Source: Anaerocolumna sedimenticola
GTDB lineage: Bacteria > Bacillota > Clostridia > Lachnospirales > Lachnospiraceae
NCBI RefSeq assembly: GCF_009931695.1
Contig: NZ_CP048000.1
Location: 2,683,501 to 2,747,500, forward strand
Direction of reading: 5' to 3'
Length of the DNA stretch: 64,000 bases
Part shown: one piece after another, positions 1 through 64,000 of the stretch
Layout: the number at the start of each line of letters is the position of its first letter
Position numbering within the stretch: the first letter of the stretch is position 1
The notes under the pieces: model-generated
Seen by the model: only the letters and a program-made list of their open reading frames with translations
Databases searched by the model: none
Told to the model about the DNA's origin: nothing
Program-made: the position numbers and the translations under genes

Positions 1-2
1 AA

Positions 3-152
3 ACGCTCCTACAGCATACTGGTCCGGTGATGTTATCCGGATATGACAATGAGATTTATAATACATATCTGTCAGGATGGCGGAAAGAATCTATTCCGGC
101 CAGAGCGGAAAACAGTTTACCGAGGACAGAATATCTTTGGATGAATTACTAA
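3..152 (+). CDS. DNA adenine methylase, C-terminal fragment cut by window edge
   Basis: Only the last 49 codons are inside the window. They contain LSGYDN followed by a short stretch ending in TEYLWMNY, which matches the C-terminal end of phage-type N6-adenine DNA methyltransferases (D12 class, Dam-like). The catalytic DPPY motif and the SAM site would lie upstream and cannot be checked. The stop codon overlaps the AAGGAGG ribosome site of the next gene, so the two are probably co-transcribed. Its likely role is phage DNA modification against host restriction. Confidence 0.7.
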   Translation, partial: TLLQHTGPVMLSGYDNEIYNTYLSGWRKESIPARAENSLPRTEYLWMNY

Positions 153-162
153 GGAGGTTAGC

Positions 163-522
163 ATGAAAGTATTCAGTAAAGAACAATTTAATCTTAATGC
201 TTCCGTAGGGATAAAGAAACTGTTATCTGGTCACCTGGATGTACTGGACGGAAAAGAGGTAATTAATGGACAGATAAAATCTTATCGGGTAGAGGAAGAA
301 GAATATTACCTCTATCCGGTACAGGATGATTGGACAAAGGAGGTCAGTATGAAACTAAAAGGATTAGGACGTACTATAAAAGTAAATCCCAGGATGGTAC
401 AGGCTATTAAGACCCGGTTCGGCTGCCGGATAGTGGTTAACTGTATTCTTCCGGAGGAGCTAAACGGTTATGAGCTGGAAAAGTTGGAGGACAGGATCCG
501 GACGGTCCTGAGAAAGGATTAA
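163..522 (+). CDS. Hypothetical phage protein (119 aa)
   Basis: I do not recognise a family. The 119-residue protein is soluble, charged and without signal peptide or membrane segment. Its second half contains KLKGLGRTIKVNPRMVQAI followed by an acidic-basic C-terminus. It starts with ATG 6 bases after a perfect AAGGAGG that overlaps the end of the methylase gene, so start and co-transcription are well supported. It belongs to the small-gene segment that separates the replication/modification genes of this prophage from the late regulator. Confidence 0.6.
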   Translation: MKVFSKEQFNLNASVGIKKLLSGHLDVLDGKEVINGQIKSYRVEEEEYYLYPVQDDWTKEVSMKLKGLGRTIKVNPRMVQAIKTRFGCRIVVNCILPEELNGYELEKLEDRIRTVLRKD

Positions 523-533
523 GCGAACTAAAT

Positions 534-773
534 TTATTCTTCTATCATCCATACATGTTTATCAAAATAATAATACAAATAAGCGTCCATTAAAAAATTG
601 TGTAATACATAAGACACTCTGTAAAAATAATGGTCCGCATACTCATTGCAGTATGTGACCTCTAACAGTTTAATAGGAGCGACTTCCACTTGGATGTAGA
701 TAGGCATGATTTGGCCCTCTTTGTTAAAAGATGCAATGACTGGAATAGGTTTTTTATTAGATTCCTTAGGCAT
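534..773 (-). CDS. Hypothetical small phage protein (79 aa)
   Basis: This minus-strand ORF has a good AGGAGCG ribosome site 8 bases before its ATG. It encodes an aromatic-rich 79-residue protein whose second half is unusually rich in Tyr (for example AYLYYYFDKHVW). No family is recognised. It is the only minus-strand gene in the leftmost kilobase and lies between two plus-strand phage genes, so it must be transcribed separately. There is no signal peptide or membrane helix. The ribosome site and biased composition favour a real gene, but function is unknown. Confidence 0.5.
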   Translation of the reverse strand: MPKESNKKPIPVIASFNKEGQIMPIYIQVEVAPIKLLEVTYCNEYADHYFYRVSYVLHNFLMDAYLYYYFDKHVWMIEE

Positions 774-863
774 GGTTATCGCTCCTATGAGATTATTTAG
801 TATATATCATAACAAACACATGTTCGAAAATCAAAGGGATTATTAAGGGAAAGAGGAAAATAT

Positions 864-1133
864 ATGATAGAAGTAGCTAAAAATTACTTTGCGCAGAATT
901 TGGATAAGAATAAATGCCATAAATGCGGAAATGAATTTATTGTCGGTTTAGAAAGTAAACAGGGAGAAGAAAGAACAATACTTCATTGCCCGTTTTGCGG
1001 AAGTTTAATGACAGAAAGCACGGCTTGCACAACTGATGAAATATTACGAGAATTTGATGATTGCGGCCTACTCGGTTGCAGCTGGATATACTTAGAGAAA
1101 CCCGATGATGATATAAAGGTACTAAAGGAATAA
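864..1133 (+). CDS. Zinc-ribbon small phage protein (89 aa)
   Basis: The 89-residue product carries CHKCG near residue 18 and CPFCG near residue 43, two knuckles spaced as in a zinc ribbon, so it probably binds one zinc ion and perhaps nucleic acid. The C-terminal half is acidic. An AGAGG-type ribosome site precedes the ATG. The following regulator gene starts only 13 bases after its stop, with its ribosome site in between, so both are likely in one transcript. The exact family is not recognised. Confidence 0.6.
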   Translation: MIEVAKNYFAQNLDKNKCHKCGNEFIVGLESKQGEERTILHCPFCGSLMTESTACTTDEILREFDDCGLLGCSWIYLEKPDDDIKVLKE

Positions 1134-1146
1134 AGGAGGAGTTTTA

Positions 1147-1593
1147 TTGACAGAGAAAGAATTGAGTCAATATAAGGCAATAAGAAATGAGATAGCTGAC
1201 CTAAATAGAAGAATAGAGGAAACTAAACAAGCTGAAATTATACCATTCGGAACAGTGAAAGGATCAAGTAAATACTTTCCCTACACTCCCATGACATTTC
1301 GTGTTGCCGGCATTGATCCGGCTGACGCAACACAAAGGCAGGATAAGATATCAGAGTTGTTAAGGCAGCGTGAAGTGCAAAGGGACGAGCTTCTTAAAAA
1401 CCAGATTGAAATTGAGCGATACATATCTGGAATCAGTGATAGTACTACCAGGACAATATTCCGGATGTATTTCATTGATGGAATGAATCAATGGCAGATT
1501 GCGAGGAAGTTGGGATACGAGCAGAGCAGTATATCGCAGCGAATTAGAAGATACTTTAGTAGTAAACAACATGTAGATACAATTGGAATTTAA
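1147..1593 (+). CDS. ArpU / sigma region 4-like late transcription regulator
   Basis: The 148-residue protein has an N-terminal coiled-coil half (residues 1-80) and a C-terminal helix-turn-helix around residues 105-140, including RMYFIDGMNQWQIARKLGY and QSSISQRIRRYF. This is typical of ArpU/DUF1492-type phage regulators that resemble sigma-70 region 4. In related phages the gene sits just upstream of the terminase genes and is thought to switch on late transcription; here the accessory ParA/DUF2971 genes are inserted between it and TerS. Translation starts at TTG with a strong AAGGAGG 7 bases upstream. Confidence 0.75.
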   Translation: MTEKELSQYKAIRNEIADLNRRIEETKQAEIIPFGTVKGSSKYFPYTPMTFRVAGIDPADATQRQDKISELLRQREVQRDELLKNQIEIERYISGISDSTTRTIFRMYFIDGMNQWQIARKLGYEQSSISQRIRRYFSSKQHVDTIGI

Positions 1594-1654
1594 AGTAATT
1601 ATATGTAATGGCACACTTTATTGTGTGCCATTTAATTATAAATATAGTATTCAA

Positions 1655-2722
1655 TTAAATTATACTGGCAATGGCATCTATTGCTTTAATACATTCTTTT
1701 ATTTTATCGGCATTAACTTTTACACTTTCGCCATAAACAGGATAATAACCTTGGCTCATAGAAGACAACAACCTACCTAGATGTGCACATACAACGCCAG
1801 CAGTGTTAAAATCACGCAAAGGTTTTGAATAATTAGCAATAAACGATTCTTTTGTAGCTATTGCTGTAGTTCTTGAAACAAAGTATTCAGGGTGAATCTT
1901 AAAAATATCAAATAATGAAGAGGCTGTTGCGTCGGATAAGGCACCATAAGCTGTTGCGGATCCCTCAAACTGAGTTAATCTATTACCAATAAGTAAATGA
2001 ATTTTAGGGATATTTATTCCTTGTTCGGCTGCCATTGCTGCATAAGTCCATGACCCATAAATGGGGTGTGGTGGAATTGTGCCATGTAATAATGCTATTA
2101 ATGCAGAAGCAGCTGTTTTAGAAGAATCATCAGCATTTATAGGGGTTAATATTCTTTCAACTCCTGATATAGCTATTTGAGTATATATGCTAAAGCTGGG
2201 ATTAGTATCTACTAGAACAAGCCAATCTTTTTCATCATTAGTAGTTACATTAGAAATAAATTTTTTAATAATTTCTTGTATCCATTTCCATGGTTTATCT
2301 TTTGGGGTTAAAGATTTAGCGGAAGCAGCTTCATTAATTGCAGGGGCCATAGGTTCAAGATTACCATCACCACAGAGTAAATATAAGTTTTCAGGGACAT
2401 TACTATTATATTTATTAACTTTGATTATGTAATCAGAGGGATTGGGTAAGGAAGCACCACGACCACTCGATATAACAGTACTTAAATATCCAACAACTGA
2501 TTTTGGTGTAGCTTCACTGCATAAATCTATTAGATATTGTTCACCAATTGGACCACCACCAAGTAACATCATACTTGAATTTGCTTGGGGACATAAATCA
2601 ATAACTAGTACATTTCTATTTGAATGCAATTCAGCATACCGCATAGCTAAATGAAAAGTTATAGTACTTTTACCAACCCCACCTTTATTATTCCAAAGTG
2701 CATAACTGTGAATTAAAGACAT
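1655..2722 (-). CDS. ParA/Soj-family ATPase (accessory prophage gene)
   Basis: The 355-residue protein begins with the deviant Walker A motif NNKGGVGKST (residues 11-20), then VIDLCPQAN (Walker A') near residue 42 and LVLVDTNPS (Walker B) near residue 168. These define a ParA/Soj P-loop ATPase. Family members position plasmids or chromosomes with a ParB partner, but no ParB gene or parS-like repeats are visible nearby. It is transcribed opposite to the phage late operon, with an AGGAGG site before its ATG. The solitary, reversed position suggests an acquired accessory (moron or defence-type) gene rather than a partition locus. The ATPase assignment is certain; the biological role is not. Confidence 0.85.
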   Translation of the reverse strand: MSLIHSYALWNNKGGVGKSTITFHLAMRYAELHSNRNVLVIDLCPQANSSMMLLGGGPIGEQYLIDLCSEATPKSVVGYLSTVISSGRGASLPNPSDYIIKVNKYNSNVPENLYLLCGDGNLEPMAPAINEAASAKSLTPKDKPWKWIQEIIKKFISNVTTNDEKDWLVLVDTNPSFSIYTQIAISGVERILTPINADDSSKTAASALIALLHGTIPPHPIYGSWTYAAMAAEQGINIPKIHLLIGNRLTQFEGSATAYGALSDATASSLFDIFKIHPEYFVSRTTAIATKESFIANYSKPLRDFNTAGVVCAHLGRLLSSMSQGYYPVYGESVKVNADKIKECIKAIDAIASII

Positions 2723-2836
2723 ATAGAACCTCCTTGTATTTAATTTATATTACCTAAATTATATAGCAAAGCATAAATTAAAACAACAACTAATGTCAAA
2801 TTTTGTGAAATAATGCGATTAATATACTTTTATAAA

Positions 2837-2865
2837 ATGTCATATAAATCATAAAACAATATGAT
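2837..2865 (+). promoter_or_regulatory. Candidate promoter for the leader RNA / DUF2971 unit
   Basis: ATGTCA and TATGAT are 17 bp apart in a very AT-rich stretch between two divergent genes. The -35 box is weak (4 of 6 matches) and the -10 box good. It would drive the structured RNA that begins near 2872 and, on readthrough, the DUF2971 gene. Confidence 0.35.
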
Positions 2866-2871
2866 AAAATA

Positions 2872-3004
2872 CTATCATGGAAGTTTGTATAGAACCTCCT
2901 GCGGCTGCCAGGTGTCAAAAGCCTGGAGGCTGTTTCAGCCCCTTATTAATTATACTCCCCAGTTAAAAGGCATTCTGACTATTATGTTTGAATGCCTTTT
3001 TTGT
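2872..3004 (+). ncRNA. Structured leader or small RNA ending in a perfect terminator
   Basis: The gap between the ParA and DUF2971 genes has no convincing ORF but is GC-richer than its surroundings. It can fold: CCTCC (2897-2901) faces GGAGG, AGG pairs with CCT inside it, and GGCTG faces CAGCC. An 11-bp perfect terminator stem follows (2965-2975 with 2990-3000) with a T tail. The arrangement promoter, folded segment, terminator, ribosome site, gene suggests an attenuated leader or an independent small RNA. The CCTCC segment could mask ribosome sites. I do not recognise a known RNA family. Confidence 0.35.
2965..3004 (+). terminator. Rho-independent terminator upstream of DUF2971 gene
   Basis: The 11-bp perfect stem AAAAGGCATTC / GAATGCCTTTT with a 14-base loop is followed by TTGTT. 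It lies 53 bases before the DUF2971 start codon, so it would act as an attenuator of that gene or as the 3' end of a small RNA. Confidence 0.8.
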
Positions 3005-3056
3005 TATTGCAAATTATGGAATTTGGTGGTAGGATTTGTAATATGAGGAGGGATTC

Positions 3057-3860
3057 ATGATGAGTGAAAAACCAATACCAGATTATTTGTACCACTATAC
3101 AAGCCTATCATCACTTGGGTTAATTTTGAAAAATAAATCATTAAAATTTAATTCATTAAAAAACATGGATGACTTGGAAGAAATAAAAGCAAAGGATTTA
3201 ACAGAATATGGTAAATATTATTTTGTAAGTTGCTGGACAGATGTTGAGGAAGAAAAATTGTCATTATGGAATATGTATACTGGAGACATGGGCGGTGTTA
3301 GAATAAAATTACATAACTTGCCTTTTGAAACATATACCTATTGTATAGAGGTAGAAGGGGTACATATTAAATCGAATAATAATTTCTTACCTAAAGAATT
3401 TTTTGAAGCTGATAAATATGTGGTATATTCCGGAAACAAGGAAATTGTTAAAAGAGTGATTTACACAGATGACGAAGAGTTACTATGTCCCCAGTTAATT
3501 CAATATGATTCTGAAACAAAAATTAACTTGAATGTTAAATTACCTGGAAAATATAAACGAAAAGAATGGAATTTTCAGGATGAAGTTCGATATATTCTAC
3601 CAGTTTTACCAGTAAAAGTTAAAGATGCGAATAAAAAGAATGTCAATGAATTATTTATTAATAATATATTAAAAAAAGTTGATCTTCCCTTTGAATATAT
3701 ATTTTTAAAAGTTAAAGAGGAATATATTAATGAGATTGAAATCACGAAAGGTCCTAAAATGAGTGATGCAGACAGTGAAATACTTGATTTATTAGTAAAA
3801 ACGTATTGCCCTGATGCAAAAATTTATGAAAGTAAATTTAAAGGAAAAATTAGAATGTAA
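3057..3860 (+). CDS. DUF2971-family protein (accessory prophage gene)
   Basis: The N-terminal segment LYHYTSLSSLGLILKNKSL, followed by FNSLKNMDDLEE and by FVSCWTDVEEEKLSLWNMY around residues 55-75, is the hallmark of the DUF2971 family. These cytosolic proteins are of unknown function, about 250-300 residues long, and are often found in phages and defence-gene neighbourhoods. Start is ATG 3057 or 3060 after GAGGAGGG. Codon use is more AT-rich than in the structural phage genes, which suggests a separate origin. The gene lies between the late regulator and the terminase, a common place for accessory cargo. Membership of the family is well supported; a defence role is only inferred from position. 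Confidence 0.75.
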   Translation: MMSEKPIPDYLYHYTSLSSLGLILKNKSLKFNSLKNMDDLEEIKAKDLTEYGKYYFVSCWTDVEEEKLSLWNMYTGDMGGVRIKLHNLPFETYTYCIEVEGVHIKSNNNFLPKEFFEADKYVVYSGNKEIVKRVIYTDDEELLCPQLIQYDSETKINLNVKLPGKYKRKEWNFQDEVRYILPVLPVKVKDANKKNVNELFINNILKKVDLPFEYIFLKVKEEYINEIEITKGPKMSDADSEILDLLVKTYCPDAKIYESKFKGKIRM

Positions 3861-4008
3861 TTACATAAGCATCATCCGGGGTGTTTTTTCATACATGAAT
3901 AGAAATATTGGAGTTTAAAGCATAAATTTATATATAAAGAATAATATTATTTTAGTGAATCTCTTAATTTTGGAGATTCCTGAAAACTGAATATACCGGA
4001 GGGATTAT

Positions 4009-4116
4009 ATGCTTTATGAAGTAATCACCATACTTGCATTAGTTTTATGTATGATGGGTATTATAAGCCTTGTGCTTATAGTTCGCATGTTAACTAAAAG
4101 TAAGAATGGTAAGTAA
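4009..4116 (+). CDS. Small single-pass membrane protein (35 aa)
   Basis: This short ORF starts at ATG after a good CCGGAGGG ribosome site. It encodes 35 residues: a long hydrophobic helix (about residues 5-26, rich in Ile, Leu, Val, Met) followed by the basic tail RMLTKSKNGK. That layout is typical of a one-helix inner-membrane micropeptide with a cytosolic basic tail. It stands alone between the DUF2971 gene and TerS and is followed by two hairpins. No family is recognised; possible roles are a type I toxin-like peptide or a membrane-protein regulator, neither supported by more than its shape. Confidence 0.45.
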   Translation: MLYEVITILALVLCMMGIISLVLIVRMLTKSKNGK

Positions 4117-4124
4117 AGTAAAAA

Positions 4125-4172
4125 GCCTTAACCCATGCAGGGATAAATATTTACTGCTTTATGGGTTAAGCA
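4125..4172 (+). other. Long inverted repeat (hairpin) downstream of micropeptide gene
   Basis: CTTAACCCAT (4127-4136) and ATGGGTTAAG (4161-4170) are perfect 10-bp arms, with an inner GCAG/CTGC pair after a TTT bulge. There is no T tail, so it is more likely an mRNA stabiliser, antisense-RNA structure or protein site than a terminator. Confidence 0.5.
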
Positions 4173-4208
4173 CCCTCCTTAGTAATAGTTATATAAAACG
4201 TAAATTTC

Positions 4209-4235
4209 GGAACTGCTTAGTGCGGTTCCTTTTTT
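4209..4235 (+). terminator. Terminator before the late operon
   Basis: GGAAC-x-GC and GC-x-GTTCC flank a short loop and are followed by six Ts. It ends upstream transcription 37 bases before TerS and isolates the late operon from the accessory genes. Confidence 0.65.
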
Positions 4236-4271
4236 CATATATCAAAACAACACGAATTGAGGTGATGAAGC

Positions 4272-5003
4272 TTGGCGAGGGCACCGGATGAAAGATATAA
4301 TCAGGCATACGAACTGTTTAAAAGTGGTATGAAATTAGTTGAGATTGCAAGTCAACTAAATCTTCCAGAGGGGACGGTTCGGCGTTGGAAAAGCACCCAT
4401 AAGTGGGATAACGAACGCTCGGATAAAAATAGCGAACGTTCGCATAAGAAAAAAGGTGGACAGCCTGGAAATAAAAACGCTATTGATAATGATGGCGGCG
4501 CACCTGAACAAAATAAGAATGCAGAAAAACATGGTTTCTTCTCGAAGTATCTTCCGGAAGAGACCTTTTCTATTATCCAGGAGATTGAGAAAAAGGATCC
4601 GTTGGATATTCTTTGGGAGAATATTCAGATAGCCTATGCTGCCATTATACGGGCACAAAAACTTATGTATGTTAAGGATCAGCAGGATAAGACCATTGAA
4701 AAAGTAGGAGAGGGCTTTGGTAATATTGATAGCGAGAAGTGGGAAGTACAGCAGGCCTGGGATAAACATGCTACCTTCTTACAGGCACAGAGCCGGGCAA
4801 TGAAGACCCTGGAGAGCATGATCACAAGGTATGATGAACTATTGCATAAGAATTGGGATAAGGCTTCTGAGGAGCAAAAGCTCCGCATCGAAAAGCTCAA
4901 AGTTGATGTTAATAAAGCAACCGGTAAAGATAATGAGGATGAACTTGCCAAACTGGATGAGATGTTGGCAGAGATAAAAAAGCAGGCAGGTGATACAAAT
5001 TGA
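4272..5003 (+). CDS. terS: Phage terminase small subunit
   Basis: The 243-residue protein has an N-terminal helix-turn-helix (residues 5-45, including LFKSGMKLVEIASQLNLPEGTV read in two parts, then RRWK). A Gly/Asn-rich linker with KKGGQPGNKNA and KNAEKHGFFSKYLP follows, then a helical oligomerisation region. This is the standard layout of Firmicute phage small terminase subunits, which recognise the packaging start site and recruit the large subunit. It starts at TTG and its stop overlaps the TTG start of the large subunit by four bases, so translation is coupled. The pac or cos site is usually in or near this gene but could not be located by eye. Confidence 0.85.
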   Translation: MARAPDERYNQAYELFKSGMKLVEIASQLNLPEGTVRRWKSTHKWDNERSDKNSERSHKKKGGQPGNKNAIDNDGGAPEQNKNAEKHGFFSKYLPEETFSIIQEIEKKDPLDILWENIQIAYAAIIRAQKLMYVKDQQDKTIEKVGEGFGNIDSEKWEVQQAWDKHATFLQAQSRAMKTLESMITRYDELLHKNWDKASEEQKLRIEKLKVDVNKATGKDNEDELAKLDEMLAEIKKQAGDTN

Positions 5004-6253
5004 TATTAAGTCCTAAGCAAATGGAGTTTGTAGCTAATGCCAATCATCGTTATAATGTTAAAACCGGCGCAACCCGTTCCGGTAAGTCTTATATGGATAA
5101 CCTTTATACCATCCCCTCCAGAATCCGCGAAAGACAGGGTAAGGATGGCTTAAACGCTCTGATAGGTGTATCGAAAGGAACCATAGAAAGAAATATCCTA
5201 CAGCCAATGCGGGAGATATACGGGCAGAGAATTGTCGGGGAAATCGGCTCTGACAATATTGTTGACCTGTTTGGAGATTCCGCTTATTGTCTTGGTGCTG
5301 AAAAGGTCAGTCAGGTAGCAAAATTAAGAGGATCCTCACTTAAATATGTTTACGGTGATGAGGTTGCCGAGTGGAATCAACAGGTGTTTGAGCTGCTTAA
5401 ATCCCGTATGGATAAGTCGTACAGCTGCTTTGATGGAGCATGTAACCCGGATAACCCTAATCACTGGTTTAAAAAGTTCCTTGATTCCGATGCGGATATT
5501 TATTGTCAGAAATACACCATATTTGATAATCCATATTTACCGCCTGAATTTGTCGAAAACCTGTGTAATGAGTACAAAGGTACTGTTTACTATGATAGGT
5601 ATATAAGAGGTCTGTGGGTGGCTGCTGAGGGCGCTGTGTATAGATTATTTAATGATGCGCAGGCACAGATTATAAATCCTTTTAAGCTCACAGAAAAGCC
5701 TAAGAGTTTAATGGAGATAAACATCGGTGTAGACTTTGGAGGCAATGGTTCCGGTCATGCATTTGTAGCTACAGGATACGGCAGAGGATACACCAATATT
5801 ATAGCTCTTGCATCTGAGTGGATAGACTGCAGTAAAAATGATATAGACCCTGAAAAGCTTGGACAGTTATTTGTAGACTTCTGTTTAAAGGTGTTAAATG
5901 TCTATGGTTACATAACGCAGGTTAATTGTGATAGCGCAGAAAAAACATTGATAGCCGGACTTAGGAGCACTGCAAGGAAATCAGGATTAGGCTGGTTAAG
6001 GATATCAGACGCACTGAAAACAGAAGTTAATGACAGAATCCGCTTTACTCAGCGTATGATGGGGCAAGGCAGATTTTTTTATGTTCCGGAATTGTGTAAA
6101 AGCTTAGAGCTTGCTCTTTGCGGAGCACTTTGGGATCCTGATGAGTTAACAAAAGACAAACGGCTTGATGATGGTACCAGTGACATAGATAGTCTTGATG
6201 CCTTTGAATATGGGTTTGAAAGAGATATTTCCCGGTTTATCCGGTACGAATAG
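5000..6253 (+). CDS. terL: Phage terminase large subunit
   Basis: The 417-residue packaging motor shows a Walker A-type motif TGATRSGKS at residues 22-30, YGDE (Walker B with catalytic Glu) near residues 118-121, and a C-terminal RNase H-fold nuclease with acidic residues in GVDFGG (about 246), NCDSAE (about 311) and the DIDSLDAF segment (about 397). It pumps DNA into the prohead using ATP and cuts the concatemer. Length and motif order fit the Terminase_6/Terminase_3 families of siphophages. The TTG start overlaps the small subunit stop. The portal gene follows after 7 bases, as expected for the packaging module. Confidence 0.93.
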   Translation: MILSPKQMEFVANANHRYNVKTGATRSGKSYMDNLYTIPSRIRERQGKDGLNALIGVSKGTIERNILQPMREIYGQRIVGEIGSDNIVDLFGDSAYCLGAEKVSQVAKLRGSSLKYVYGDEVAEWNQQVFELLKSRMDKSYSCFDGACNPDNPNHWFKKFLDSDADIYCQKYTIFDNPYLPPEFVENLCNEYKGTVYYDRYIRGLWVAAEGAVYRLFNDAQAQIINPFKLTEKPKSLMEINIGVDFGGNGSGHAFVATGYGRGYTNIIALASEWIDCSKNDIDPEKLGQLFVDFCLKVLNVYGYITQVNCDSAEKTLIAGLRSTARKSGLGWLRISDALKTEVNDRIRFTQRMMGQGRFFYVPELCKSLELALCGALWDPDELTKDKRLDDGTSDIDSLDAFEYGFERDISRFIRYE

Positions 6254-6260
6254 AGGTGAG

Positions 6261-7637
6261 ATGATGAAATATAGTAAAATGGTTGAATGCCTAAATAAGC
6301 TGGTAGCCGAAAAGAGCCTTAAATTGGACGGTATCAATGTGTCCACTGTTATGCAGGGAGCTATTGAGTTGTGGGATTTAATGTACAGTAATCGAGCACC
6401 CTGGTTGTCAAGTGGTCAGAAATCAGCAGGGATACCGGCATCTATAGCAAGTGAGATTGCAAGGCTGGTCACTCTGGAACTTAAGTCAGAAGTCACGGGA
6501 GATAACGAAAGGGCGAAATATATCAATAACATCTATCAGAACGTGTTATCGAATATTAGAAAACAGGTAGAGTACGGTTGTGCAAAAGGCAGTATGGTAT
6601 TTAAACCTTATCCATCCAATGATGGAATAGCCGTTCAGTATAATGCTGCAGACAGCTTTTATCCAATTACTTTTGACAGCAACGGTAATATTACGCAGTG
6701 TGCCTTTACGGAACAGTATACCAGGGGGAAAGAGATATATACCCGAGTAGAGTTACATTCCCTTGCTGATACCGGAGTGAATGTATATAACTTTGCTTAC
6801 CTGAGTAAAACTGGCGCTACACTGGGCAGTGAAGTGTCATTAAAATCCGTAAAACAGTGGGAAGACATTGAGCCTCATGGCTTATTGCAGGGAGCTAAAA
6901 AGCTGACAATCGGCTTTTTCAAGGTACCCATTGCAAATAATATTGATTCCGATAGCCCTCTTGGGGTATCCGTATTTAGTCGGGCCACGGAACATATTAT
7001 GATTGCTGATAAGAGGTACAACCAGATCGACTGGGAGTATGACAGCAAAGAGACAGCAGTGCATCTCGCCTCTTCGCTTCTGAAATATGATAAAACCAAT
7101 GATAAATTTGAATATCCTGGCGGTAGAGAACGTTTATATCGTACATTAGAGTATAATACCGGTGCAGCGGATAAACCCTTTATGGATACTTACAGCCCTG
7201 ATATTAGGGATGAATCGTATTACCATGGATATAACCAGCAGCTCCGCCGAATTGAGTTTGACAGCGGATTGGCTTATGGCACATTATCGGATGTCCAGGA
7301 AGTAGAAAAGACTGCCGAAGAGATAAAGGCCAGTAAGCAAAGGTCCTATGCAACAGTATCAGACATACAACAAGCCTTGCAAAGAGGTTTAACCGATTTG
7401 GTTGATGCAATTGACTTTTGGGTAAGTGCTGAAAATCTTGCTCCGGCCGGCAATTATGAAACTACTTTTGATTGGGATGATAGCGTGGTAACCGATAATG
7501 AAAAGGAACGGGAAGATGACAGAAAAGATTTGGCATCCGGAATAATGCGTCCTGAAGAATACCGTGCTAAGTGGTATGGTGAAACATTAGAGGATGCGCT
7601 TAAGAATCTTCCAGAACAGGCTGATGTTGTTATGTAG
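6261..7637 (+). CDS. Phage portal protein (SPP1 gp6-like)
   Basis: The 458-residue protein forms the dodecameric portal ring through which DNA enters and leaves the head. The open frame extends upstream to 6195, but the ribosome site GAGGTGAG directly precedes the ATG pair at 6261/6264, so translation from 6261 is preferred; this also avoids overlap with TerL. Sequence features are those of the SPP1 Gp6-like portal family: central WEYDSKETAVH and SGLAYGTLSDVQEVEKTAEEIK segments, a long helical stretch and an acidic C-terminal end (RPEEYRAKWYGE). Confidence 0.9.
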   Translation: MMKYSKMVECLNKLVAEKSLKLDGINVSTVMQGAIELWDLMYSNRAPWLSSGQKSAGIPASIASEIARLVTLELKSEVTGDNERAKYINNIYQNVLSNIRKQVEYGCAKGSMVFKPYPSNDGIAVQYNAADSFYPITFDSNGNITQCAFTEQYTRGKEIYTRVELHSLADTGVNVYNFAYLSKTGATLGSEVSLKSVKQWEDIEPHGLLQGAKKLTIGFFKVPIANNIDSDSPLGVSVFSRATEHIMIADKRYNQIDWEYDSKETAVHLASSLLKYDKTNDKFEYPGGRERLYRTLEYNTGAADKPFMDTYSPDIRDESYYHGYNQQLRRIEFDSGLAYGTLSDVQEVEKTAEEIKASKQRSYATVSDIQQALQRGLTDLVDAIDFWVSAENLAPAGNYETTFDWDDSVVTDNEKEREDDRKDLASGIMRPEEYRAKWYGETLEDALKNLPEQADVVM

Positions 7638-7652
7638 GGGGGGATAATTTCA

Positions 7653-9122
7653 ATGCTTACACCTGCTGAATTAGAGCGTATCCCAGTAGAGATACAAAAG
7701 TTTATGATTGAACTTTCTATGCGGATTATGGAAGATGTTATTGATCGAATTAATATGATTAATAGCATATCCCGGACTGCAGATTATGAAATATATACTT
7801 TGAGCAGGATCGGGCTTTCCAGTGATACCATTCGTAAGGCTATACAAACAACCTTGCAAAAGACTGATTCAGAGATTGATAAGATTTATGACGAGATTAT
7901 TAAGGATGGATATGCAAGGGACGAGAGCTTATATAAGGCAACTGGTAAGCCGTTCACCCGATATGACGACAATATTCCACTACAGCAGCTCATAGAAGCG
8001 GTTAAGAAGCAAACCAGAAACGAGTTATTTAATATTACTCAAACAACTGCTTTTCGTGTGGAGTCTGGGAATACAGTATCGTATCACACAACAGCCGAAT
8101 ACCTTAAGAAGAAGTTTGATGAAGCATTGATGTGCATTGCTTCTGGGGCCTTTAATTATAACAAGGCCATTAAAGATACAATTCAGGAAATGACGAAATC
8201 AGGAGTAAGAGTTGTCGAGTATGAAAGCGGCTGGCATAACCGAATAGAGGTAGCATCCAGAAGAGCTATTATGACTGGGGTTACCCAAATAACCAGTAAG
8301 ATTAATGAAATGAATGCCGAAGCCCTTGGAACGGATTATTTTGAAGTGTCCTGGCATGCTACAGCAAGACCTACCCACCAAGTATGGCAGGGTAGAGTAT
8401 ATAATCGGCAGCAATTAATTGATGTATGTGGTCTTGGTACTGGACCTGGTCTTTGTGGATGGAACTGTTATCATTCTTATTATCCGTTTCTTCCTGACAT
8501 ATCGAAACGCACCTACACGGATGAGCAGTTGGATGCTATGAATGCCAAAGAGAATGAGAAAAAGGCTTATAAGGGAAAAGAATATACTACCTACGAAGCT
8601 ACTCAGAGACAGCGACAGCTTGAAACTCTTATGCGAAAGCAACGCCAGGATATAAAGCTGATGGATAGAGCGGGTGCCTCCGAAGATGATATAATAAATG
8701 CAAAATCCCGGTACCGCGGTACAATGGCCGAATATGCGGATTTCTCTAAGGAAATGGGTTTACCACAGCAAAGGGAACGAATATATTCGGATGGCCTTGG
8801 ACGTGTGGGAGGTGGAAATGGAGTTGCAAATATCGGGAAAAATGGTATAATTAATGTTAAATCTACCACCACAGCAGGAGATCCTAATTCTATAACACAG
8901 GTTATCGGAAAAAGTGGAGGTATCACAAGAAATTATTATAATTCAAGTGGTAAATGGTATAAACAAATTACAAATAATGATCACGGTAATAGAAAAAACC
9001 ATCCATTTGGACAGCATGGAGAACATGCACACGATATAGTTTGGGAAGATGGAAAAATTGTTGAAAGAAAAGTAAGAGAGCTAACGGAAGAAGAAAGAAA
9101 GGAGAATCAAGATATCTTATGA
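7653..9122 (+). CDS. MuF-type minor head protein with C-terminal toxin-like domain
   Basis: Residues 1-300 match the phage minor capsid / MuF family. The signature WHATARPTHQVWQGRVY around residue 234 is followed by a Cys-containing CGLGTGPGLCGWNCYHSY segment, and the protein would sit at the portal. After a coiled-coil linker (about 310-375) and a Gly-rich hinge (GRVGGGNG, about 383) comes an extra domain of about 100 residues. It contains the His-rich signature DHGN (about 443) and HPFGQHGEHAHD (about 450-461), not needed for head assembly. Such C-terminal additions to MuF proteins are known phage-borne polymorphic toxins. The next gene overlaps by four bases (ATGA), as a cognate immunity gene would. 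The head function is secure; the toxin activity, perhaps a nuclease, is inferred. Confidence 0.85.
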   Translation: MLTPAELERIPVEIQKFMIELSMRIMEDVIDRINMINSISRTADYEIYTLSRIGLSSDTIRKAIQTTLQKTDSEIDKIYDEIIKDGYARDESLYKATGKPFTRYDDNIPLQQLIEAVKKQTRNELFNITQTTAFRVESGNTVSYHTTAEYLKKKFDEALMCIASGAFNYNKAIKDTIQEMTKSGVRVVEYESGWHNRIEVASRRAIMTGVTQITSKINEMNAEALGTDYFEVSWHATARPTHQVWQGRVYNRQQLIDVCGLGTGPGLCGWNCYHSYYPFLPDISKRTYTDEQLDAMNAKENEKKAYKGKEYTTYEATQRQRQLETLMRKQRQDIKLMDRAGASEDDIINAKSRYRGTMAEYADFSKEMGLPQQRERIYSDGLGRVGGGNGVANIGKNGIINVKSTTTAGDPNSITQVIGKSGGITRNYYNSSGKWYKQITNNDHGNRKNHPFGQHGEHAHDIVWEDGKIVERKVRELTEEERKENQDIL

Positions 9123-9340
9123 AACCGGACAATTTAAGAGAGTGGATAGTAAGTTTAACTGATGATATTGAGTTTGAATATCTTGATATTTTCGGTTCTA
9201 TATGTCCTTTTAGCAAGAACAATATTTCGGTAACTTATAACGGCATAACTAAAGACTATGATAATATTGATGAAGTAATGACGGATAAGTTTTTTAACGG
9301 AAAGTCATTAATTGAAATAAGTGAGTTATTAATATTTTAA
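9119..9340 (+). CDS. Small acidic protein, candidate immunity protein for the MuF toxin domain
   Basis: The 73-residue protein is clearly acidic, lacks signal or membrane segments and belongs to no family I recognise. Its ATG overlaps the stop of the MuF gene (ATGA), giving translational coupling, and a terminator hairpin directly follows its stop. Virion structural operons seldom carry such a gene here. The position right behind a toxin-like C-terminal domain is the classical place of an immunity gene. It would bind and neutralise the toxin domain in the lysogen. This assignment rests on context, not on homology. Confidence 0.6.
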   Translation: MKPDNLREWIVSLTDDIEFEYLDIFGSICPFSKNNISVTYNGITKDYDNIDEVMTDKFFNGKSLIEISELLIF

Positions 9341-9371
9341 TACCATCTATCACAACGGTAGGTGGTATTTT
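9341..9371 (+). terminator. Intra-operon terminator after immunity candidate
   Basis: TACCATCTA and TAGGTGGTA pair (one mismatch, one G-U) around a 9-base loop, followed by five Ts. It would reduce readthrough from the portal/MuF group into the protease-scaffold-capsid group. Confidence 0.6.
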
Positions 9372-9391
9372 TATACCTATTTGGAGGTTAA

Positions 9392-9709
9392 ATGACACAA
9401 ATTACAGAACTGTACAGGGATAATGAATTAATTGGATTCCGAGTTGGGGGACATGCGAATTATTCGATTCCGGGGCGTGATATCGTGTGTGCTGCAATAT
9501 CGGCATTAACCATTAACACGATCAATTCTATAGGTGAATTGAGTGATGCAGAAATGGAGATACAAGAGGGCTTGAATGGCAATATACAATATTGCGTGGT
9601 ATCTAAGCCTGATATAATCACTCATACACTTTTAAAGGCAGCCTTGATAGGATATAAAAACATTGCGGAACAGTATCCTGAAAATGTTTCAATCGTAGAA
9701 AGGCGGTGA
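9392..9709 (+). CDS. prp: Prp-family cysteine protease (phage head maturation candidate)
   Basis: The 105-residue protein matches the Prp (YsxB) family. GHANYS near residue 20 supplies the catalytic His, and GRDIVCAAISAL near residue 30 supplies the catalytic Cys. In Firmicutes Prp removes the N-terminal extension of ribosomal protein L27, and it is also known to trim scaffold and capsid proteins of staphylococcal phage 80alpha at an LNLQFFA-like motif. Here it is encoded just before scaffold and capsid, and the capsid begins with the similar MNLQKFA, so a phage-specific maturation role is likely. It starts at ATG after TTGGAGG. Confidence 0.8.
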   Translation: MTQITELYRDNELIGFRVGGHANYSIPGRDIVCAAISALTINTINSIGELSDAEMEIQEGLNGNIQYCVVSKPDIITHTLLKAALIGYKNIAEQYPENVSIVERR

Positions 9710-9831
9710 TCCAAAAATCTCGTTTAGGGCGTACGTTAACGTCTTATTTTTATGTCCGGAATGACGTAAAACTATAAATCAACTTTACATGGGTGCTGAC
9801 CCGTAAAAAGCGTAATGAAAGGATTGATAAT

Positions 9832-10362
9832 ATGCAGAGAAAATTTTTAAAAGATATGGGACTTACAGACGAACAGATAGAGCAGATCATGAAAGAAAAT
9901 GGAAATGATATTACTCGTGAACAGGGAGTTGCTAACACGTATAAAACACAACTCACAGAACTAGAGGAAAAACTAAAGGCTTTTGATGGAGTTGATGTTA
10001 GTAAGCTTAAAGGGGAAATTGCAACATTAACAAGTGATTTAACCAATACAAAGGCTACTTACGAAAGCCAGATTGCTGATATGCAGTTTACGTCTGCACT
10101 GGAAAGTAAAGTAAGCGCTCTTAAACCTAGAAATACTAAGGCTGTTATGGCTTTACTGGATGTGGAGAATCTCAAGAAGTCTAAGAACCAGGATACAGAT
10201 ATTATAGCAGCTCTGGAAGCCCTAAAAAAAGATAATGGTTATCTTTTTGAGGAATCAAAGTCTAACCCAAGGGTAGTAACCAGTACACAAACAACCACTG
10301 ACAATACAGATAAGAAAGCTGCAGCAAATGAAGCTTTTCGATCTCTGTTTAAGTCAGAATAA
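9832..10362 (+). CDS. Phage scaffolding protein (GP20 family)
   Basis: The 176-residue protein begins with a short conserved motif (LKDMGLTDEQIEQIM) followed by a long coiled coil (about residues 35-90, many Lys/Glu/Leu heptads) and a C-terminal helical part ending in charged residues. This is the layout of the phage minor structural protein GP20 / scaffold family encoded directly before the major capsid protein. The open frame extends upstream to 9793, but GAAAGGA at 9817-9823 favours ATG 9832. It guides capsid assembly and then leaves the head. No Prp-type cleavage motif is visible at its N-terminus, unlike the capsid. Confidence 0.8.
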   Translation: MQRKFLKDMGLTDEQIEQIMKENGNDITREQGVANTYKTQLTELEEKLKAFDGVDVSKLKGEIATLTSDLTNTKATYESQIADMQFTSALESKVSALKPRNTKAVMALLDVENLKKSKNQDTDIIAALEALKKDNGYLFEESKSNPRVVTSTQTTTDNTDKKAAANEAFRSLFKSE

Positions 10363-10388
10363 CAAAGAAAGAATGAGGTAAGTAATAT

Positions 10389-11618
10389 ATGAACAGAATT
10401 AGAAAAATCGCAATGAATTTACAAAAATTCGCAACCAGTATTGTAAACAGAGCAGACGCTGAGGCTATTATAAGAGAGCAGATAGTCGATGCTATCGCCC
10501 AGGATACACCAAAGTCTTCTGTATTTATGGCTATGGCCAAGAAGCTCCCCAACATGACCTCCAAACAGACGAGAATCCGAGTGCTTGATTTCCTGCCTAC
10601 TGCTTACTGGGTTAACGGTGATACCGGAATGAAACAGACATCTAGGCAGGCCTGGGATAATGTCTATTTGACAGCTGCGGAGCTGGCGGTAATCGTACCT
10701 ATTCCGGAAGCCGTACTTGATGATGCAGAATTTGATATCATGGGTGAGGTCACTCCTCGTGTTATCGAAGCTATTGGGCAGCGTGTTGACTCCGCTGTAA
10801 TCTTTGGAGAGAATCGACCTTCCGAATGGCAAAATGATATTATCACTTTAGCAAGACAATCCGGTAACAATGTTGCTCTTGGCGCCAGCCCTGATTATTA
10901 TGCTAAAATTCTCGCAGAGGACGGAGTATTCTCAAAGGTTGAAGATGATGGATATGCCGTTTCTGGTGTAATCGCTTCCACCAACATGAAAGCTAAGCTT
11001 CGTGGGCTTCGTGATGATGCAAAGCAGCCTATTTTCAATAAGACGATGCAGGGTGCTACTCAGTATGCTCTTGATGGTGCTCCGATGTATTTCCCAGACA
11101 ACGGATCGTTTAATACCGCCATTGCTCAGATGGTTGTTGGTGATTTCTCCAAGGCAGTATACGCAATCCGTCAGGACATTACTGTTAAGATCCTCACAGA
11201 GGGTGTTATTCAGGATCCGGTATCAAAAGAGATCGTTTACAACCTTGCTCAGCAGGACATGATAGCTCTTCGTGTTGTGTTCCGCCTTGGTTGGGCGTTG
11301 CCTAATCCTGCAACCCGTATCGATGAGGATCGTGTTGGCTGTCCATTCGCATATCTTGAACCAGCAACGCCTATTACCACTCAGGCAGTTACTTTTACCG
11401 TAAAAGATAATGCAAGTACACCTGTAGCTATTACAGACGCCAGGGTTAATGTTAATGGATCAAATATAAAAACTAATGCATCTGGTCAGGCCGTATTTAA
11501 CTTAAGAGCCGGTATTTATCCTTATGCTGTAACACTTAAGGGATATACCAAGGTAACCGGTACTGTTACGGTTGCTGCATCTGCAGTGACACAGGCTGTA
11601 ACGATGATCGCAGAATAG
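10389..11618 (+). CDS. Major capsid protein with N-terminal Prp-like site and C-terminal Ig-like domain
   Basis: This is the HK97-fold capsid protein of the phage: 409 residues, directly after the scaffold, with typical segments such as GDTGMKQTSRQAW and IPEAVLDDAEFDI, and a C-terminal Asp/Arg-rich core end. Two extras stand out. First, residues 9-15 read MNLQKFA, close to the LNLQFFA motif cut by Prp proteases, so the first 15 residues may be removed. Second, from about residue 323 on there is a separate beta-rich domain (TFTVKDN, ARVNVNGSNI, TNASGQAVFNL, VTVAASAVTQAV) resembling a PEGA/Ig-like module. It should project from the capsid surface and could bind carbohydrate. Confidence 0.9.
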   Translation: MNRIRKIAMNLQKFATSIVNRADAEAIIREQIVDAIAQDTPKSSVFMAMAKKLPNMTSKQTRIRVLDFLPTAYWVNGDTGMKQTSRQAWDNVYLTAAELAVIVPIPEAVLDDAEFDIMGEVTPRVIEAIGQRVDSAVIFGENRPSEWQNDIITLARQSGNNVALGASPDYYAKILAEDGVFSKVEDDGYAVSGVIASTNMKAKLRGLRDDAKQPIFNKTMQGATQYALDGAPMYFPDNGSFNTAIAQMVVGDFSKAVYAIRQDITVKILTEGVIQDPVSKEIVYNLAQQDMIALRVVFRLGWALPNPATRIDEDRVGCPFAYLEPATPITTQAVTFTVKDNASTPVAITDARVNVNGSNIKTNASGQAVFNLRAGIYPYAVTLKGYTKVTGTVTVAASAVTQAVTMIAE

Positions 11619-11635
11619 TAAGGCGGTGATGTACC

Positions 11636-12024
11636 GTGATCGATATTTTTGCGGATTATGAATTTTACAGTGGTACATATAAGGATGAAATGGGGGAAGT
11701 GATAATCCCCAGGAGTCCTTTAAAAAATGGACCATTAAGTCAAGTAATTTGATTAGGCAATACACTTTTGGAAATATAAAGGAATCTGCTGATATCCCGG
11801 AAAAGGTGCAATATTGTTGTTGCGAACTTGCAGAACATCTCTATCAATGCGATAAGAGAGACAAAGAAAATGATAACGCTGGTATTGTATCAGAGAAAGA
11901 TGGAAGCTGGTCGGCAACCTATGAAAGCCGTGATAAGGTTAAGGAAAATGACCAAAATACATCCAAAAACATTATATATGACTGGTTGGCTGATACTGGT
12001 CTTTTGTATTGTGGGGTGGGGTAA
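11636..12024 (+). pseudogene. Head-tail connector (gp6-like), frameshifted in a G run
   Basis: Translation from GTG 11636 (after AAGGCGGTG) gives MIDIFADYEFYSGTYKDEM and then runs into a stop at 11748. Moving back one base within the run of five Gs at 11692-11696 restores a sensible continuation (GGSDNPQESFKKW, SSNLIRQYTFGNI, IPEKVQYCCCELAEHLY) to the stop at 12022. The repaired 129-residue product has the size, position and helical character of phage gp6-like connector proteins that extend the portal. A sixth G would repair the gene. It may be a sequencing error, a real mutation that would block head completion, or a slippage site. Confidence 0.75.
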
Positions 12025-12392
12025 TGGCAAAAAGGACAACAAAGGTCACGATGTACCATTTTGAGGATAATAAGTACATAAGATTTGTATATGATCGTTG
12101 CTTCTGGGAAGATGATCAGGCAGCAAGCATCATAAAAACCGGATTATCCAGTGCAGACAGTTTGTACGTATCAATTCCCATGTCGGAGGCTCCTGATCTT
12201 GTGATAAGCAAAGGAAAAGACCTCATTGTACGTGGTGATATTGCTTTTGAAATCGATAATACATCACAGGCTACACAATCCACATCTCTTAAAGCATTAA
12301 AGGCAGAGAATGAGGTATTCACAATTAGTTCTTTTGCAAAAAAAGTCCATGGAAGCCCTAGAATGCAACACTGGGAATTAAGTGGAAAGTAG
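12024..12392 (+). CDS. Head closure / minor capsid protein (DUF6751-like)
   Basis: The 122-residue protein starts at ATG 12024, overlapping the stop of the connector gene by one base (TAATG), with GGGGTGGGG as ribosome site; the frame is also open from 12009, which is less likely. It contains RFVYDRCFWEDDQAASI, SADSLYVSIPMSEAP and VRGDIAFEID, as in small Firmicute phage proteins found between connector and minor capsid genes. By position it should be the stopper or head-closure component that seals the filled head. Family naming is tentative; position and size are the main evidence. Confidence 0.7.
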   Translation: MAKRTTKVTMYHFEDNKYIRFVYDRCFWEDDQAASIIKTGLSSADSLYVSIPMSEAPDLVISKGKDLIVRGDIAFEIDNTSQATQSTSLKALKAENEVFTISSFAKKVHGSPRMQHWELSGK

Positions 12393-12400
12393 GTGATAGT

Positions 12401-12820
12401 ATAGGGTTTAATGGCCATTTAGAAATTAAGTCTACCGATATAATGTTAAAAGCCCGGGGACTTGAGCCAGGAGGAAAGGTCCAGAAATTTATCGATAGTG
12501 AAGTTATTCGATTCATGGTACCGTATACACCGAGACAGAATAATATTTTAATTGATTCAGCTACGCTTGGAACGGTTATAGGCAGCGGAGAAATAAATCA
12601 GAATACTCCATATTCCAGATATCATTATTACGGTAAGTTAATGGTTTCCCCTGCTACAGGAAGTGCATGGGCCAAAAAAGGAGAAAAGAAAGTGTTAACC
12701 AACATAGATTTGAAATATAACGGTGCACCTATGCGTGGCCCTTTCTGGTTTGAACGAATGAAAGCCGATAAAAAAAAGGACATCCTTGACGGAGCCCGGA
12801 AACTGGCAGGTGCAAAGTGA
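12401..12820 (+). CDS. Phage minor capsid protein (tail-side), unusual start
   Basis: The recognisable family sequence (ARGLEPGGKVQKFIDSEVIRF, then MVPYTPRQNN and a C-terminal GPFWFERMKADKK) fits Firmicute minor capsid protein 2, placed between head-closure and tail-completion genes. The first ATG in frame is at 12443, but coding-like sequence (GFNGHLEIKSTDI) extends upstream to codon ATA 12401, which follows AGGTGAT with correct spacing. No canonical start codon is present in frame upstream. The true start is probably a rare ATA, or an ATG that has mutated. If only ATG 12443 is used, the protein has 125 residues and a weak ribosome site. Confidence 0.75.
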   Translation: MGFNGHLEIKSTDIMLKARGLEPGGKVQKFIDSEVIRFMVPYTPRQNNILIDSATLGTVIGSGEINQNTPYSRYHYYGKLMVSPATGSAWAKKGEKKVLTNIDLKYNGAPMRGPFWFERMKADKKKDILDGARKLAGAK

Positions 12821-13257
12821 ACATAATTGAATTGGTAAAAGAAGTCGTATTGGGATACCCGAATATCACAGATTTACAGATTGATTATACGGAGGATTCT
12901 CCTGATAATTATGGATTGTATCCCACCGGTGATCAGCTGATAAAAGAATCTATTACCGGTAATCAAGACAGACAACACAATTTTGTGCTATATGCAATCT
13001 TTCAAAGCATTAATGACTATGAGAGAATGGCAAATAGCACTTTTTTATTAGACCTGGCTTATTGGCTTGAACATGCAGCCACAGGTCAAGAGATTGAAGT
13101 AACTATTAATGAGCATATTGTGACTGGAACGCTTATTAAACTAAGTAGTGCAAACGGTATGTTATATGGATATCAGGAAGGAACTTTGTCCGGTCCGGTA
13201 ACATACCAGTTACAGATCTATGCTCAATACCATTTGGAAAGCGAGGTATTAATCTAA
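12817..13257 (+). CDS. Tail completion / minor capsid protein 3-like
   Basis: The 146-residue protein starts at GTG 12817, overlapping the previous stop by four bases (GTGA). It contains a mid-protein segment NFVLYAIFQSINDYERMANSTF and ends with a beta-rich part (QLQIYAQYHL) typical of the minor capsid 3 / tail terminator proteins of siphophages. These cap the tail tube and join it to the head. The gene is immediately followed, without any gap, by the tail tube gene. The assignment rests on family-like sequence and strict gene order. Confidence 0.7.
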   Translation: MNIIELVKEVVLGYPNITDLQIDYTEDSPDNYGLYPTGDQLIKESITGNQDRQHNFVLYAIFQSINDYERMANSTFLLDLAYWLEHAATGQEIEVTINEHIVTGTLIKLSSANGMLYGYQEGTLSGPVTYQLQIYAQYHLESEVLI

Positions 13258-13737
13258 ATGAAAATTGCAAGAAAATTCATGGCACATTTTATAGATGCAT
13301 CTCTAACTAGCACTGCAGCTTATACCAGGCTCGGCAAAGATTTAGAAGAACTTAGTGTTGAAATGAATGCCAACGTAGAAAGTAACCCCAATATCTTAGG
13401 AGATACAAGTAAACGTATCGATAGTTACGAACCGCAGGCATCCGTTGAACCGTTTTATGCGGATGAAGATGACCCTATGTTCCCCAAACTGCAGGATATC
13501 ATTGATAAACGGCTTGTTCTCGATGATTTGAAAACTACTACAGTCGAAGTGCATCTCTGGGAAGAGGATGAAACAACTGCAGGCTCATATGTAGCATATA
13601 AAGAAGATGCATTAATTGAAATCGGTTCTTACGGTGGAGATAGTACCGGTTATCAGATATCTTTTAATGTTCACAATATCGGAAATAGAGTCAAGGGGTT
13701 ATTTGCACTTTCAACTAAGACTTTTACCCCGGATTAA
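13258..13737 (+). CDS. Major tail tube protein
   Basis: This 159-residue protein builds the phage tail tube. Sequence marks are ARKFMAHFIDA at the start, a conserved acidic loop (PFYADEDDPMFPKLQDII) and alternating beta strands near the C-terminus (TGYQISFNVHNIG). It lies between the tail completion and tail assembly chaperone genes, the fixed place of the tube gene. It starts at ATG directly after the stop of the previous gene. A short hairpin with a T run follows its stop and may adjust the high expression this protein needs. Confidence 0.85.
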   Translation: MKIARKFMAHFIDASLTSTAAYTRLGKDLEELSVEMNANVESNPNILGDTSKRIDSYEPQASVEPFYADEDDPMFPKLQDIIDKRLVLDDLKTTTVEVHLWEEDETTAGSYVAYKEDALIEIGSYGGDSTGYQISFNVHNIGNRVKGLFALSTKTFTPD

Positions 13738-13743
13738 TCATAG

Positions 13744-13763
13744 GGCGGTTAAATCCGCCTTTT
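13744..13763 (+). terminator. Weak hairpin terminator after tail tube gene
   Basis: GGCGG and CCGCC (13744-13748, 13755-13759) flank a 6-base loop and are followed by TTTTAA. It probably gives partial termination, lowering expression of downstream tail genes relative to the tube protein. Confidence 0.5.
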
Positions 13764-13778
13764 AAGGAGGAATAGTGC

Positions 13779-14225
13779 ATGCAAAATATAAATTTTGACG
13801 ATGGATATAAAGAGTTTAGTATAAATGGTGATGAAAACAGGGTTATAAGAATCAATCCTTCCGACTTTGGCTTAATTGAACGTTTTAATAAGGCGATTGA
13901 GAACATTGAAAATGAATTAGGTTCATTAAGTACCGATGTCCATTTGGATGCAAAAGGTGACCCTATTGAACAACTCAAAGAAGCAGCTGACGAGGTGGCA
14001 AAGGCTAGAATATATGTCAATGAGCAAATAGATTATATATTTAATAGCCCGGTAAGTAATGCTGTATTCGGGAATCAATCTCCATTGTCCAGCCCGGGAG
14101 GAATTCCTTTAGTGGAAAGGTTTTTGAATGTTGTTGGACCAATTATAAACGACATGATAAAAGCAGATGTAAAAGCCCGTGAAGCACGTATTAAAAAATA
14201 TACTAGCCAGGTGAAGAAAAAATGA
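13779..14225 (+). CDS. Tail assembly chaperone (G-like)
   Basis: The 148-residue protein lies exactly where siphophages encode the tail assembly chaperone, between tail tube and tape measure. It begins with a beta-rich stretch followed by helices (IERFNKAIENIENELG) and ends in a basic tail (YTSQVKKK). The last codons read AAG AAA AAA TGA, a run of six As at 14217-14222 in which a -1 slip would fuse it to the following Gp15 gene, as in the G/GT chaperones of lambda. It has a strong AAGGAGG ribosome site. Function is inferred from position. Confidence 0.7.
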   Translation: MQNINFDDGYKEFSINGDENRVIRINPSDFGLIERFNKAIENIENELGSLSTDVHLDAKGDPIEQLKEAADEVAKARIYVNEQIDYIFNSPVSNAVFGNQSPLSSPGGIPLVERFLNVVGPIINDMIKADVKAREARIKKYTSQVKKK

Positions 14226-14782
14226 TCGGGCGGTTACCTGATAGTTTAGAAGTGAATGGAATACAGCGGAATATCCGGAGCGACTTCAGGACGGCTTTAC
14301 TAATCTTCCAGGCATATAATGACCCTGAAATGACCGACTGGGATAAAACTATAGTCATGTTGGATTGTTTATATGAAGATTTTGATTCATTTACTCAAGA
14401 CGATATTCAGGAAGCCATTGAAAAAGGTGTATATTTTCTTGATGGTGGAAAAGATTTTGAAGAAATAAAGGCGTCACGAAAGGTAATTGACTGGGAACAG
14501 GATGAACAGATTATTTTCCCAGCACTTAATAAGGTTGCCGGTTATGAAATTAGATCAAAGAAATATGTACATTGGTGGACTGTTATTGGCTTCTTTTATG
14601 AAATCGGCGAAGGTCTTTTTAGTAATGTGCTTACTATACGGCAAAAGCTATATAGTGGGAAAAAGTTAGAAAAATATGAACAGGAATTTTATCGTAACAA
14701 TAAACAACTTATTGATTTAAAAACACGATATACTGCAGAAGAACAGGCCGAAATTGATCGGTTAAATAAACTCCTGGGATAG
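14222..14782 (+). CDS. Bacteriophage Gp15-family tail assembly protein
   Basis: The 186-residue protein is a clear member of the bacteriophage Gp15 family: LPDSLEVNGIQRNIRSDFRT near the start, an acidic middle, and the conserved VHWWTVIGFFYEIGEG core at about residues 115-130, then a charged helical C-terminus. Family members act with the preceding protein as tail assembly chaperones on the tape measure protein. Its ATG overlaps the previous stop (ATGA), and it can also be reached by -1 frameshift. The tape measure gene follows after 15 bases with its own AAAGGAG. Confidence 0.85.
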   Translation: MIGRLPDSLEVNGIQRNIRSDFRTALLIFQAYNDPEMTDWDKTIVMLDCLYEDFDSFTQDDIQEAIEKGVYFLDGGKDFEEIKASRKVIDWEQDEQIIFPALNKVAGYEIRSKKYVHWWTVIGFFYEIGEGLFSNVLTIRQKLYSGKKLEKYEQEFYRNNKQLIDLKTRYTAEEQAEIDRLNKLLG

Positions 14783-14797
14783 AAAGGAGATAATAAT

Positions 14798-17680
14798 TTG
14801 GCAGACGGAACACTAAGATTTGATACTAAGATTGATACGGATGGGTTTGAAAAAGATACCAGAACATTGAAAGGATCCTTAAATTCGTTTATAAACTCTC
14901 TGAAAGGTGTTGGTAATAACATTGCTAATGCATTCTCTGGTACGGGAAGCATTGATAAAACAGATAGCAGTATAAAGAATTTAGTTGATGAAATCGATCG
15001 ATACAAGGATTCTTTATACTACCTGGAAAAACAGGGATTGTATTTTGGTGATAAAGAGTATGATGAAGCGTACCAAAGTCTTTCATTACTTGAGAATGAA
15101 TTAAACCAATATAAAAAAGAATTATCCAGCGTAAATACAGAGCAAAATAAAACTTCTAAAAGTGCTAAAGATATGGGGAAATCCATGAAAAAGGCGGATA
15201 GTAATGTAAGCGGATTCAGTAAAACATTATCACTATTAAAAATGTCTTTACTATTTTCTGTAGCTTTTAGGGCTATGTCAGCAGCTACAACGGCAATTTC
15301 AGATGGGTTTAAAAATCTTTCACAGTATAGTGCAACGACAAATAAAACTTTGTCAGCGTTGGCTACATCTCTTCTGACATTAAAAAATTCACTTGCTACC
15401 GCTTTTTCACCAATACTTACCGCTATCACACCGGCATTACAGACATTAATCGGATATCTTACTACTGCTATTACAGTAATGGGAGAATTTTTTTCATATT
15501 TGATTACCGGAGCTACAACATTCACCAGGGCAAAAGATGCCCAGATTGATTATGCCGCATCCGTTAAAAAGGCGGCGCAGGAAGCTAATAAAGCACTGTC
15601 ACCAATTGATAGATTAAATGAAGTCTCTGATGATAGCGGGGGAGGAAATGGTGGTTATACTGGTCCGAGTCCTAGTCAGATGTTCGAAGAAGTTCCAATT
15701 AATAGTAAGATAACAGATGCAGTAAACGGTCTTAAGAAAGCTTTGGAACCAACAATAGAAGCTCTTAAAAAATTAAACGAACAATTAAATCCTCTGAAAG
15801 CATTTGTTGCACAAGCGTTAATTGATTTTTACAATAAATTTCTTAAGCCGGTCGGAACATGGGTATTAGGAAACGGTATTCCTGGACTGGCAACCGCACT
15901 CGGCAATTTACTTAAAAATATTGATTGGAATTCACTGAATAAAGCATTAGCAAATTTATTCGAAGCGTTAGGAAAATTCACAATAGGAATCGGTCAAGGG
16001 CTTGTTGATTTTATAGTTGAATTATCCGATGGGTTATCACCTGTGATTGGTAAAACACTTGATGTAATAGGAAAAGGATTAGCTGTTTTAGCAGATGCAA
16101 TAAATAGTCTTTCGCCACAAACTGTCCATGACCTAGGTATTTCGTTAGGTATATTATTCACTAGTTTAGCCTTTGCTAAATCATTAGCAAAAGTAGGGGC
16201 TATATTAAGTACATTGGGTGGTGGATTATCTGGATTAGCTGGAGGACTTGCAATGTTTGCAACATTAAATCCTATGGCATTTGTGGCTATGTTTAACGGG
16301 TTATTTGAAGATTTGGAAGCATGGGTTCAAGATAAAATAGCAGAAAAGTTCGGAGAAATATGGAACAAAATCCTTATTGTTTTTGCGAATGTTGGACTTG
16401 GAGCGGCAACGGGATTTTATCTTGGAGGTCCTATTGGTGCAATCATAGGAGCCTTAATTGGAGGATTAATTGCAGCTATTCATGAATTTGACTTTACACC
16501 TGTATGGGAAGCAATAAAAACTGGATTGTCCATGTTCCTTGGGTCTGTATTTAACTGGGATTCAACCAAAGAGTTATTTAGCGATATGATTGGATATTTT
16601 AAAGCTGCCTTAAACGGTGACAATATTATCGATATTGGTAAAAATATTGTATTCGGTTTATTTAATGGTGTAGTTGCAGCATTCGCTTTAATATTTGAAC
16701 CATTCATCGATTTATTTATGGGTATCATTAATGGGGTAAAAGATTTATTTGGAATACATTCACCCTCTACAGTATTCGCTGAAATAGGTGGTTATTTAGT
16801 TCAAGGTCTGTTTAATGGTGTGAAAGCTATTATTAATACTGTTCTCCAGATATTTAAAGATCTATGGACGAATATTCAGAATGTATTTAAAGATATTGGA
16901 ACCTGGTTTAAAACGAAATTCCAGTCAGCCTATGATACTGTAAAAGGAGTATTTAAAGGGATTGGAACATGGTTTGGAGAACGTTGGGCAGATATACAAA
17001 CAGCATTCTCAGCAACCGGAACATGGTTTAAAACCACTTTCTCAACGGCTTGGGAAAATATCAAGACAGCATTTACACTTAGTAGCATAAAGACGTTTTT
17101 CAGCGGAATATGGACCGGAATTCAATCAGCTTTTAGTCATGTATCGAAATGGTTTAAAGATACTTTTACAGAAGCATGGACAAATGTTAAAAACGTGTTC
17201 AGTACTGGTGGAAAAATATTTGATGGTATAAAAGATGGTATTTCCGATGTATTTAAAAGCGTGGTTAACAAATTGATAGATGGTATCAATGCTATTATTA
17301 CAGTTCCTTTCAATAAAATAAATAGTATGCTAAATACGATAAGAAGCGTAAGCATATTAGGAGCGAAACCATTCAGTGGGTTATGGAGTCAAAATCCCTT
17401 ATCAGTACCCAGAATACCTAAATTAGCAACCGGTGCAGTTATTCCTCCAAATTCAGAATTTTTAGCTTTACTTGGTGATCAGAAACGTGGTACCAATATT
17501 GAAGCTCCCCTGGATATAATTGTCGAAGCATTTCAAAGGGTTGTAGGTGGAAGTTCTAGTACAGGGGATATGTTACATGTCACTATAACTCTACCGAACG
17601 GTAAAGTATTATTTGACACTGTGGTACAGGCTGAAGAAGAAAATTATAAATCTACCGGCAAACCTAGTTTTGTACATTAA
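14798..17680 (+). CDS. Tail tape measure protein
   Basis: At 960 residues this is the longest gene in the prophage and sets tail length. It has an N-terminal coiled-coil region, hydrophobic segments (about residues 140-250 and 440-560, rich in Ala, Leu, Gly) and a C-terminal part with repeated Trp/Phe motifs (WFKTKF, WFGERW, WFKTTF, WFKDTF, about residues 705-800). The last 120 residues are typical of tape measure ends (IPKLATGAVIPPNSEFLALLGDQ). It starts at TTG after AAAGGAG. Length relative to the tube predicts a medium-length flexible tail. The hydrophobic segments may help DNA cross the host membrane. Confidence 0.93.
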   Translation: MADGTLRFDTKIDTDGFEKDTRTLKGSLNSFINSLKGVGNNIANAFSGTGSIDKTDSSIKNLVDEIDRYKDSLYYLEKQGLYFGDKEYDEAYQSLSLLENELNQYKKELSSVNTEQNKTSKSAKDMGKSMKKADSNVSGFSKTLSLLKMSLLFSVAFRAMSAATTAISDGFKNLSQYSATTNKTLSALATSLLTLKNSLATAFSPILTAITPALQTLIGYLTTAITVMGEFFSYLITGATTFTRAKDAQIDYAASVKKAAQEANKALSPIDRLNEVSDDSGGGNGGYTGPSPSQMFEEVPINSKITDAVNGLKKALEPTIEALKKLNEQLNPLKAFVAQALIDFYNKFLKPVGTWVLGNGIPGLATALGNLLKNIDWNSLNKALANLFEALGKFTIGIGQGLVDFIVELSDGLSPVIGKTLDVIGKGLAVLADAINSLSPQTVHDLGISLGILFTSLAFAKSLAKVGAILSTLGGGLSGLAGGLAMFATLNPMAFVAMFNGLFEDLEAWVQDKIAEKFGEIWNKILIVFANVGLGAATGFYLGGPIGAIIGALIGGLIAAIHEFDFTPVWEAIKTGLSMFLGSVFNWDSTKELFSDMIGYFKAALNGDNIIDIGKNIVFGLFNGVVAAFALIFEPFIDLFMGIINGVKDLFGIHSPSTVFAEIGGYLVQGLFNGVKAIINTVLQIFKDLWTNIQNVFKDIGTWFKTKFQSAYDTVKGVFKGIGTWFGERWADIQTAFSATGTWFKTTFSTAWENIKTAFTLSSIKTFFSGIWTGIQSAFSHVSKWFKDTFTEAWTNVKNVFSTGGKIFDGIKDGISDVFKSVVNKLIDGINAIITVPFNKINSMLNTIRSVSILGAKPFSGLWSQNPLSVPRIPKLATGAVIPPNSEFLALLGDQKRGTNIEAPLDIIVEAFQRVVGGSSSTGDMLHVTITLPNGKVLFDTVVQAEEENYKSTGKPSFVH

Positions 17681-17692
17681 GGAGGGGTGGTA

Positions 17693-18091
17693 ATGACAGG
17701 TAACGGCTATGTAATAAAAGTTAATGGAACGCCATTCCCCAATGCATTATTAGCACCTGAGGGATATAGTAATACTCCAAATCGCCGGCAGGATAAAAAC
17801 AGTTATACAGACGGCCGGGGAACTACACGCCGAAATATACTTCCAGTTAAAAGAACTACTTTTAAACTAAAAACAAAAGATTGGCTCACTTATGGACAGA
17901 AGCTTATTGTTCAAGCTTTTTTCCCTAACCGTGATCGTGTCACTGTTGAATGCTGGAACGATGAAATAAATGACTATGAGACAACCGTATTCTATGTTCC
18001 GGATATAGAGTACACAGTTAAAAAAATCATTAATGGTAATTTTTATTACAACTCTATTGAATTTGAATACATTGCATACGGGGAGGAATAA
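17693..18091 (+). CDS. Baseplate / distal tail component (DUF6711-like)
   Basis: The 132-residue protein lies between the tape measure and the large tail lysin gene, where distal tail or baseplate hub subunits are found. The sequence has GNGYVIKVNGTPFPNALLAPEGY at its start (listed here as two parts, GNGYVIKVNGTPF and PNALLAPEGY), a conserved DGRGTTRRNILPVKRTTFKL strip and a beta-rich C-terminus. The frame is open from GTG 17687, but GGAGG spacing favours ATG 17693. The name DUF6711 is from memory of similar proteins and is tentative. Confidence 0.7.
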   Translation: MTGNGYVIKVNGTPFPNALLAPEGYSNTPNRRQDKNSYTDGRGTTRRNILPVKRTTFKLKTKDWLTYGQKLIVQAFFPNRDRVTVECWNDEINDYETTVFYVPDIEYTVKKIINGNFYYNSIEFEYIAYGEE

Positions 18092-18093
18092 CA

Positions 18094-20397
18094 ATGTTAG
18101 ATATATTAGATACAATAAAAGCATTATATAACAACGATATTCTTCCCCTGGTAGCGGAGAATGTGCCCAAGGAATTAGTTATATATTTCCCGGATTTAAA
18201 TCTTACCATTGAAACAGATCAGGTGGTGGATGACAGTTTTTCACTGGAAGAAAAATTATGCAGTGATACTGATCTTGTATTTGGATCCTGTGAAGCCTCT
18301 ATTATTAAATTTACTCTTGCTGACGTTAACCAAGATTTATCCGGAAAGGAATTTATTATTAATCAGATAGTAAATAGCTACACGGTACCGCTTGGTGTAT
18401 ACACTGTAGACAGTTGTAAGAAACAGGATGATTTAAGGTTTAAAGATATAACAGCCTATGACAGAATGAGGAAAGCAGATATTGATGTGGCGAACTGGTA
18501 TAATTCACTTCCTTTTCCACTTACCCTGGCGGCGTTTCGGGCAAGCCTTTTAAACTATTTAGGAATCCAGGAAGAGTTAAAAGCACTACCAAATGACGCT
18601 ATGATCGTCACTAAAACCATTGAGCCAAGTCAAATTAGCGGCAGGGATGTATTAAAAGCCTGTGAAGAAATAAACGGCTGTTTCGGGCATATAAACCGCT
18701 TTGGGAAGTTTGCACATGTTGTCCTAGAGCCAAGTTACGGATTATATCCGGCAGTGACATTGTTACCTGCAGATGATTTATTCCCTGTATCGGAAAATGA
18801 TACTACCTATTTCGAGCAAACTTCTGCCGCCACTCAGGTAAGTACTGCAATGTGTATACCACCAGTCATATTTGAAGAATATACCGTAAAAGAGATTGAT
18901 AAACTGCAAATAAGGCAGGAAGAGGGCGATATAGGCGCAATAGTTGGTACCGGAGCAAATGCCTATGTAATTGAGGGTAATTTTTTAGTATACGGTAAGT
19001 CCGCTGAGGAATTAAATACAATAGCTATTAATGCCTTTGGTAATATGCAGAAACGTCCATACCGGCCATACCAAAGTAATAACGTAGGATTGTCATATAT
19101 CGAAGTCGGGGATACTATTGCTTTTAACCTAACCGATGTTATAGCTGGCTATGTATTTAAGCGTACCCTGACCGGGATACAGGCATTAAGGGATGCTTTT
19201 TCTGCACAGGGCAATGAAGAACGGAAACAGAATTTCAGTGTAAATAAGCAGATTATCCAGTTACAAGGGAAATCAGCTGTATTAAAGCGAAATGTTGAAG
19301 AGTTATCTAATACAATAACGGACGTTGAATCCGGATTAGAGTCTAAGATAGAACAGACAGCCGGACAACTGCAAGTACAAATTACGGATACTAAGAACAA
19401 TCTACAATCTCAGATAACGCAACAGGCAGGACAGATAGAATTAAAAGTGGATGCCGCCGGGGTAATAGCTGCGATTAACTTAAGCGGTGAGGGTATTAAA
19501 ATTGATGCGACTAAGCTTAATTTAAACGGATATGTTACTGTGACTAATTTAAATACTCCAGGTCAAACAATCATTGATGGTAGAAATTTAAAAACCGGAA
19601 CGGTAACCGCTGATGAAGTAAGAACATCATGGGTATATGCCGGGAATATTAATGCTTCTCAGATTACAGCCGGTACCATGAGCGCTAATAGGATTTCAGG
19701 CGGCACATTAAGAGGCGTTACTATCATAAGTGAATACGAGGCTTCTTTTCCGTCAGTTAGAATACAGGGAACTTCTACCACTACAGAGATATTTGGTGGT
19801 AATATTGATTGTAATAATATTACCGTTGAATCAATTAACGGTGGAGAGCCTATAACAACTGATAATAAAAGAGACGAAATTAACATTTTATACTCTGCTA
19901 CAACTGGAACCGCTCAAGTAACATCGAATGGTAATAACTTTAGACCCCATTCTTCTTATGGTGATAATGAAGTTTCATGTGGATCTCCGTCATATAGATG
20001 GACGCAAGTATACGCAGCAACATCAACAATTTCCACAAGTGATAGAAATCTAAAGGAATTAATCGGTAGTTTAACAGAAGCAGAAAAAAGAGTAGCGCAA
20101 AGAATAAAACAACTTTTTATTACATTTAAATTTAAAGATGCAATAGTAAAAAAAGGAGATAATGCCCGTATTCATATTGGTGTATTTGCCCAGGACGTAA
20201 AAACTGCTTTCGAAGAAGAGGGTCTAAATCCTTATAACTATGCTATGTTTTGCTCTGATACATGGTATGAGAAAGATGGAATGGCAGTTGATGGTAATGA
20301 AAAACCATACACAGCTGATAGCGATGGAGTAATGCAGATTACGAGATTAAGTCTAAGATACGAAGAGGTCTATGGTTTCCTATTTGCAGCGTCATAA
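18094..20397 (+). CDS. Tail-associated endopeptidase / spike with C-terminal S74 chaperone domain
   Basis: This 767-residue protein combines an N-terminal prophage tail (Prophage_tail / gp18-like) domain, about residues 1-370, a coiled-coil and beta-helix region (about 390-620), and a C-terminal peptidase S74 intramolecular chaperone (about 640-767). The last has the signature STSDRNLKELIG near residue 648 and the downstream ARIHIGVFAQDV. S74 domains trimerise the fibre and then cut themselves off at the Ser-Asp motif, which is present here. It therefore probably forms a trimeric tail tip or spike that contacts the cell wall. The ATG follows GGGGAGG by 8 bases and the gene begins 2 bases after its neighbour. 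Confidence 0.85.
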   Translation: MLDILDTIKALYNNDILPLVAENVPKELVIYFPDLNLTIETDQVVDDSFSLEEKLCSDTDLVFGSCEASIIKFTLADVNQDLSGKEFIINQIVNSYTVPLGVYTVDSCKKQDDLRFKDITAYDRMRKADIDVANWYNSLPFPLTLAAFRASLLNYLGIQEELKALPNDAMIVTKTIEPSQISGRDVLKACEEINGCFGHINRFGKFAHVVLEPSYGLYPAVTLLPADDLFPVSENDTTYFEQTSAATQVSTAMCIPPVIFEEYTVKEIDKLQIRQEEGDIGAIVGTGANAYVIEGNFLVYGKSAEELNTIAINAFGNMQKRPYRPYQSNNVGLSYIEVGDTIAFNLTDVIAGYVFKRTLTGIQALRDAFSAQGNEERKQNFSVNKQIIQLQGKSAVLKRNVEELSNTITDVESGLESKIEQTAGQLQVQITDTKNNLQSQITQQAGQIELKVDAAGVIAAINLSGEGIKIDATKLNLNGYVTVTNLNTPGQTIIDGRNLKTGTVTADEVRTSWVYAGNINASQITAGTMSANRISGGTLRGVTIISEYEASFPSVRIQGTSTTTEIFGGNIDCNNITVESINGGEPITTDNKRDEINILYSATTGTAQVTSNGNNFRPHSSYGDNEVSCGSPSYRWTQVYAATSTISTSDRNLKELIGSLTEAEKRVAQRIKQLFITFKFKDAIVKKGDNARIHIGVFAQDVKTAFEEEGLNPYNYAMFCSDTWYEKDGMAVDGNEKPYTADSDGVMQITRLSLRYEEVYGFLFAAS

Positions 20398-20428
20398 GAT
20401 TAAAAGTTGCTTAATTTTCCATTTTTCA

Positions 20429-20457
20429 TTGTAATTTTTTTTTAGCTGTGTAATAAT
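20429..20457 (+). promoter_or_regulatory. Candidate promoter for secreted Big2 gene
   Basis: TTGTAA and AATAAT are separated by 17 bp inside a T-rich gap of 80 bp between tail genes. It would allow the next gene to be expressed in the lysogen independently of the late operon. Confidence 0.35.
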
Positions 20458-20477
20458 ATGGCTAGGAGGTAATTATT

Positions 20478-21422
20478 ATGAAAAATATAAAATTGATAAG
20501 TATAATTAGTTTATTAATTTCAATAATCATTATTCCTATACATGTTTTTGCACAGGAACATAAAAGTTTTACAATCGAAAGCATAAGTAATAGCGATTAT
20601 GAACTATCTTTTGGGATCCTTAATAATCTGCCGGGCGCCGATGATTATGATGCATGTACAGGTAAAGAACTCAACAGATATATATTTCGAGGTGGCAAAG
20701 CTTACAAAGACGGAGTTATAGTTTATGGTCAATATGAATGGGAAAATCCTGATTATGTTATTAAAGATGGAGAACAGACTGTAACAATGCTCTTTAAATC
20801 TGATTCTGGTGAAATAGTAAAAGCTGAACTTGTGCTGTATGGTGTAAAGTGGGAAAATCCATATGCAGATGGTCCAAGTGAGCCAACTACGGACCCTGCA
20901 ACAGTTGAAGAGCAACCCACAATTACAAAACCATCCCTTACTGCTTCTTCTATTGCGTTGGATAAATCTTCAACGTATGACATTAATATAAATGATAAGG
21001 TATCCGGAACTTATGCTTGGACAAGTAGCAATCCCAAGGTAGCAAAGGTAAATTCCAAGAATGGTTTTGTTACCGCTGTTTCAGATGGTACAGCTAAAAT
21101 AACCTGTAAGATTACCGCTTCTGACGGCCAGGTATATACTTTAGTATCAACCGTAACCGTTGGAGTAGATGATAACTTACCCATCCTTACTGATGATGTA
21201 ATAGACCTGAATGCAGGTAATCAATATGATTTAGGGGTTGAAAATCAGATAGCCGGTTCCAAATACAGATATAGAAGTTCGAACCGTTCAATCGCTACGG
21301 TAAACGTTGCCAATGGCATTATTACAGCTAAGGGAGTTGGAAAAGCAAATGTATACTGTACAATTACCACCCCCGATAAACAGGTAATCGTACTTAAATG
21401 TGAAGTAAATGTAAACAAATAG
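20478..21422 (+). CDS. Secreted Big2/Ig-like protein, probable lysogenic-conversion gene
   Basis: The 314-residue protein has a clear signal peptide (basic start, hydrophobic core of Ile/Leu/Ser, cleavage after HVFA near residue 25). An unknown domain of about 100 residues (with KWENPYAD at its end) and a Pro/Thr/Glu linker follow. Two bacterial Ig-like (Big2) modules come next, recognised by TYAWTSSNPKVAKVNSKNG and by YRSSNRSIATVNVANGI with following GKANVYC. A signal peptide is out of place in a virion gene. With a candidate promoter in front and a hairpin terminator behind, the gene looks like a moron exported by the lysogen, perhaps to the cell surface. There is no LPxTG anchor. Confidence 0.75.
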   Translation: MKNIKLISIISLLISIIIIPIHVFAQEHKSFTIESISNSDYELSFGILNNLPGADDYDACTGKELNRYIFRGGKAYKDGVIVYGQYEWENPDYVIKDGEQTVTMLFKSDSGEIVKAELVLYGVKWENPYADGPSEPTTDPATVEEQPTITKPSLTASSIALDKSSTYDININDKVSGTYAWTSSNPKVAKVNSKNGFVTAVSDGTAKITCKITASDGQVYTLVSTVTVGVDDNLPILTDDVIDLNAGNQYDLGVENQIAGSKYRYRSSNRSIATVNVANGIITAKGVGKANVYCTITTPDKQVIVLKCEVNVNK

Positions 21423-21437
21423 ACAAAATCAATAACT

Positions 21438-21466
21438 AAGCATCTGCATTAAGTTGTGGGTGCTTT
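21438..21466 (+). terminator. Hairpin terminator after secreted Big2 gene
   Basis: AGCATCTGC and GTGGGTGCT pair with some G-U pairs and are followed by TTTTATT. It closes the moron-like transcription unit. Confidence 0.5.
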
Positions 21467-21492
21467 TATTATGCCTAAAATGGAGGTATTGA

Positions 21493-21711
21493 ATGAAAGA
21501 AAAAGGATTTAACCTACAGATAGTAGAGTTGAAAGAAAATCTTGCAAAAGTACTTAATGAGGCCAAAATGCCAACGATGGTAAAACAGATGGCTCTCTTT
21601 GAAATATCTAGTCAGGTAAACCAGTTAGTAGCTCAGGAAATAGAAGCTGAAAGAAAAGCATGGGAAGAGGGTGAAAAGGATGGCAATAAATCAAGTAAAA
21701 GCAACGATTAA
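21493..21711 (+). CDS. Small helical phage protein (72 aa)
   Basis: The 72-residue protein is highly helical and acidic with a basic-polar tail (KDGNKSSKSND). It begins with MKEKGFNLQIVELKENLAKVL read in two parts (MKEKGFNLQ, IVELKENLAKVL) and carries PTMVKQMALFEI. Similar small proteins occur in Clostridia prophages between tail lysin and fibre genes, but no function is known to me. Its end overlaps the next gene by 32 bases, so the two are tightly coupled. It has a TGGAGG ribosome site. Confidence 0.6.
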   Translation: MKEKGFNLQIVELKENLAKVLNEAKMPTMVKQMALFEISSQVNQLVAQEIEAERKAWEEGEKDGNKSSKSND

Positions 21712-22585
21712 TGGAACTACATACATCCTGTCTTATAACAGTAGTACTGGAAAGTATGAATCTACCGTAACGGCTCCGGGAAACTCGTCTTATCCATTAA
21801 GTGGACATTATTATCCGGTAAGTGTAGAAGTAACTGATACGGCCGGAAATAAGACCACTAAGGATGCTACGGACTCAACACTGGGGACATCATTACGCTT
21901 AACGGTTAAAGAGAAAACTCCTCCGGTTATTACGTTTACAGCTCCTACCGAGGGTGCTATGGTATCCAATAACAAACCTGCGATCAGCTGGACTGTGACT
22001 GATGATGACTCCGGTGTAGATCCGGACAGCATTAAGTTAACTATAGACGGCACGGTTATTACATCTGGTATTACGAAAAATCTCTCTGGTGGAACTTATA
22101 CCTGCTCTTATACTCCTACGACGGCCTTATCTGACGGGACACATACTATTAAATTCGATGCATCCGATAATGACGGAAATGCTGCAACTCAGAAACAGGT
22201 AACATTTAAAATTGATACGGTACCTCCTGTCCTTAACGTATCAGCTCCGGTTAACAATTTAGTGACTAATCAATCAAGCCTGACTGTTAATGGCTCCACA
22301 AATGATGCTACCACAAGTCCAGTAACGGTAACTGTGAAATTAAATTCCGGATCCGCACAGGCAGTGACGGTAGATGGAAGTGGTAATTTCACTAAGACTT
22401 TGACCTTGGTAAATGGGGTCAATACAATCGTTATTACCGCAACGGACGGGGCAGGTAAAACCACAACAATCACAAGGACGGTTACTTTAGATACGGTAGC
22501 TCCTACAATCTCCGCTATTACTCTTACTCCTAATCCGGTAGACGCAGGGGCAACTTACATTATATCTGTTACAGTTACCGACTAA
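21680..22585 (+). CDS. Ig-like repeat tail fibre / adhesin protein
   Basis: The 301-residue product is built from three Ig-like modules of about 90 residues. The first starts near residue 3; the second near 70 (TPPVITFTAPTEGAMVSNN); the third near 165 (VPPVLNVSAPVNNLVTNQS). It ends in TVAPTISAITLTPNPVDAG and stops shortly after. Composition is Thr/Val/Asp-rich with no signal peptide, as in phage fibres and virion surface decorations. The frame is open from GTG 21671; ATG 21680 has better spacing to AAGAGGG. It ends one base before the next ATG. Its likely role is carbohydrate contact on the host surface. Confidence 0.7.
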   Translation: MAINQVKATINGTTYILSYNSSTGKYESTVTAPGNSSYPLSGHYYPVSVEVTDTAGNKTTKDATDSTLGTSLRLTVKEKTPPVITFTAPTEGAMVSNNKPAISWTVTDDDSGVDPDSIKLTIDGTVITSGITKNLSGGTYTCSYTPTTALSDGTHTIKFDASDNDGNAATQKQVTFKIDTVPPVLNVSAPVNNLVTNQSSLTVNGSTNDATTSPVTVTVKLNSGSAQAVTVDGSGNFTKTLTLVNGVNTIVITATDGAGKTTTITRTVTLDTVAPTISAITLTPNPVDAGATYIISVTVTD

Positions 22586-22586
22586 T

Positions 22587-22871
22587 ATGAGAGTATTTGG
22601 TAAGGTAGACGGAGTAGATGTAATATTTCAGCAAAAAGAAGGAGGCCGGTGGGAGGTACCGGTTCCCCTTGATACGGATGGAGAGTACGTGGTTGAAATC
22701 ATGGCAGAGGATGAGGCTGGTAACATAGCCTACATGGCTAAAATGCTGTTTATTGTCAACAGGAATCAGCTTAGTGCGTATATGGTTCCATATTCATATT
22801 TGGCACAATTACAGGACAGTTATAACGCTTACCTAACAACTGATACATATACCGTGGAATTGCTGAGATAG
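22587..22871 (+). CDS. Small tail/fibre-associated protein (94 aa)
   Basis: The 94-residue protein starts at an ATG one base after the stop of the Ig-like fibre gene (TAATATG). Its first 65 residues form an Ig-like strand pattern (VPLDTDGEYVVEIMAEDEAGN), very like the end of an Ig repeat, followed by a Tyr-rich tail. It may be a part of the fibre encoded as a separate chain or the result of gene fission. No enzyme motif is visible. Confidence 0.6.
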   Translation: MRVFGKVDGVDVIFQQKEGGRWEVPVPLDTDGEYVVEIMAEDEAGNIAYMAKMLFIVNRNQLSAYMVPYSYLAQLQDSYNAYLTTDTYTVELLR

Positions 22872-22880
22872 GAGGAGATC

Positions 22881-23147
22881 ATGCAAAGAATTAGATTTGA
22901 TAGAGGAGAATATAGGCATGTGCGCATTTTGATCAAGTCAGCAACCGGAGAGGCCTTTACCATAAGAAATGCGTCATGGGAATTATCCTTAAAAGATGTG
23001 AACGAATCCTCTGGAGCTTGTACCATAGACGAACATATCATAGATGCTTATATTTCTCCTGCGCAGAAAGGTATCTATAAATTAAAAATGACCTATGAGA
23101 TCGCAGACGAGACCCTGATAGAAGTAATAGAAGTGGTGGTGGATTAA
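22881..23147 (+). CDS. Small phage tail-region protein (88 aa)
   Basis: The 88-residue protein has a beta-rich pattern (ISPAQKGIYKLKMTYEIADET) and starts with ATG after a strong GGAGGAG. No family is recognised, but similar small beta proteins are common in the baseplate/fibre cassettes of siphophages; the segment resembles a cohesin-free Ig fold. It is followed without gap by another short ORF beginning at TTG 23148. The gene is likely part of the host-adsorption apparatus. Confidence 0.6.
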   Translation: MQRIRFDRGEYRHVRILIKSATGEAFTIRNASWELSLKDVNESSGACTIDEHIIDAYISPAQKGIYKLKMTYEIADETLIEVIEVVVD

Positions 23148-23306
23148 TTGGAGGAGATAGGAATAAAAGCAATCACCATTACCCCTAATCCAGTTGAGAC
23201 AGGAAAGCAATTTTTAGTTAGCATCGAGTTAGATATTATATATCCGGACTCTTATTTATATCCGGAAGATACTTTATATCCAACTTATGCTGGAAAGGAT
23301 ACATAA
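23148..23306 (+). CDS. Small fibre-related protein (52 aa) with TPNPV motif
   Basis: This short ORF starts at TTG directly after the stop of the previous gene and ends one base into the ATG of the esterase gene (TAATG), so it fits the tightly packed operon. Its residues 7-24 (KAITITPNPVETGKQFLV) repeat the end of the 301-residue Ig-like fibre (SAITLTPNPVDAGATYII). The tail PDSYLYPEDTLYP is a Tyr-Pro repeat seen at ends of phage fibres. It is thus probably a duplicated fibre C-terminal module encoded as its own chain. Confidence 0.55.
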   Translation: MEEIGIKAITITPNPVETGKQFLVSIELDIIYPDSYLYPEDTLYPTYAGKDT

Positions 23307-24589
23307 TGGCAAAAAGATATATTAGAATAAATAACGGCCAGGGCTGGGTTAATAAGCCTTCTACAGCAACGCCGGTAAATGATGTTAACTTAAACCACAT
23401 GGACAAAGGTATCGATGATCTGGATAATGCGATTGAGGACCTATATAATGTTTTACCCCACTTAAAAGCAATAAAAGAAGTCGATGATTTTAGTACGGAT
23501 TACTCTATGTATGAAAATGCCTCTAATATTGTAGATTCTACATCGGCTATTAATACCACAAATAAAACCCTAACCATAACCAAGGGAGTGTATTTTTCCA
23601 ACTCTTATAAAGCTCATATGCTAATGTCGTATGGTAGGAACGTTATAATTAATACTGTATTTAGCCCGTCTAATCAATATCCGCAGATCGGACTAAGATG
23701 TAATGCAAAAGATTGCATAGGAGCATTGGTGTGGTACTTAAATGCAACTATGAACGGAATGAATCTATTGAAAATAAATAATAATTCGGGAGGACAAACA
23801 ACTATTTATACGGGGCCAACGCATGATGGAAATACTACGGATGATATAGAGATGAGCGTGCGAAGTTATGAAAACATGACAGAGTGTATTTTTAGGCAAA
23901 ATGGAAGAGTAATTGCAATGGGGCGATATATAGGTTCTGACTTTTATAGTCTGCAAGGGGTTGCTAATGGGTTAGGAGCGAATGGAATAGTTATTTATAA
24001 AAAATATCTGAAAGCAATGGAATTGAGAAATTATATCAATATTATATGTCTAGGCGATAGTAACACAGCCGGTAACGGTCTTACCCAAAAAGATACATAC
24101 CCAGCATTATTACAAAATAGATTCTTTGATTATAATGCTGGAGTAATAAATAAAGGTGTGAGCGCGGATCGAATTGCAAACGTTGTGTCAAGATTGTCTG
24201 CAGATGTTTATGGCCAAAAAGTTACATCTGCCAGAAATATTGTAGTATTACAGATAGGCACTAACGATGCAACAGACGGAATGTCAGCAGCTAATATTTA
24301 TAATAACATTGTAAATAATCTGGTAAATCCAATGAAGCAGAACGGGTTTGAAGTATGGCTGTCTACGATACCTGCAAGAGATAATAATTCTGGAGCAAGG
24401 ACGATTGTTAAAGGGGTAAATAATCTTATTTTGCAGGATACGAACGCGGACAAGGTTATAGACTTTTATAATCGAATGGTGGACAGTAGCGATATTACAG
24501 TTCCGGGATTGCTACAGGCCGACAATCTACATCTATCAGCAAAAAGCACAAATTTGTTAGCGGCATTAATTGCCAATGAATTAAAGTAG
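23306..24589 (+). CDS. Tail fibre with SGNH/GDSL esterase domain
   Basis: The 427-residue protein has an N-terminal virion attachment part (residues 1-50, including VNDVNLNHMDKGIDDLDNAI), a beta-sandwich middle (about 60-235) and a C-terminal SGNH hydrolase. Catalytic positions are visible: Ser252 in GDSNTAGNG, Asn320 in GTND, and Asp406/His409 in DNLHLS. Such phage esterases deacetylate surface polysaccharide during adsorption. The substrate here is unknown. All four SGNH blocks appear intact, so it should be active. The ATG overlaps the previous stop by one base; a hairpin terminator follows. Confidence 0.85.
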   Translation: MAKRYIRINNGQGWVNKPSTATPVNDVNLNHMDKGIDDLDNAIEDLYNVLPHLKAIKEVDDFSTDYSMYENASNIVDSTSAINTTNKTLTITKGVYFSNSYKAHMLMSYGRNVIINTVFSPSNQYPQIGLRCNAKDCIGALVWYLNATMNGMNLLKINNNSGGQTTIYTGPTHDGNTTDDIEMSVRSYENMTECIFRQNGRVIAMGRYIGSDFYSLQGVANGLGANGIVIYKKYLKAMELRNYINIICLGDSNTAGNGLTQKDTYPALLQNRFFDYNAGVINKGVSADRIANVVSRLSADVYGQKVTSARNIVVLQIGTNDATDGMSAANIYNNIVNNLVNPMKQNGFEVWLSTIPARDNNSGARTIVKGVNNLILQDTNADKVIDFYNRMVDSSDITVPGLLQADNLHLSAKSTNLLAALIANELK

Positions 24590-24591
24590 TG

Positions 24592-24616
24592 GTCGCAGGC
24601 GTAACAGTTTGCGGCT
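24592..24616 (+). terminator. Hairpin terminator between fibre and lysis genes
   Basis: GTCGCA and TGCGGC (one G-U pair) flank a loop and are followed by TTTTATC. It separates the structural genes from the lysis cassette. Confidence 0.5.
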
Positions 24617-24645
24617 TTTATCATTAAATAACGAGAGGTAGTTGG

Positions 24646-24885
24646 ATGACAGAAACAGTCATAGTAGCATTAATCAGCCTTGCCGGTACATTGGCAGGGT
24701 CATTTTTTGCCCAGAGAAAAGGTGCGGCTTTAATTGCTTATCGATTAGAGCAATTAGAAGAAAAGGTACATGCCCACAATAACTTAATCGACAGAACTTA
24801 CAAACTGGAAGAGGGCCAGCGCCTACAGGAAGAAAAATTAAATGTAGCTAATCACCGCATAGCGGATTTAGAGAAAGAGAGGTAA
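24646..24885 (+). CDS. XhlA-like membrane-associated lysis protein
   Basis: The 79-residue protein has one N-terminal hydrophobic helix (about residues 4-22, VIVALISLAGTLAGSFFA) followed by a charged coiled coil to the end (EQLEEKVHAHNNLI and following). This reversed topology matches small phage proteins of the XhlA type that work with a holin. It is the first gene of the lysis cassette, has a GAGAGGTAG ribosome site, and the holin follows 5 bases after its stop. The role in lysis is inferred from topology and location. Confidence 0.65.
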   Translation: MTETVIVALISLAGTLAGSFFAQRKGAALIAYRLEQLEEKVHAHNNLIDRTYKLEEGQRLQEEKLNVANHRIADLEKER

Positions 24886-24890
24886 TTTAT

Positions 24891-25166
24891 ATGGATTTAA
24901 CATTTTTAACAGATTACATTAACTTAGTGGTTTTAGGCATTTGCTTATGTATTGGGTATGTGGTTAAAACAAGCCTGGATTTCATCCCGAACAAATACAT
25001 ACCACTTATCATGCTTTTGGCCGGAACATCAATTAATGCTGTTATGAATCTGGGTAATGTAAATGCTGCAGTTATTCTGGGCGGAATGATAAGCGGCCTG
25101 GCTAGCACGGGCCTATATGAAGCAATGCGTAATCTATTAGATAAAGGCGGAAAAAAGGAGGACTAA
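24891..25166 (+). CDS. Phage holin
   Basis: The 91-residue protein has three predicted hydrophobic stretches (about residues 8-27, 36-55, 57-75) and a charged, Lys-rich C-terminus (DKGGKKED), as in the class of small phage holins found in Clostridia (phage_holin_5-like). It would form membrane holes that release or activate the endolysin at the end of the lytic cycle. It lies between the XhlA-like gene and the endopeptidase, which begins 5 bases later after GGAGG. Confidence 0.8.
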   Translation: MDLTFLTDYINLVVLGICLCIGYVVKTSLDFIPNKYIPLIMLLAGTSINAVMNLGNVNAAVILGGMISGLASTGLYEAMRNLLDKGGKKED

Positions 25167-25171
25167 TAATC

Positions 25172-25831
25172 ATGAATATAAAAGAGACATGCAGAGATAT
25201 CTATGAGTTAAACCCACTGGTTAAGGTTATGCTGGAACTGGCACTGATTGATATCCGTAGCCAGGGTATAAATCCTTTAGTGGTAGAAACATACCGGCCG
25301 GCAGAACGACAGAAATATCTGTATTGTCAGGGCCGATCCATAGCAGAGTGTACAGCTGCAGGTATAAGCAAATCATTTGCTGAAGCTTACAGCTGCCCTA
25401 AAGCGATTGAAGTAACCTGGACACTTAACAGTATACATATCCAGCGGAAAGCCGTTGATGTGGTACCACAGCGCAAAGTAAATGGTGTTATGACGGCAAT
25501 CTGGAACAGCCAGGACAAAGAGACCAAGGCTATTATAAACACTATGGCTCGTTATGGTTTCGAACCAGGGGCCAATTGGGGAACGAATCCGGACAGTCCT
25601 CATTTTCAGGTTAAGGGAGATTTTACAACTCTCTTTTATTCTGGACATACAACCCAATATGTTACTATGGCGGTACAAATTGCCCTTAATAAGAAAGTAA
25701 AGGCAGGAATAGCCACAGACGGGGAATGGGGGCCTAAAACAACAGCTGCCGTAAATGCTTTCCGAAAGAAAAATAAATGGAGCGCAAACGGTAAGCTGGG
25801 CGCTACCGCTCTAAAGAAATTATTAACATAA
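25172..25831 (+). CDS. Phage endolysin: M15-type endopeptidase with peptidoglycan-binding domain
   Basis: The 219-residue enzyme has an N-terminal M15 (VanY / L-alanyl-D-glutamate endopeptidase-like) domain with zinc ligands His89 and Asp96 (SIHIQRKAVDVV) and His144 (SPHFQV). A C-terminal peptidoglycan-binding type 1 module (about residues 160-219, ATDGEWGPKTTAAVNAF) follows. It cleaves the stem peptide of peptidoglycan to lyse the host. There is no signal peptide, so release depends on the holin encoded just upstream. It has a strong GGAGG ribosome site. A bidirectional terminator follows 10 bases after its stop. Confidence 0.9.
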   Translation: MNIKETCRDIYELNPLVKVMLELALIDIRSQGINPLVVETYRPAERQKYLYCQGRSIAECTAAGISKSFAEAYSCPKAIEVTWTLNSIHIQRKAVDVVPQRKVNGVMTAIWNSQDKETKAIINTMARYGFEPGANWGTNPDSPHFQVKGDFTTLFYSGHTTQYVTMAVQIALNKKVKAGIATDGEWGPKTTAAVNAFRKKNKWSANGKLGATALKKLLT

Positions 25832-25841
25832 ATATAAAATC

Positions 25842-25866
25842 CCCGGTCGTAATGACCGGGAATAAT
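25842..25866. terminator. Bidirectional terminator between lysin and Big2 gene
   Basis: The 7-bp perfect stem CCCGGTC / GACCGGG (25842-25848, 25854-25860) has A- and T-rich flanks on both sides. It closes the plus-strand late operon and the convergent minus-strand secreted-protein gene. Confidence 0.75.
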
Positions 25867-26601
25867 TTATTCTATATCGGATAGATTTATTGTATCAAAT
25901 TTTTTACCTGTATCCTTATCAACTATATCAATCAAAAATTTAATATCTGCATCTTTTATACCATTGAATTGCTGATATCCACTACTCCATATAAATAGTC
26001 CTAAAGCCGTAGGATCATTTTCTACATTTTTTTGATATTCATTTTTATCAACCGTTGAGACGAAATAAGTAAAATCCTTATTTACAGTAATTGCTTCATA
26101 ATAAGGGAGCAAATTATCAGATAAGGAAGTTTTAAAATTTTCAGTTAAAAAATTCAAAATATCTTTTTGCTGAACAGTTGTCATTGTGTAAGTTGTTGTA
26201 TAATCATCATTCAGTTTAGTCTTAGAAAATTTAATGGTACCTAAATATTTTGTTATTGCATCATTGTTTAGCATATTAGTTACTGTTACAGTGACTGTTT
26301 TTTCATTGACCGTAATTTTACATGTATATTTTTTACCGTTTATTGCTGCAGTAATATTTGCGGTGCCTTTTTTCATGCCTTTAACAACACCTTTAGTACT
26401 TACAGTGGCAATTTTTTTATTGCTTGTACTCCATTTTGCTGCTTTAGTGGTACCTGTTAATTTTAAGGTAACAGAACTCCCCACCAAGATTGTAGCTTTA
26501 CTTTTATTAAGTTTAATAGTTGCAGCGTTAGCAGTTTGAACTGGTGCCGCTAATGCAATCAGAATGATGAAAGTCATTAGCACTGATAAGAATTTTTTCA
26601 T
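25867..26601 (-). CDS. Secreted Big2 Ig-like protein, probable lysogenic-conversion gene
   Basis: The 244-residue protein has a textbook signal peptide (MKKFLSVLMTFIILIALAAP, then cleavage around ANAA, residue 27). One Big2 Ig-like module (about residues 28-100, with AKWSTSNKKIATVSTKGVV) and a C-terminal domain of about 140 residues with no recognised family follow. It is convergent to the phage late operon, lies between lysin and attachment region, and has its own sigma-A promoter and AGGAGGG ribosome site: the classical place and layout of a lysogenic-conversion gene. It lacks a sortase signal, so it is probably released or wall-bound by its Ig module. Confidence 0.75.
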   Translation of the reverse strand: MKKFLSVLMTFIILIALAAPVQTANAATIKLNKSKATILVGSSVTLKLTGTTKAAKWSTSNKKIATVSTKGVVKGMKKGTANITAAINGKKYTCKITVNEKTVTVTVTNMLNNDAITKYLGTIKFSKTKLNDDYTTTYTMTTVQQKDILNFLTENFKTSLSDNLLPYYEAITVNKDFTYFVSTVDKNEYQKNVENDPTALGLFIWSSGYQQFNGIKDADIKFLIDIVDKDTGKKFDTINLSDIE

Positions 26602-26632
26602 TTATAACCCTCCTATGTAATAATATACCAAT

Positions 26633-26661
26633 AGTATGGGATTAATTTATTAAATTGTCAA
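26633..26661 (-). promoter_or_regulatory. Sigma-A promoter of the minus-strand Big2 gene
   Basis: On the minus strand TTGACA (26661-26656) and CATACT (26638-26633) are separated by 17 bp. The start point would lie about 25 bases before the start codon. The promoter sits downstream of the tandem hairpins, so these are not part of its leader. Confidence 0.75.
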
Positions 26662-26671
26662 TATAAAAATA

Positions 26672-26851
26672 CCCCATGCACAATAGGGGTAGCGCATGGG
26701 GTTCATCAAGATCTTATACTGGGGAGCATATAGATCGAAAATATATTACCACAAATTACTATTGTATTCAACATGAAATTACATAAAATGCCCCATGCAA
26801 TCTGGGGGAGAGCATGGGGCGCGTTTTGGATGCTAAGCGGGGTGCCTAGCA
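26672..26851. ncRNA. Tandem pair of GGGG-loop double-hairpin motifs (unknown RNA or site)
   Basis: Two copies of a two-hairpin unit are spaced 119 bases apart. Hairpin 1: CCCCATGC / GCATGGGG at 26672-26701 and again (with one more G-C pair) at 26790-26820, each loop with a GGGG(G). Hairpin 2 at 26710-26736 and 26831-26851: a 5-bp outer stem, a mismatch or bulge, a 2-bp inner stem and a GGGG loop. The outer stems differ in sequence (GATCT/AGATC versus TGCTA/TAGCA) yet both pair, which is compensatory change. On the minus strand hairpin 1 has a T-rich tail. No ORF is present. No known family is recognised. Confidence 0.45.
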
Positions 26852-26892
26852 AGAATATTTTAACATATCTTTCATAATGTGACAATAAAAGT

Positions 26893-26920
26893 AGCCCGGT
26901 TTTTACCGGGCTATCTGCTC
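26893..26920. terminator. Hairpin with 7-bp GC stem (terminator-like)
   Basis: AGCCCGG and CCGGGCT flank TTTTTA. On the minus strand it is followed by ACTTTTATT, on the plus strand by little T. It probably insulates the region between the tandem hairpins and the attachment repeats. Confidence 0.5.
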
Positions 26921-26924
26921 TTAG

Positions 26925-26957
26925 TTTGACATATATTTGACTTCCGTTTGACTTCCG
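26925..26957 (+). repeat. Three 11-bp tandem repeats, candidate integrase arm-type sites
   Basis: TTTGACATATA, TTTGACTTCCG and TTTGACTTCCG follow each other without gap, starting at 26925, 26936 and 26947. The 11-bp period puts all three on one face of the helix, like the P' arm sites of lambda-type tyrosine integrases. The location, after the last phage gene and before host genes, supports the right attachment arm. Confidence 0.5.
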
Positions 26958-27023
26958 GACACATAGTATTTTGTATTTTTTACTAGTATTTTATAGTACT
27001 TAAGTGATTTCTGAAAATTCATG

Positions 27024-27054
27024 CAAGTGCTTGATTTTACTGCATCTAAGCACT
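27024..27054. other. Inverted repeat near putative prophage attachment core
   Basis: AAGTGCTT and AAGCACTT (27024-27031, 27047-27054) are perfect 8-bp arms 15 bases apart, about 70 bp past the arm-type repeats. It could include the crossover core, but the spacer is longer than usual and the left copy is outside the window. Confidence 0.25.
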
Positions 27055-27182
27055 TTAATAAGGACGTTGTTTAAACAGATAAATTTAATAAAGTCGTAAA
27101 GTAAAGTATTATTTTTGGGAGGTGGGATTGGCTTAAAGTCTGTGTTTATGAGATTTTATTTTGTGTTTTCGGGGTAAAAAAA

Positions 27183-27205
27183 AGGCCCACCAGGTTGGTG
27201 GGCCT
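27183..27205 (-). terminator. Strong terminator of the cysteine-rich peptide gene
   Basis: The 9-bp perfect stem AGGCCCACC / GGTGGGCCT with a 5-base loop is followed on the minus strand by a run of eight Ts. It lies 19 bases after the peptide stop codon. Confidence 0.8.
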
Positions 27206-27224
27206 ACAAAAAACTATTACATGC

Positions 27225-27308
27225 TTAGTTGCAAGAACCGAAACGGCAATATTTTAATATTTGTCTACATAATTCACTAAAATCGCAAGAACCAAAATTG
27301 AAACACAT
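27225..27308 (-). CDS. Cysteine-rich micropeptide (27 aa)
   Basis: The minus strand carries ATG 9 bases after a perfect AGGAGG, then 27 codons, a TAA and a strong terminator, i.e. a complete small transcription unit. The peptide has five Cys (positions 2, 8, 14, 21, 26) and a nearly symmetric layout, with FGSC occurring twice (FNFGSCDF near the start and YCRFGSCN at the end). There is no leader-type hydrophobic segment. It lies between the prophage end and an FMN-binding lipoprotein gene. It could be a metal-binding peptide, a redox peptide or a bacteriocin-like/RiPP precursor; no maturase is next to it. I do not recognise a family. Confidence 0.5.
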   Translation of the reverse strand: MCFNFGSCDFSELCRQILKYCRFGSCN

Positions 27309-27572
27309 AATTTATATCCTCCTTTAATTAGCTGTCTTTTAGGAACAAATTAATAGTAACACATTTGTAACAAATATGTAATATATAAGTGGTGGAAGCT
27401 AAGGAGGTATATGGGAATGGTGGAATTATTAAGGAAGTATTGACTGACTCCTGATGGCTTAACGGATTTGCGAGGCCTGACTTTTAATATTATTGACAGA
27501 AAGAAAGATCTGCTGCAAAAAATCGTAATTATTATTAAGGAATTTTACAACAGATCAAAAGATATAATTTTA

Positions 27573-28001
27573 TTACTTATTTTTTAAAGCCTCCGTATCA
27601 ACTCCAGCTTCCTGCAGCGCTGTTTCTGCCGCAGTTAAAACTGCTTTACAGGTTATGGTGGCACCGGATATGGAATCTATAGAAAGGCTTTGTTTGGCTA
27701 CGATTGATTTGACCACTCTGGGAGCAGCCTTGCCGCCGATATCCGGTGTTTCCTTTGAGGCATCAACCCGCATTGTACCAATTTTTCCGCTATCCGTTGT
27801 GGTTACTTCAACGGTGATATCACCGCCATAACCAGCAACAGTAGCAGAATATTTTTGGTTTTGCGGATTTTTAGTGTTTATATAGCTGCATCCGGTCAAT
27901 AATAAACCGGATACCAGAAAAGGTATGATATAAAATTTTAAAATCATAAATTTTATACTTTTAAAATAAGCTGTAAATTTATCAATTAAATAAAATTGCA
28001 T
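27573..28001 (-). CDS. FMN-binding domain lipoprotein
   Basis: The 142-residue protein has an N-terminal hydrophobic signal with lipobox LLLTGC (Cys at about residue 38) and an FMN-binding domain. The domain contains GKIGTMRVDASKETPDIGG and the SISGATITCKAVL motif; in this family (RnfG/NqrC-like) FMN is attached covalently to the Thr of the SGAT motif. It would act outside the membrane in electron transfer. The frame is open to 28037, but GGGAGG before ATG 28001 decides the start. It is transcribed away from the nitroreductase gene, which could be a functional partner as another flavin protein. Confidence 0.8.
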   Translation of the reverse strand: MQFYLIDKFTAYFKSIKFMILKFYIIPFLVSGLLLTGCSYINTKNPQNQKYSATVAGYGGDITVEVTTTDSGKIGTMRVDASKETPDIGGKAAPRVVKSIVAKQSLSIDSISGATITCKAVLTAAETALQEAGVDTEALKNK

Positions 28002-28359
28002 AGTAATATTCCTCCCAAATGATTTATGAAAATACATCTTAAGGCAGATATCCTAAAAATAAATGCAACGATCCCGGCAGAATATCCATAGATATATCAG
28101 ATATAATTTGTATGCAAGTAAATCTTTTCTATATATCGTAATTGGATTTTGATAATTCTAATATTATTATAAACATTTATCAGTTTTTAAAACTGTTAAA
28201 TACTTATAAATTTAATTATTTGGGTGTCATAGTCCAACGTAGTTTATTGAATGTTGCCAGTATGTTAGAATCAAAGAATCTATATCCTTTAATTTATTGT
28301 AAAAAATATTTATTCTTTCTAATCTTTTTATTAAATTTTCCGTTATCTCCGGTTTTTTA

Positions 28360-28388
28360 TTAACATAAAGTAAGTAAAATGGTATAAT
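28360..28388 (+). promoter_or_regulatory. Sigma-A promoter of the nitroreductase operon
   Basis: TTAACA and TATAAT are separated by 17 bp, about 80 bases before the start codon. The rest of the 470-bp gap upstream (28002-28359) is AT-rich and holds only an implausible 73-codon ORF without ribosome site; nothing else was seen there. Confidence 0.65.
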
Positions 28389-28473
28389 ACGTAAAAAAGC
28401 ATTATATATAAGTGAATTCTAGGTGGAATGTATATCTTGCTTACATAAATGAAAATTAGAAGGAGGTATAAAG

Positions 28474-29235
28474 ATGACAAATTCACAATTGTATGAAACA
28501 ATTTTTAAACGGAAGTCAATCCGAAAATTTGACATGACACCTCTTGATGCTGCTGCTTTATCAGGTATAAAAAATTATGCGGCAGAAATAAGACCACTAG
28601 ATAAAGAAATAAAATATGAGTTTGTATATTTAGTAACAAATGATGTGAAAAATCTTTTGCCGATTAAAGCTCCCCACTATATCTGCATATATTCGGAGAA
28701 AAAAGAAGGATATCTCACAAATGCCGGTTTTCTGCTTCAGCAGATGGACCTTTATTTTTCGGCAAATCATTTAGGCAGCTGTTGGCTGGGTATGGCGAAA
28801 GTAGCGGGAGATATACCGGATAAAAAGAACAGTATGGAATTTGTTATTATGATTGCTTTCGGTAAGACAGACGAACCGCTGTATCGAAGTGATATTGCCG
28901 AGTTCAAGCGTAAAAACCTTACCGAGATTACTAATTTAACAGATTGTAAGGAGCTGTTGGAACCTGTTAGGCTTGCACCGTCGGCATCGAACTCACAACC
29001 CTGGTACATCAGCGGAAGTAAGGAAGAAATTATCGTCAGCCGTAAAAGTTTAAATATTATAATGGCACCTATATATAATAAAATGAATCAGGTTGATATT
29101 GGCATAGCATTATACCATTTATGGCTTTCTTTAGAATATCATGGCTTTACACCTGATTTAGCTTATGAGAAAGGAAATGTACCTAAAGGTTATGATTATA
29201 TGGCGACCGTACATGTAAGAAAAACACTTTCATAA
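28474..29235 (+). CDS. Nitroreductase-family protein
   Basis: The 253-residue protein has the N-terminal signature of the nitroreductase family (IFKRKSIRKFDMTPL) and, near residue 170, LAPSASNSQPWYI, the FMN-contact segment of the family. Members are flavin-dependent NAD(P)H oxidoreductases; several clostridial versions fuse two half-domains as seems to be the case here. A strong AGAAGGAGG ribosome site supports the start. The aldo/keto reductase gene follows after 78 bases on the same strand, so both may form a redox operon. The natural substrate cannot be told from sequence. Confidence 0.85.
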   Translation: MTNSQLYETIFKRKSIRKFDMTPLDAAALSGIKNYAAEIRPLDKEIKYEFVYLVTNDVKNLLPIKAPHYICIYSEKKEGYLTNAGFLLQQMDLYFSANHLGSCWLGMAKVAGDIPDKKNSMEFVIMIAFGKTDEPLYRSDIAEFKRKNLTEITNLTDCKELLEPVRLAPSASNSQPWYISGSKEEIIVSRKSLNIIMAPIYNKMNQVDIGIALYHLWLSLEYHGFTPDLAYEKGNVPKGYDYMATVHVRKTLS

Positions 29236-29313
29236 AAGCAATGATAAAGATGCCGCCTTATGGCATCTATTACAGGAATTAGTCTGCTAAGGGCAGCGGA
29301 ATGGGAGGAAATA

Positions 29314-30504
29314 ATGAAGACAAGAGTAAATCAAAAGAACGGGGATAACCTTTCCATATTAGGATTTGGGTGTATGCGTTTTCCTACCAGGGGAGGCAGT
29401 ATTGATGAACCCAGAGCCACTGCTATGGTTCGGGATGCCATAGCAAAGGGAGTTAATTATTTTGATACGGCCTATATCTACCATGGGGGAAAAAGTGAAT
29501 CTTTCTTAGGTTCCGCATTAGCCGGCGGTTACCGGGAGAGAGTCAAAATAGCTACGAAACTTCCTCCGTTTATGGTAAATAAATTAGACAATGCCAAGAA
29601 AATATTTGCTACACAGCTTTCCAGATTACGGACCGGTTATATTGATTATTACCTGTTACATATGCTTACGGACAAACCCATGTTTGACCGATTGAATTCT
29701 CTTGGAGTATTGGAGTGGATGGAGCAGTTAAAAGCAGAAGGCAAAATCCGAAATATCGGATTTTCTTTTCATGGAAGTAAAGCGGATTTTGAAAAAATAG
29801 TTAAGGCTTACCCCTGGGATTTCTGCCAGATACAATATAATTATATGGATGAAAATAATCAGGCGACGAAGGACGGATTGCAGCTTGCAGCAAGTCTTGG
29901 AATTCCTGTCATAGTCATGGAACCCTTACGGGGCGGAAAATTAGTCAACAATTTGCCGGGAGAAGTAATCAAAACGTTTAACAAATACGATGATAAACGT
30001 TCCCCTGCCGAATGGGCCCTTAGATGGGTGTGGAATCATCCGGAGGTTAATGTATTATTATCCGGAATGAGTACCGAAGAACAATTAGCTGATAATATCC
30101 GAATTGCCGGTGATGTAGATGCAGATTCCCTAAGTAAGGAAGAACTTAATATCTTTGAAAAAGTAAAGTCAGTAATGATGGAAAAGACAAAAATACCTTG
30201 TACTGCCTGCGGTTATTGTATGCCATGTCCTGCCGGTGTTGATATACCTGGATGTTTTTCCTGCTATAATGACAAATACCTGTTAAATGATAAATCCATG
30301 CGGTGGAAATATATGCAGACTCTTGGTGCAATGTCCGTAAAACCTGCTAATGCTTCCAGGTGTAAGGAATGCGGCAAATGTGAGACACATTGTCCGCAGC
30401 ATATAGCGATTCGCTCCCAATTAAAGACGGTAAGTAAAGAGATGGAGGGTTTTTTCTATAAACCCATGGTAGGTATTGTAAGAAAGGTAATGAAGATAAA
30501 ATAA
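29314..30504 (+). CDS. Aldo/keto reductase with C-terminal 4Fe-4S ferredoxin domain
   Basis: The 396-residue enzyme has an AKR barrel (residues 1-290) with catalytic positions Asp/Tyr in FDTAYIYHGGKSE, Lys in VKIATKLPP and His in IGFSFHGSK. Its C-terminal part binds Fe-S: CTACGYCMPCPAGVDIPGC and CKECGKCETHCPQHI. Such fused enzymes are common in anaerobic Clostridia, where ferredoxin-type electrons may replace NADPH. The frame is open to 29260, but GGGAGG before ATG 29314 decides the start. It follows the nitroreductase gene on the same strand, and a terminator lies right after it. The substrate is unknown. Confidence 0.88.
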   Translation: MKTRVNQKNGDNLSILGFGCMRFPTRGGSIDEPRATAMVRDAIAKGVNYFDTAYIYHGGKSESFLGSALAGGYRERVKIATKLPPFMVNKLDNAKKIFATQLSRLRTGYIDYYLLHMLTDKPMFDRLNSLGVLEWMEQLKAEGKIRNIGFSFHGSKADFEKIVKAYPWDFCQIQYNYMDENNQATKDGLQLAASLGIPVIVMEPLRGGKLVNNLPGEVIKTFNKYDDKRSPAEWALRWVWNHPEVNVLLSGMSTEEQLADNIRIAGDVDADSLSKEELNIFEKVKSVMMEKTKIPCTACGYCMPCPAGVDIPGCFSCYNDKYLLNDKSMRWKYMQTLGAMSVKPANASRCKECGKCETHCPQHIAIRSQLKTVSKEMEGFFYKPMVGIVRKVMKIK

Positions 30505-30510
30505 TTTTGG

Positions 30511-30546
30511 GGACTGAATTCCATATAGTAGAATTCGGTCCTTTTA
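30511..30546 (+). terminator. Terminator after aldo/keto reductase gene
   Basis: GGACTGAATTC and GAATTCGGTCC pair over 11 bp with one G-U, loop of 9, followed by TTTTATAG. It ends the nitroreductase operon. Confidence 0.75.
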
Positions 30547-30649
30547 TAGTCTTTCTTAGCACAATATGTCATTGCTTTCGTTGAAAAATAGGAGTATGAT
30601 TAGGAATGTAAACTCATATATATATAAATATCGAGGAGGAGATGGTAAT

Positions 30650-32728
30650 ATGGTGTTATATTATATAGCAGGAGCTGTTGTCGGCGGATTACTTCTATTG
30701 TATTTGATTATATTCAAAATATTAGGCCTTAGGGTAATAGATTCCGACGAAGTCGCAGTAATTGAAAAATGGTGGAGCATGAAAGGTTCCTTAAAGGATT
30801 CCATTATTGCTCTCAATGGAGAAGCCGGATATTCACCGGATCTGCTTCGTGGTGGTATTCATTTCAAATCCGTATTAATGTATAAAATTCATAAGTATCC
30901 TTTAATCACAGTACCGCAGGGTCAGATAGCTTATATATTTGCACGTGACGGTATGCCGCTATCCCCTACTCAGACCTTGGGTAAGGTAGTGACGGAAGCA
31001 AATAACTTTCAGGATGTACGTGGATTTTTACAAAATGGCGGACAAAGAGGACCTCAGAGAGGAATACTAAGAGAAGGTACTTACGCAATAAATTTAGCAC
31101 AATTTATCGTAATTACCCCAAGTGATATAAAAGCAATTAACACCGGTTCCAAACAGGAACGTTCCGAACTTGTGAGCATGCAGCAGACACTTGCCGCAAG
31201 AAATGCGTTCAGCCCAATTGTAATTATGGGTAACGGAAACGAATCCAGTGACCTAATGGGTATCGTAACCGTACATGATGGCCTGCCTCTGGAACAGGGA
31301 GAAATTATCGCAGAAGATGTTGGACCGGAACATTCTAATTTCCAGGATCCGGAGAAATTCTTAGAACTTGGCGGCAGAAGAGGTAAGCAGATTCAGGTCT
31401 TAACAGATGGTACGTATTATGTAAACCGCTTATTTGCAACCGTGGAATTCAGACCGAAAACCGTAGTCCCTATTGGTTTTGTAGGTGTTGTCGTATCTTT
31501 CTTCGGTAAAGAGGGCGTGGACACCACAGGTGCCGATTATAAACATGGTGAGTTAGTCGGAGTAGGCTGCAAAGGTGTTTTGGAAAAACCTTTAATGCCA
31601 GGTAAGTATGCATTTAATACCGATGCAGGTAAAGTTGTATTGGTTCCGACAACCAATATTATCTTAAAGTGGAACAAAACCGAAACCGGTGAACACAAAT
31701 ATGATGAAAACCTCACGGAAGTTGACATAATAACCAAGGATGCATTTGAACCCTCCCTTCCGTTATCCGTTGTTATGCATATAGACTATAAGCAGGCTCC
31801 TTGGGTAATCCAAAGATTCGGTGACATTAATATGCTGGTCAACCAATCCTTAGACCCGTTAGTCAGCGCATATTTTAAAGATGTAGCCCAGACTAAGACA
31901 TTGATAGAGTTAATTCAGGAACGTAGTGAAATCCGTGAACGGGCTGTTCTTGAAATGAAAGAAAAATTCCAGAAGTATAATCTGCAGTTGGAAGAAGTTC
32001 TTATTGGTACGCCGAAAACAACGGCAAATGACTTGCAGATTGAAAATATCTTAACCCAATTAAGGGAAAGACAGATTGCAGAAGAAAAGAAGATTACCTA
32101 TCAAAAACAACAGTCCGCAGCTGAAAGTGAGAAATCACTCAGGGAAGCTCAGGCTATTGCTGAACAGCAAAGCTTCTTAACCAAATCTAAAATCCAGATT
32201 GAAATTGAAGGAAACAGCGGTGCAGCACTTGCAAGTAAAGCAGAACAGGAAGCAAATCAGATTGTTGCCCTTGCTAAGGCGAATTCCTCCAGAATACGCT
32301 TAGAAGGTGAGGCAGAAGCTTCCAAAGAGACTAATGTCGGTCTGGCAAGAGCTCAGGCTATTGACGCCCAGGTTAAGGCATATGGCGGGGCTGAATACAG
32401 GGTTATTCAGGAAGTTGTTGATAAACTGGCAGATGCAATTAAGAATTCACAGGTAGACATTGTACCTAGAACAGTCGTTAACATGGGTAACGGAAACGGC
32501 AGTCAGGGTGATACCGGCAGCAATACCGTTATGGATACCTTATTAAAATTTATTACTTTAGATAAACTTGGAGTAAATCTGGAACATTCATCAGAACCCA
32601 CCCTTTCTGCCCAGGAAATCAGAAGACCTGCAGGTGAGATTCAGGACGAAGAAAATATTAAAGATTTGAAAGACATGAATCCGGATCCGATAACGGATAC
32701 CGGTAAAGTATCCCAGGCGCAATTATAG
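30650..32728 (+). CDS. SPFH / flotillin-like membrane protein
   Basis: The 692-residue protein starts with a membrane helix (VLYYIAGAVVGGLLLLYLII, about residues 2-22). An SPFH-type domain of unusual length follows (about 25-430), then a long Ala/Glu/Gln-rich coiled coil (about 430-600, e.g. IAEQQSFLTKSKIQIEIEG) characteristic of flotillins, and a polar tail. Flotillins organise membrane microdomains and oligomerise under the membrane. The frame is open to 30566, but GAGGAGGA places the start at ATG 30650. Terminators lie before and after, so it is a monocistronic gene. Its exact role here is unknown. Confidence 0.8.
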   Translation: MVLYYIAGAVVGGLLLLYLIIFKILGLRVIDSDEVAVIEKWWSMKGSLKDSIIALNGEAGYSPDLLRGGIHFKSVLMYKIHKYPLITVPQGQIAYIFARDGMPLSPTQTLGKVVTEANNFQDVRGFLQNGGQRGPQRGILREGTYAINLAQFIVITPSDIKAINTGSKQERSELVSMQQTLAARNAFSPIVIMGNGNESSDLMGIVTVHDGLPLEQGEIIAEDVGPEHSNFQDPEKFLELGGRRGKQIQVLTDGTYYVNRLFATVEFRPKTVVPIGFVGVVVSFFGKEGVDTTGADYKHGELVGVGCKGVLEKPLMPGKYAFNTDAGKVVLVPTTNIILKWNKTETGEHKYDENLTEVDIITKDAFEPSLPLSVVMHIDYKQAPWVIQRFGDINMLVNQSLDPLVSAYFKDVAQTKTLIELIQERSEIRERAVLEMKEKFQKYNLQLEEVLIGTPKTTANDLQIENILTQLRERQIAEEKKITYQKQQSAAESEKSLREAQAIAEQQSFLTKSKIQIEIEGNSGAALASKAEQEANQIVALAKANSSRIRLEGEAEASKETNVGLARAQAIDAQVKAYGGAEYRVIQEVVDKLADAIKNSQVDIVPRTVVNMGNGNGSQGDTGSNTVMDTLLKFITLDKLGVNLEHSSEPTLSAQEIRRPAGEIQDEENIKDLKDMNPDPITDTGKVSQAQL

Positions 32729-32786
32729 TATCTGGATACAACAAATTGTTAGGCACAGGGTTTCATTGCGAAACTATAAAATATAG

Positions 32787-32840
32787 CCGGTATACCAGGA
32801 AAGCATGACGAATTGCTAACCCATGGTATACCGGTTTTTT
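32787..32840 (+). terminator. Terminator after SPFH gene
   Basis: CCGGTATACC (32787-32796) and GGTATACCGG (32825-32834) form a perfect 10-bp stem with a 28-base loop, followed by six Ts. Confidence 0.7.
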
Positions 32841-32961
32841 ATTTTTTATGTATGTCACAAAGAGTATCGAATCAAAAGGATTAATTCAGACATCAGACAT
32901 CCCCATTGCTACATTACATCTTTTGTAGTATGATTAGAATAATCAGTTATTTCATAGTTAT

Positions 32962-33114
32962 ATAGGTAATTGCGAAACTATGTAGTTTTTCGAATATACC
33001 ATCCAATTGATACGAATTTTATAGCTTCAGTTACCCTCAGGGCAAAATTCAGCTCTAACATTGTATCAATTGGATGATATGTAGATACAATATTGGAGTT
33101 TCGCAATTATCTAT
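32962..33114. repeat. Long interrupted inverted repeat upstream of GntR gene (MITE-like)
   Basis: The 153-bp segment has outer arms of about 18 bp (around TAATTGCGAAACT / AGTTTCGCAATTA) and inner arms of 14 bp (ATCCAATTGATAC region 32999-33013 with 33063-33076). The whole could fold into one long stem. It ends 30 bases before the GntR start codon and fills most of the 415-bp gap, so it may be a small non-autonomous transposable element. Alternatively the inner arms are a pair of GntR operators. No ORF is present. Confidence 0.45.
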
Positions 33115-33143
33115 CATAGTTTTTATTGAAAGGAATTATAAAT

Positions 33144-33818
33144 ATGCCCAAGTCAAAAATGTTATCGGAGCGAATAGCTGATGATATTTTATCCATGATA
33201 ACAATTGAGAAGCGTTTTCTTCCGGGAGATAAATTGCCCAATGAAAATGAATTATCGACGGAATTAAATATCAGCCGGACTACACTGCGGGAAGCCATTC
33301 GAATTCTGGTAACCAGTGATGTTCTGGAGATAAGAAGGGGAAAAGGTACCTTTGTAACGAGTTACGCCAACAATAGGGAGAATTTTGGATTCGAGGAATT
33401 TAACAGTGTTAAAGTAGATGCTAAGGATTTATATGAGATGCGTCTGATATTTGAACCGGAAGCAGCTTATTATGCCACGGAGCGTGCCACGGAAAATGAA
33501 TTAAAGAGAATTATACAATATGGCAGAAGGGTTGAGCAAAAAATCATTAATGGAGAAGATAGAACGGAAGAAGAGCAGGCTTTTCATAAGTCCATAGCCA
33601 AAGCAACCCATAATGAATTTATGAATAAACTAATGCCGATTATTTATCAGGCAATTCACAAAGGGGTCACTCTTTCAAAGAAAAATGAACAGGCGGTTAA
33701 GGATACTTTAAACGATCACCGTATGATTATGGAGTTTTTGGAACAGCGGAATCCAATGGGAGCAAAGACGGCAATGAAGCTGCATATTCTCCATGCCATG
33801 AAAGAACTTGACATCTGA
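33144..33818 (+). CDS. FadR-type GntR-family transcription regulator
   Basis: The 224-residue protein has an N-terminal winged helix (about residues 5-75, with NELSTELNISRTTLREAIRIL read in two parts, NELSTELNIS and RTTLREAIRIL, and the wing RRGKGTFV). A C-terminal all-helical FCD domain follows (about 90-220, with His and Asp metal/ligand positions such as FHKSIAKATHNEFM). FCD regulators sense carboxylic acids and usually repress sugar-acid or amino-acid genes. The frame is open from TTG 33126, but AAAGGA spacing favours ATG 33144. No catabolic gene is adjacent; the chemoreceptor gene follows 150 bases later, and autoregulation through the upstream repeats is possible. Confidence 0.88.
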   Translation: MPKSKMLSERIADDILSMITIEKRFLPGDKLPNENELSTELNISRTTLREAIRILVTSDVLEIRRGKGTFVTSYANNRENFGFEEFNSVKVDAKDLYEMRLIFEPEAAYYATERATENELKRIIQYGRRVEQKIINGEDRTEEEQAFHKSIAKATHNEFMNKLMPIIYQAIHKGVTLSKKNEQAVKDTLNDHRMIMEFLEQRNPMGAKTAMKLHILHAMKELDI

Positions 33819-33967
33819 TTTACCACCATTTACCAATTTAATAATTTATTGCATACGAAACAACTCTATGATATATTAGAAAAATATAAATCATTCTACA
33901 GGCATCCAGCTTTGGGTAACTTCCGATGCCGCCTTTACTGAAAAAGAAGAACAACGAGGATAAAAAA

Positions 33968-35683
33968 ATGAAAGTAAAAATATTTAAAAGCATCCGGGCA
34001 AAACTGGTGCTTAATTTTGTTCTATTAGGCTTGATATTATCTGTTACTTCCGGTATTTTCAATTATTACAATAACAGTGCGAGAATGTTATCGGATATAA
34101 GGCAGGAGGTTACCAAACTGGCCAGTGCGGCAGCATTACTGGTTGATGGAGAACAGCATGAAAAGTTAAATTCTCCTGAATCTGCTTCAAGTGAAGAATT
34201 CAACGCTATCAGAACAAGTCTACAGGAATTTATGGCTAAAACCGGAGTAAATGACGTATATACCTTAATCCTTAAAGGAAAAGAGCAAACCCAGTTTATT
34301 ATTGATGCTGCTATTGAAGAACCGGTGGCTTTCGGTGAAGAATACGAATATCTTCCGGCGATGGAAATTTCGTTTAATGGCGGGGCTTCAGCAGATAAAC
34401 ATATTACTTCCGATAAATACGGAAGTACACTTTCGGGATATGCACCGATATGGAACGAAAGCGGTGCGGTTGTCGCTATTATCGGTATCGATATCGATGC
34501 CGGTAAGATTAATGCAGAGAAGACAAAATTATTAATCAGCATAATCCTTAATACCTGTTTAAACATGCTAGTGATGTTTGTATTGGCTATATTTTTGTCA
34601 AAGAAGATTGTAATACCGATACATCAGTTAATCTCCAGATTTGAAGAATTAAGCCATTCCGGCGGAGATTTAACTAAAAGAATTGAGATAAAGACAGGTG
34701 ATGAGTTAGAGATACTTGGCCGTACCGTTACGGAATTTATTGCGAATATAAGGGAAATTATTATACATATTAAAAGCAGTTCCGACAATGTGGCAATATC
34801 GGCGGAAGGCTTAAATAATTCTATTGTTGAAAATGAAAAGTCGATTAATGAGGTAACCAATTCCATACAAAATATTGCTTCCGGGGCATCCGAGCAGGCG
34901 GCAAATGTGGATAGTATCGTAATGAATATTGAAAACATAACCTCCAAAATGCAGGAGAATGAAAAGAAAGTGACTACCATAAATCAATCGGCAGAAGAAA
35001 CTTTTGAATTAATTGATACTGGGTTGACTACAGTAAATCATTTAAACGAAAAAACAGAAGAAAATATGAATGCTTTTAAGCGGGTTACCGATACAGTTGA
35101 AAGACTTGTAAAAGAAGCAGAAGAAGTTGAAATAGTTCTTTCGACCATTACCCATATAGCGAAACAGACTAATCTGCTGGCTTTTAATGCCGCCATAGAA
35201 GCTGCAAGAGCAGGAGAACAAGGCAAAGGATTTTCTGTGGTAGCCGAAGAAGTAAGGGAATTAGCCGAGGGATCTTCCAAAGCGGCGGATGAAATTACTT
35301 TAATTCTAAAGAAACTGAGTATGGATGCAAAACAAGCCAGTGAAGAAATAACTGGAGCAAAGATAATAGCAGATGAGCAGAAACTGGAAGTAGAAGCAAC
35401 AGATCAGACTTTCCACAGTATGACAGATAATATTGAGGGCATATTAAATAATATTAAGCGAATCAGTTCATCATTTCAGGAAATCAGCCATGGCATGAAT
35501 AACATAACAGAACGAATTGAAGAGGTTTCCAATATATCCGGGGAAAATGCTGCCATTACGGAAGAAGTTGCAGCCAGCAGTGAAGAACAGAATGCTTCTA
35601 TGGATAACATAAGCAGTACTTCCAAACGGCTTAGCAGTTTGAGCAGAGAGTTAAAAGAGATTGTCTCCAAATTTATAGTGTAA
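33968..35683 (+). CDS. Methyl-accepting chemotaxis protein
   Basis: The 571-residue receptor has an N-terminal membrane helix (about residues 12-33), an extracellular sensor (about 35-190, with single-Cache-like strands such as [17 protein letters not shown]), a second helix (about 195-217), a HAMP segment (about 218-275) and a cytosolic signalling domain. The last has the conserved tip [20 protein letters not shown] (around residue 400), normally [14 protein letters not shown]. The frame is open to 33926, but CGAGGA favours ATG 33968. It would report ligand binding to CheA/CheW. No che genes are in the window. The ligand is unknown. Confidence 0.92.
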
Positions 35684-35700
35684 AAAAAATAATAGAAAAA

Positions 35701-35742
35701 ACCTGAACAAATCTGTATATGGATTTGTTCAGGTTTTTTTTC
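35701..35742 (+). terminator. Terminator after chemoreceptor gene
   Basis: A 13-bp perfect stem (ACCTGAACAAATC with GATTTGTTCAGGT) with a short loop is followed by eight Ts. This is a very strong terminator. Confidence 0.9.
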
Positions 35743-35800
35743 ATTTCCGTGAAGGCAAGTGGGAATAAGCAAGCTTGTATGCAATAATTCAAAGACCCAC

Positions 35801-35841
35801 GCGAAACGAAGAAACTAGCAAACTGTGTTTCTTCGTTTCGC
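35801..35841. other. Perfect 15-bp inverted repeat
   Basis: GCGAAACGAAGAAAC and its complement at 35827-35841 flank an 11-base spacer. It has no T tail and lies between the chemoreceptor terminator and the ilvD promoter; a regulatory site or a repeat remnant is possible. Confidence 0.4.
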
Positions 35842-35910
35842 CTTATACATCTGGCTTATCTTGTGGATTTATTTCTCCTGCTGTTTCTTCTGCGTTGTAT
35901 TATATATATA

Positions 35911-35939
35911 TTGACATAAGACAACATACAACATATAAT
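35911..35939 (+). promoter_or_regulatory. Consensus sigma-A promoter of ilvD
   Basis: TTGACA and TATAAT, both perfect, are 17 bp apart. The transcript would start near 35946, about 57 bases before the ilvD start. No T-box or other leader structure is seen in the short leader, so control would need a protein regulator. Confidence 0.85.
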
Positions 35940-36002
35940 TAATCATACATTTAATGTAACGAATATAGAATTTATTAAAAATTAACTAAGAGGTGATTCT
36001 TT

Positions 36003-37661
36003 ATGAACAGTGAAAAAATTACGAAAGGTATTGCAGCAGCTCCCCAAAGAGCGTTACTTCATGCTTTGGGGTTAACGGAGGAAGAAATTAATAAGCCCTT
36101 AATCGGAATTGTAAGTTCCTATAATGAAATCGTTCCGGGGCATATGAATCTGGATAAGATTGTAGCGGCAGTAAAGCAGGGAGTAGCTATGGCAGGAGGG
36201 ACCCCTATCGTATTTCCGGCAATTGCAGTTTGTGATGGAATTGCAATGGGACATCAGGGTATGAAATATTCGCTGGTTACCAGGGAGTTAATTGCAGACT
36301 CTACTGAAGCAATGGCCATTGCTCATGCTTTTGATGCATTGGTTATGATACCGAACTGTGATAAGAACGTACCGGGTCTTTTGATGGCGGCTGCCAGGGT
36401 AAATATCCCCACCATATTTGTCAGCGGAGGTCCCATGTTAGCAGGTACCGTAAACGGTAAAAAAATCAGCTATTCCACCGTTTCGGAAGCGGTCAGCCGA
36501 TATGGTGCAGGGGAAATTGACGCTGCTACATTATGCGATTATGAAAATAAAGCTTGTCCTACCTGCGGATCCTGTTCCGGAATGTTTACGGCGAACAGTA
36601 TGAACTGCCTGACGGAAGTACTGGGTATGGGACTTAAAGGAAACGGAACGATTCCGGCTGTTTACTCAGAGCGAATCCGACTTGCCAAACAGGCAGGTAT
36701 GAAGATTATGGAATTAGTGGAAAAGGATATCCGCCCCAGAGATATATTGACAGAAGGCGCCTTTTATAATGCACTTACCATTGATATGGCTTTAGGATGC
36801 AGTACCAACAGTATGCTTCACCTGCCTGCCATTGCCCACGAATGCGGAATTGAGTTGAATTTAGATAAAGCGAATGAAATATCTGCAAAAACTCCAACAT
36901 TATGTCATCTTGCACCCGTGGGTGACCATTTCATTGAGGAGCTAAATGAAGCGGGCGGAGTATATGCGGTTATAAATGAAATAAATAAACTGGGCTTATT
37001 ACATACCGGACTTTTAACCTGTACCGGTAAGACGGTTGCGGAAAATATATCCGGATGCCGGATAAAAGATACGAATATTATCAAAACAATAGAAGAGCCT
37101 TACAGCAAAACAGGGGGAATTGCAGTATTAAAAGGAAATATTGCACCGGACGGCTGTGTTGTAAAACGCTCCGCAGTAGCAGAAGAGATGTTATGCCACA
37201 AAGGTACGGCAAGAGTTTTTGACTGTGAAGAAGATGCCCTTACTGCAATTAATAGCGGAAGTATAATGAGCGGGGATGTTGTGGTAATCCGTTATGAAGG
37301 TCCGAAAGGCGGTCCGGGAATGCGTGAAATGTTAAATCCTACCTCTGCAATTATGGGAAGAGGTTTAGGAAGTACCGTTGCTCTTATTACAGACGGACGT
37401 TTCAGCGGAGCAACGAGAGGAGCCGCTATCGGTCATGTGTCACCGGAGGCAGCGGACGGGGGGAATATAGCTCTTATTGAAAATGGAGATATTATTGAAA
37501 TCAATATTCCGGAATGTACCATTCAGGTACTTTTAAGCGAAGAAGAATTAGATAAACGCAGGCGGAAATGGCAGCCCAGACAGCCAAGGATTACTACCGG
37601 ATACCTTAAGAGATATGCGAAAAGTGTTTCTTCCGGCTGTAAAGGAGCAGTTTTGAATTAG
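36003..37661 (+). CDS. ilvD: Dihydroxy-acid dehydratase
   Basis: The 552-residue enzyme removes water from 2,3-dihydroxy-isovalerate and -methylvalerate to give the 2-keto acids of valine and isoleucine synthesis. The Fe-S cluster cysteines appear in [12 protein letters not shown] (about residue 118) and [19 protein letters not shown] (about residue 185), and the conserved C-terminal [20 protein letters not shown] segment is intact. Length matches the family. The gene stands alone between a consensus promoter and a terminator, not next to other ilv genes. It has a good AGAGGTG ribosome site. Confidence 0.97.
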
Positions 37662-37773
37662 ATATAAGAGATTACATTTCCTCATAGAAGTTGGGATATA
37701 ATACTATACTGATTTAAAATCTGAGACAAAGATTTTAATCAAATAATAACTAGTACAAATATTAGCAATAAAT

Positions 37774-37812
37774 AGGTCAACAGTTCCGGTAAAAGAACTA
37801 TTGGCCTTTTTC
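37774..37812 (+). terminator. Terminator after ilvD
   Basis: AGGTCAACAGTTC and GAACTATTGGCCT pair with two weak positions around an 8-base loop, followed by five Ts. Confidence 0.7.
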
Positions 37813-37854
37813 AATTAACAAAAAAGCTCTCTGAACTTCCCTGCTTTGTTCTTA

Positions 37855-37883
37855 TTGAAACATATGTTTGTTTATGATAATAT
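37855..37883 (+). promoter_or_regulatory. Candidate promoter of the SF1 helicase gene
   Basis: TTGAAA and TAATAT are separated by 17 bp; a second TATAAT-like box lies three bases further on. It would give a leader of about 100 bases. Nothing else was seen in the 326-bp gap except the ilvD terminator. Confidence 0.5.
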
Positions 37884-37987
37884 AATTATATCTTATAAAT
37901 TTGAATTAAAATAATAAATAGACGAATAGCTAAACTATAAATCGGGCAGTCTGCCGGATTCTTAATAGATAACAGGAGGTTCTGTAA

Positions 37988-40144
37988 GTGGCAGATACTT
38001 TATTAAACGGGTTAAATGAGGAACAAATTCAGGCAGTAACAGCAACAGAGGGCTACATAAGGGTCATAGCAGGCGCGGGTTCCGGTAAAACCAGAGCATT
38101 AACTCATCGGTTTACCTATCTGGTGAACGAGCTGGGAATAGCTGCTTCCAATATACTCTGTGTTACATTTACCAATAAAGCAGCGAATGAAATGAAAAAG
38201 AGAATACGTTACATGATTGGTGATAATGATACGGGATTTATCTGTACTTTTCATGGCTTTTGCGTACAGGTACTGAAAGAAGAGATTCATGTACTAAACT
38301 ACCCTAAGAATTTTCTCATTATCGACACGGAAGATGTAACGGCCATTCTGCATACTATTTTCGAAGATATGGGGTTAAATTCCAGGAATTATACTTTCAG
38401 TACAATCACTGATATGATAGCGGTTAGAAAAGAAAAAGAACCTTATTTAGCCTATATTTTAGAGACCAATAATGATGTTTTAAAGGAAAAGTTTTTAACG
38501 GCCGAAAGTAAGGAAGACGCTATCTTTTATCGTTACCTTTATGAGCAGAAGAAATGTTATGCCCTGGATTTTGATGATTTGATTAATTATGTATTATACA
38601 TATTTGAGAATCACGAAGAAATCAAACTCAAGTGGCAGAAAAAGCTGGAATATGTAATGGTTGATGAGTTTCAGGATGTTAGCCCAAAGCAATATATGTT
38701 ATCAAAACTGTTAAGTGGCTATCACCATAATCTCTTTATTGTGGGTGACCCGGATCAGACTATTTATTCCTGGCGGGGAGCCAATGTGGAATTTATACTA
38801 AATTTTGATAAAGCATTTCCAACCGCCAAGACGATTATCATGAATAAAAATTACCGCTCAACACCTAATATAATTCAGGCTTCCAATTCTTTAATCGAGA
38901 AAAACAAGCGGCGTATTGAGAAAAGTCTGGTACCTATAAAACAGGCAGATATACCGGTTATCTATAACCATATGAAAACGACCCAGTTGGAAGCGGAATG
39001 GATCGCAGCCCAGATAAAGAAGATACAGGAGGGTGGCATTAGTCTTAAGAATATTGCAATATTGTACCGCTCCCATTTCGTATCCAGAAGTTTTGAGGAA
39101 GTATTTATTAAAGAAAATATTAAATATACAATTTACAGTGGAATCGAATTTTATAAACGGAAAGAAATTAAAGATGTTTTATGTTATTTGAGAATGATTC
39201 TTTATTCCGATGATATCTCATTTAACCGTATCGTAAACATACCGAAAAGAAATATCGGAGAAAAGCGGATGACATTTTTAAAAGAGTATGCCGGAAATCA
39301 TTCCTGTTCTTTGTATCAGGCTTTACAGGATAATCTGGAGGATAACCTGTTCAAAAAAACAAATGGGAAAGACTTTACGGCTTTGATAGAAAAATATAAA
39401 CAGCTTTACGAAGAAAAGAAAATCTCGGAAGTTTTATCAGATATATTAAATGACAGCGGTTATGAAGCTTTGCTTCGTACGGATGGAGAGCAGGAAAGAC
39501 TGGATAATTTAGCCGAATTAAAACAATCCATTTTTGATTATGAAAATTCGGCAGGTGAAGAATGTACCCTGGCAGATTATTTAGAGAAAATATCCTTATT
39601 TACCAACCTAGATCAAAAGGAGAATTCCGATTCCGTACAGATGATGACCATTCATACTGCGAAAGGACTGGAGTTTCCTTATGTATTTGTTTGCGGTTTG
39701 AATGAAGGAATCTTCCCGAGTAAACACATTGATACTTCGGATAAGATGGAGGAGGAGAGGCGGCTTGCATACGTAGCGTTTACCCGTGCTGAAAATACCT
39801 TGTTCTTAAGTGATGCGGAAGGAGTTAATTATGATGGATCTTACCGTTATCCGTCCCGTTTTATTTTTAATATAGAAAAAACTTATATCAACTATATGGT
39901 TGAGTTAGAAAGCAGGCTGGCAAGTGATGCAAGGATGTATATCCAGCTGAATGAGCAGAAAATGGAACAGAACAGCCGCTGTCTTGCAATCAATGATTTA
40001 GTTGAACACCATGTTTTTGGAAAAGGTAAGATATTAGATATAAATCATGATACGTCATCTTACGTCATCAAATTTGAAAATATGGAGACAACAAGAAATA
40101 TCAGTTTTAAAATCATGCTTGAGTATGCGGGGCATGAAGAGTAA
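37988..40144 (+). CDS. UvrD/PcrA-type SF1 DNA helicase
   Basis: The 718-residue ATP-dependent 3'-5' helicase shows motif I AGAGSGKTRALT (about residues 28-39), motif II VDEFQDVSP (about 226), motif III GDPDQTIYSWRGA (about 256) and motifs V-VI MTIHTAKGLEFPYVFVCGL and VAFTRAENTLFLSD near residues 555 and 600. It probably works in DNA repair or replication-fork upkeep. The C-terminus ends in a small domain (VEHHVFGKGKILDI) that resembles the Tudor-like RNA-polymerase-binding tail of PcrA. It starts at GTG after ACAGGAGG. It might be a second, shorter paralogue of the main PcrA. Confidence 0.9.
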   Translation: MADTLLNGLNEEQIQAVTATEGYIRVIAGAGSGKTRALTHRFTYLVNELGIAASNILCVTFTNKAANEMKKRIRYMIGDNDTGFICTFHGFCVQVLKEEIHVLNYPKNFLIIDTEDVTAILHTIFEDMGLNSRNYTFSTITDMIAVRKEKEPYLAYILETNNDVLKEKFLTAESKEDAIFYRYLYEQKKCYALDFDDLINYVLYIFENHEEIKLKWQKKLEYVMVDEFQDVSPKQYMLSKLLSGYHHNLFIVGDPDQTIYSWRGANVEFILNFDKAFPTAKTIIMNKNYRSTPNIIQASNSLIEKNKRRIEKSLVPIKQADIPVIYNHMKTTQLEAEWIAAQIKKIQEGGISLKNIAILYRSHFVSRSFEEVFIKENIKYTIYSGIEFYKRKEIKDVLCYLRMILYSDDISFNRIVNIPKRNIGEKRMTFLKEYAGNHSCSLYQALQDNLEDNLFKKTNGKDFTALIEKYKQLYEEKKISEVLSDILNDSGYEALLRTDGEQERLDNLAELKQSIFDYENSAGEECTLADYLEKISLFTNLDQKENSDSVQMMTIHTAKGLEFPYVFVCGLNEGIFPSKHIDTSDKMEEERRLAYVAFTRAENTLFLSDAEGVNYDGSYRYPSRFIFNIEKTYINYMVELESRLASDARMYIQLNEQKMEQNSRCLAINDLVEHHVFGKGKILDINHDTSSYVIKFENMETTRNISFKIMLEYAGHEE

Positions 40145-40261
40145 TTACGGGATAAATAATCTGGTCCACAGGCAGGTATTTGCCCGATGGTATACAAAAT
40201 GGCTGCAAAATCATGGTAATTATTTATGGTTTCGGTAGATTATGTGTAAAGTGAGGAAAAT

Positions 40262-41179
40262 ATGTATTATTTTAATCAAAAAATAAATGACTGGGAATCC
40301 TGGGGAAAGGTTTTCTGTTCCACGGATGCTTTTAGGGAATTGGCCGGGGCTATTTTTAAAAAAGAGGGATTAGAAATAAAAGAAGATATTAGAAACCTGA
40401 CTCCCGGAACCAATGCGGTGTTTCGTGCGGATGGTTATGTCATAAAAATATTTGTACCTAAGGAATCGGGACTTGATACGGAATATGACTTTAAAGCAGA
40501 GCTGTCAGTCATGGATTATATCAGTAAGAAAGGAATTGCTTCTCCAAGGATCATAACAAAAGGTGAGATAAAAGATAAATATCTGTTCCGCTATATTATT
40601 ATGGAGTATATAGAGGGTAAAGATGCCGGGGATGTACTTCCTCATTATAATCTTGCCAGGAAGAGAGAAGCAGTAAAACAGCTTAAGGAATTGTTAAAAT
40701 GTCTGAATCAGCCGGCAGATAATCTGCCGATAAAAAGGGATTTAATTAGTCAAGCCATTCATAATTCACGTTTAAATGGTTTATCCGGAGACTTAATACG
40801 GGATTTATCGGACTGTGTGAATGGGCAGGAGCTTAATTCCTGTGTTTTGGTTCATGGTGATATCACGGGAGAAAATGTATTGGTTCAACCAGATGGCGTA
40901 ATACGGTTAATTGATTTTGCTGATTGTACCCTGGCACCGGAATATTATGAATTGGCACCTATTGTTTTTGAATTATTTAAAGGTGATAAAGAATATGTAA
41001 ATGAATTTATAGGCGGACAAAACAAAGAAGAATTCCTGAATCATTTAATAAATGGATTAGCTCTCCATGATTTTGGCGGAAATATTATCAAGGATTATTT
41101 AACAAGACTAAACATTCCTTTTGATCAAGTAAAAGATCTGCAGGCTTTAAGAAAAATAATTAAAACCAATATTTTATGA
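40262..41179 (+). CDS. APH-family phosphotransferase (kinase-like)
   Basis: The 305-residue protein has the aminoglycoside phosphotransferase/choline kinase fold: an ATP-lobe Lys in GYVIKIFVP, the catalytic loop HGDITGENVLV (His198, Asp200) and the metal-binding LIDFADC (about 219-225). The family includes antibiotic kinases as well as kinases of sugars and amino compounds, and the substrate cannot be told. A weak GTGAGG ribosome site precedes the ATG. The gene follows the helicase by 117 bases on the same strand and a 73-bp palindromic repeat comes right after. Confidence 0.8.
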   Translation: MYYFNQKINDWESWGKVFCSTDAFRELAGAIFKKEGLEIKEDIRNLTPGTNAVFRADGYVIKIFVPKESGLDTEYDFKAELSVMDYISKKGIASPRIITKGEIKDKYLFRYIIMEYIEGKDAGDVLPHYNLARKREAVKQLKELLKCLNQPADNLPIKRDLISQAIHNSRLNGLSGDLIRDLSDCVNGQELNSCVLVHGDITGENVLVQPDGVIRLIDFADCTLAPEYYELAPIVFELFKGDKEYVNEFIGGQNKEEFLNHLINGLALHDFGGNIIKDYLTRLNIPFDQVKDLQALRKIIKTNIL

Positions 41180-41207
41180 TTGGGAGATTCCTTTGTGAAT
41201 TAAAATT

Positions 41208-41280
41208 GGCCGTTGTAAAAATTATAAAGTAACGACTTACGTGACTGACCCGTTAAGTTAAGTATTTTTTTACAACAGCC
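41208..41280. repeat. 73-bp palindromic dispersed repeat, copy 1
   Basis: The ends GGCCGTTGTAAAAA and TTTTTACAACAGCC are inverted repeats, and the inner right part reads CCCGTTAAGTTAAGTATTTT. A second copy of exactly the same length lies at 43978-44050. It sits between APH and the BlaR1-like gene and could also act as a terminator. Confidence 0.55.
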
Positions 41281-41303
41281 TATAAAAGCTTTATCTTCTA
41301 TAT

Positions 41304-43352
41304 TCAATTTTCCTTTGTATCAAACAGTGTATACATCATATCGTCCCGTGCATAGGAGAGAGTGCCTAACGTCCAATCGTAAGTATGGAGAATTCCATGC
41401 TCGCCGTTTTCAAACTTGACCGCGTTATAACTGTAGCTGCCAATTTCCTCAGGACCGATAATTTCCTGTGTCGGGATAAAACTGAGAAAGCGGTCTTTCA
41501 TGGGCTCATAGTCTGTTTTAAGCAGGGTATTGTCCGAAACCGTATAGATGTACATTTCTTTGCTGCTCATAGGATGTAACTGCACCGTGTTACCATCCGT
41601 ACTGACCGAAACTTCGCAATAATTGTCTCCCTGTGTCTGATGACAGTCAAGTGATTTTAAGTCCAGGCTGCGAATGATTTGAAGGGAATTCAGGTCATAT
41701 ACAAACAGACCGAAATAGCCGTGGAAGATTACAATATCATCCGTAGCATAATCGATTTCCGCCATATCGGCACCAATAATCTGTTCGGGCGACCATTCGG
41801 GGACTGCAGGTTTAAGCTCTGTCTGCTCCGTGGGATATTTTGTGATCTCTTCCTTGTATAAATATTCATTCAATTCATTAAAAGTCTCGCGGGACACTTT
41901 ATAGATCGAATCATAGGGTTTTTCTATATAGTAATTTCCACCTTTCTCATAGGTATAATATATTTTATCTCCGCCTGAACCTATGTCAATTTTTAAATAA
42001 CGGGAAGCATTTGGAGTATCATTTAAGCTTGGTGATAGGGTGTATGATCCGCTTAATATAAGGGCGGGCATTTCAGCGGATATGCGGGGGTTATGTAAAG
42101 TGGTTGACTTTATGATCTTACCACTTTCAAAAAGCGTAAAAGCAGCCGGGTAATCAAGGCCTGTAAGAGTTGATAAATCGCAGGCTATAAATTCTACAGG
42201 TTTTTTCTCTCTGACCGTATCATAACCGATATTAATCCAATCGCCGGGTTTTAATGAAGTTACGTCATAAGTAACGGTACCGCCGATGGCAACTAAAACA
42301 ATATCTCCGGCCTTATAGTCGTCTTTATCCGTAATAATCCTGCCGGTTATTTTATCACTGGCGATTTCATTGATTTCAATCTGAATATAATTAACGGATT
42401 TATTATTATCGTTAACCTTGCTTATCTCTTTTGGATTAAATGCTAACCCTAATCCGATTCCTCCGACAAGGATAACCGTTGCAATCACAATCCAAAAAGC
42501 AGGTTTTTTATAATTCAGTACGTTTTTTATTCTGCCCTTAATGTTGCCTTCACCGAATGCAAGAGGGCTTCCGTTTATTATACGCTTATCAGATGCAAGA
42601 GATAACAACGATGAAGAATAAGCTTTTTTGATATCACTGCCCATTTCCTTAATAACTCTTTCATCGCAGGAAAGTTCCATATCAGTGCTCATAAGTACAA
42701 AAGCTATCCACACCAGCGGATTAAACCAATGGACACTCACAATTAAATAGGCTGACAGCTTTATTAAATGGTCAAAACGGCTGATATGGGTCTGTTCGTG
42801 CCGGATGATATATTTTTTTTCCTCGTCGGCTAAACCGGTGGGAATGTAAATTCTTGGTTTTACAAGTCCAAGTACAAAAGGAGTTTTCAGGATGCCGGCT
42901 TCGAAAATATTATTACCTGTATTTTGTGCATATTTTAGTTGTCTTTTTAAAATCAATACGGAAATGATACTATAGGTCAACATTACGGAAACACCTAAAA
43001 GCCAAATTACCGCGCCTATTATAGTATAGATATAAGGATTTACGTTTCCTGTAACAGCGTGGGATTGCAGGGATCTGTTTATATAGGAAGCAGTGTCGGT
43101 AATACCGCTGTTAATCGGAGGACTTTGCTGAGAGATAGTATACTGCGGAATCGATGCTGTACCTGACGGTAAAAGACTGAACATACTTTCAAAGGAGAAA
43201 GGGCAGATAAGTCTAAATGCTGCAACACCCCACAGAGCATAGGATATGACTTTAGGCGCTTTTTTTAAGGGCAGCCGGATTAGCATAACAAACAGGATTA
43301 CATAACTTGCCGTAAAGCTCATATTTAAAACGGTTAGAAATAATCGATCCAA
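41304..43352 (-). CDS. BlaR1/MecR1-like M56 metallopeptidase with non-PBP sensor domain
   Basis: The 682-residue membrane protein has four N-terminal helices (about residues 5-25, 35-52, 108-135, 200-218), with the zinc motif HEQTH at 185-189 and a downstream MELSCDERVIKE (about 226), the M56 peptidase signature. A fifth helix (about 290) leads to a long external region. In BlaR1 this region is a penicillin-binding domain, but here no SxxK/SxN/KTG set is visible; it is beta-rich and may be a propeller-like sensor. It probably senses a surface signal and cleaves the BlaI-type repressor encoded 2 bases upstream. No beta-lactamase gene is near. Confidence 0.85.
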   Translation of the reverse strand: MDRLFLTVLNMSFTASYVILFVMLIRLPLKKAPKVISYALWGVAAFRLICPFSFESMFSLLPSGTASIPQYTISQQSPPINSGITDTASYINRSLQSHAVTGNVNPYIYTIIGAVIWLLGVSVMLTYSIISVLILKRQLKYAQNTGNNIFEAGILKTPFVLGLVKPRIYIPTGLADEEKKYIIRHEQTHISRFDHLIKLSAYLIVSVHWFNPLVWIAFVLMSTDMELSCDERVIKEMGSDIKKAYSSSLLSLASDKRIINGSPLAFGEGNIKGRIKNVLNYKKPAFWIVIATVILVGGIGLGLAFNPKEISKVNDNNKSVNYIQIEINEIASDKITGRIITDKDDYKAGDIVLVAIGGTVTYDVTSLKPGDWINIGYDTVREKKPVEFIACDLSTLTGLDYPAAFTLFESGKIIKSTTLHNPRISAEMPALILSGSYTLSPSLNDTPNASRYLKIDIGSGGDKIYYTYEKGGNYYIEKPYDSIYKVSRETFNELNEYLYKEEITKYPTEQTELKPAVPEWSPEQIIGADMAEIDYATDDIVIFHGYFGLFVYDLNSLQIIRSLDLKSLDCHQTQGDNYCEVSVSTDGNTVQLHPMSSKEMYIYTVSDNTLLKTDYEPMKDRFLSFIPTQEIIGPEEIGSYSYNAVKFENGEHGILHTYDWTLGTLSYARDDMMYTLFDTKEN

Positions 43353-43354
43353 TG

Positions 43355-43717
43355 CTACTCCTCCTTATGTTCATCAATCAGTTTTTTCAGTTCTGCAGCT
43401 TGAGAGTCGCTTAATTTTCTGCCGCCAATAAATGCTGTCAGAAATTTCGGCAGAGATCCGCCAAAGGCATCCTCCACAAAACGTCTGCTTTGCTTTGCGT
43501 AAAACTCATCTCTTTTAAGCAGAGAAGTAATGACTGCGTTTTGATTTTGAAAGATACCTTTATCACATAAATTCTTAAGAACGGTATAAGTAGTGGATTT
43601 TTTCCATTTCATTTCTTTTTCGCACAGCTTCACCAGCTCGCCGGAACCGATAGGCTCATGCTGCCAGATTATTTCTGCAAATCTCGTTTCACTCTTCGAC
43701 AGTTTATAATCCTTCAT
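43355..43717 (-). CDS. BlaI/MecI-family repressor
   Basis: The 120-residue protein has a winged helix (about residues 5-75, LSKSETRFAEIIWQHEPIG, WKKSTTYTVLKNLCDKGIF) and a C-terminal dimer helix, as in BlaI/MecI. The family binds its operators as a dimer and is inactivated when the BlaR1-type peptidase is triggered. The start has a strong AAGGAGGAG site. Its stop is 2 bases from the BlaR1-like start, so both are one operon. The palindrome over its promoter (43761-43782) is the likely operator. Confidence 0.9.
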   Translation of the reverse strand: MKDYKLSKSETRFAEIIWQHEPIGSGELVKLCEKEMKWKKSTTYTVLKNLCDKGIFQNQNAVITSLLKRDEFYAKQSRRFVEDAFGGSLPKFLTAFIGGRKLSDSQAAELKKLIDEHKEE

Positions 43718-43760
43718 GATAACTCCTCCTTGGACTATACTTAATAGACCTATATGTGTT

Positions 43761-43790
43761 TAGTCTATAATATATAGACCTATTTGTCAA
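43761..43790 (-). promoter_or_regulatory. Promoter and operator of the blaI/blaR1-like operon
   Basis: On the minus strand TTGACA (43790-43785) and TAGACT (43767-43762) are 17 bp apart. The near-palindrome TAGTCTATAATATATAGACCTA (43761-43782) lies across the spacer and -10 box, and TAGACCTAT is repeated nearby at 43745. Binding there would block RNA polymerase, as expected for autoregulation. Confidence 0.65.
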
Positions 43791-43920
43791 TAGAGATATA
43801 TCCGTTACAGATAAGCCTATGATACCGCGATGTGGTTTTTGAGTGAATGGGAATGAAATATGATGCAAAATGAGCATAATACGAAACGGATAAATTCAAA
43901 AGTTTATTTGTCTACAGTCT

Positions 43921-43950
43921 GAGGCAGACAGCTGATAAGCCGTCTGCCTC
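43921..43950. other. Perfect 9-bp GC-rich hairpin
   Basis: GAGGCAGAC and GTCTGCCTC flank a 12-base loop, with one more T-A pair outside. It has no clear T tail. The remaining gap 43718-44286 holds the operon promoter, this hairpin, the second 73-bp repeat and the marR promoter; no other gene is seen. Confidence 0.4.
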
Positions 43951-43977
43951 ACATAATCATACGTGCGCATACTCGAA

Positions 43978-44050
43978 GACTGTTGCAAAACGGAAAAAAT
44001 GCAAACTATATTCTGGGGAGAGCCCGGTAAGTTAATAATTTTGCAGCAGC
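43978..44050. repeat. 73-bp palindromic dispersed repeat, copy 2
   Basis: The ends GACTGTTGCAAAA and TTTTGCAGCAGC are inverted repeats and the inner right part reads CCCGGTAAGTTAATAATTTT, matching copy 1 at 41208-41280 in length, ends and inner motif. The two copies bracket the blaI/blaR1-like operon. Confidence 0.55.
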
Positions 44051-44251
44051 ACTTGATTTATGACTTCTTTAAAAATACCATATTCCAGCCACGGGTATAT
44101 TTGTAATAAGCCTGTATGGTAATAATCATAAATATCACCTCGCTATAGTATATGTATCAGGAATAACATAGTATACGGATCCTTATTAATTAATCTGAAA
44201 AGAAACAATACCAGACATTTTAAATAAATAAGTAAATAACTAAATTCTATC

Positions 44252-44286
44252 TTGACAATAGTTTGATATAAAACTATAATGGAATC
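44252..44286 (+). promoter_or_regulatory. Consensus promoter with MarR operator; transcript probably leaderless
   Basis: TTGACA and TATAAT (44252-44257, 44275-44280) are 17 bp apart, and the spacer is filled by AGTTTGATATAAAACT, an inverted repeat nearly identical to the perfect palindrome at 44727-44740. The marR ATG lies only 7 bases after the -10 box, at the expected transcription start, and there is no ribosome site, so the mRNA is probably leaderless. Confidence 0.75.
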
Positions 44287-44709
44287 ATGAATGCAAACGA
44301 TTTAATTTCATTAATTTCAAAGATCAGAGAAAAAGTCAATCGTCTTATCATTTCAGAATTAGCGGTACATGGTGTGGAGGGTATTGTTACATCACATGGA
44401 GATATCATTTACGCCCTTATACAGAAACCTAAAATGACCATGGCAGAGATTGCCGCGAAGATCGGCAAAGATAAGTCTACCGTTACCGCATTGGTGGATA
44501 AATTAGTCAAACTTGGGTATGTGGCAAAGGAAAGAGGAACAGAAGATACCAGAATAATTTATGTTACCCTTACTAGGAAGGGTCTTGATTTAAAACCCGT
44601 GTTTGACGAGATATCACAGAAAGTACTGGATGTTTTTTATACTGATGTTTCAGAAAAAGAAAAGGAGGTAATATTTCAAATACTTAATAAAATCTATAAT
44701 AACTTTTAA
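44287..44709 (+). CDS. MarR-family transcription regulator
   Basis: The 140-residue protein has the MarR winged-helix core (MTMAEIAAKIGKDKSTVTALVDKL, read as MTMAEIAAKIG and KDKSTVTALVDKL, about residues 50-75; wing ERGTEDTRIIYVTLTRKG) with helical ends for dimerisation. It most likely represses itself and the downstream hydrolase through the twin GTTTGATAT palindromes. No ribosome site precedes the ATG, which fits a leaderless mRNA. The inducer is unknown; such pairs with a hydrolase or esterase often respond to aromatic or lipid-like compounds. Confidence 0.88.
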   Translation: MNANDLISLISKIREKVNRLIISELAVHGVEGIVTSHGDIIYALIQKPKMTMAEIAAKIGKDKSTVTALVDKLVKLGYVAKERGTEDTRIIYVTLTRKGLDLKPVFDEISQKVLDVFYTDVSEKEKEVIFQILNKIYNNF

Positions 44710-44726
44710 TTTTATTTACCCAAATG

Positions 44727-44740
44727 GTTTGATATCAAAC
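44727..44740. promoter_or_regulatory. MarR operator in front of the hydrolase gene
   Basis: GTTTGATATCAAAC is a perfect 14-bp palindrome between marR and the hydrolase gene, matching the site inside the marR promoter. It suggests that the hydrolase is the regulated target. Confidence 0.7.
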
Positions 44741-44807
44741 TAAATTTTATCTTTATTGCAAAAACGTAAGGTTGAAAGAGAATATAATAGAAGAAAGGAA
44801 GACCATT

Positions 44808-45631
44808 ATGACAGACTATACAAAAACGCTGCCGGATCACATTGAAAAATATATCGGAGAAAATGATTTGTTTCTAGAAATATACCAAGGAGAAGAAAGC
44901 AGGGATAAAACCCATAAAAAACCTCCGCTGTTATTCGTACATGGTGCTTATACGGGAAGCTGGATGTGGAGTAAATACATACCTCATTTTGTAAGCGGTG
45001 GATGGAATTGTTATGTAATGAATATGAGAGGTCATTATAAAAGCAGAGTTATGGATTTAACGAAAGTTATTTTTGAGGATTACTTAGCAGATATAAAGGA
45101 AGTAATCAGCGAATGCGGCGAACCGCCAATTGTTTTTGGTTTTAGTATGGGGGAATCCTGTGTCAGAAAATAGCTGAAAATACTGTATTAGCCGGTTTGG
45201 TGTTAATTGATTCAAGTATTAGCAGGGAAGTATATGAGAAAGTTCCCTACAAAAGTGCGGAAAATATAATACCGGGAATTATTGTACCGGCTCCGGAACG
45301 GAATGAAAAATTCAGTATGGATGAAACGATCGAAGACATTGAATTTCAGAGAAAATACCTGGCTGCGGAATCTACAAAAGTATTTCTGGTTAGTTCTTTT
45401 CTATTTGGAGCAAAAGACGGAATCTCTATAGACAGTAGTCTTATAAATTGTCCCTGTCTGGTAATTAAAGCAATTAACAGTGAGGAAGAGGACAGACGCG
45501 GTCAGGCAGAAGCTGAGCATTTACAAGCGGAATATTCAGGACTTGTAAAAACAACGCATACCGGACTTTTAGTCGGACAAAGATATATGGAAGCAGTGGA
45601 TCGAATAATGGAATGGCTCAAGAGGTATTAA
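44808..45631 (+). pseudogene. Alpha/beta hydrolase, frameshifted at the nucleophile elbow
   Basis: The first frame reads from ATG 44808 (after AAAGGAAG) through LLFVHGAYTGSWMW and MNMRGHYKSR to PPIVFGFSMG, the GxSxG nucleophile elbow, and then leaves frame at five Gs (45149-45153). One more G restores GILCQKIAENTVLAGLVLIDSSISR and the rest, including a C-terminal His segment (THTGLLVG), to the stop at 45631. The repaired product of about 274 residues is a complete alpha/beta hydrolase. The single missing G equals the one in the phage connector gene, so error and mutation are both possible. The substrate is unknown. Confidence 0.8.
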
Positions 45632-45686
45632 ACAAAGTAAAAATATGTAAAATTCAATAGAAACTGTATAACTATTTTCTGAATCA

Positions 45687-45716
45687 TGGTATAATATCCA
45701 TAGATATTATACCAGT
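45687..45716. promoter_or_regulatory. Palindrome TGGTATAATA upstream of amidase gene
   Basis: TGGTATAATATC and GATATTATACCA form a perfect 12-bp inverted repeat with a short spacer (45687-45714), and TGGTATAATA occurs a third time near 45781. The repeats contain TATAAT boxes, so they may be promoter plus operator for the amidase gene. The regulator is unknown. Confidence 0.4.
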
Positions 45717-45855
45717 GCCAAAGGAAAGTTCCTGCACATAAACGTCACGAAGCGGAGCATACCATGAGTACTTGCATACCTGGTATAATAAGTAAAATAA
45801 CGGATAAGTTCTATTTATTACGATAATGGTAACCGGTTTGCAGGGAGAATAATTT

Positions 45856-47211
45856 ATGAAAGATCTAAATGAAATAACAATATTAGAACTTGTGATTATG
45901 TTAAGAAACAAAACTTTATCTGCGAAAGAATTAGTTCAGCACTACATAAGCAGGATTCAACGATTGGATCAGGGGGAAAATGGAGTAAACAGTATACTGG
46001 AAATCAATCCGGAAGCAGTGGAAATTGCAGAACAGTTGGATAAAAAGGGATTTAAAGGAGCCGGAATGTTAGCAGGTATCCCTATTCTTCTGAAAGATAA
46101 TATTAATACTGCAGATTTCATGCATACATCAGCGGGCTCTTTAGCTTTGGCAGAGTCATATGCTCCTTGGGATGCCGATCTTGTGAAAATGCTAAGAGAG
46201 AAAGGAGCAATTCTTCTGGGAAAAACCAATATGACGGAATTTGCTAATTATATGACCCAGGGTATGCCAAGCGGTTACAGTTCCAGAGGAGGTCAGGTTA
46301 AGTCTCCATACATAAGTAAGGAGAATCCTTCCGGTTCCAGTTCCGGTTCCGCCGTTGCCGCAGCGGCTAATTTTTGTGTTGCTTCCATTGGTACGGATAC
46401 CTGTAATTCGATTATTGCACCTGGTTTAAAAAACGGGATTGTAGGGTTTCGGCCCAGTATAGGTGCACTAAGCCGGAAAGGTATCATTCCAATCAGCAGA
46501 ACGCTTGATACTGCCGGACCTATGGCAAGAACAGTAACCGACACAGCAATTCTTTATTCGGAACTTACCAATACTCAGCTAACAACAAGCAGCATTATAG
46601 ATTTTAGCGGAATAACGATTGGCATTAACGAATGGGGAAAGGATGTAATGACAGAAGAGGAAGCAATAAAAATGGATAATATTATTAAAGAGCTGGAATC
46701 AGCGGGAGCGGATCTTAAGAAAATTGAAATTCCGGCAACAAATAATGTAATGCCTCTTATGAAATACGAATTAAAATTTGCTATGAACCGCTATTTATCA
46801 GAGCTTCCTGTATCATTTCCTATACATACCTTAAAAGATATCATCCATTTTAATCTGGAACACAAGGATACTGCTTTACGGTATGGACAGTCCTATCTTA
46901 CGGATGCGGAGGATAATACATCGGGAACTCTTTGTGAAACGGAATACCTGGAGATAATAAAGGACAGGGAGGAAGAAATTAAAAAAATCCGTTATCAGTT
47001 AAAAAATATAGACTTCTGTATTATGCTTATTGGAAATAATATACTTCATTATACCGGACTTCCCAGCATAACAGTGCCTTGCGGTCTTTATAAAAACGGA
47101 ATGCCTTTTGGTATTATAATAACAGCAAAAACCGATTCCGAACTTTTAAAATATGCCGGCGCAGTGGAGATGATTGTTGGTCAAAGGGTTGAACCGCAAT
47201 TTATAATTTAG
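45856..47211 (+). CDS. Amidase (amidase-signature family)
   Basis: The 451-residue enzyme belongs to the amidase signature family. The catalytic triad seems complete: Lys80 in PILLKDN, the cis-Ser in NPSGSSSGSAVAAAA (about 161-163), and nucleophile Ser185 in GTDTCNSIIAPG. The last motif normally reads GTDTGGSIR, so the Gly-Gly to Cys-Asn change is notable and may alter activity or specificity. The product hydrolyses an amide bond of unknown substrate. An AGGGAGAA ribosome site precedes the ATG. The nitrilase-type gene follows in the same direction, suggesting a shared nitrogen-compound pathway. Confidence 0.88.
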   Translation: MKDLNEITILELVIMLRNKTLSAKELVQHYISRIQRLDQGENGVNSILEINPEAVEIAEQLDKKGFKGAGMLAGIPILLKDNINTADFMHTSAGSLALAESYAPWDADLVKMLREKGAILLGKTNMTEFANYMTQGMPSGYSSRGGQVKSPYISKENPSGSSSGSAVAAAANFCVASIGTDTCNSIIAPGLKNGIVGFRPSIGALSRKGIIPISRTLDTAGPMARTVTDTAILYSELTNTQLTTSSIIDFSGITIGINEWGKDVMTEEEAIKMDNIIKELESAGADLKKIEIPATNNVMPLMKYELKFAMNRYLSELPVSFPIHTLKDIIHFNLEHKDTALRYGQSYLTDAEDNTSGTLCETEYLEIIKDREEEIKKIRYQLKNIDFCIMLIGNNILHYTGLPSITVPCGLYKNGMPFGIIITAKTDSELLKYAGAVEMIVGQRVEPQFII

Positions 47212-47359
47212 TCATATAGACGTTCCGAGCAATATCTACCGGAGGATTTCGAATTCCCATGCACCGTTTATATTTACACCATACAAAACCTTGGCATGGA
47301 ATTTGACACAAAAAATAGTTTAAAAATTGTGTAAATAAAATAGAAACAGAGGAAAAAAT

Positions 47360-48190
47360 ATGAGCCGATTAAAAATAGCAATGATTCAAATGAGGGTAGA
47401 TTTTAATGAACCGTCTAAAAACCTGGAGAGAGCGGAACAATTTATAGGGGAAGCGGCAAAAGCAAAAGCACAAATCTGTGTACTACCGGAATGTTTAGAT
47501 ATTGGCTGGGGAAATCCCAAAGCTTTGGAACTGGGTGAACCAATTCCCGGTAAAATAAGTGAAGCCTATTGTGAAATGGCTAAAAAGTATCATATTTTTC
47601 TTGTGGCCGGTCTTACAGAAACATGTTCTGAGAAAGTTTATAATGCTGCAATTTTAATATCAGATAGGGGAGAGGTACTTCTCCACCACCGTAAAATTAA
47701 TGTACTTACAGGGGTTGAAGATGTATATGAAATAGGCAATTCCCTTGGTGTGGCAGATACTGCTTTAGGAAAGATAGGAATTGACATATGTGCGGATAAT
47801 TCAGCAAATAGCACGGTACTTGCTCATTCCCTGGCGCGTATGGGTGCGCAGATTATTTTGTCTCCCTGTTCATGGGCAGTTAGGCCGGACCGGGATGTTG
47901 AAAAAGAACCTTATGGTAATGAATGGTTTGTACCCTATAAACAGTTAGCATCCCTTTACCAAATGCCGATCATAGGTGTCAGTAATGTAGGTAATGTAGA
48001 GGACGGTAGCTGGAAAGGGTGGAAAGCTATCGGTAATTCCATAGCGGTTGACAGCAACGGAGAAGTACTAGCAGTCTTACCCTATGGAGAAAGTGCTCAG
48101 GTTATGGAAATAGTTGAGGTTACCCTTTTGGATGACAGGAAAAAGGGTACTTCGTTATCCGAAGAGATTAGTAATAAATTATTTGAATAA
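47360..48190 (+). CDS. Carbon-nitrogen hydrolase (nitrilase superfamily)
   Basis: The 276-residue protein shows the nitrilase triad: Glu44 in LPECLD, Lys112 in HHRKIN and Cys144 in IGIDICADNS. The overall spacing and length match omega-amidase or N-carbamoyl-type amidohydrolases rather than large nitrilases. It follows the amidase gene by 148 bases on the same strand. A strong terminator closes the unit. The substrate cannot be told; together with the amidase it could serve stepwise release of ammonia from an organic amide. Confidence 0.88.
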   Translation: MSRLKIAMIQMRVDFNEPSKNLERAEQFIGEAAKAKAQICVLPECLDIGWGNPKALELGEPIPGKISEAYCEMAKKYHIFLVAGLTETCSEKVYNAAILISDRGEVLLHHRKINVLTGVEDVYEIGNSLGVADTALGKIGIDICADNSANSTVLAHSLARMGAQIILSPCSWAVRPDRDVEKEPYGNEWFVPYKQLASLYQMPIIGVSNVGNVEDGSWKGWKAIGNSIAVDSNGEVLAVLPYGESAQVMEIVEVTLLDDRKKGTSLSEEISNKLFE

Positions 48191-48212
48191 TAATTTTTAG
48201 CCTGTTTAATAG

Positions 48213-48243
48213 TTGGGTGGGATTCTTTTGAATCCCGCCCAAT
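48213..48243 (+). terminator. Terminator after nitrilase-family gene
   Basis: TTGGGTGGGATTC and GAATCCCGCCCAA form a 13-bp stem (one G-U-like mismatch) with a TTTT loop, followed by TTATTGTATTT. Confidence 0.85.
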
Positions 48244-48419
48244 TATTGTATTTAGAACTTTTTCTTTTTTACTTACTTAATTGCCAGCGTGTCAGCACCG
48301 GAATATGACAGGCAGGATCTTTTCTGCACTTTTATTATGCAACTTACCGCCTAAATTATGGCAGAAAACCGGAAAGCTATTGAAAAATAAAAACGGTATA
48401 GTAAGATAGAATTAGGGCA

Positions 48420-48478
48420 AAACGGATATTGTCAGATCCGCTGGGTTAAGTCGCAGAAGACTTACCTGAAAGGTTAAA
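48420..48478 (+). other. Two hairpins in the LytTR leader
   Basis: CGGAT/ATCCG and GTTAAGTC/GACTTACC form hairpins just before the AAGGGAGG ribosome site of the LytTR gene. They could modulate its translation. No other gene or site was recognised in the gap 48191-48500. Confidence 0.35.
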
Positions 48479-48500
48479 TTCTAAGGGAGGAAGTGAACTC

Positions 48501-48938
48501 TTGAGAATAAAGATAGAACAATCCAAGGAAATTAATGAAACCGAAATTACGATAAAATGCCAAAACCAGACGGAAGAAGTAGATAGAATCGTATCAGCAA
48601 TACAGCTACTGAATCATACTATAACGGGAAAAGCTGAGGGTAAAACCTATTTCATAAAGCTGGAAGATATACTTTATTTTGATACGGTGGATGAGAGAGT
48701 TTTTATCTATACAAAAGACAGGGTATATGAGACAGGTTTAAGACTTTATGAAATTGAGGAAAAATTTATGGATACCAGTGTTATCAGGGTAAGCAAATCC
48801 GCTATCTTAAACCTAATGAAAGTTGAACAGGTAACACCGCTGCTAAACGGTAGAATTAAAGCAATCTTACAGAATGGGGAATCCATTATTATCTCAAGGC
48901 AATATATACATATATTTAAAAGAAAATTAGGAATATAG
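48501..48938 (+). CDS. LytTR-domain DNA-binding regulator
   Basis: The 145-residue protein has a LytTR DNA-binding domain (about residues 45-140): KTYFIKLEDILYFDTVDERVFIYT (read as KTYFIKLEDILYF and DTVDERVFIYT), IRVSKSAILNL and SRQYIHIFKRKLG. There is no receiver domain, so it is not a normal response regulator. Such solo LytTR proteins are typically controlled by a membrane protein encoded next to them, here the DUF3021 gene. It starts at TTG after AAGGGAGG. The target is probably its own operon, including the downstream ABC exporter. Confidence 0.88.
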   Translation: MRIKIEQSKEINETEITIKCQNQTEEVDRIVSAIQLLNHTITGKAEGKTYFIKLEDILYFDTVDERVFIYTKDRVYETGLRLYEIEEKFMDTSVIRVSKSAILNLMKVEQVTPLLNGRIKAILQNGESIIISRQYIHIFKRKLGI

Positions 48939-49055
48939 TCAAGTAAAAAACCTCGGATACGAGGCTTTGGTAGAATAGTCGAATTAATCATTCTTCTAAA
49001 TTAGTACCAGGAAGGACGGTATTAGTATATAAAAGCAAAACAGAAAGGAATAGAT

Positions 49056-49499
49056 ATGAAAAAAAAATCTTTAATTAATTTTTTGCTGGGATTAGTGATA
49101 TCTTATACCATTGAGATATTGGTTATGACAATAACAATAGCATTTTCCGGGCAGGATTCCATTCCGGTTTTTATGATTATTGAGGCTTTTGGTTTAGCGG
49201 CATGCTGCGCTTTTATCGGAGCAGTTTTTTCTTCCGATAAGCTAAACTACTATTTACAGGTTATATTAACCTATATCTTCTCATTTATTGTCATAATACT
49301 ATTTTCTCTTATGTTCCGGTGGTATGATCTGGGTCATGGTATGTTTAAGGGGAGGTCTTTTTTTGTAATTATAATAAGTTTGTTTACAATCGGATATATC
49401 ATAATTTTGCTTCTTAAAGAGGTCATCCAAAGAAAAAGGGTTAAGCTGATAAATGAAAAATTAGCGGAATATAAAGAAAAAGAAAGTGAGGGAAAATAG
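49056..49499 (+). CDS. DUF3021 membrane protein (likely LytTR partner)
   Basis: The 147-residue protein has four hydrophobic helices (about residues 7-28, 39-58, 66-88, 103-123) and a charged cytosolic C-terminus (RKRVKLINEKLAEYKEK), matching the DUF3021 family. This family is almost always encoded next to a solo LytTR regulator and is thought to hold it inactive at the membrane. The start has AAAGGAA. It lies 117 bases after the LytTR gene and 1 base before the exporter ATPase gene, linking sensor, regulator and exporter in one operon. Confidence 0.85.
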   Translation: MKKKSLINFLLGLVISYTIEILVMTITIAFSGQDSIPVFMIIEAFGLAACCAFIGAVFSSDKLNYYLQVILTYIFSFIVIILFSLMFRWYDLGHGMFKGRSFFVIIISLFTIGYIIILLLKEVIQRKRVKLINEKLAEYKEKESEGK

Positions 49500-49500
49500 T

Positions 49501-50397
49501 ATGTCCTTAATACTGGAAGTAAAAGATTTAGTGAAAAGTTATAATGGAAAAGAAGTGCTTCACGGTATATCCTTTCAGGTGGAAAAGGGAGAAGTCTTTG
49601 CCCTCCTTGGTATTAACGGAGCCGGTAAATCAACAACATTGGAATGTTTGGAAGGATTAAAAAGGTACGAAAGCGGTAGTATACAATTTTTTAATAAAAA
49701 CGGAAGTCAAAGTAAACTTCATAATAGGATCGGTATTCAATTACAATCCAGTGCACTGCCTGGTAATATTACAGTTTATGAAGCATACCGGCTATTTTGC
49801 CTGGCTAATAAGGTGAAAGCAGATAAGGAACTATTAGAACGGTTCGGCCTAAAAAATTTACTTTATAAACAATATTCTTCTTTATCAACAGGGCAGAAAA
49901 GGAGACTACATTTAGTTCTAGCACTGGTACACAATCCGGAAATTGTATTTTTAGATGAACCCACCGCAGGACTTGACGTAGAAGGCCAGGTTGCACTGCA
50001 TGAAGAAATAAGTAAGCTAAAAGAATCCGGTAAAACCATCCTCCTGGCTTCTCATGATATGGCAGAAGTTGAAAAATTATGTAATCGGATTGCGATTATG
50101 AAAGAAGGAAAGATAGGTTATATCGGAAGTCCGGAGGAACTCATTCCGGCTTTTTCCGATACGGCGGAAATTGCCCTTAAGACAGAAGATTCTTATGAAT
50201 TAGGAAATTTAAATTTCAGTAAATATCTTAAAAGAGATAATGGATATGATTATTATAAATCCAGTGTTTTATCCGATGCATTATTAGAACTTTTGCAATT
50301 TTATAAAGAGAACAATCAAAAAGTTCTGGACATTAAAATAAACCATGCAACGTTAGAAGAAAAGTTCATGGAATTTTCAAAGGAGGAGTTAGCCTGA
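49501..50397 (+). CDS. ABC transporter ATP-binding protein
   Basis: The 298-residue subunit has Walker A GINGAGKST (about residue 40), signature LSTGQKRR (about 133), Walker B IVFLDEPTAGLD (about 149) and the H-loop ASHD (about 187), as in exporter ATPases of the DrrA/CcmA type. A C-terminal accessory part of about 80 residues follows. The frame is open to GTG 49486, but GAGGGA and the preceding stop favour ATG 49501. It works with the permease encoded by the next, overlapping gene. Such operons export drugs, peptides or lipids. Confidence 0.93.
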   Translation: MSLILEVKDLVKSYNGKEVLHGISFQVEKGEVFALLGINGAGKSTTLECLEGLKRYESGSIQFFNKNGSQSKLHNRIGIQLQSSALPGNITVYEAYRLFCLANKVKADKELLERFGLKNLLYKQYSSLSTGQKRRLHLVLALVHNPEIVFLDEPTAGLDVEGQVALHEEISKLKESGKTILLASHDMAEVEKLCNRIAIMKEGKIGYIGSPEELIPAFSDTAEIALKTEDSYELGNLNFSKYLKRDNGYDYYKSSVLSDALLELLQFYKENNQKVLDIKINHATLEEKFMEFSKEELA

Positions 50398-51113
50398 TGG
50401 AAGTGTTAACTTATTCAATTATCCTGCAATGGAAGCGGAATTTACGAAATAAAAATGTACTATTGGTTTATTATATAATTCCTTTAGGATTTTGGGCTTT
50501 TATGGGGGCAATTTTCTCTTCTGTAAATCCCGATATGAAAAGTATATTAATGGAGGTATTAACGGTTATTGCGGTATCCACAGGATCGTTGCTGGGTGTA
50601 CCGGTATCTTTAAGCGAAGCCTATACCAGTGACATTAAAAAAGCCTATATTGCCGGAAATATAAAACTATGGATTGGAGTTATCAGTAACTTTATTTCAG
50701 CATTTTTACACTTAAGCATTGTCTGTGTTATTATATATTTTTTAACCCCTGTTACTTTTCATACGGAAGCGGTTGAAAATGTCTTACTTTATGTCATATC
50801 CCTTTTCCTGTTTTTGATTACTTCCATTTCCGTGGGATGTGTAATTGGATTATATGTTAAAGATCAGGGAAAACTGACAATCTATTCTCAGATAGTATAT
50901 ATGCCCTCCCTTATGTTATCAGGAATCATGTTTGATGCTGCAATCCTGCCGAAAGCATTTGTACTGGCAGGCAGGCTTCTTCCGGCAACCTGGGGTTTTG
51001 AAGCTATGAAAAGTGAGACACTCCATTTAATAAATATCTTTCCGTTATTTATTATTTTAGGGATTGCAATTCTTTTGATTGTTTTACGATTAATCAGGAT
51101 AATGAAAGAATAA
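50397..51113 (+). CDS. ABC-2 type permease
   Basis: The 238-residue protein has six hydrophobic helices (about residues 22-42, 50-75, 97-125, 130-157, 164-190, 208-232) and the ABC-2 membrane domain layout. Its ATG overlaps the stop of the ATPase gene (TGATG), so the two are translated together in equal amounts. It forms the channel of the exporter controlled by the LytTR/DUF3021 pair. The substrate is unknown; antimicrobial peptides or bacitracin-like compounds are common for this class. Confidence 0.88.
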   Translation: MEVLTYSIILQWKRNLRNKNVLLVYYIIPLGFWAFMGAIFSSVNPDMKSILMEVLTVIAVSTGSLLGVPVSLSEAYTSDIKKAYIAGNIKLWIGVISNFISAFLHLSIVCVIIYFLTPVTFHTEAVENVLLYVISLFLFLITSISVGCVIGLYVKDQGKLTIYSQIVYMPSLMLSGIMFDAAILPKAFVLAGRLLPATWGFEAMKSETLHLINIFPLFIILGIAILLIVLRLIRIMKE

Positions 51114-51310
51114 AATAATTCATAAAGGACGGAATTTCTTTTCTGGGGGCTGGTAACTTTTGGACGGATCATTTAATTTACGGATATACATAAAGCTGTT
51201 GTATTATTTATGAAATATCAACGGAATCAGTTCCCAATGGATTTCCGGTTATAAATATTACTAATCTTATTAAGAGTATGTATTACATATCAAGAATATA
51301 TTTTTATGTC

Positions 51311-51349
51311 TTGACGTTACACAATGTGAAATGTTATAATCTGTGTAAC
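51311..51349 (+). promoter_or_regulatory. Promoter with GTTACACA inverted repeat
   Basis: TTGACG and TATAAT are 18 bp apart, and GTTACACA (51316-51323) and TGTGTAAC (51342-51349) are perfect 8-bp inverted arms that bracket the promoter core. This is the probable autoregulatory operator of the downstream HTH regulator. Nothing else is seen in the 306-bp gap. Confidence 0.65.
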
Positions 51350-51419
51350 GAATTGGTTTGACAGCTATAGAATAATTCAGTAGCTAACCGCATCAAGAGA
51401 TAGAAAGGAAAAATATTTC

Positions 51420-51995
51420 ATGGAGAAAGTGAAACTTACTACAAAAAAAGAATTGAGTATATACATGAATCCAGTCAGGCAGCAGCTGCTTCGCCAGTTG
51501 AATATTACCGATATTCCTATGACACCTAAAATGCTGGCCGATAAATTAAATATATCGGCCTCTGGGGTACAGCACCATATAAAAAAGCTTATGTCTTTAG
51601 GTTTAGTCGAATTAGATCATACCGAAATTATTAATGGTATTACGGCGAGTTTTTATAAGCCGACCTATGTGACAGTTCAGATCGGACTGGAAAAAGAAGA
51701 TGATACAACACCTCAGAGAGAAGCACTGACTCAAAATTTAATATCCCAGGTTTATGATGGTTTTCAGTCTCAGAAAGAAAAAGTACTTAAAAAATATGCG
51801 GATGCAGATTTAGAATCTTTTAATCAATGGGGGGATATATTAACCGGTGTACTTTATTTAAAAAAAGAGGAATCCAAGGAACTTTTAAACATGATTTCGG
51901 AATATATCAGATTACATTCTTTACCTGGTGCAAAGCGGGCACCCTGGGAATTTGCCATTATTTTATACAATGCAAAGGAGAATCTGGATGACTAA
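51420..51995 (+). CDS. ArsR-like winged-helix regulator
   Basis: The 191-residue protein has an N-terminal winged helix (about residues 10-75: NPVRQQLLRQLNITD, PKMLADKLNISASGVQHHIKKL read in two parts, PKMLADKLNIS and ASGVQHHIKKL) and a helical C-terminal domain, as in HTH_20/ArsR-like regulators paired with efflux pumps. The C-terminal half probably binds an inducer. The ATG has AGAAAGGAA. It overlaps the MFS gene by eight bases and both are likely expressed from the promoter with the GTTACACA repeat. It is probably a repressor of the pump; the ligand is unknown. Confidence 0.8.
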   Translation: MEKVKLTTKKELSIYMNPVRQQLLRQLNITDIPMTPKMLADKLNISASGVQHHIKKLMSLGLVELDHTEIINGITASFYKPTYVTVQIGLEKEDDTTPQREALTQNLISQVYDGFQSQKEKVLKKYADADLESFNQWGDILTGVLYLKKEESKELLNMISEYIRLHSLPGAKRAPWEFAIILYNAKENLDD

Positions 51996-53310
51996 ACTTC
52001 AACAGACCCTGGTAACTATGAATAGCTTTTCCTTAGGAATCATACTTCCTGTTTTAAATCTGATTTTACTTCATCGAGGTGCAGATTTACAGACACTTCC
52101 TATTCTTATGGCAATCTATGCGGTTACGGTTCTTGTGTTTGAATTGCCCAGTGGAATCTGCGCGGATATGTATGGACGTAAAACCGTATTCTTAATATCC
52201 TGTGGCTTCCAGATGATTTCCCTGATACTACTTATTATGGCAAATAATATAGTGCTGCTGGTTTTGGTTGTAATCTTTAACGGCTTAAGCCGTGCATTTT
52301 CTTCCGGCAGTCTGGATGCATTAATCATCGACCAGGCTCTGGCTCTACACGGAGATTCCTGTTTATCAAAAGTAACATCACGTCTTGCTATATTAGAGGG
52401 AAGCGGCCTGGCAGCGGGAGGGATTGCCGGTGGTTTTATTTCATATCTAAATGGCTCCTATTACACTAACCTGACTCTTCGTTTAACATTTACAGCTGTT
52501 ATTCTCATATTATGTTGTAGTAATATGAAAGAATCATCAGTACAGGCGGAGAAAGAGGAAGCTGCTTCCCTGCTTGCTCATTTTAAACAGGGAAAAGAGG
52601 TAATTCTTTCTTTCCCTTTCTTTCGGTACATTTTTATAGGGGTTTTTTGTGTGGGATTTTTTTTAATTACAATAGAAACCTATTGGCAGCCGGCATTTAT
52701 GAATCTGTCATCTAAATCCGACAGAACCTGGGTACTTGGATTCATTACTTTTTTAGGATTTCTGGCTGTTGCTGCCGGAAATACGGTTTCACAGAAATTA
52801 TTAGATAAATTTCATAAGGATCACCTGGGAATCTATTATATAAGCCGGTTTATTTTGGCTGTCTGTATTCTGATCTTTGCAGTTCAACAAAGCAGTATAG
52901 GTTTTATCGTAGGGTATGCGGGGGTATATTTCCTGTTGGGATTAGGTAATGTAGCAGAAAATACGTTAATGAATCAGTTCACGCCCAGTCATATGAGAGC
53001 CAGTCTGCTTTCACTAAGTTCTTTTATAGCCCAGGTTGGTGTAATGTGTGCTTCCATTTTCAGCAGTATCACGATTAACCGGCTGCATTTTAAAGGATTA
53101 TGGCTGATAACCGGTTTACTGCTTGGGGGATATGTTATATTAACAGCAGCTGTTACCTATCTTAAGAGAACGTTATTAGTTAGTAAAGAGTTTAATGAGA
53201 TAAAACAACAGGGCAATTGCTATAAAACAGAGGGAAGTTTACAAGCAGAAATTAATTTAATGGATGATACGGTTAATTTGCCGGAAGAAACAAAAGGTAT
53301 GTCTGTGTAG
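51988..53310 (+). CDS. MFS efflux transporter
   Basis: The 440-residue membrane protein has about twelve hydrophobic helices in two sets of six, with the MFS loop signature ADMYGRKTVFLIS (about residue 62). The open frame reaches back to 51928, but AAAGGAG places the start at ATG 51988, inside the end of the regulator gene. An extended cytosolic C-terminal tail of about 45 residues follows the last helix (about 395 onward). It belongs to drug-exporter-like MFS proteins; the substrate is unknown. The paired repressor supports inducible efflux. Confidence 0.87.
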   Translation: MTKLQQTLVTMNSFSLGIILPVLNLILLHRGADLQTLPILMAIYAVTVLVFELPSGICADMYGRKTVFLISCGFQMISLILLIMANNIVLLVLVVIFNGLSRAFSSGSLDALIIDQALALHGDSCLSKVTSRLAILEGSGLAAGGIAGGFISYLNGSYYTNLTLRLTFTAVILILCCSNMKESSVQAEKEEAASLLAHFKQGKEVILSFPFFRYIFIGVFCVGFFLITIETYWQPAFMNLSSKSDRTWVLGFITFLGFLAVAAGNTVSQKLLDKFHKDHLGIYYISRFILAVCILIFAVQQSSIGFIVGYAGVYFLLGLGNVAENTLMNQFTPSHMRASLLSLSSFIAQVGVMCASIFSSITINRLHFKGLWLITGLLLGGYVILTAAVTYLKRTLLVSKEFNEIKQQGNCYKTEGSLQAEINLMDDTVNLPEETKGMSV

Positions 53311-53528
53311 TAATCCAGTGATCAAGACCGGGTAAGCTGGTCCTCCGGGAATTTTTAGTTAACTTCAGATTCCATATGCCCCGAATGTGTATTATGTATA
53401 AAATTATTATAATAGAAAAAGGCTGAATGGAAAAATTGACAAAGTATATAGTTGTGTTAAAATGGAAAATAATAGAAGATTGAAATGGATAACGAATCAA
53501 AGATTCGATATTCAGAAAAGAGGTAAAA

Positions 53529-54002
53529 ATGGAACTATGTCCTGTTAATTCTAAAAACCGGCAGCAGGTGAATGACTTTATAATTTCCCATTGGTTTTCA
53601 ACGGATATGGTAATAAGAGGAGAAATAGTGGATTTGGCGGTTGCGGATGGTTTTGCGGTATATGATATGGAAGAGCTGATTGGACTAATCACTTACAGAA
53701 TATCTGAGGAGGAGTGTGAAATTACATCTTTTGACAGTCTGCGGGAAAATCAGGGAATTGGAACCAGCCTGATTAATAAAGTAAAGGAAGAAGCCCTAAA
53801 ACATAACTGTAAAAAGATTAAATTAATTACAACCAATGATAATATGAATGCCCTTCGTTATTATCAGAAGCGTGGGTTTGATATGGTGCATCTCTATCCC
53901 AACGCATTAGATATATCAAGGCAATTAAAACCATCGATTCCCATGATAGGTGATTTTGGCATTCCTTTAAAACATGAAATCGAGTTTGAAATGATTTTGT
54001 AA
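53529..54002 (+). CDS. GNAT-family N-acetyltransferase
   Basis: The 157-residue protein has the GNAT fold with the acetyl-CoA-binding motif A RENQGIGTSLINKVKEEA (about residues 72-90) and motif B region NALRYYQKRGFDMV near residue 110. It transfers an acetyl group from acetyl-CoA to an unknown amine. The ATG follows AAAAGAGG. A strong terminator follows; it stands alone between the MFS gene and the radical SAM gene. Confidence 0.87.
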   Translation: MELCPVNSKNRQQVNDFIISHWFSTDMVIRGEIVDLAVADGFAVYDMEELIGLITYRISEEECEITSFDSLRENQGIGTSLINKVKEEALKHNCKKIKLITTNDNMNALRYYQKRGFDMVHLYPNALDISRQLKPSIPMIGDFGIPLKHEIEFEMIL

Positions 54003-54071
54003 CTTTAAATTTAAATAGCTAAACCATATAAGTGTAAAATTAGCTTTTAGATAAGGTTTATCTGTATTACG

Positions 54072-54120
54072 AAGGTGATTCAAAATGATGGAGCCATTGT
54101 TTTGAATCACCTTTTTTTGT
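54072..54120 (+). terminator. Terminator after GNAT gene
   Basis: The 14-bp perfect stem AAGGTGATTCAAAA / TTTTGAATCACCTT (54072-54085, 54100-54113) with a 14-base loop is followed by a T run. Confidence 0.9.
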
Positions 54121-54270
54121 AGGAAGGTTTTTATAGATCCACCTGATATCTTTTTTTTACTAATAATCTTTCAGTTCTAAAATACGTAGTAATTGTATTT
54201 TTAAAGTATTTCAGTTAAAATGTATGAAGTATTAGTATTTTAAGATAAACGAATTAAAGGAATATTTATC

Positions 54271-55173
54271 ATGGATAAAAATTTGCTTAAGGATTGTACC
54301 TTATGTCCAAGAAATTGCCATATAGACCGGACCATGGGACAGATAGGAGCATGCAGAGAGACTGAGGAGCTGGTGGTTGCAAGAGCTGCTTTGCACATGT
54401 GGGAAGAGCCCTGTATATCCGGTGAAAAAGGTTCGGGAACTGTATTCTTTTCCGGCTGTGCGCTGGGGTGTGTCTATTGTCAGAATCATAATATAGCAAA
54501 AGGTCTGGCTGGCAAAAGAATTACCATAGAACGTCTGTCAGATATATTTATGGAAATTCAGGATAAGAGGGCCAATAACATTAATCTGGTAACTCCAGGC
54601 CACTTTATACCCCAGATTATGGAAGTAATAGATTTAGCCAAAGCAAAAGGACTTCACCTGCCTATTGTCTATAACAGCAGCGGTTATGAAAAGGCAGAAA
54701 CAATAAAATTGCTTAAGGGTTATGTAGATGTCTATTTACCGGATTTAAAATATAAGTCCGGTGAGATATCGAAAAAATACTCCAATGCGGAAAATTACTT
54801 TGAGTATGCCGCGGAAGCGATACAAGAGATGGTTCGTCAGACAGGAGAACCTGTCTTTGATGAAGATGGTATTATGGTAAGAGGCGTAATAGTAAGGCAT
54901 TTAACCTTGCCGGGGTGCCTTAAGGATTCAAAAGATATTATGGAATACTTATACGAAACCTTTGGCAATCATATCTATATCAGTATTATGAATCAGTATA
55001 CGCCGCTATCCAATGTAATACAATATCCTGAGATCAATCGGAAGATAACAGAAGAAGAATATGACGAATTAATCGATTATGCACTTTATTTGGGAGTGGA
55101 AAATGGTTTTATCCAGGAGGGAGAGACTGCATCGGAAAGTTTCATCCCGGAATTTAATGAAGAAGGAGTTTAA
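54271..55173 (+). CDS. Radical SAM protein (pyruvate formate-lyase activase-like)
   Basis: The 300-residue protein has the radical SAM cluster motif CALGCVYC (Cys63, 67, 70) and an N-terminal Cys cluster (CTLCPRNC with a further Cys28) for an accessory metal or Fe-S site, as in PflA-related radical SAM proteins (PF04055 with N-terminal CxxC). The core continues with NLVTPGHFIPQIMEVI and the DVYLPDLKYKS strip. Enzymes of this type activate glycyl radical enzymes or modify proteins, but no glycyl radical enzyme is next to it. The RlmD-like gene follows 1 base after the stop, with its ribosome site inside this gene's end. Confidence 0.87.
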   Translation: MDKNLLKDCTLCPRNCHIDRTMGQIGACRETEELVVARAALHMWEEPCISGEKGSGTVFFSGCALGCVYCQNHNIAKGLAGKRITIERLSDIFMEIQDKRANNINLVTPGHFIPQIMEVIDLAKAKGLHLPIVYNSSGYEKAETIKLLKGYVDVYLPDLKYKSGEISKKYSNAENYFEYAAEAIQEMVRQTGEPVFDEDGIMVRGVIVRHLTLPGCLKDSKDIMEYLYETFGNHIYISIMNQYTPLSNVIQYPEINRKITEEEYDELIDYALYLGVENGFIQEGETASESFIPEFNEEGV

Positions 55174-55174
55174 C

Positions 55175-56847
55175 ATGCCGGTATATAGAGAGAAAAACGG
55201 GGATAAAAAAATACCTGGGAAGAATAAAATACCTGGGATAATAAGATACCAGGGAAGAATAAAATACCTGGGAAGAATAAAATACCTGGGGATAATAAGA
55301 TACCAGGGAAGTCTGAAGACAGAAAAAATCAAGTAGATAATAAACAAGCAAGAAACGATAAACCTCAGAAAGATGCAGATGTACAGAAAGAGAAAATTTC
55401 AGGTTATAAATTTAGTAATGGTAACATTTTAAGTAATAAGCAGGGAATACAAGCTAAGAATTGGAATAGTAGAACAGAAAAAAATAATCATATAAAGATA
55501 GAAGGCGAAAATCTAGATCATAATCAAGTTGGAATAAATAAAAATAGTAAAAATAAAAATTTTCATAAGAAAAACGATAATAATAAAAATGATAATAACA
55601 ATAATCATAATAAAAAAAATGATAATAAAAATAAGAATAAATATGTAAATGGAAAAAGAAATCTTAATGATAAGCCAAAACTTAATAAAACTGATAAAAA
55701 CCAGCAAAATTGTCCTGTAATAAATAAATGCGGCGGCTGTCAGTTACTGCACGTCAGTTATGAGCAGCAGCTCAAAACAAAGCAGAAACAGGTGGAGGGG
55801 CTGTTAAGTAAATTTGCAAGGGTAGAACCGATTATCGGCATGAACAACCCTTATCATTACCGTAATAAAGTACATGCGGTATTTGATCATGACAGGAAAG
55901 GCAATCCTATTTCAGGTGTCTACGAAGCAGGAACACATAGGGTAATTCCTGTTGAAAGCTGCCTGATAGAAGATGAGAAAGCGGATGAGATTATCGGAAC
56001 AATCCGTGGAATGTTAAAATCATTTAAGATAAAAACCTATGATGAGGATACGGAATTTGGCTTACTTCGCCATGTGCTGATCCGTAAAGGATATCACAGC
56101 GGGGAGATTATGGTTGTTTTAGTACTATCCTCACCTGTTTTCCCCTCGAAAAATAATTTTACTAAAGCACTTTTAAAACAGCATCCCGAGATTACCACGA
56201 TTGTATTAAATGTCAATAATAAAAAAACAAGTATGGTATTAGGAGAAAAGGAACAGGTTATATACGGAAAAGGTTTTATAGAAGATAGCTTATGCGGGAA
56301 GATATTCCGAATCTCGCCAAAATCATTTTACCAGGTAAATACAGTACAGACCGAAATTCTTTATAATAAAGCAATACAACTAGCTGGCTTGTCCGGTAAA
56401 GAAACCATTGTAGATGCATATTGCGGTATCGGCACCATAGGACTGATTGCCAGTGACCACGTAAACAAGGTCATAGGAGTAGAATTAAATCCGGATGCGG
56501 TAAAGGATGCTAAAACGAATGCTATAAGAAACAATATTAAGAATGTTGATTTCTATAATAAGGATGCCGGAGAATTTATGCGGCAGATGGCAGTACAGAA
56601 TGAATGCGTAGAAGTAGTATTTATGGACCCGCCCAGAGCCGGAAGTGATGAGGTATTTTTAAATTCCGTTTGTACATTAGCACCACAGAAAGTTGTTTAT
56701 ATTTCCTGTAATCCTGTAACATTGGAAAGAGATTTAAAATACCTGGTTAAAAATAAGTATGAAGTGAAGCGTATTATACCTGTTGATATGTTCCCGGGGA
56801 CGGAACATGTTGAGACGGTAGTATTGATAACAAGGGTAAAAGAGTGA
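55175..56847 (+). CDS. rlmD: RlmD/RumA-like 23S rRNA (uracil-5)-methyltransferase with repeat-rich N-terminal extension, frameshifted
   Basis: From about 55711 on this is a standard RlmD/RumA-type tRNA/rRNA uracil-5-methyltransferase: Fe-S ligands CPVINKCGGCQLLHVSYEQQ (C-x5-C-x2-C), SAM motif VDAYCGIGTIGL, the catalytic Cys in YISCNPVTLERDL and the C-terminal DMFPGTEHVETVVLI. The gene seems to begin at ATG 55175 (after AAGGAG), followed by about 180 residues of low-complexity Lys/Asn/Asp-rich sequence built from KIPGKN/KIPGDN repeats. The frame breaks at 55235-55237, where one repeat has GGG and its sister copy GGGG. Without repair, only GTG 55792 is available downstream, which would lose the Fe-S cysteines. 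It methylates a uracil in 23S rRNA. Confidence 0.75.
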
Positions 56848-56854
56848 GCGTGTG

Positions 56855-56880
56855 AAAAGCCTTGAAATAAGGGCTTTTTG
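56855..56880 (+). terminator. Terminator after RlmD gene
   Basis: AAAAGCC and GGCTTTT form a 7-bp stem around a 10-base loop with a short T-rich end. Confidence 0.6.
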
Positions 56881-56924
56881 GGTTTTGAGAGTAAAAATCA
56901 TCTGTGCGAAAACCGTAAAAATAT

Positions 56925-56962
56925 CGCTCCGTGGGAATAAGTCCACGGAGCGGATTTTTAAG
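56925..56962. terminator. 10-bp GC-rich terminator hairpin
   Basis: CGCTCCGTGG and CCACGGAGCG (56925-56934, 56943-56952) form a perfect stem, followed by GATTTTTA. It marks the border between the RlmD operon and the MBL-fold gene region. Confidence 0.75.
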
Positions 56963-56965
56963 CGT

Positions 56966-57085
56966 ACAGAGCAGGTTAGATGTCATAGTCCGGTGAGTGT
57001 ACAGGTTAGATGTCAGGTGCTCGTGACAGAGCAGGATAGACGTTTTTTGAAATTTTTGAGGTTGACAGAGCAGGTTGGATATTGA
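56966..57085 (+). repeat. Degenerate direct repeats ACAGAGCAGGTTAGATGTCA
   Basis: Four related copies start at 56966, 57001 (short), 57026 and 57065. They share CAGGTTAGAT with small changes and are spaced 25-39 bp. No ORF with a ribosome site covers them. They could be protein-binding sites for regulation of the downstream MBL-fold gene or a decayed repeat array. There is nothing else in the 337-bp gap except the terminators. Confidence 0.4.
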
Positions 57086-57184
57086 GTCATTATTAAGACT
57101 CTTGACGGCCCGAAATGCAGGCTGGGCATTATTTAGACTACTTAGCATTCGCTATCAGATATAAAAGGAGGTCACAAAATTATT

Positions 57185-57886
57185 ATGGAATATAAGATTT
57201 TAAGTTTTCCCATAACTATGTCATTTGGCAATACTGAGAATACAGTTTATCCAACCTTGCTTTGGGATAAACAAAACATTATTCTTGTCGACTGCGGTTT
57301 TATCGGATCACTCCCCTACCTTGAAAAGGAGCTGCGGCGGCACGGATTGTCAGCAGAGCAAATAACCGGCCTTGTGCTGACTCATCATGATCATGACCAT
57401 ATGGGGGCGGCTGCCGCCCTTAAAAGGATAAACCCTCATGTGAAAATATATGCTTCTGCTGTAGAAGCGCCATTCATTTCCGCTCACGAAAAACCGTTGC
57501 GGTTGCGTCAAGCAGAAGAAATGCAGAAAACACTTCCGCCTGAGCAGCAGGATTTTGGTAAGGCATTTTGTGAAATGCTACGTCGGGTTGAGCCGGTACA
57601 GGTAGATGTTTTTCTGTGTGACGGAGAACGTATGGATTGGTGCGAAGGATGCAGGATTCTTGCGACGCCCGGTCATACACCCGGGCATATTTCGCTTCTT
57701 ATGGAAAAGGACTCGATTGTTATAACTGGTGATGCAATTGCGCTGGAGGACGGTAAGCCTGTTATCGCAAACCCGCAGTTTACGTTGGACATTGAGCAGA
57801 CTACAAAATCTATGGAGAAATTATTGTCACTTAAGGCAAAGGTTTATTATTGCTACCACGGAGGGACTCTTACTTTGACATTATAA
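57185..57886 (+). CDS. MBL-fold metallo-hydrolase
   Basis: The 233-residue protein has the metallo-beta-lactamase fold: HHDHDH (about residue 66, zinc ligands), GHTPGH (about 162), GDAIALEDGKPV with the bridging Asp (about 179) and a late His (CYHGG, about 225). The family includes glyoxalase-like and other hydrolases; nothing indicates beta-lactamase activity. The ATG follows AGGAGGTC. A truncated relative of this gene occurs at 60124, suggesting that a second copy existed. Substrate unknown. Confidence 0.85.
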   Translation: MEYKILSFPITMSFGNTENTVYPTLLWDKQNIILVDCGFIGSLPYLEKELRRHGLSAEQITGLVLTHHDHDHMGAAAALKRINPHVKIYASAVEAPFISAHEKPLRLRQAEEMQKTLPPEQQDFGKAFCEMLRRVEPVQVDVFLCDGERMDWCEGCRILATPGHTPGHISLLMEKDSIVITGDAIALEDGKPVIANPQFTLDIEQTTKSMEKLLSLKAKVYYCYHGGTLTLTL

Positions 57887-57950
57887 AAATTTTGCAAAAC
57901 AAACAAAAATACTTAATGACAATAAATCATTTAAATCATTTAAAATTAGG

Positions 57951-57981
57951 TTGACTCTTACACGGTGTCATAGTTTATAAT
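57951..57981 (+). promoter_or_regulatory. MerR-type promoter with 19-bp spacer
   Basis: TTGACT and TATAAT are separated by 19 bp, too long for normal sigma-A use and typical for MerR activation. The spacer contains ACACGGTGT within a longer inverted repeat (ACTCTTACAC / GTGTCATAGTT), the probable MerR dimer site. Confidence 0.75.
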
Positions 57982-57999
57982 GCATGTGGAGGAGATAAC

Positions 58000-58755
58000 A
58001 TGTACTACAAGGTAAAAGAGATTTCTGATATGTCAGGGGTAAGTGTCAGAATGTTACACTATTATGACAAAATTGGGTTGCTTAAACCGGGAAATGTATC
58101 ACAAGCTGGATATAGATTATATACAACAGATGACATAAAAAAGCTCTCACAGATATTGTTTTATAAAGAACTGGATTTTTCTCTGGAGGAGATAAAAGAA
58201 ATATTAGACTCCTCAAATGCTGACAAGTTGGAAGTGTTGAAAATGCAGCAACAAATCTTAACAAAAAAGCGAGAAAAAATAGATGCTTTAATGGGTGCTA
58301 TTAATAAGTCAATTATTTCCTTCGAGCAAGGAGAGAATCCCAAAGGTCTAAATATCTTTACCTCATTGGATTTGGTTGAAATAAGCCGGAACAAGGATCA
58401 ACTGAAAAAAGATTTAATGGTCCATCTATTCCCTCATGCAGATGAGGAGTGTGGCGTAAAAACATCAGGGTATTCCAAGGATGACTGGACAATTATCATG
58501 TCCAAAATGGAGGGCCTTCTAAATGAAATAGCCATAAGAATGGATAAAAGGCCGGAGAATCCAGAAATACAAGGGTTTATAGGAGAGTTTAAAGAGTTTA
58601 TCAATTATAACCTTATTCGGTGCAATAATGACCTATTAAAACTATTGGGCGCTTTATATGTTGATAATCCGTTGTATAGAAACTATATGGAACAGTATGG
58701 AGAAAACTTTCCCGAATTCTTAAAAAGTGCAATCGATTTTTATGTAGGTGATTAA
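58000..58755 (+). CDS. MerR-family regulator with TipAS-like C-terminal domain
   Basis: The 251-residue protein has an N-terminal MerR winged helix (about residues 1-70: KVKEISDMSGVSVRMLHYYDKIGLL read as KVKEISDMSG and VSVRMLHYYDKIGLL, then AGYRLYTTDDI), a coiled coil (about 75-115) and a helical C-terminal ligand domain (about 130-250) similar to the TipAS thiopeptide-binding domain. In that family the ligand domain switches the promoter with 19-bp spacer on. The gene lies 19 bases after its own promoter box, with GTGGAGG before the ATG. The next gene, a methyltransferase, overlaps in reading context and is the likely target. Confidence 0.9.
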   Translation: MYYKVKEISDMSGVSVRMLHYYDKIGLLKPGNVSQAGYRLYTTDDIKKLSQILFYKELDFSLEEIKEILDSSNADKLEVLKMQQQILTKKREKIDALMGAINKSIISFEQGENPKGLNIFTSLDLVEISRNKDQLKKDLMVHLFPHADEECGVKTSGYSKDDWTIIMSKMEGLLNEIAIRMDKRPENPEIQGFIGEFKEFINYNLIRCNNDLLKLLGALYVDNPLYRNYMEQYGENFPEFLKSAIDFYVGD

Positions 58756-58756
58756 C

Positions 58757-59388
58757 ATGAAACACGTTGGAATTACTGATTCTTACAATAGGTTTTATTC
58801 TGCTTTGAATTTTGATAGAGCAGGGCTATTCGAGTTAATAAGAGATGAATACGGCTGCGGCACAGTATTATATCCCGGGTGCTCTATTCATATAACTCCT
58901 TCTTTCTATTTTCAGCATGTTGTTTATGTTGATATCAGCGAAACAGCGAAGGGGTTTTTTCAGGATAATCAAAATATATTGAGCATTGTAAACAGCAATA
59001 AAAAATATAAGCAGTCAGCGTATATTCAATTTATTCATAATGACTATACTAAGAAGCTTCCGGTGAGAGAAAACAACTATGATTTGCTGCTCTCAATCTA
59101 TGCCGGAGGTATAACAAAATCCTGTAAGAAATATATAAAGCCTGGAGGAATTATTGTATCAAACAACCATCACAAAGATGCTCAGCAGGCTTTAGGGATT
59201 CATCTGTCAGACTGGAGGCACTGATCCGCAGAAAGGGAAATAAATACCGCATTGAAAATGGTATAGGTGAAAAAATGCTTAAAGCACTGCAGGAGCATAG
59301 TATGCCGTTAAAAAATATGAAGAATTCAAGTAGTGGGATGGAATATGTGGATAATGAATATTATTTTGTGTTTAGAAAGACATTTTAA
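58757..59388 (+). pseudogene. SAM-dependent methyltransferase-like gene, frameshifted
   Basis: The first frame (ATG 58757, 2 bases after the MerR stop) contains GTVLYPGCS (motif I-like), YVDIS, YDLLLSIYAGG and KYIKPGGIIVSNN, the blocks of a class I SAM methyltransferase fold. It stops at 59224. Inserting one base near the T run 59191-59193 restores FRDSSVRLEALIRRKGNKYRI and a 66-residue continuation to TAA 59388, ending in EYYFVFRKTF. The repaired product has about 210 residues. It forms an operon with MerR. Substrate unknown; the break may be error or decay. Confidence 0.7.
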
Positions 59389-59404
59389 TATGGAGGGATA
59401 ATCT

Positions 59405-60058
59405 TTGAAGATATTAGCATTTAACGGGAGTCCAAGAAAAGAGTGGAATACGGCAATTTTATTAAACAAAGCACTTGAAGGGGCAGCATCACAGGGCGCA
59501 GAGACAGAACTCATTCATCTTTATGATCTTAATTACAAAGGCTGTATCAGTTGCTTTGCTTGTAAAATGAAAGGTGGGAAAAGCTATGGCAAGTGTGCTG
59601 TTAAGGATGATTTAACTCCTATACTCAAGAGTATTGAGGAGGCAGATGGCATTATACTCGGCTCACCGGTATATTTTGGAACTGCTTCAGCTGAAATGAG
59701 AGCATTTATGGAAAGGCTGCTTTATCCATATGTAGTATATGAAGCAGAACCACCAGCTCTTTTGAAAAAAAGAATATATACAGGCTTTATTTATACTATG
59801 GGTGCTACTGAAAGCCAAATGTCACAATTAGGATATGAACAGCATTTTAAGTTTAGTGAGATGTTTATGGAGCATATTTTTGGTTCGTCGGAAACTTTAC
59901 TTGTTACAGATACTTATCAATTTGATGATTATTCAAAATATGTATCAACATTATTTAATGCGGATGAAAAGGCGAGAAGGCGTGAAGAAGTATTCCCAAT
60001 TGATTGTCAAAAGGCCTTTGAAATGGGGGCAAGGATTGCTAAACAAAGCAATATCTAA
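59405..60058 (+). CDS. Flavodoxin-family NAD(P)H-dependent oxidoreductase
   Basis: The 217-residue protein has the FMN-binding start ILAFNGSPRKEWNTAILL (about residues 3-20), a Cys cluster CISCFACKMKGGKSYGKC (about 47-64) and GSPVYFGTASAEMRAF (about 88-103), typical of iron-sulfur flavoprotein-like NADPH-dependent FMN reductases in Clostridia. It reduces quinones, nitro-compounds or metal ions with FMN. It starts at TTG after GGAGG and lies 16 bases behind the methyltransferase stop, so it is probably part of the MerR operon and of a stress or detoxification response. Confidence 0.85.
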   Translation: MKILAFNGSPRKEWNTAILLNKALEGAASQGAETELIHLYDLNYKGCISCFACKMKGGKSYGKCAVKDDLTPILKSIEEADGIILGSPVYFGTASAEMRAFMERLLYPYVVYEAEPPALLKKRIYTGFIYTMGATESQMSQLGYEQHFKFSEMFMEHIFGSSETLLVTDTYQFDDYSKYVSTLFNADEKARRREEVFPIDCQKAFEMGARIAKQSNI

Positions 60059-60123
60059 GACGGATACAATATAGAATATATAGTTTGGATGAAAGCAATA
60101 TGCATGTTTAATGCGGAATAGAA

Positions 60124-60225
60124 ATGCTTGAAATATCGGCAAACGTTATGGGGAAGCCAGATGTGATTTATCCTACAATAGTTTGGGATGATGAAGCTGT
60201 AATTATAATGTTAAATAAAAGATAA
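60124..60225 (+). pseudogene. Truncated MBL-fold gene remnant
   Basis: The 33-codon ORF reads LEISANVMGKPDVIYPTIVWDDEAVII and then ends. It is related to the first 35 residues of the MBL-fold protein at 57185 (ILSFPITMSFGNTENTVYPT and LLWDKQNIILVDCG), so it is the cut-off start of a paralogue. The zinc motifs are gone. The cut lies close to the serine recombinase cassette, which suggests that the insertion of that element removed the rest. There is no strong ribosome site. Confidence 0.5.
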
Positions 60226-60299
60226 TAAGCAGATTACTTTAAAGGATAAGCGATTTTATAAGTAAAATTCTCAAAATTTTAAGTCGAAAAGCAAATTAG

Positions 60300-60343
60300 A
60301 GCAAGGCCCTACAATCTATTTTGAAGGATGCCTTGCTTTTTTA
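60300..60343 (+). terminator. Terminator at the recombinase cassette edge
   Basis: AGCAAGGC and GCCTTGCT form an 8-bp perfect stem with a 22-base loop, followed by six Ts on the plus strand, ending upstream plus-strand transcription just before the convergent recombinase genes. Confidence 0.7.
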
Positions 60344-60345
60344 CT

Positions 60346-61920
60346 TTATTTTTCCACATCCACCGTCACGCCGGACTTGAATTCCACGGTGAATTTGTCC
60401 TCGCAGACGGTCACTTTTTCAATCAGCCGCCGGATAAGCGGCTCATTATATTCAGTAAAGGCGGTAGGCTGCTCCCGGAGGAATTCGCTCATATCGGCAA
60501 TCCGTTTTCGCAGTTCATCTCGGTTGGCGTTTTCTACCTGTAATTTTTGCTTCTGGTCTCGCAGGTGATAGATTTCATCGGCAACATCCTCATAGTCGGC
60601 CTTGGAACTGGCGAGTTTTAATAGCTGTGCTTGTAATTCCTCCAGCCGCTTATCAATGTCAGCCAGGGTTTTGTCATTTTCCTTGCTTAAGACAGTGGTT
60701 ATGTTGTTCTGCAGGGTGGTAAGGAAAGTATCCTTGCCGCTCAGGGTATCATTGATGGCGGTGACCAGTAACTGTTCGATGGTGCTCTCCGAGACTGTGC
60801 GGGCGTCGCAGAACAAGCCGGTGTTCTCCAGTCTGCTGACGCACCGCCAGACGATGGATTTCTTCCCACGGTTGTTCCAGTGGACCCTGCGGAATACCTC
60901 GCCGCAGTTGCCACAGATAATCATTTGTGCGAAGCAATGGTTACTGCTGTAACTGCGCTTTTTACCGTTCTTGCTGAGATGGACGCAGCGCCGTCTAATC
61001 AGTTCTTCCTGTACCTGCATGAAAATTTCACGAGGGATGATGGCCTCATGGCTGTTTTCCACATAGTATTGTGGAACAAGACCGTTGTTCTTGACCCGCT
61101 TTTTCGTGAGGAAATCAACTGTGTAAGTTTTCTGCAGCAGGGCATCCCCGATATATTTCTCGTTCCGCAAAATCTGGTTGATGTTGCTGGTATGCCACCT
61201 TTCCTTACCGGCACCGTTTAGGATGCCGTCAACTTCCAAGCCGCGGGCAATTTTCAGCATGCTGGCTCCCTCAAGGTATTCCCGGTAGATACGCTTTACA
61301 ATTTCTGCTTCCTCGGGGACAATCACCAGGTGCTTATTCTCGTCCTTGGTATAGCCGAGGAAGCGGTTGCAGTTGACTTGTATTTCACCCTGCTGATAGC
61401 GGTACTGCAGACCCAGTTTCACGTTCTGACTTAAGGATTGGCTCTCCTGCTGGGCAAGGGACGCCATGATGGTGAGCATGACCTCACCTTTTGAATCCAT
61501 AGAGTTGATATTCTCTTTTTCAAAGAATACCGGAATATTTTTTTCTTTCAGCTGGCGGATATATTTCAGGCAGTCCAGCGTGTTTCTGGCAAAGCGGCTG
61601 ATAGATTTGGTAATGACCATATCGATGTGGCCTGCCATGCACTCATCAATCATACGGTTGAATTCCTCGCGCTTTTTGGTGTTGGTGCCGGAGATTCCGT
61701 CATCCGCATAGATACCCGCAAGTTCCCAGTCCGGATGGCCGTTTATGTAGGCCGTGTAGTGTTCAATTTGGGCCTCATAGCTGGTGGCCTGCTCATCGCT
61801 GTCGGTGGAAACGCGGCAGTAGGCTGCCACACGGAGCTTCGGCTTTTCTTCATCTTTATTTTTTCGGGCGTACTTCCTCGCAGGAATCACAGTTACATTC
61901 TTACTGACTTCCATCCTCAT
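60346..61920 (-). CDS. Large serine recombinase 1
   Basis: The 524-residue enzyme has a resolvase catalytic domain with nucleophile Ser38 in [11 protein letters not shown] and the catalytic Arg segment [13 protein letters not shown] (about residues 108-120). A recombinase DNA-binding domain (about 185-290), a zinc-ribbon part (ICGNCGEVF near 345 with later Cys) and a C-terminal coiled coil (about 400-500) follow. It performs cut-and-join site-specific recombination at att sites. The gene overlaps the middle gene by 20 bases, so all three are one operon. Its ATG follows GGAGGTG. Confidence 0.93.
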
Positions 61921-62332
61921 GCACCTCCATTTCTATCAAACTATAGGCGTATTCCGCCTGCTGGAACGGGTCGTCAAATTGCTGTTTTGCTTCTTCTGTA
62001 TAAAAGGCAGTGGGAAAGACCACCTTGGTTTCTTCTTTTGGTTCTCGGATACGGCCCAGTTTCTCAGCCCGCTTGTTACGCTCGGCTTCAGCAGCCGCAA
62101 ACGTGTCTGGGTCAATGATTGCAGGATAATACTCATTTCCAAGATAACAGGCATTCCGCAGCATCCTGCCGATACCGGCATGGAAGGATTTGATACCGGC
62201 TTTTTCGGCGGCAGTATCCAAAGAATCGCCGGACAGATAGGATTGGTATAGAATCTTTATCTGCTCGGCGGAGACCTTGTCTACCACGGCTTTCCCATTC
62301 TCAATCCGGTAGCCAAATGGTGTGTGGCCCAT
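61901..62332 (-). CDS. Recombinase-domain protein lacking the catalytic domain (143 aa)
   Basis: The 143-residue protein corresponds to the recombinase DNA-binding domain alone: [16 protein letters not shown] at the start, then [37 protein letters not shown] and a helical end. It has no Ser nucleophile domain. Such middle genes are a constant part of this trio type and probably act as a partner or directionality factor for the two active recombinases. Its ATG directly follows the stop of the upstream gene (TAAATG), giving coupling. Confidence 0.85.
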
Positions 62333-63895
62333 TTATTTCACCAGCCTTTCTTTCGGCGTAATGCCGCATTTTAACTCAAATCCTATTTCTGTCCTGGAAT
62401 AAACAATAATCCGCTCCACAAAGCGTTTAAAAATATCCCCGTCAAAGCCTGTCAGCATCACCGCTTTTGAAGTGTAGTGCAGCAGCTCACTGACTTCGCT
62501 TAAGTGTTGGGTGTCGCTGTTTAAGAAGCGGACTAAGGATTCCTTCTGACGCTGCAGGCGTTCGGCCTCCTGCAGCAATTCATTGTTGCCCTTATTGTAA
62601 ACGGCAGGCTCAAGGTATCCTTTGGTGAGAAGCCCCACCAGTACCTTTCGCTGTTCCGTGTTTTCTTCGAGTTTCTTATCAAGTTCACGGAGATTCACCA
62701 GACTATCATCGGAATTTATTCCGCGCAGACTCATAAGCAGCGGCTTGAGGACAGCTTCATGAGCGAAAATGAGCTTATTCATCATGGTGACGAATGCGTA
62801 TTCAAAATCGGACTCTGAAATATATTTCATAGGACATTTTTTAATGTCCGCAATGTGAGTGGAACAGCACCATGCGGTGTATTTTCTGCCGCTCCCATGG
62901 ATTCGGCGTTTGAATTTACCGCCACACTGACCGCAGATGATTTTACCGGAAAAAGGATAACGACTCTGGTATTTTTCGTTATACTTTACTACACCTTTTT
63001 CCTTGCCGCGCTGCTCGATGGCTATCTGTGCAGCTTCAAAATCTTCATGGCTGACAATAGCCTCATGATGATTTTTAATAAGGTACTGGTCTTTTTCACC
63101 GTGGTTGGTGTGGCGATTGAAGTGCTCATCGGTATAGGTCTTTTGAAAAATGGCGTCGCCGGTATATTTTTCGTTGCCGACCATCCCGCGAATGGTTGTT
63201 GCCGTCCAGCGCCCACCTTTCTTGGTAGGCACTTTGCGATGGTTCAGCTCATCCGCAATTTTATGGGTGCCTTTGCCTGACAAGATTTCAGCAAAGATGA
63301 ACCGGACGATTTCAGCCTGGGATTCATTGACGACCATCCTCCCATCAACGGCATCGTAGCCATAAGGCGGATAGGAGATTTTGAAGGTGCCGTTTTGGAA
63401 GCGGCGCTTTACCGACCACTTGTTGTTTTCCGAGATGGAGACCGACTCGCTTTCGGCCAGTCCACTCAGGATTGACAGCATGAGTTCGCTTTCCATTGAC
63501 CCGGTGTTAATGTTCTCCTTCTCGAAATAAATGAAAATACCAAGGTCAATCAGCTTCCTGACCAGTTCCAAACAGTCGGTGGTGTTTCGGGCAAATCTGC
63601 TGATAGACTTCGTAATTATAAAGTCAATTTTCTTATTCTCACAATCAGCAATCATCCGAAGCAGCTCCGGCCGTTTTTCCTTTTTAGTGCCAGTAATGCC
63701 CTCGTCATAATAAAGACCTGCAAACTCCCAATCGGGATTTGCATTGATGTAAGATTCATAGTGCTTTAATTGCGCCTGCAGGCTTTCCAGCTGTTCATCG
63801 CTGTCGGTGGAGACACGGCAGTAGGCCGCAACACGCAGCTTTTGCCGTTCGGTGAAATCAGCCGTATTTTGGGCGATTTTCGTTACCTTTTTCAA
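62333..63895 (-). CDS. Large serine recombinase 2
   Basis: The 520-residue enzyme has nucleophile Ser29 in [11 protein letters not shown], the Arg-containing [13 protein letters not shown], a recombinase domain (about 170-275, with TTIRGMVGNEKYTGDA), a zinc ribbon (ICGQCGGKF near 318 with later Cys/His) and a coiled coil at the C-terminus (about 395-470). It is related to, but clearly different from, the first recombinase, so they probably act as a pair like CcrA/CcrB. It starts at TTG with AAGGAGGTGAG. It is the first gene of the operon, with the promoter likely between 63896 and 64000. Confidence 0.93.
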   Translation of the reverse strand: MKKVTKIAQNTADFTERQKLRVAAYCRVSTDSDEQLESLQAQLKHYESYINANPDWEFAGLYYDEGITGTKKEKRPELLRMIADCENKKIDFIITKSISRFARNTTDCLELVRKLIDLGIFIYFEKENINTGSMESELMLSILSGLAESESVSISENNKWSVKRRFQNGTFKISYPPYGYDAVDGRMVVNESQAEIVRFIFAEILSGKGTHKIADELNHRKVPTKKGGRWTATTIRGMVGNEKYTGDAIFQKTYTDEHFNRHTNHGEKDQYLIKNHHEAIVSHEDFEAAQIAIEQRGKEKGVVKYNEKYQSRYPFSGKIICGQCGGKFKRRIHGSGRKYTAWCCSTHIADIKKCPMKYISESDFEYAFVTMMNKLIFAHEAVLKPLLMSLRGINSDDSLVNLRELDKKLEENTEQRKVLVGLLTKGYLEPAVYNKGNNELLQEAERLQRQKESLVRFLNSDTQHLSEVSELLHYTSKAVMLTGFDGDIFKRFVERIIVYSRTEIGFELKCGITPKERLVK

Positions 63896-64000
63896 ATTCT
63901 CACCTCCTTGTCAGCATGACATATTACCTCTGAAACCAAGTAATATCAACGATATCTGGGCATAATCTGCGCCAGCGCAGGTGAGAAAGATTGGCGGTTT

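Follow-up and report, generated by a model that had tools for sequence, protein, structure and literature searches.

The repeated double-hairpin feature in the window (the whole stretch of Anaerocolumna sedimenticola DNA that was analyzed, 64,000 nucleotides) is probably a tandem pair of minus-strand small RNA (sRNA) genes, referred to here as sRNA A and sRNA B, whose predicted RNAs are about 70 nt long and would act by pairing of their C-rich loops with mRNAs. The gene anatomy, strand, two-hairpin structure, and family membership of the pair are strongly supported by computation. Judging by sequence, this tandem pair on a prophage looks like part of a new sRNA family whose functional kind is already known and which is multi-copy in Anaerocolumna and in one related genus.

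The CCCCATGC/GCATGGGG hairpins noted in the preliminary description were found at 26672–26701 and 26791–26819, spaced by 119 bases, and this pattern occurred twice in the window and in none of 100 shuffles. GGGG was present in all four loops on the plus strand, and the second stems of the two units had unlike sequences with pairing kept, the compensatory changes also holding across homologs. Thus, the sequence observation was correct, but not the strand as described: the functional strand is the minus one, and the loops of the RNA are CCCC. The minus strand of region 26655–26865 folded with an energy of −70.3 kcal/mol versus a shuffled mean of −43.4 kcal/mol (z = −6.5; none of 200 shuffles as low), whereas the plus strand of the same region was hardly better than shuffled sequence (z = −1.7; 10 of 200 shuffles as low). 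For single units, the minus-strand fold had z values from −5.8 to −6.5. In the 5′-to-3′ direction of the minus strand, a unit consisted of a promoter, hairpin 1 (loop CCCC), a linker, hairpin 2 (loop CCCC or CCCCC), and a U-rich tail.

The promoter of sRNA A (26857–26885, minus strand) consisted of the −35 element TTGTCA (26885–26880), a 17-nt spacer, and the extended −10 element TGTTAAAAT (26865–26857); it had the top score in the 60 nt upstream, and none of 200 shuffles scored as well. Hairpin 1 of sRNA A (26832–26850, minus strand) had 7 bp and the loop ACCCC, with a predicted transcript start at about 26850; hairpin 2, the predicted terminator (26790–26820, minus strand), had the loop CUCCCCCAGAU and was followed by a short U-rich tail (26782–26789, minus strand; 6 T in the 12 bases past the stem GGGG). 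The promoter of sRNA B (26743–26771, minus strand) was composed of the −35 element TTGAAT (26771–26766), a 17-nt spacer, and the extended −10 element TGGTAATAT (26751–26743); taken alone, it was equaled in score in 20 of 200 shuffles. Hairpin 1 of sRNA B (26710–26736, minus strand) had a longer, bulged stem and the loop UCCCCA, with a predicted transcript start at about 26736, while its terminator hairpin 2 (26671–26702, minus strand) had 10 bp and the loop CUACCCCUAUUG and preceded a U-rich tail at 26660–26670 on the same strand (9 T in the 12 bases past the stem GGGG).

A DNA search revealed a third copy in the same genome, G000 (L002, G000:4422534, E = 0.01), with the same fold (z = −6.3). 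A covariance model (R1) built from these three copies, which covered the RNA only, without the promoter, was run on 15 genomes of the genus and gave 17 places at E ≤ 1 in seven of them. Full two-hairpin units numbered 11 and were found in three of the 15 genomes (five in G000, four in G210, and two in G209), i.e., the distribution was patchy; the genome of the window contained three copies beyond the window's two. Locus L036 of G203 was a truncated copy, and five R1 places (L045, L037, L049, L038, and L039) were dropped, since their fold was unlike the two-hairpin unit. An RNA-only model of the 11 units (R2) was run on 397 genomes of the family, with 9–13 candidates per genome scored, and at E ≤ 0.01 it found only the genome of the window. 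With a model that included the promoter and tail (R3), matches at E ≤ 0.05 were obtained in 12 of the 397 genomes, where again 9–13 candidates per genome were scored, and, besides the genome of the window, only G313 and G200 fell below 0.001. Run on 41 genomes of relatives, the same model produced matches at E ≤ 0.1 in 8 of them. In a search of 392 genomes of the order, with 9–13 candidates scored in each, no new match was obtained at E ≤ 0.001. Since only 9–13 candidates per genome were scored in these large searches, the true spread may be wider, and absence elsewhere is weak evidence.

Genome G313, which belongs to another genus of Lachnospiraceae, carried four units, three of which were found with R3 (37–47 bits) and one by its loop pattern, without the promoter; it should be noted that this genome came up only with the promoter-containing R3 and not with the RNA-only R2. 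The stems of the G313 units were different (terminator CACTAC/GTAGTG), yet the loops were still UCCCCA or UCCCA and UCCCC.... Genome G200 contained a partial relative, in which hairpin 1 was present and the second part was altered. A pattern search of genome contigs returned 14 stretches, four of which were the four units of G210 (apparently Anaerocolumna sp. MB42-C2); of the other ten, L054, L058, L062, and L063 were viewed and rejected, and six in unrelated taxa were taken as chance. Of 19 weak covariance-model matches, one (L123) was kept as a full unit, four were partial or decayed (L107, L106, identical to L036, L120, identical to L051, and L114, identical to L050), and two in G210 (L121 and L122) had one of the two hairpins each and may be decayed copies. 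The remaining 12 matches, including the R3 matches in G414, G416, and G419 from other families of the order, were dropped because of an unfitting fold or loops, L131 being a hairpin-1-like element only.

In several further searches, no unit was recognized among the matches examined. Family-wide blastn gave short matches in 7 of 199 other genomes, and none of these was a unit upon viewing. A search for loop 1 with mismatches gave 32 matches versus 15 for a reversed control pattern; L013, with one mismatch, was viewed and rejected, and 29 further places had two mismatches. Distant blastn against phages gave nine weak records, which were judged unrelated from the match table. Five pattern scans of viral contigs returned 1, 17, 0, 15, and 0 stretches, and when all 33 were viewed with their flanks, none was seen by eye to have both C-rich-loop hairpins behind an AT-rich promoter.

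In 10 of the 11 Anaerocolumna units, hairpin 1 was preceded at a distance of 6–7 nt by TTGnnn, 14 nt, and TGnTAnnnT, i.e., by a promoter with 17-nt spacing. The identity of alignment columns was 0.82–1.0 for TTG and 0.82–1.0 for the fixed letters of the −10 element, as compared with 0.39 in the spacer and 0.44 over the 16 nt that precede the −35 element; the offset (5–8 nt) was chosen by the −10 element, and the −35 element played no part in this choice. Since R1 had been built without the promoter, the promoter represents independent evidence. When scored as single copies, the promoters were matched by 0–25 of 200 shuffles, save for that of L042, which had no convincing promoter (158 of 200 shuffles scored as well). 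In G313, TTGnnn-17-TAnnnT without the TG extension lay 6–7 nt before hairpin 1 in all four units; in three of them, the promoter is not independent evidence, because they were found with R3, which contains it. A U-rich tail followed hairpin 2 in all 11 units (6–9 T in 12 bases), and several of the tails were short or interrupted. Unit L046 was 87–88% alike with L047 and L048, which lie at different loci, over the transcript and not beyond it (500-nt flanks). The promoter, the terminator, and a likeness ending at the transcript ends indicate that each unit looks like a free-standing gene with a predicted RNA of about 65–75 nt. A stretch of roughly TGGnnAATnTTnnCA was observed just before the −35 element in six of the 11 units (L044, L035, L048, L047, L046, and L041) and not before the two prophage copies; it is perhaps a regulator site or an UP element.

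In the alignment of 11 units, 95.6% of 183 cells were standard pairs, and 8 of 17 pairs, versus 3.4 in shuffles, were changed on both sides (16 cells). The covariation score and the paired percentage were reached in none of 500 shuffles and the pair types in one of 500, a result that was repeated on a longer alignment; slid structures were 25–57% paired in the 11-unit alignment. A hand alignment of 15 units gave 247 standard cells of 255, with both stems varying between genera. These data support a conserved structured RNA family, although the covariation counts are inflated by related copies and the structure was derived from the same sequences. The asymmetry of G-U and A-C cells (36 versus 1 in 15 units; 25 versus 1 in 11 units) and the promoter are free of this weakness. 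Every G-U pair becomes a C-A mismatch when the opposite strand is read, and consequently the asymmetry indicates selection on the minus-strand RNA. Whereas the preliminary description took a lack of matches elsewhere or of covariation as evidence against the motif, both were found: full units occur in 3 of the 15 Anaerocolumna genomes and in a single genome outside the genus, and covariation exceeded that of shuffles.

The location at a phage end, as proposed earlier, is borne out by the finding of a putative attR sequence at 27088–27175 (plus strand), which was 98.9% identical over 89 aligned positions to G000:2669422–2669510 (L102, 9423–9511). Phage genes (terminase, portal, head, tape measure, and endolysin) extend to 25831. 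The left att copy adjoins a gene of the phage integrase family and lies just upstream of the start of a Trp-repressor-family gene. Since the repeat recurs beside an integrase gene, the prophage is about 41 kb long with both sRNAs inside, and the two copies of the repeat (27088–27175 and L102 9423–9511) are the putative attR and attL; the predicted starts of sRNA A and sRNA B lie 238 and 352 nt before attR, respectively. Each att copy has, on its phage side, two tandem occurrences of TTTGACTTCCG (window 26936–26957; L102 9511–9532), which are probably integrase arm-type sites. A gene for a Big_2 (Ig-like) protein (25867–26601, minus strand) is on the same strand as the sRNAs and starts about 70 nt past hairpin 2 of sRNA B; a second Big_2 protein is encoded at 20478–21422 (plus strand) in the tail/lysis region of the prophage. 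Just outside attR, at 27225–27308 (minus strand), a 27-codon ORF was noted; it features a good ribosome site, MCFNFGSCDFSELCRQILKYCRFGSCN, five cysteines, and repeated FGSC, and a terminator-like hairpin follows it at about 27185–27207. By its sequence, this ORF looks like a RiPP precursor or a small peptide.

A decayed version of the same phage end is present in G210 (L097, 8236–8769), with Big_2 and endolysin-end fragments, a broken A, and an intact B (86% identity); this remnant adjoins IS66 transposase ORFs. Other copies were found near ecsC in three genomes (G000, G210, and G209); in two of these, G000 and G210, a sigma-70-family gene (sigH by eye) flanks the copy on its other side. Copies were also found after a periplasmic-binding-protein gene in G000 and after its ortholog in G210. 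One G000 copy lies about 850 nt downstream of tmRNA. The truncated A-like copy of G203 (L036/L106, C62) is located after a sigma-factor gene and a tRNA-like stretch, and 3′ of it there is a promoter-like stretch resembling that after sRNA B, followed by a zinc-ribbon protein gene; this context hints at sRNA-plus-promoter cassettes beside varying genes.

Both window units lie just upstream of the Big_2 gene on the same strand, L042 of G209 extends over the start of a Big_2-like ORF, and the G210 copy is followed by a Big_2 fragment, so that a cis-regulatory leader was considered, in which the hairpins would form a tandem attenuator of the Big_2 5′ UTR with the second hairpin as a regulated terminator; we regard it as quite improbable. 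Other copies have no close same-strand gene downstream: the gene that L046 and L002/L040 face is on the other strand, which leaves these copies without a downstream gene for cis control, and ecsC begins about 210, 230, and 900 nt after its three copies. In addition, the minimum-energy and centroid structures agree, no competing antiterminator was seen in them, and both units of the pair have a promoter-like sequence of their own. The ecsC gene was likewise rejected as a cis target. Its homologs were detected in 13 of 15 genomes of the genus, and in a comparison of 12 upstream regions, the four closest homologs (G000, G210, G203, and G209) kept a similar sequence before ecsC with or without a nearby sRNA; thus, the link looks like one of neighborhood and not of a leader. 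Of the three options offered in the preliminary description, the tandem structured RNA was retained, while a recombination site and a protein site in DNA were disfavored in view of the promoter, the terminator, and the presence of G-U and not A-C pairs. More broadly, a DNA element (a recombination site, a REP-like or MITE-like mobile repeat, or a protein-binding site) would agree with several intergenic copies per genome, their patchy spread, the position of one copy near the IS66 transposase, and that of two near attR, but is very improbable: G-U is kept and A-C is almost absent (one RNA strand is selected), the likeness between loci stops at the ends of a transcript that has a promoter and terminator, and attR and the integrase-arm-like repeats sit elsewhere than the units.

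The earlier statement that no family with this plan was known to its author was not quite accurate: read from the minus strand, the arrangement of a 5′ hairpin, a linker, and a terminator hairpin, with C-rich loops and several sibling copies, is that of LhrC and resembles that of csRNAs. A search of Rfam at the gathering score with the whole window and nine loci gave nothing at the units, with only tmRNA and tRNA matched. Rfam includes an LhrC model, and the 16 sub-threshold matches (E ≤ 5, 26600–26950), none of which was named LhrC, were judged to be chance. The exact CiaR-type motif TTTAAG was absent within 100 nt upstream of hairpin 1 in all 15 units. Since there was neither an Rfam match nor TTTAAG, the family was not classed as LhrC or csRNA. 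In Listeria monocytogenes, LhrC has a CU-rich motif in loop A, the linker, and the terminator loop each, and its pairing with lapB mRNA impedes translation (PMC4132741). The likeness to LhrC1–5 consists in multiple sibling copies, each with its own promoter (active in LhrC), whereas the RNAs described here are about 70 nt long, have a CCC linker in only 6 of 15 units, and include two copies on a prophage. The csRNAs of the streptococcal CiaRH regulon are 51–202 nt long, have two stem-loops in 32 of 61 cases, were found as a promoter plus terminator, and are complementary to translation-start regions (PMC3091779). Their pairing sequence lies in unpaired regions such as the linker, with anti-start-codon letters, whereas here the constant part is the C-rich loops. 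In Staphylococcus aureus, Rsa RNAs and RNAIII have unpaired UCCC motifs in hairpin regions, whose pairing with the translation-initiation signals of mRNAs is predicted for the former and stated for the latter (PMC3861533). The UCCC-type motifs are alike in those RNAs and the units described here, while no Rfam match at the gathering score was obtained here. Rsa RNAs and RNAIII are mostly single-copy and longer. Searches of open PMC papers returned no sRNA literature on the genus Anaerocolumna, and none of the papers listed described this family in its title or the opening of its abstract.

As to the mode of action, each unit would be transcribed from its own sigma-A-type promoter, the RNA beginning with hairpin 1 and extending past hairpin 2 (about 26850–26782 for sRNA A and 26736–26662 for sRNA B). 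The exposed C-rich loop 1 and the terminator loop, together with the CCC linker in 6 of 15 units, would pair with G-rich Shine–Dalgarno regions of mRNAs, and the translation of these target mRNAs would be repressed, as reported for LhrC, csRNAs, and Rsa RNAs; by analogy with these systems, we infer LhrC/csRNA-like translation repression by this family. The longest C run was 3–7 nt in 29 of 30 loops and 2 nt in one, and the loops were constant between genera while the stems drift. Nine of 15 units had UCCCCA as loop 1, the remaining ones having a near variant of it, and loop 2 varied more (8–15 nt, and in sequence). C runs of at least 3 nt were found in 14 of 15 loops 1 and in 15 of 15 loops 2, the units with a CCC linker being L046, L041, L047, L035, L042, and L048; CAUCC after hairpin 1 was seen by eye in six of 15 units (sRNA A of the window, L046, L041, L047, L035, and L048). 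A pairing test set ten segments, taken from loops or linkers of four units, against 296 translation-start regions from 427 kb of the genome of the window. GGAGG was about 21 times denser in start regions than mid-gene, and the segments paired better on average with start regions than with coding sequence, some of them only slightly; letter-shuffled segments did equally well. The test is thus consistent with Shine–Dalgarno blocking but not specific for it, and target prediction over the 296 start regions identified no target.

The near-constant loop 1 on variable stems in two genera and the several copies per genome would also fit RNAs whose C-loop hairpins titrate an RNA-binding protein, without mRNA pairing, by the logic of Csr/Rsm-like sponges; such titration was raised by the LhrC authors as well (PMC4132741). 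In the present family, we consider it unlikely, since loop 2 varies in length (8–15 nt) and sequence beyond what is usual for a protein site. It also counts against titration that, to our knowledge, no protein is known to bind UCCCCA hairpins in Firmicutes.

With respect to the prophage, relatives of host sRNAs on mobile elements are known from other bacteria. AgvB of E. coli is reported to be a mobile-element sRNA resembling or interfering with a host sRNA (PMC4104026), and csRNA3L of pneumococcus and RocRp of Legionella are described in the same terms in a paper according to which phages also alter csRNA3 at their att sites (PMC9764711). An sRNA relative on a mobile element is what the present pair has in common with them; here, the host copies themselves are several. 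If the sRNA A and sRNA B genes act by pairing with mRNAs, the prophage copies would increase or change the dose and the target set of the host family in lysogens. It is possible, and we propose this tentatively, that a prophage with its own tandem copies of a multicopy host sRNA family rewires the lysogen: its copies keep the C-rich loops, differ in other contact sequences, and may compete with or extend the host regulon, e.g., for surface proteins such as the adjacent Big_2 protein, while in a relative the phage end has decayed and one sRNA copy is intact, as if domesticated.

The family would provide Lachnospiraceae with a compact sRNA family whose promoter, structure, and terminator are all readable from the sequence. 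It may serve as a test case for whether translation repression by C-rich loops arose repeatedly in Firmicutes, as well as for whether temperate phages manage their hosts via siblings of host sRNAs, as reported for the pneumococcal and Legionella elements.
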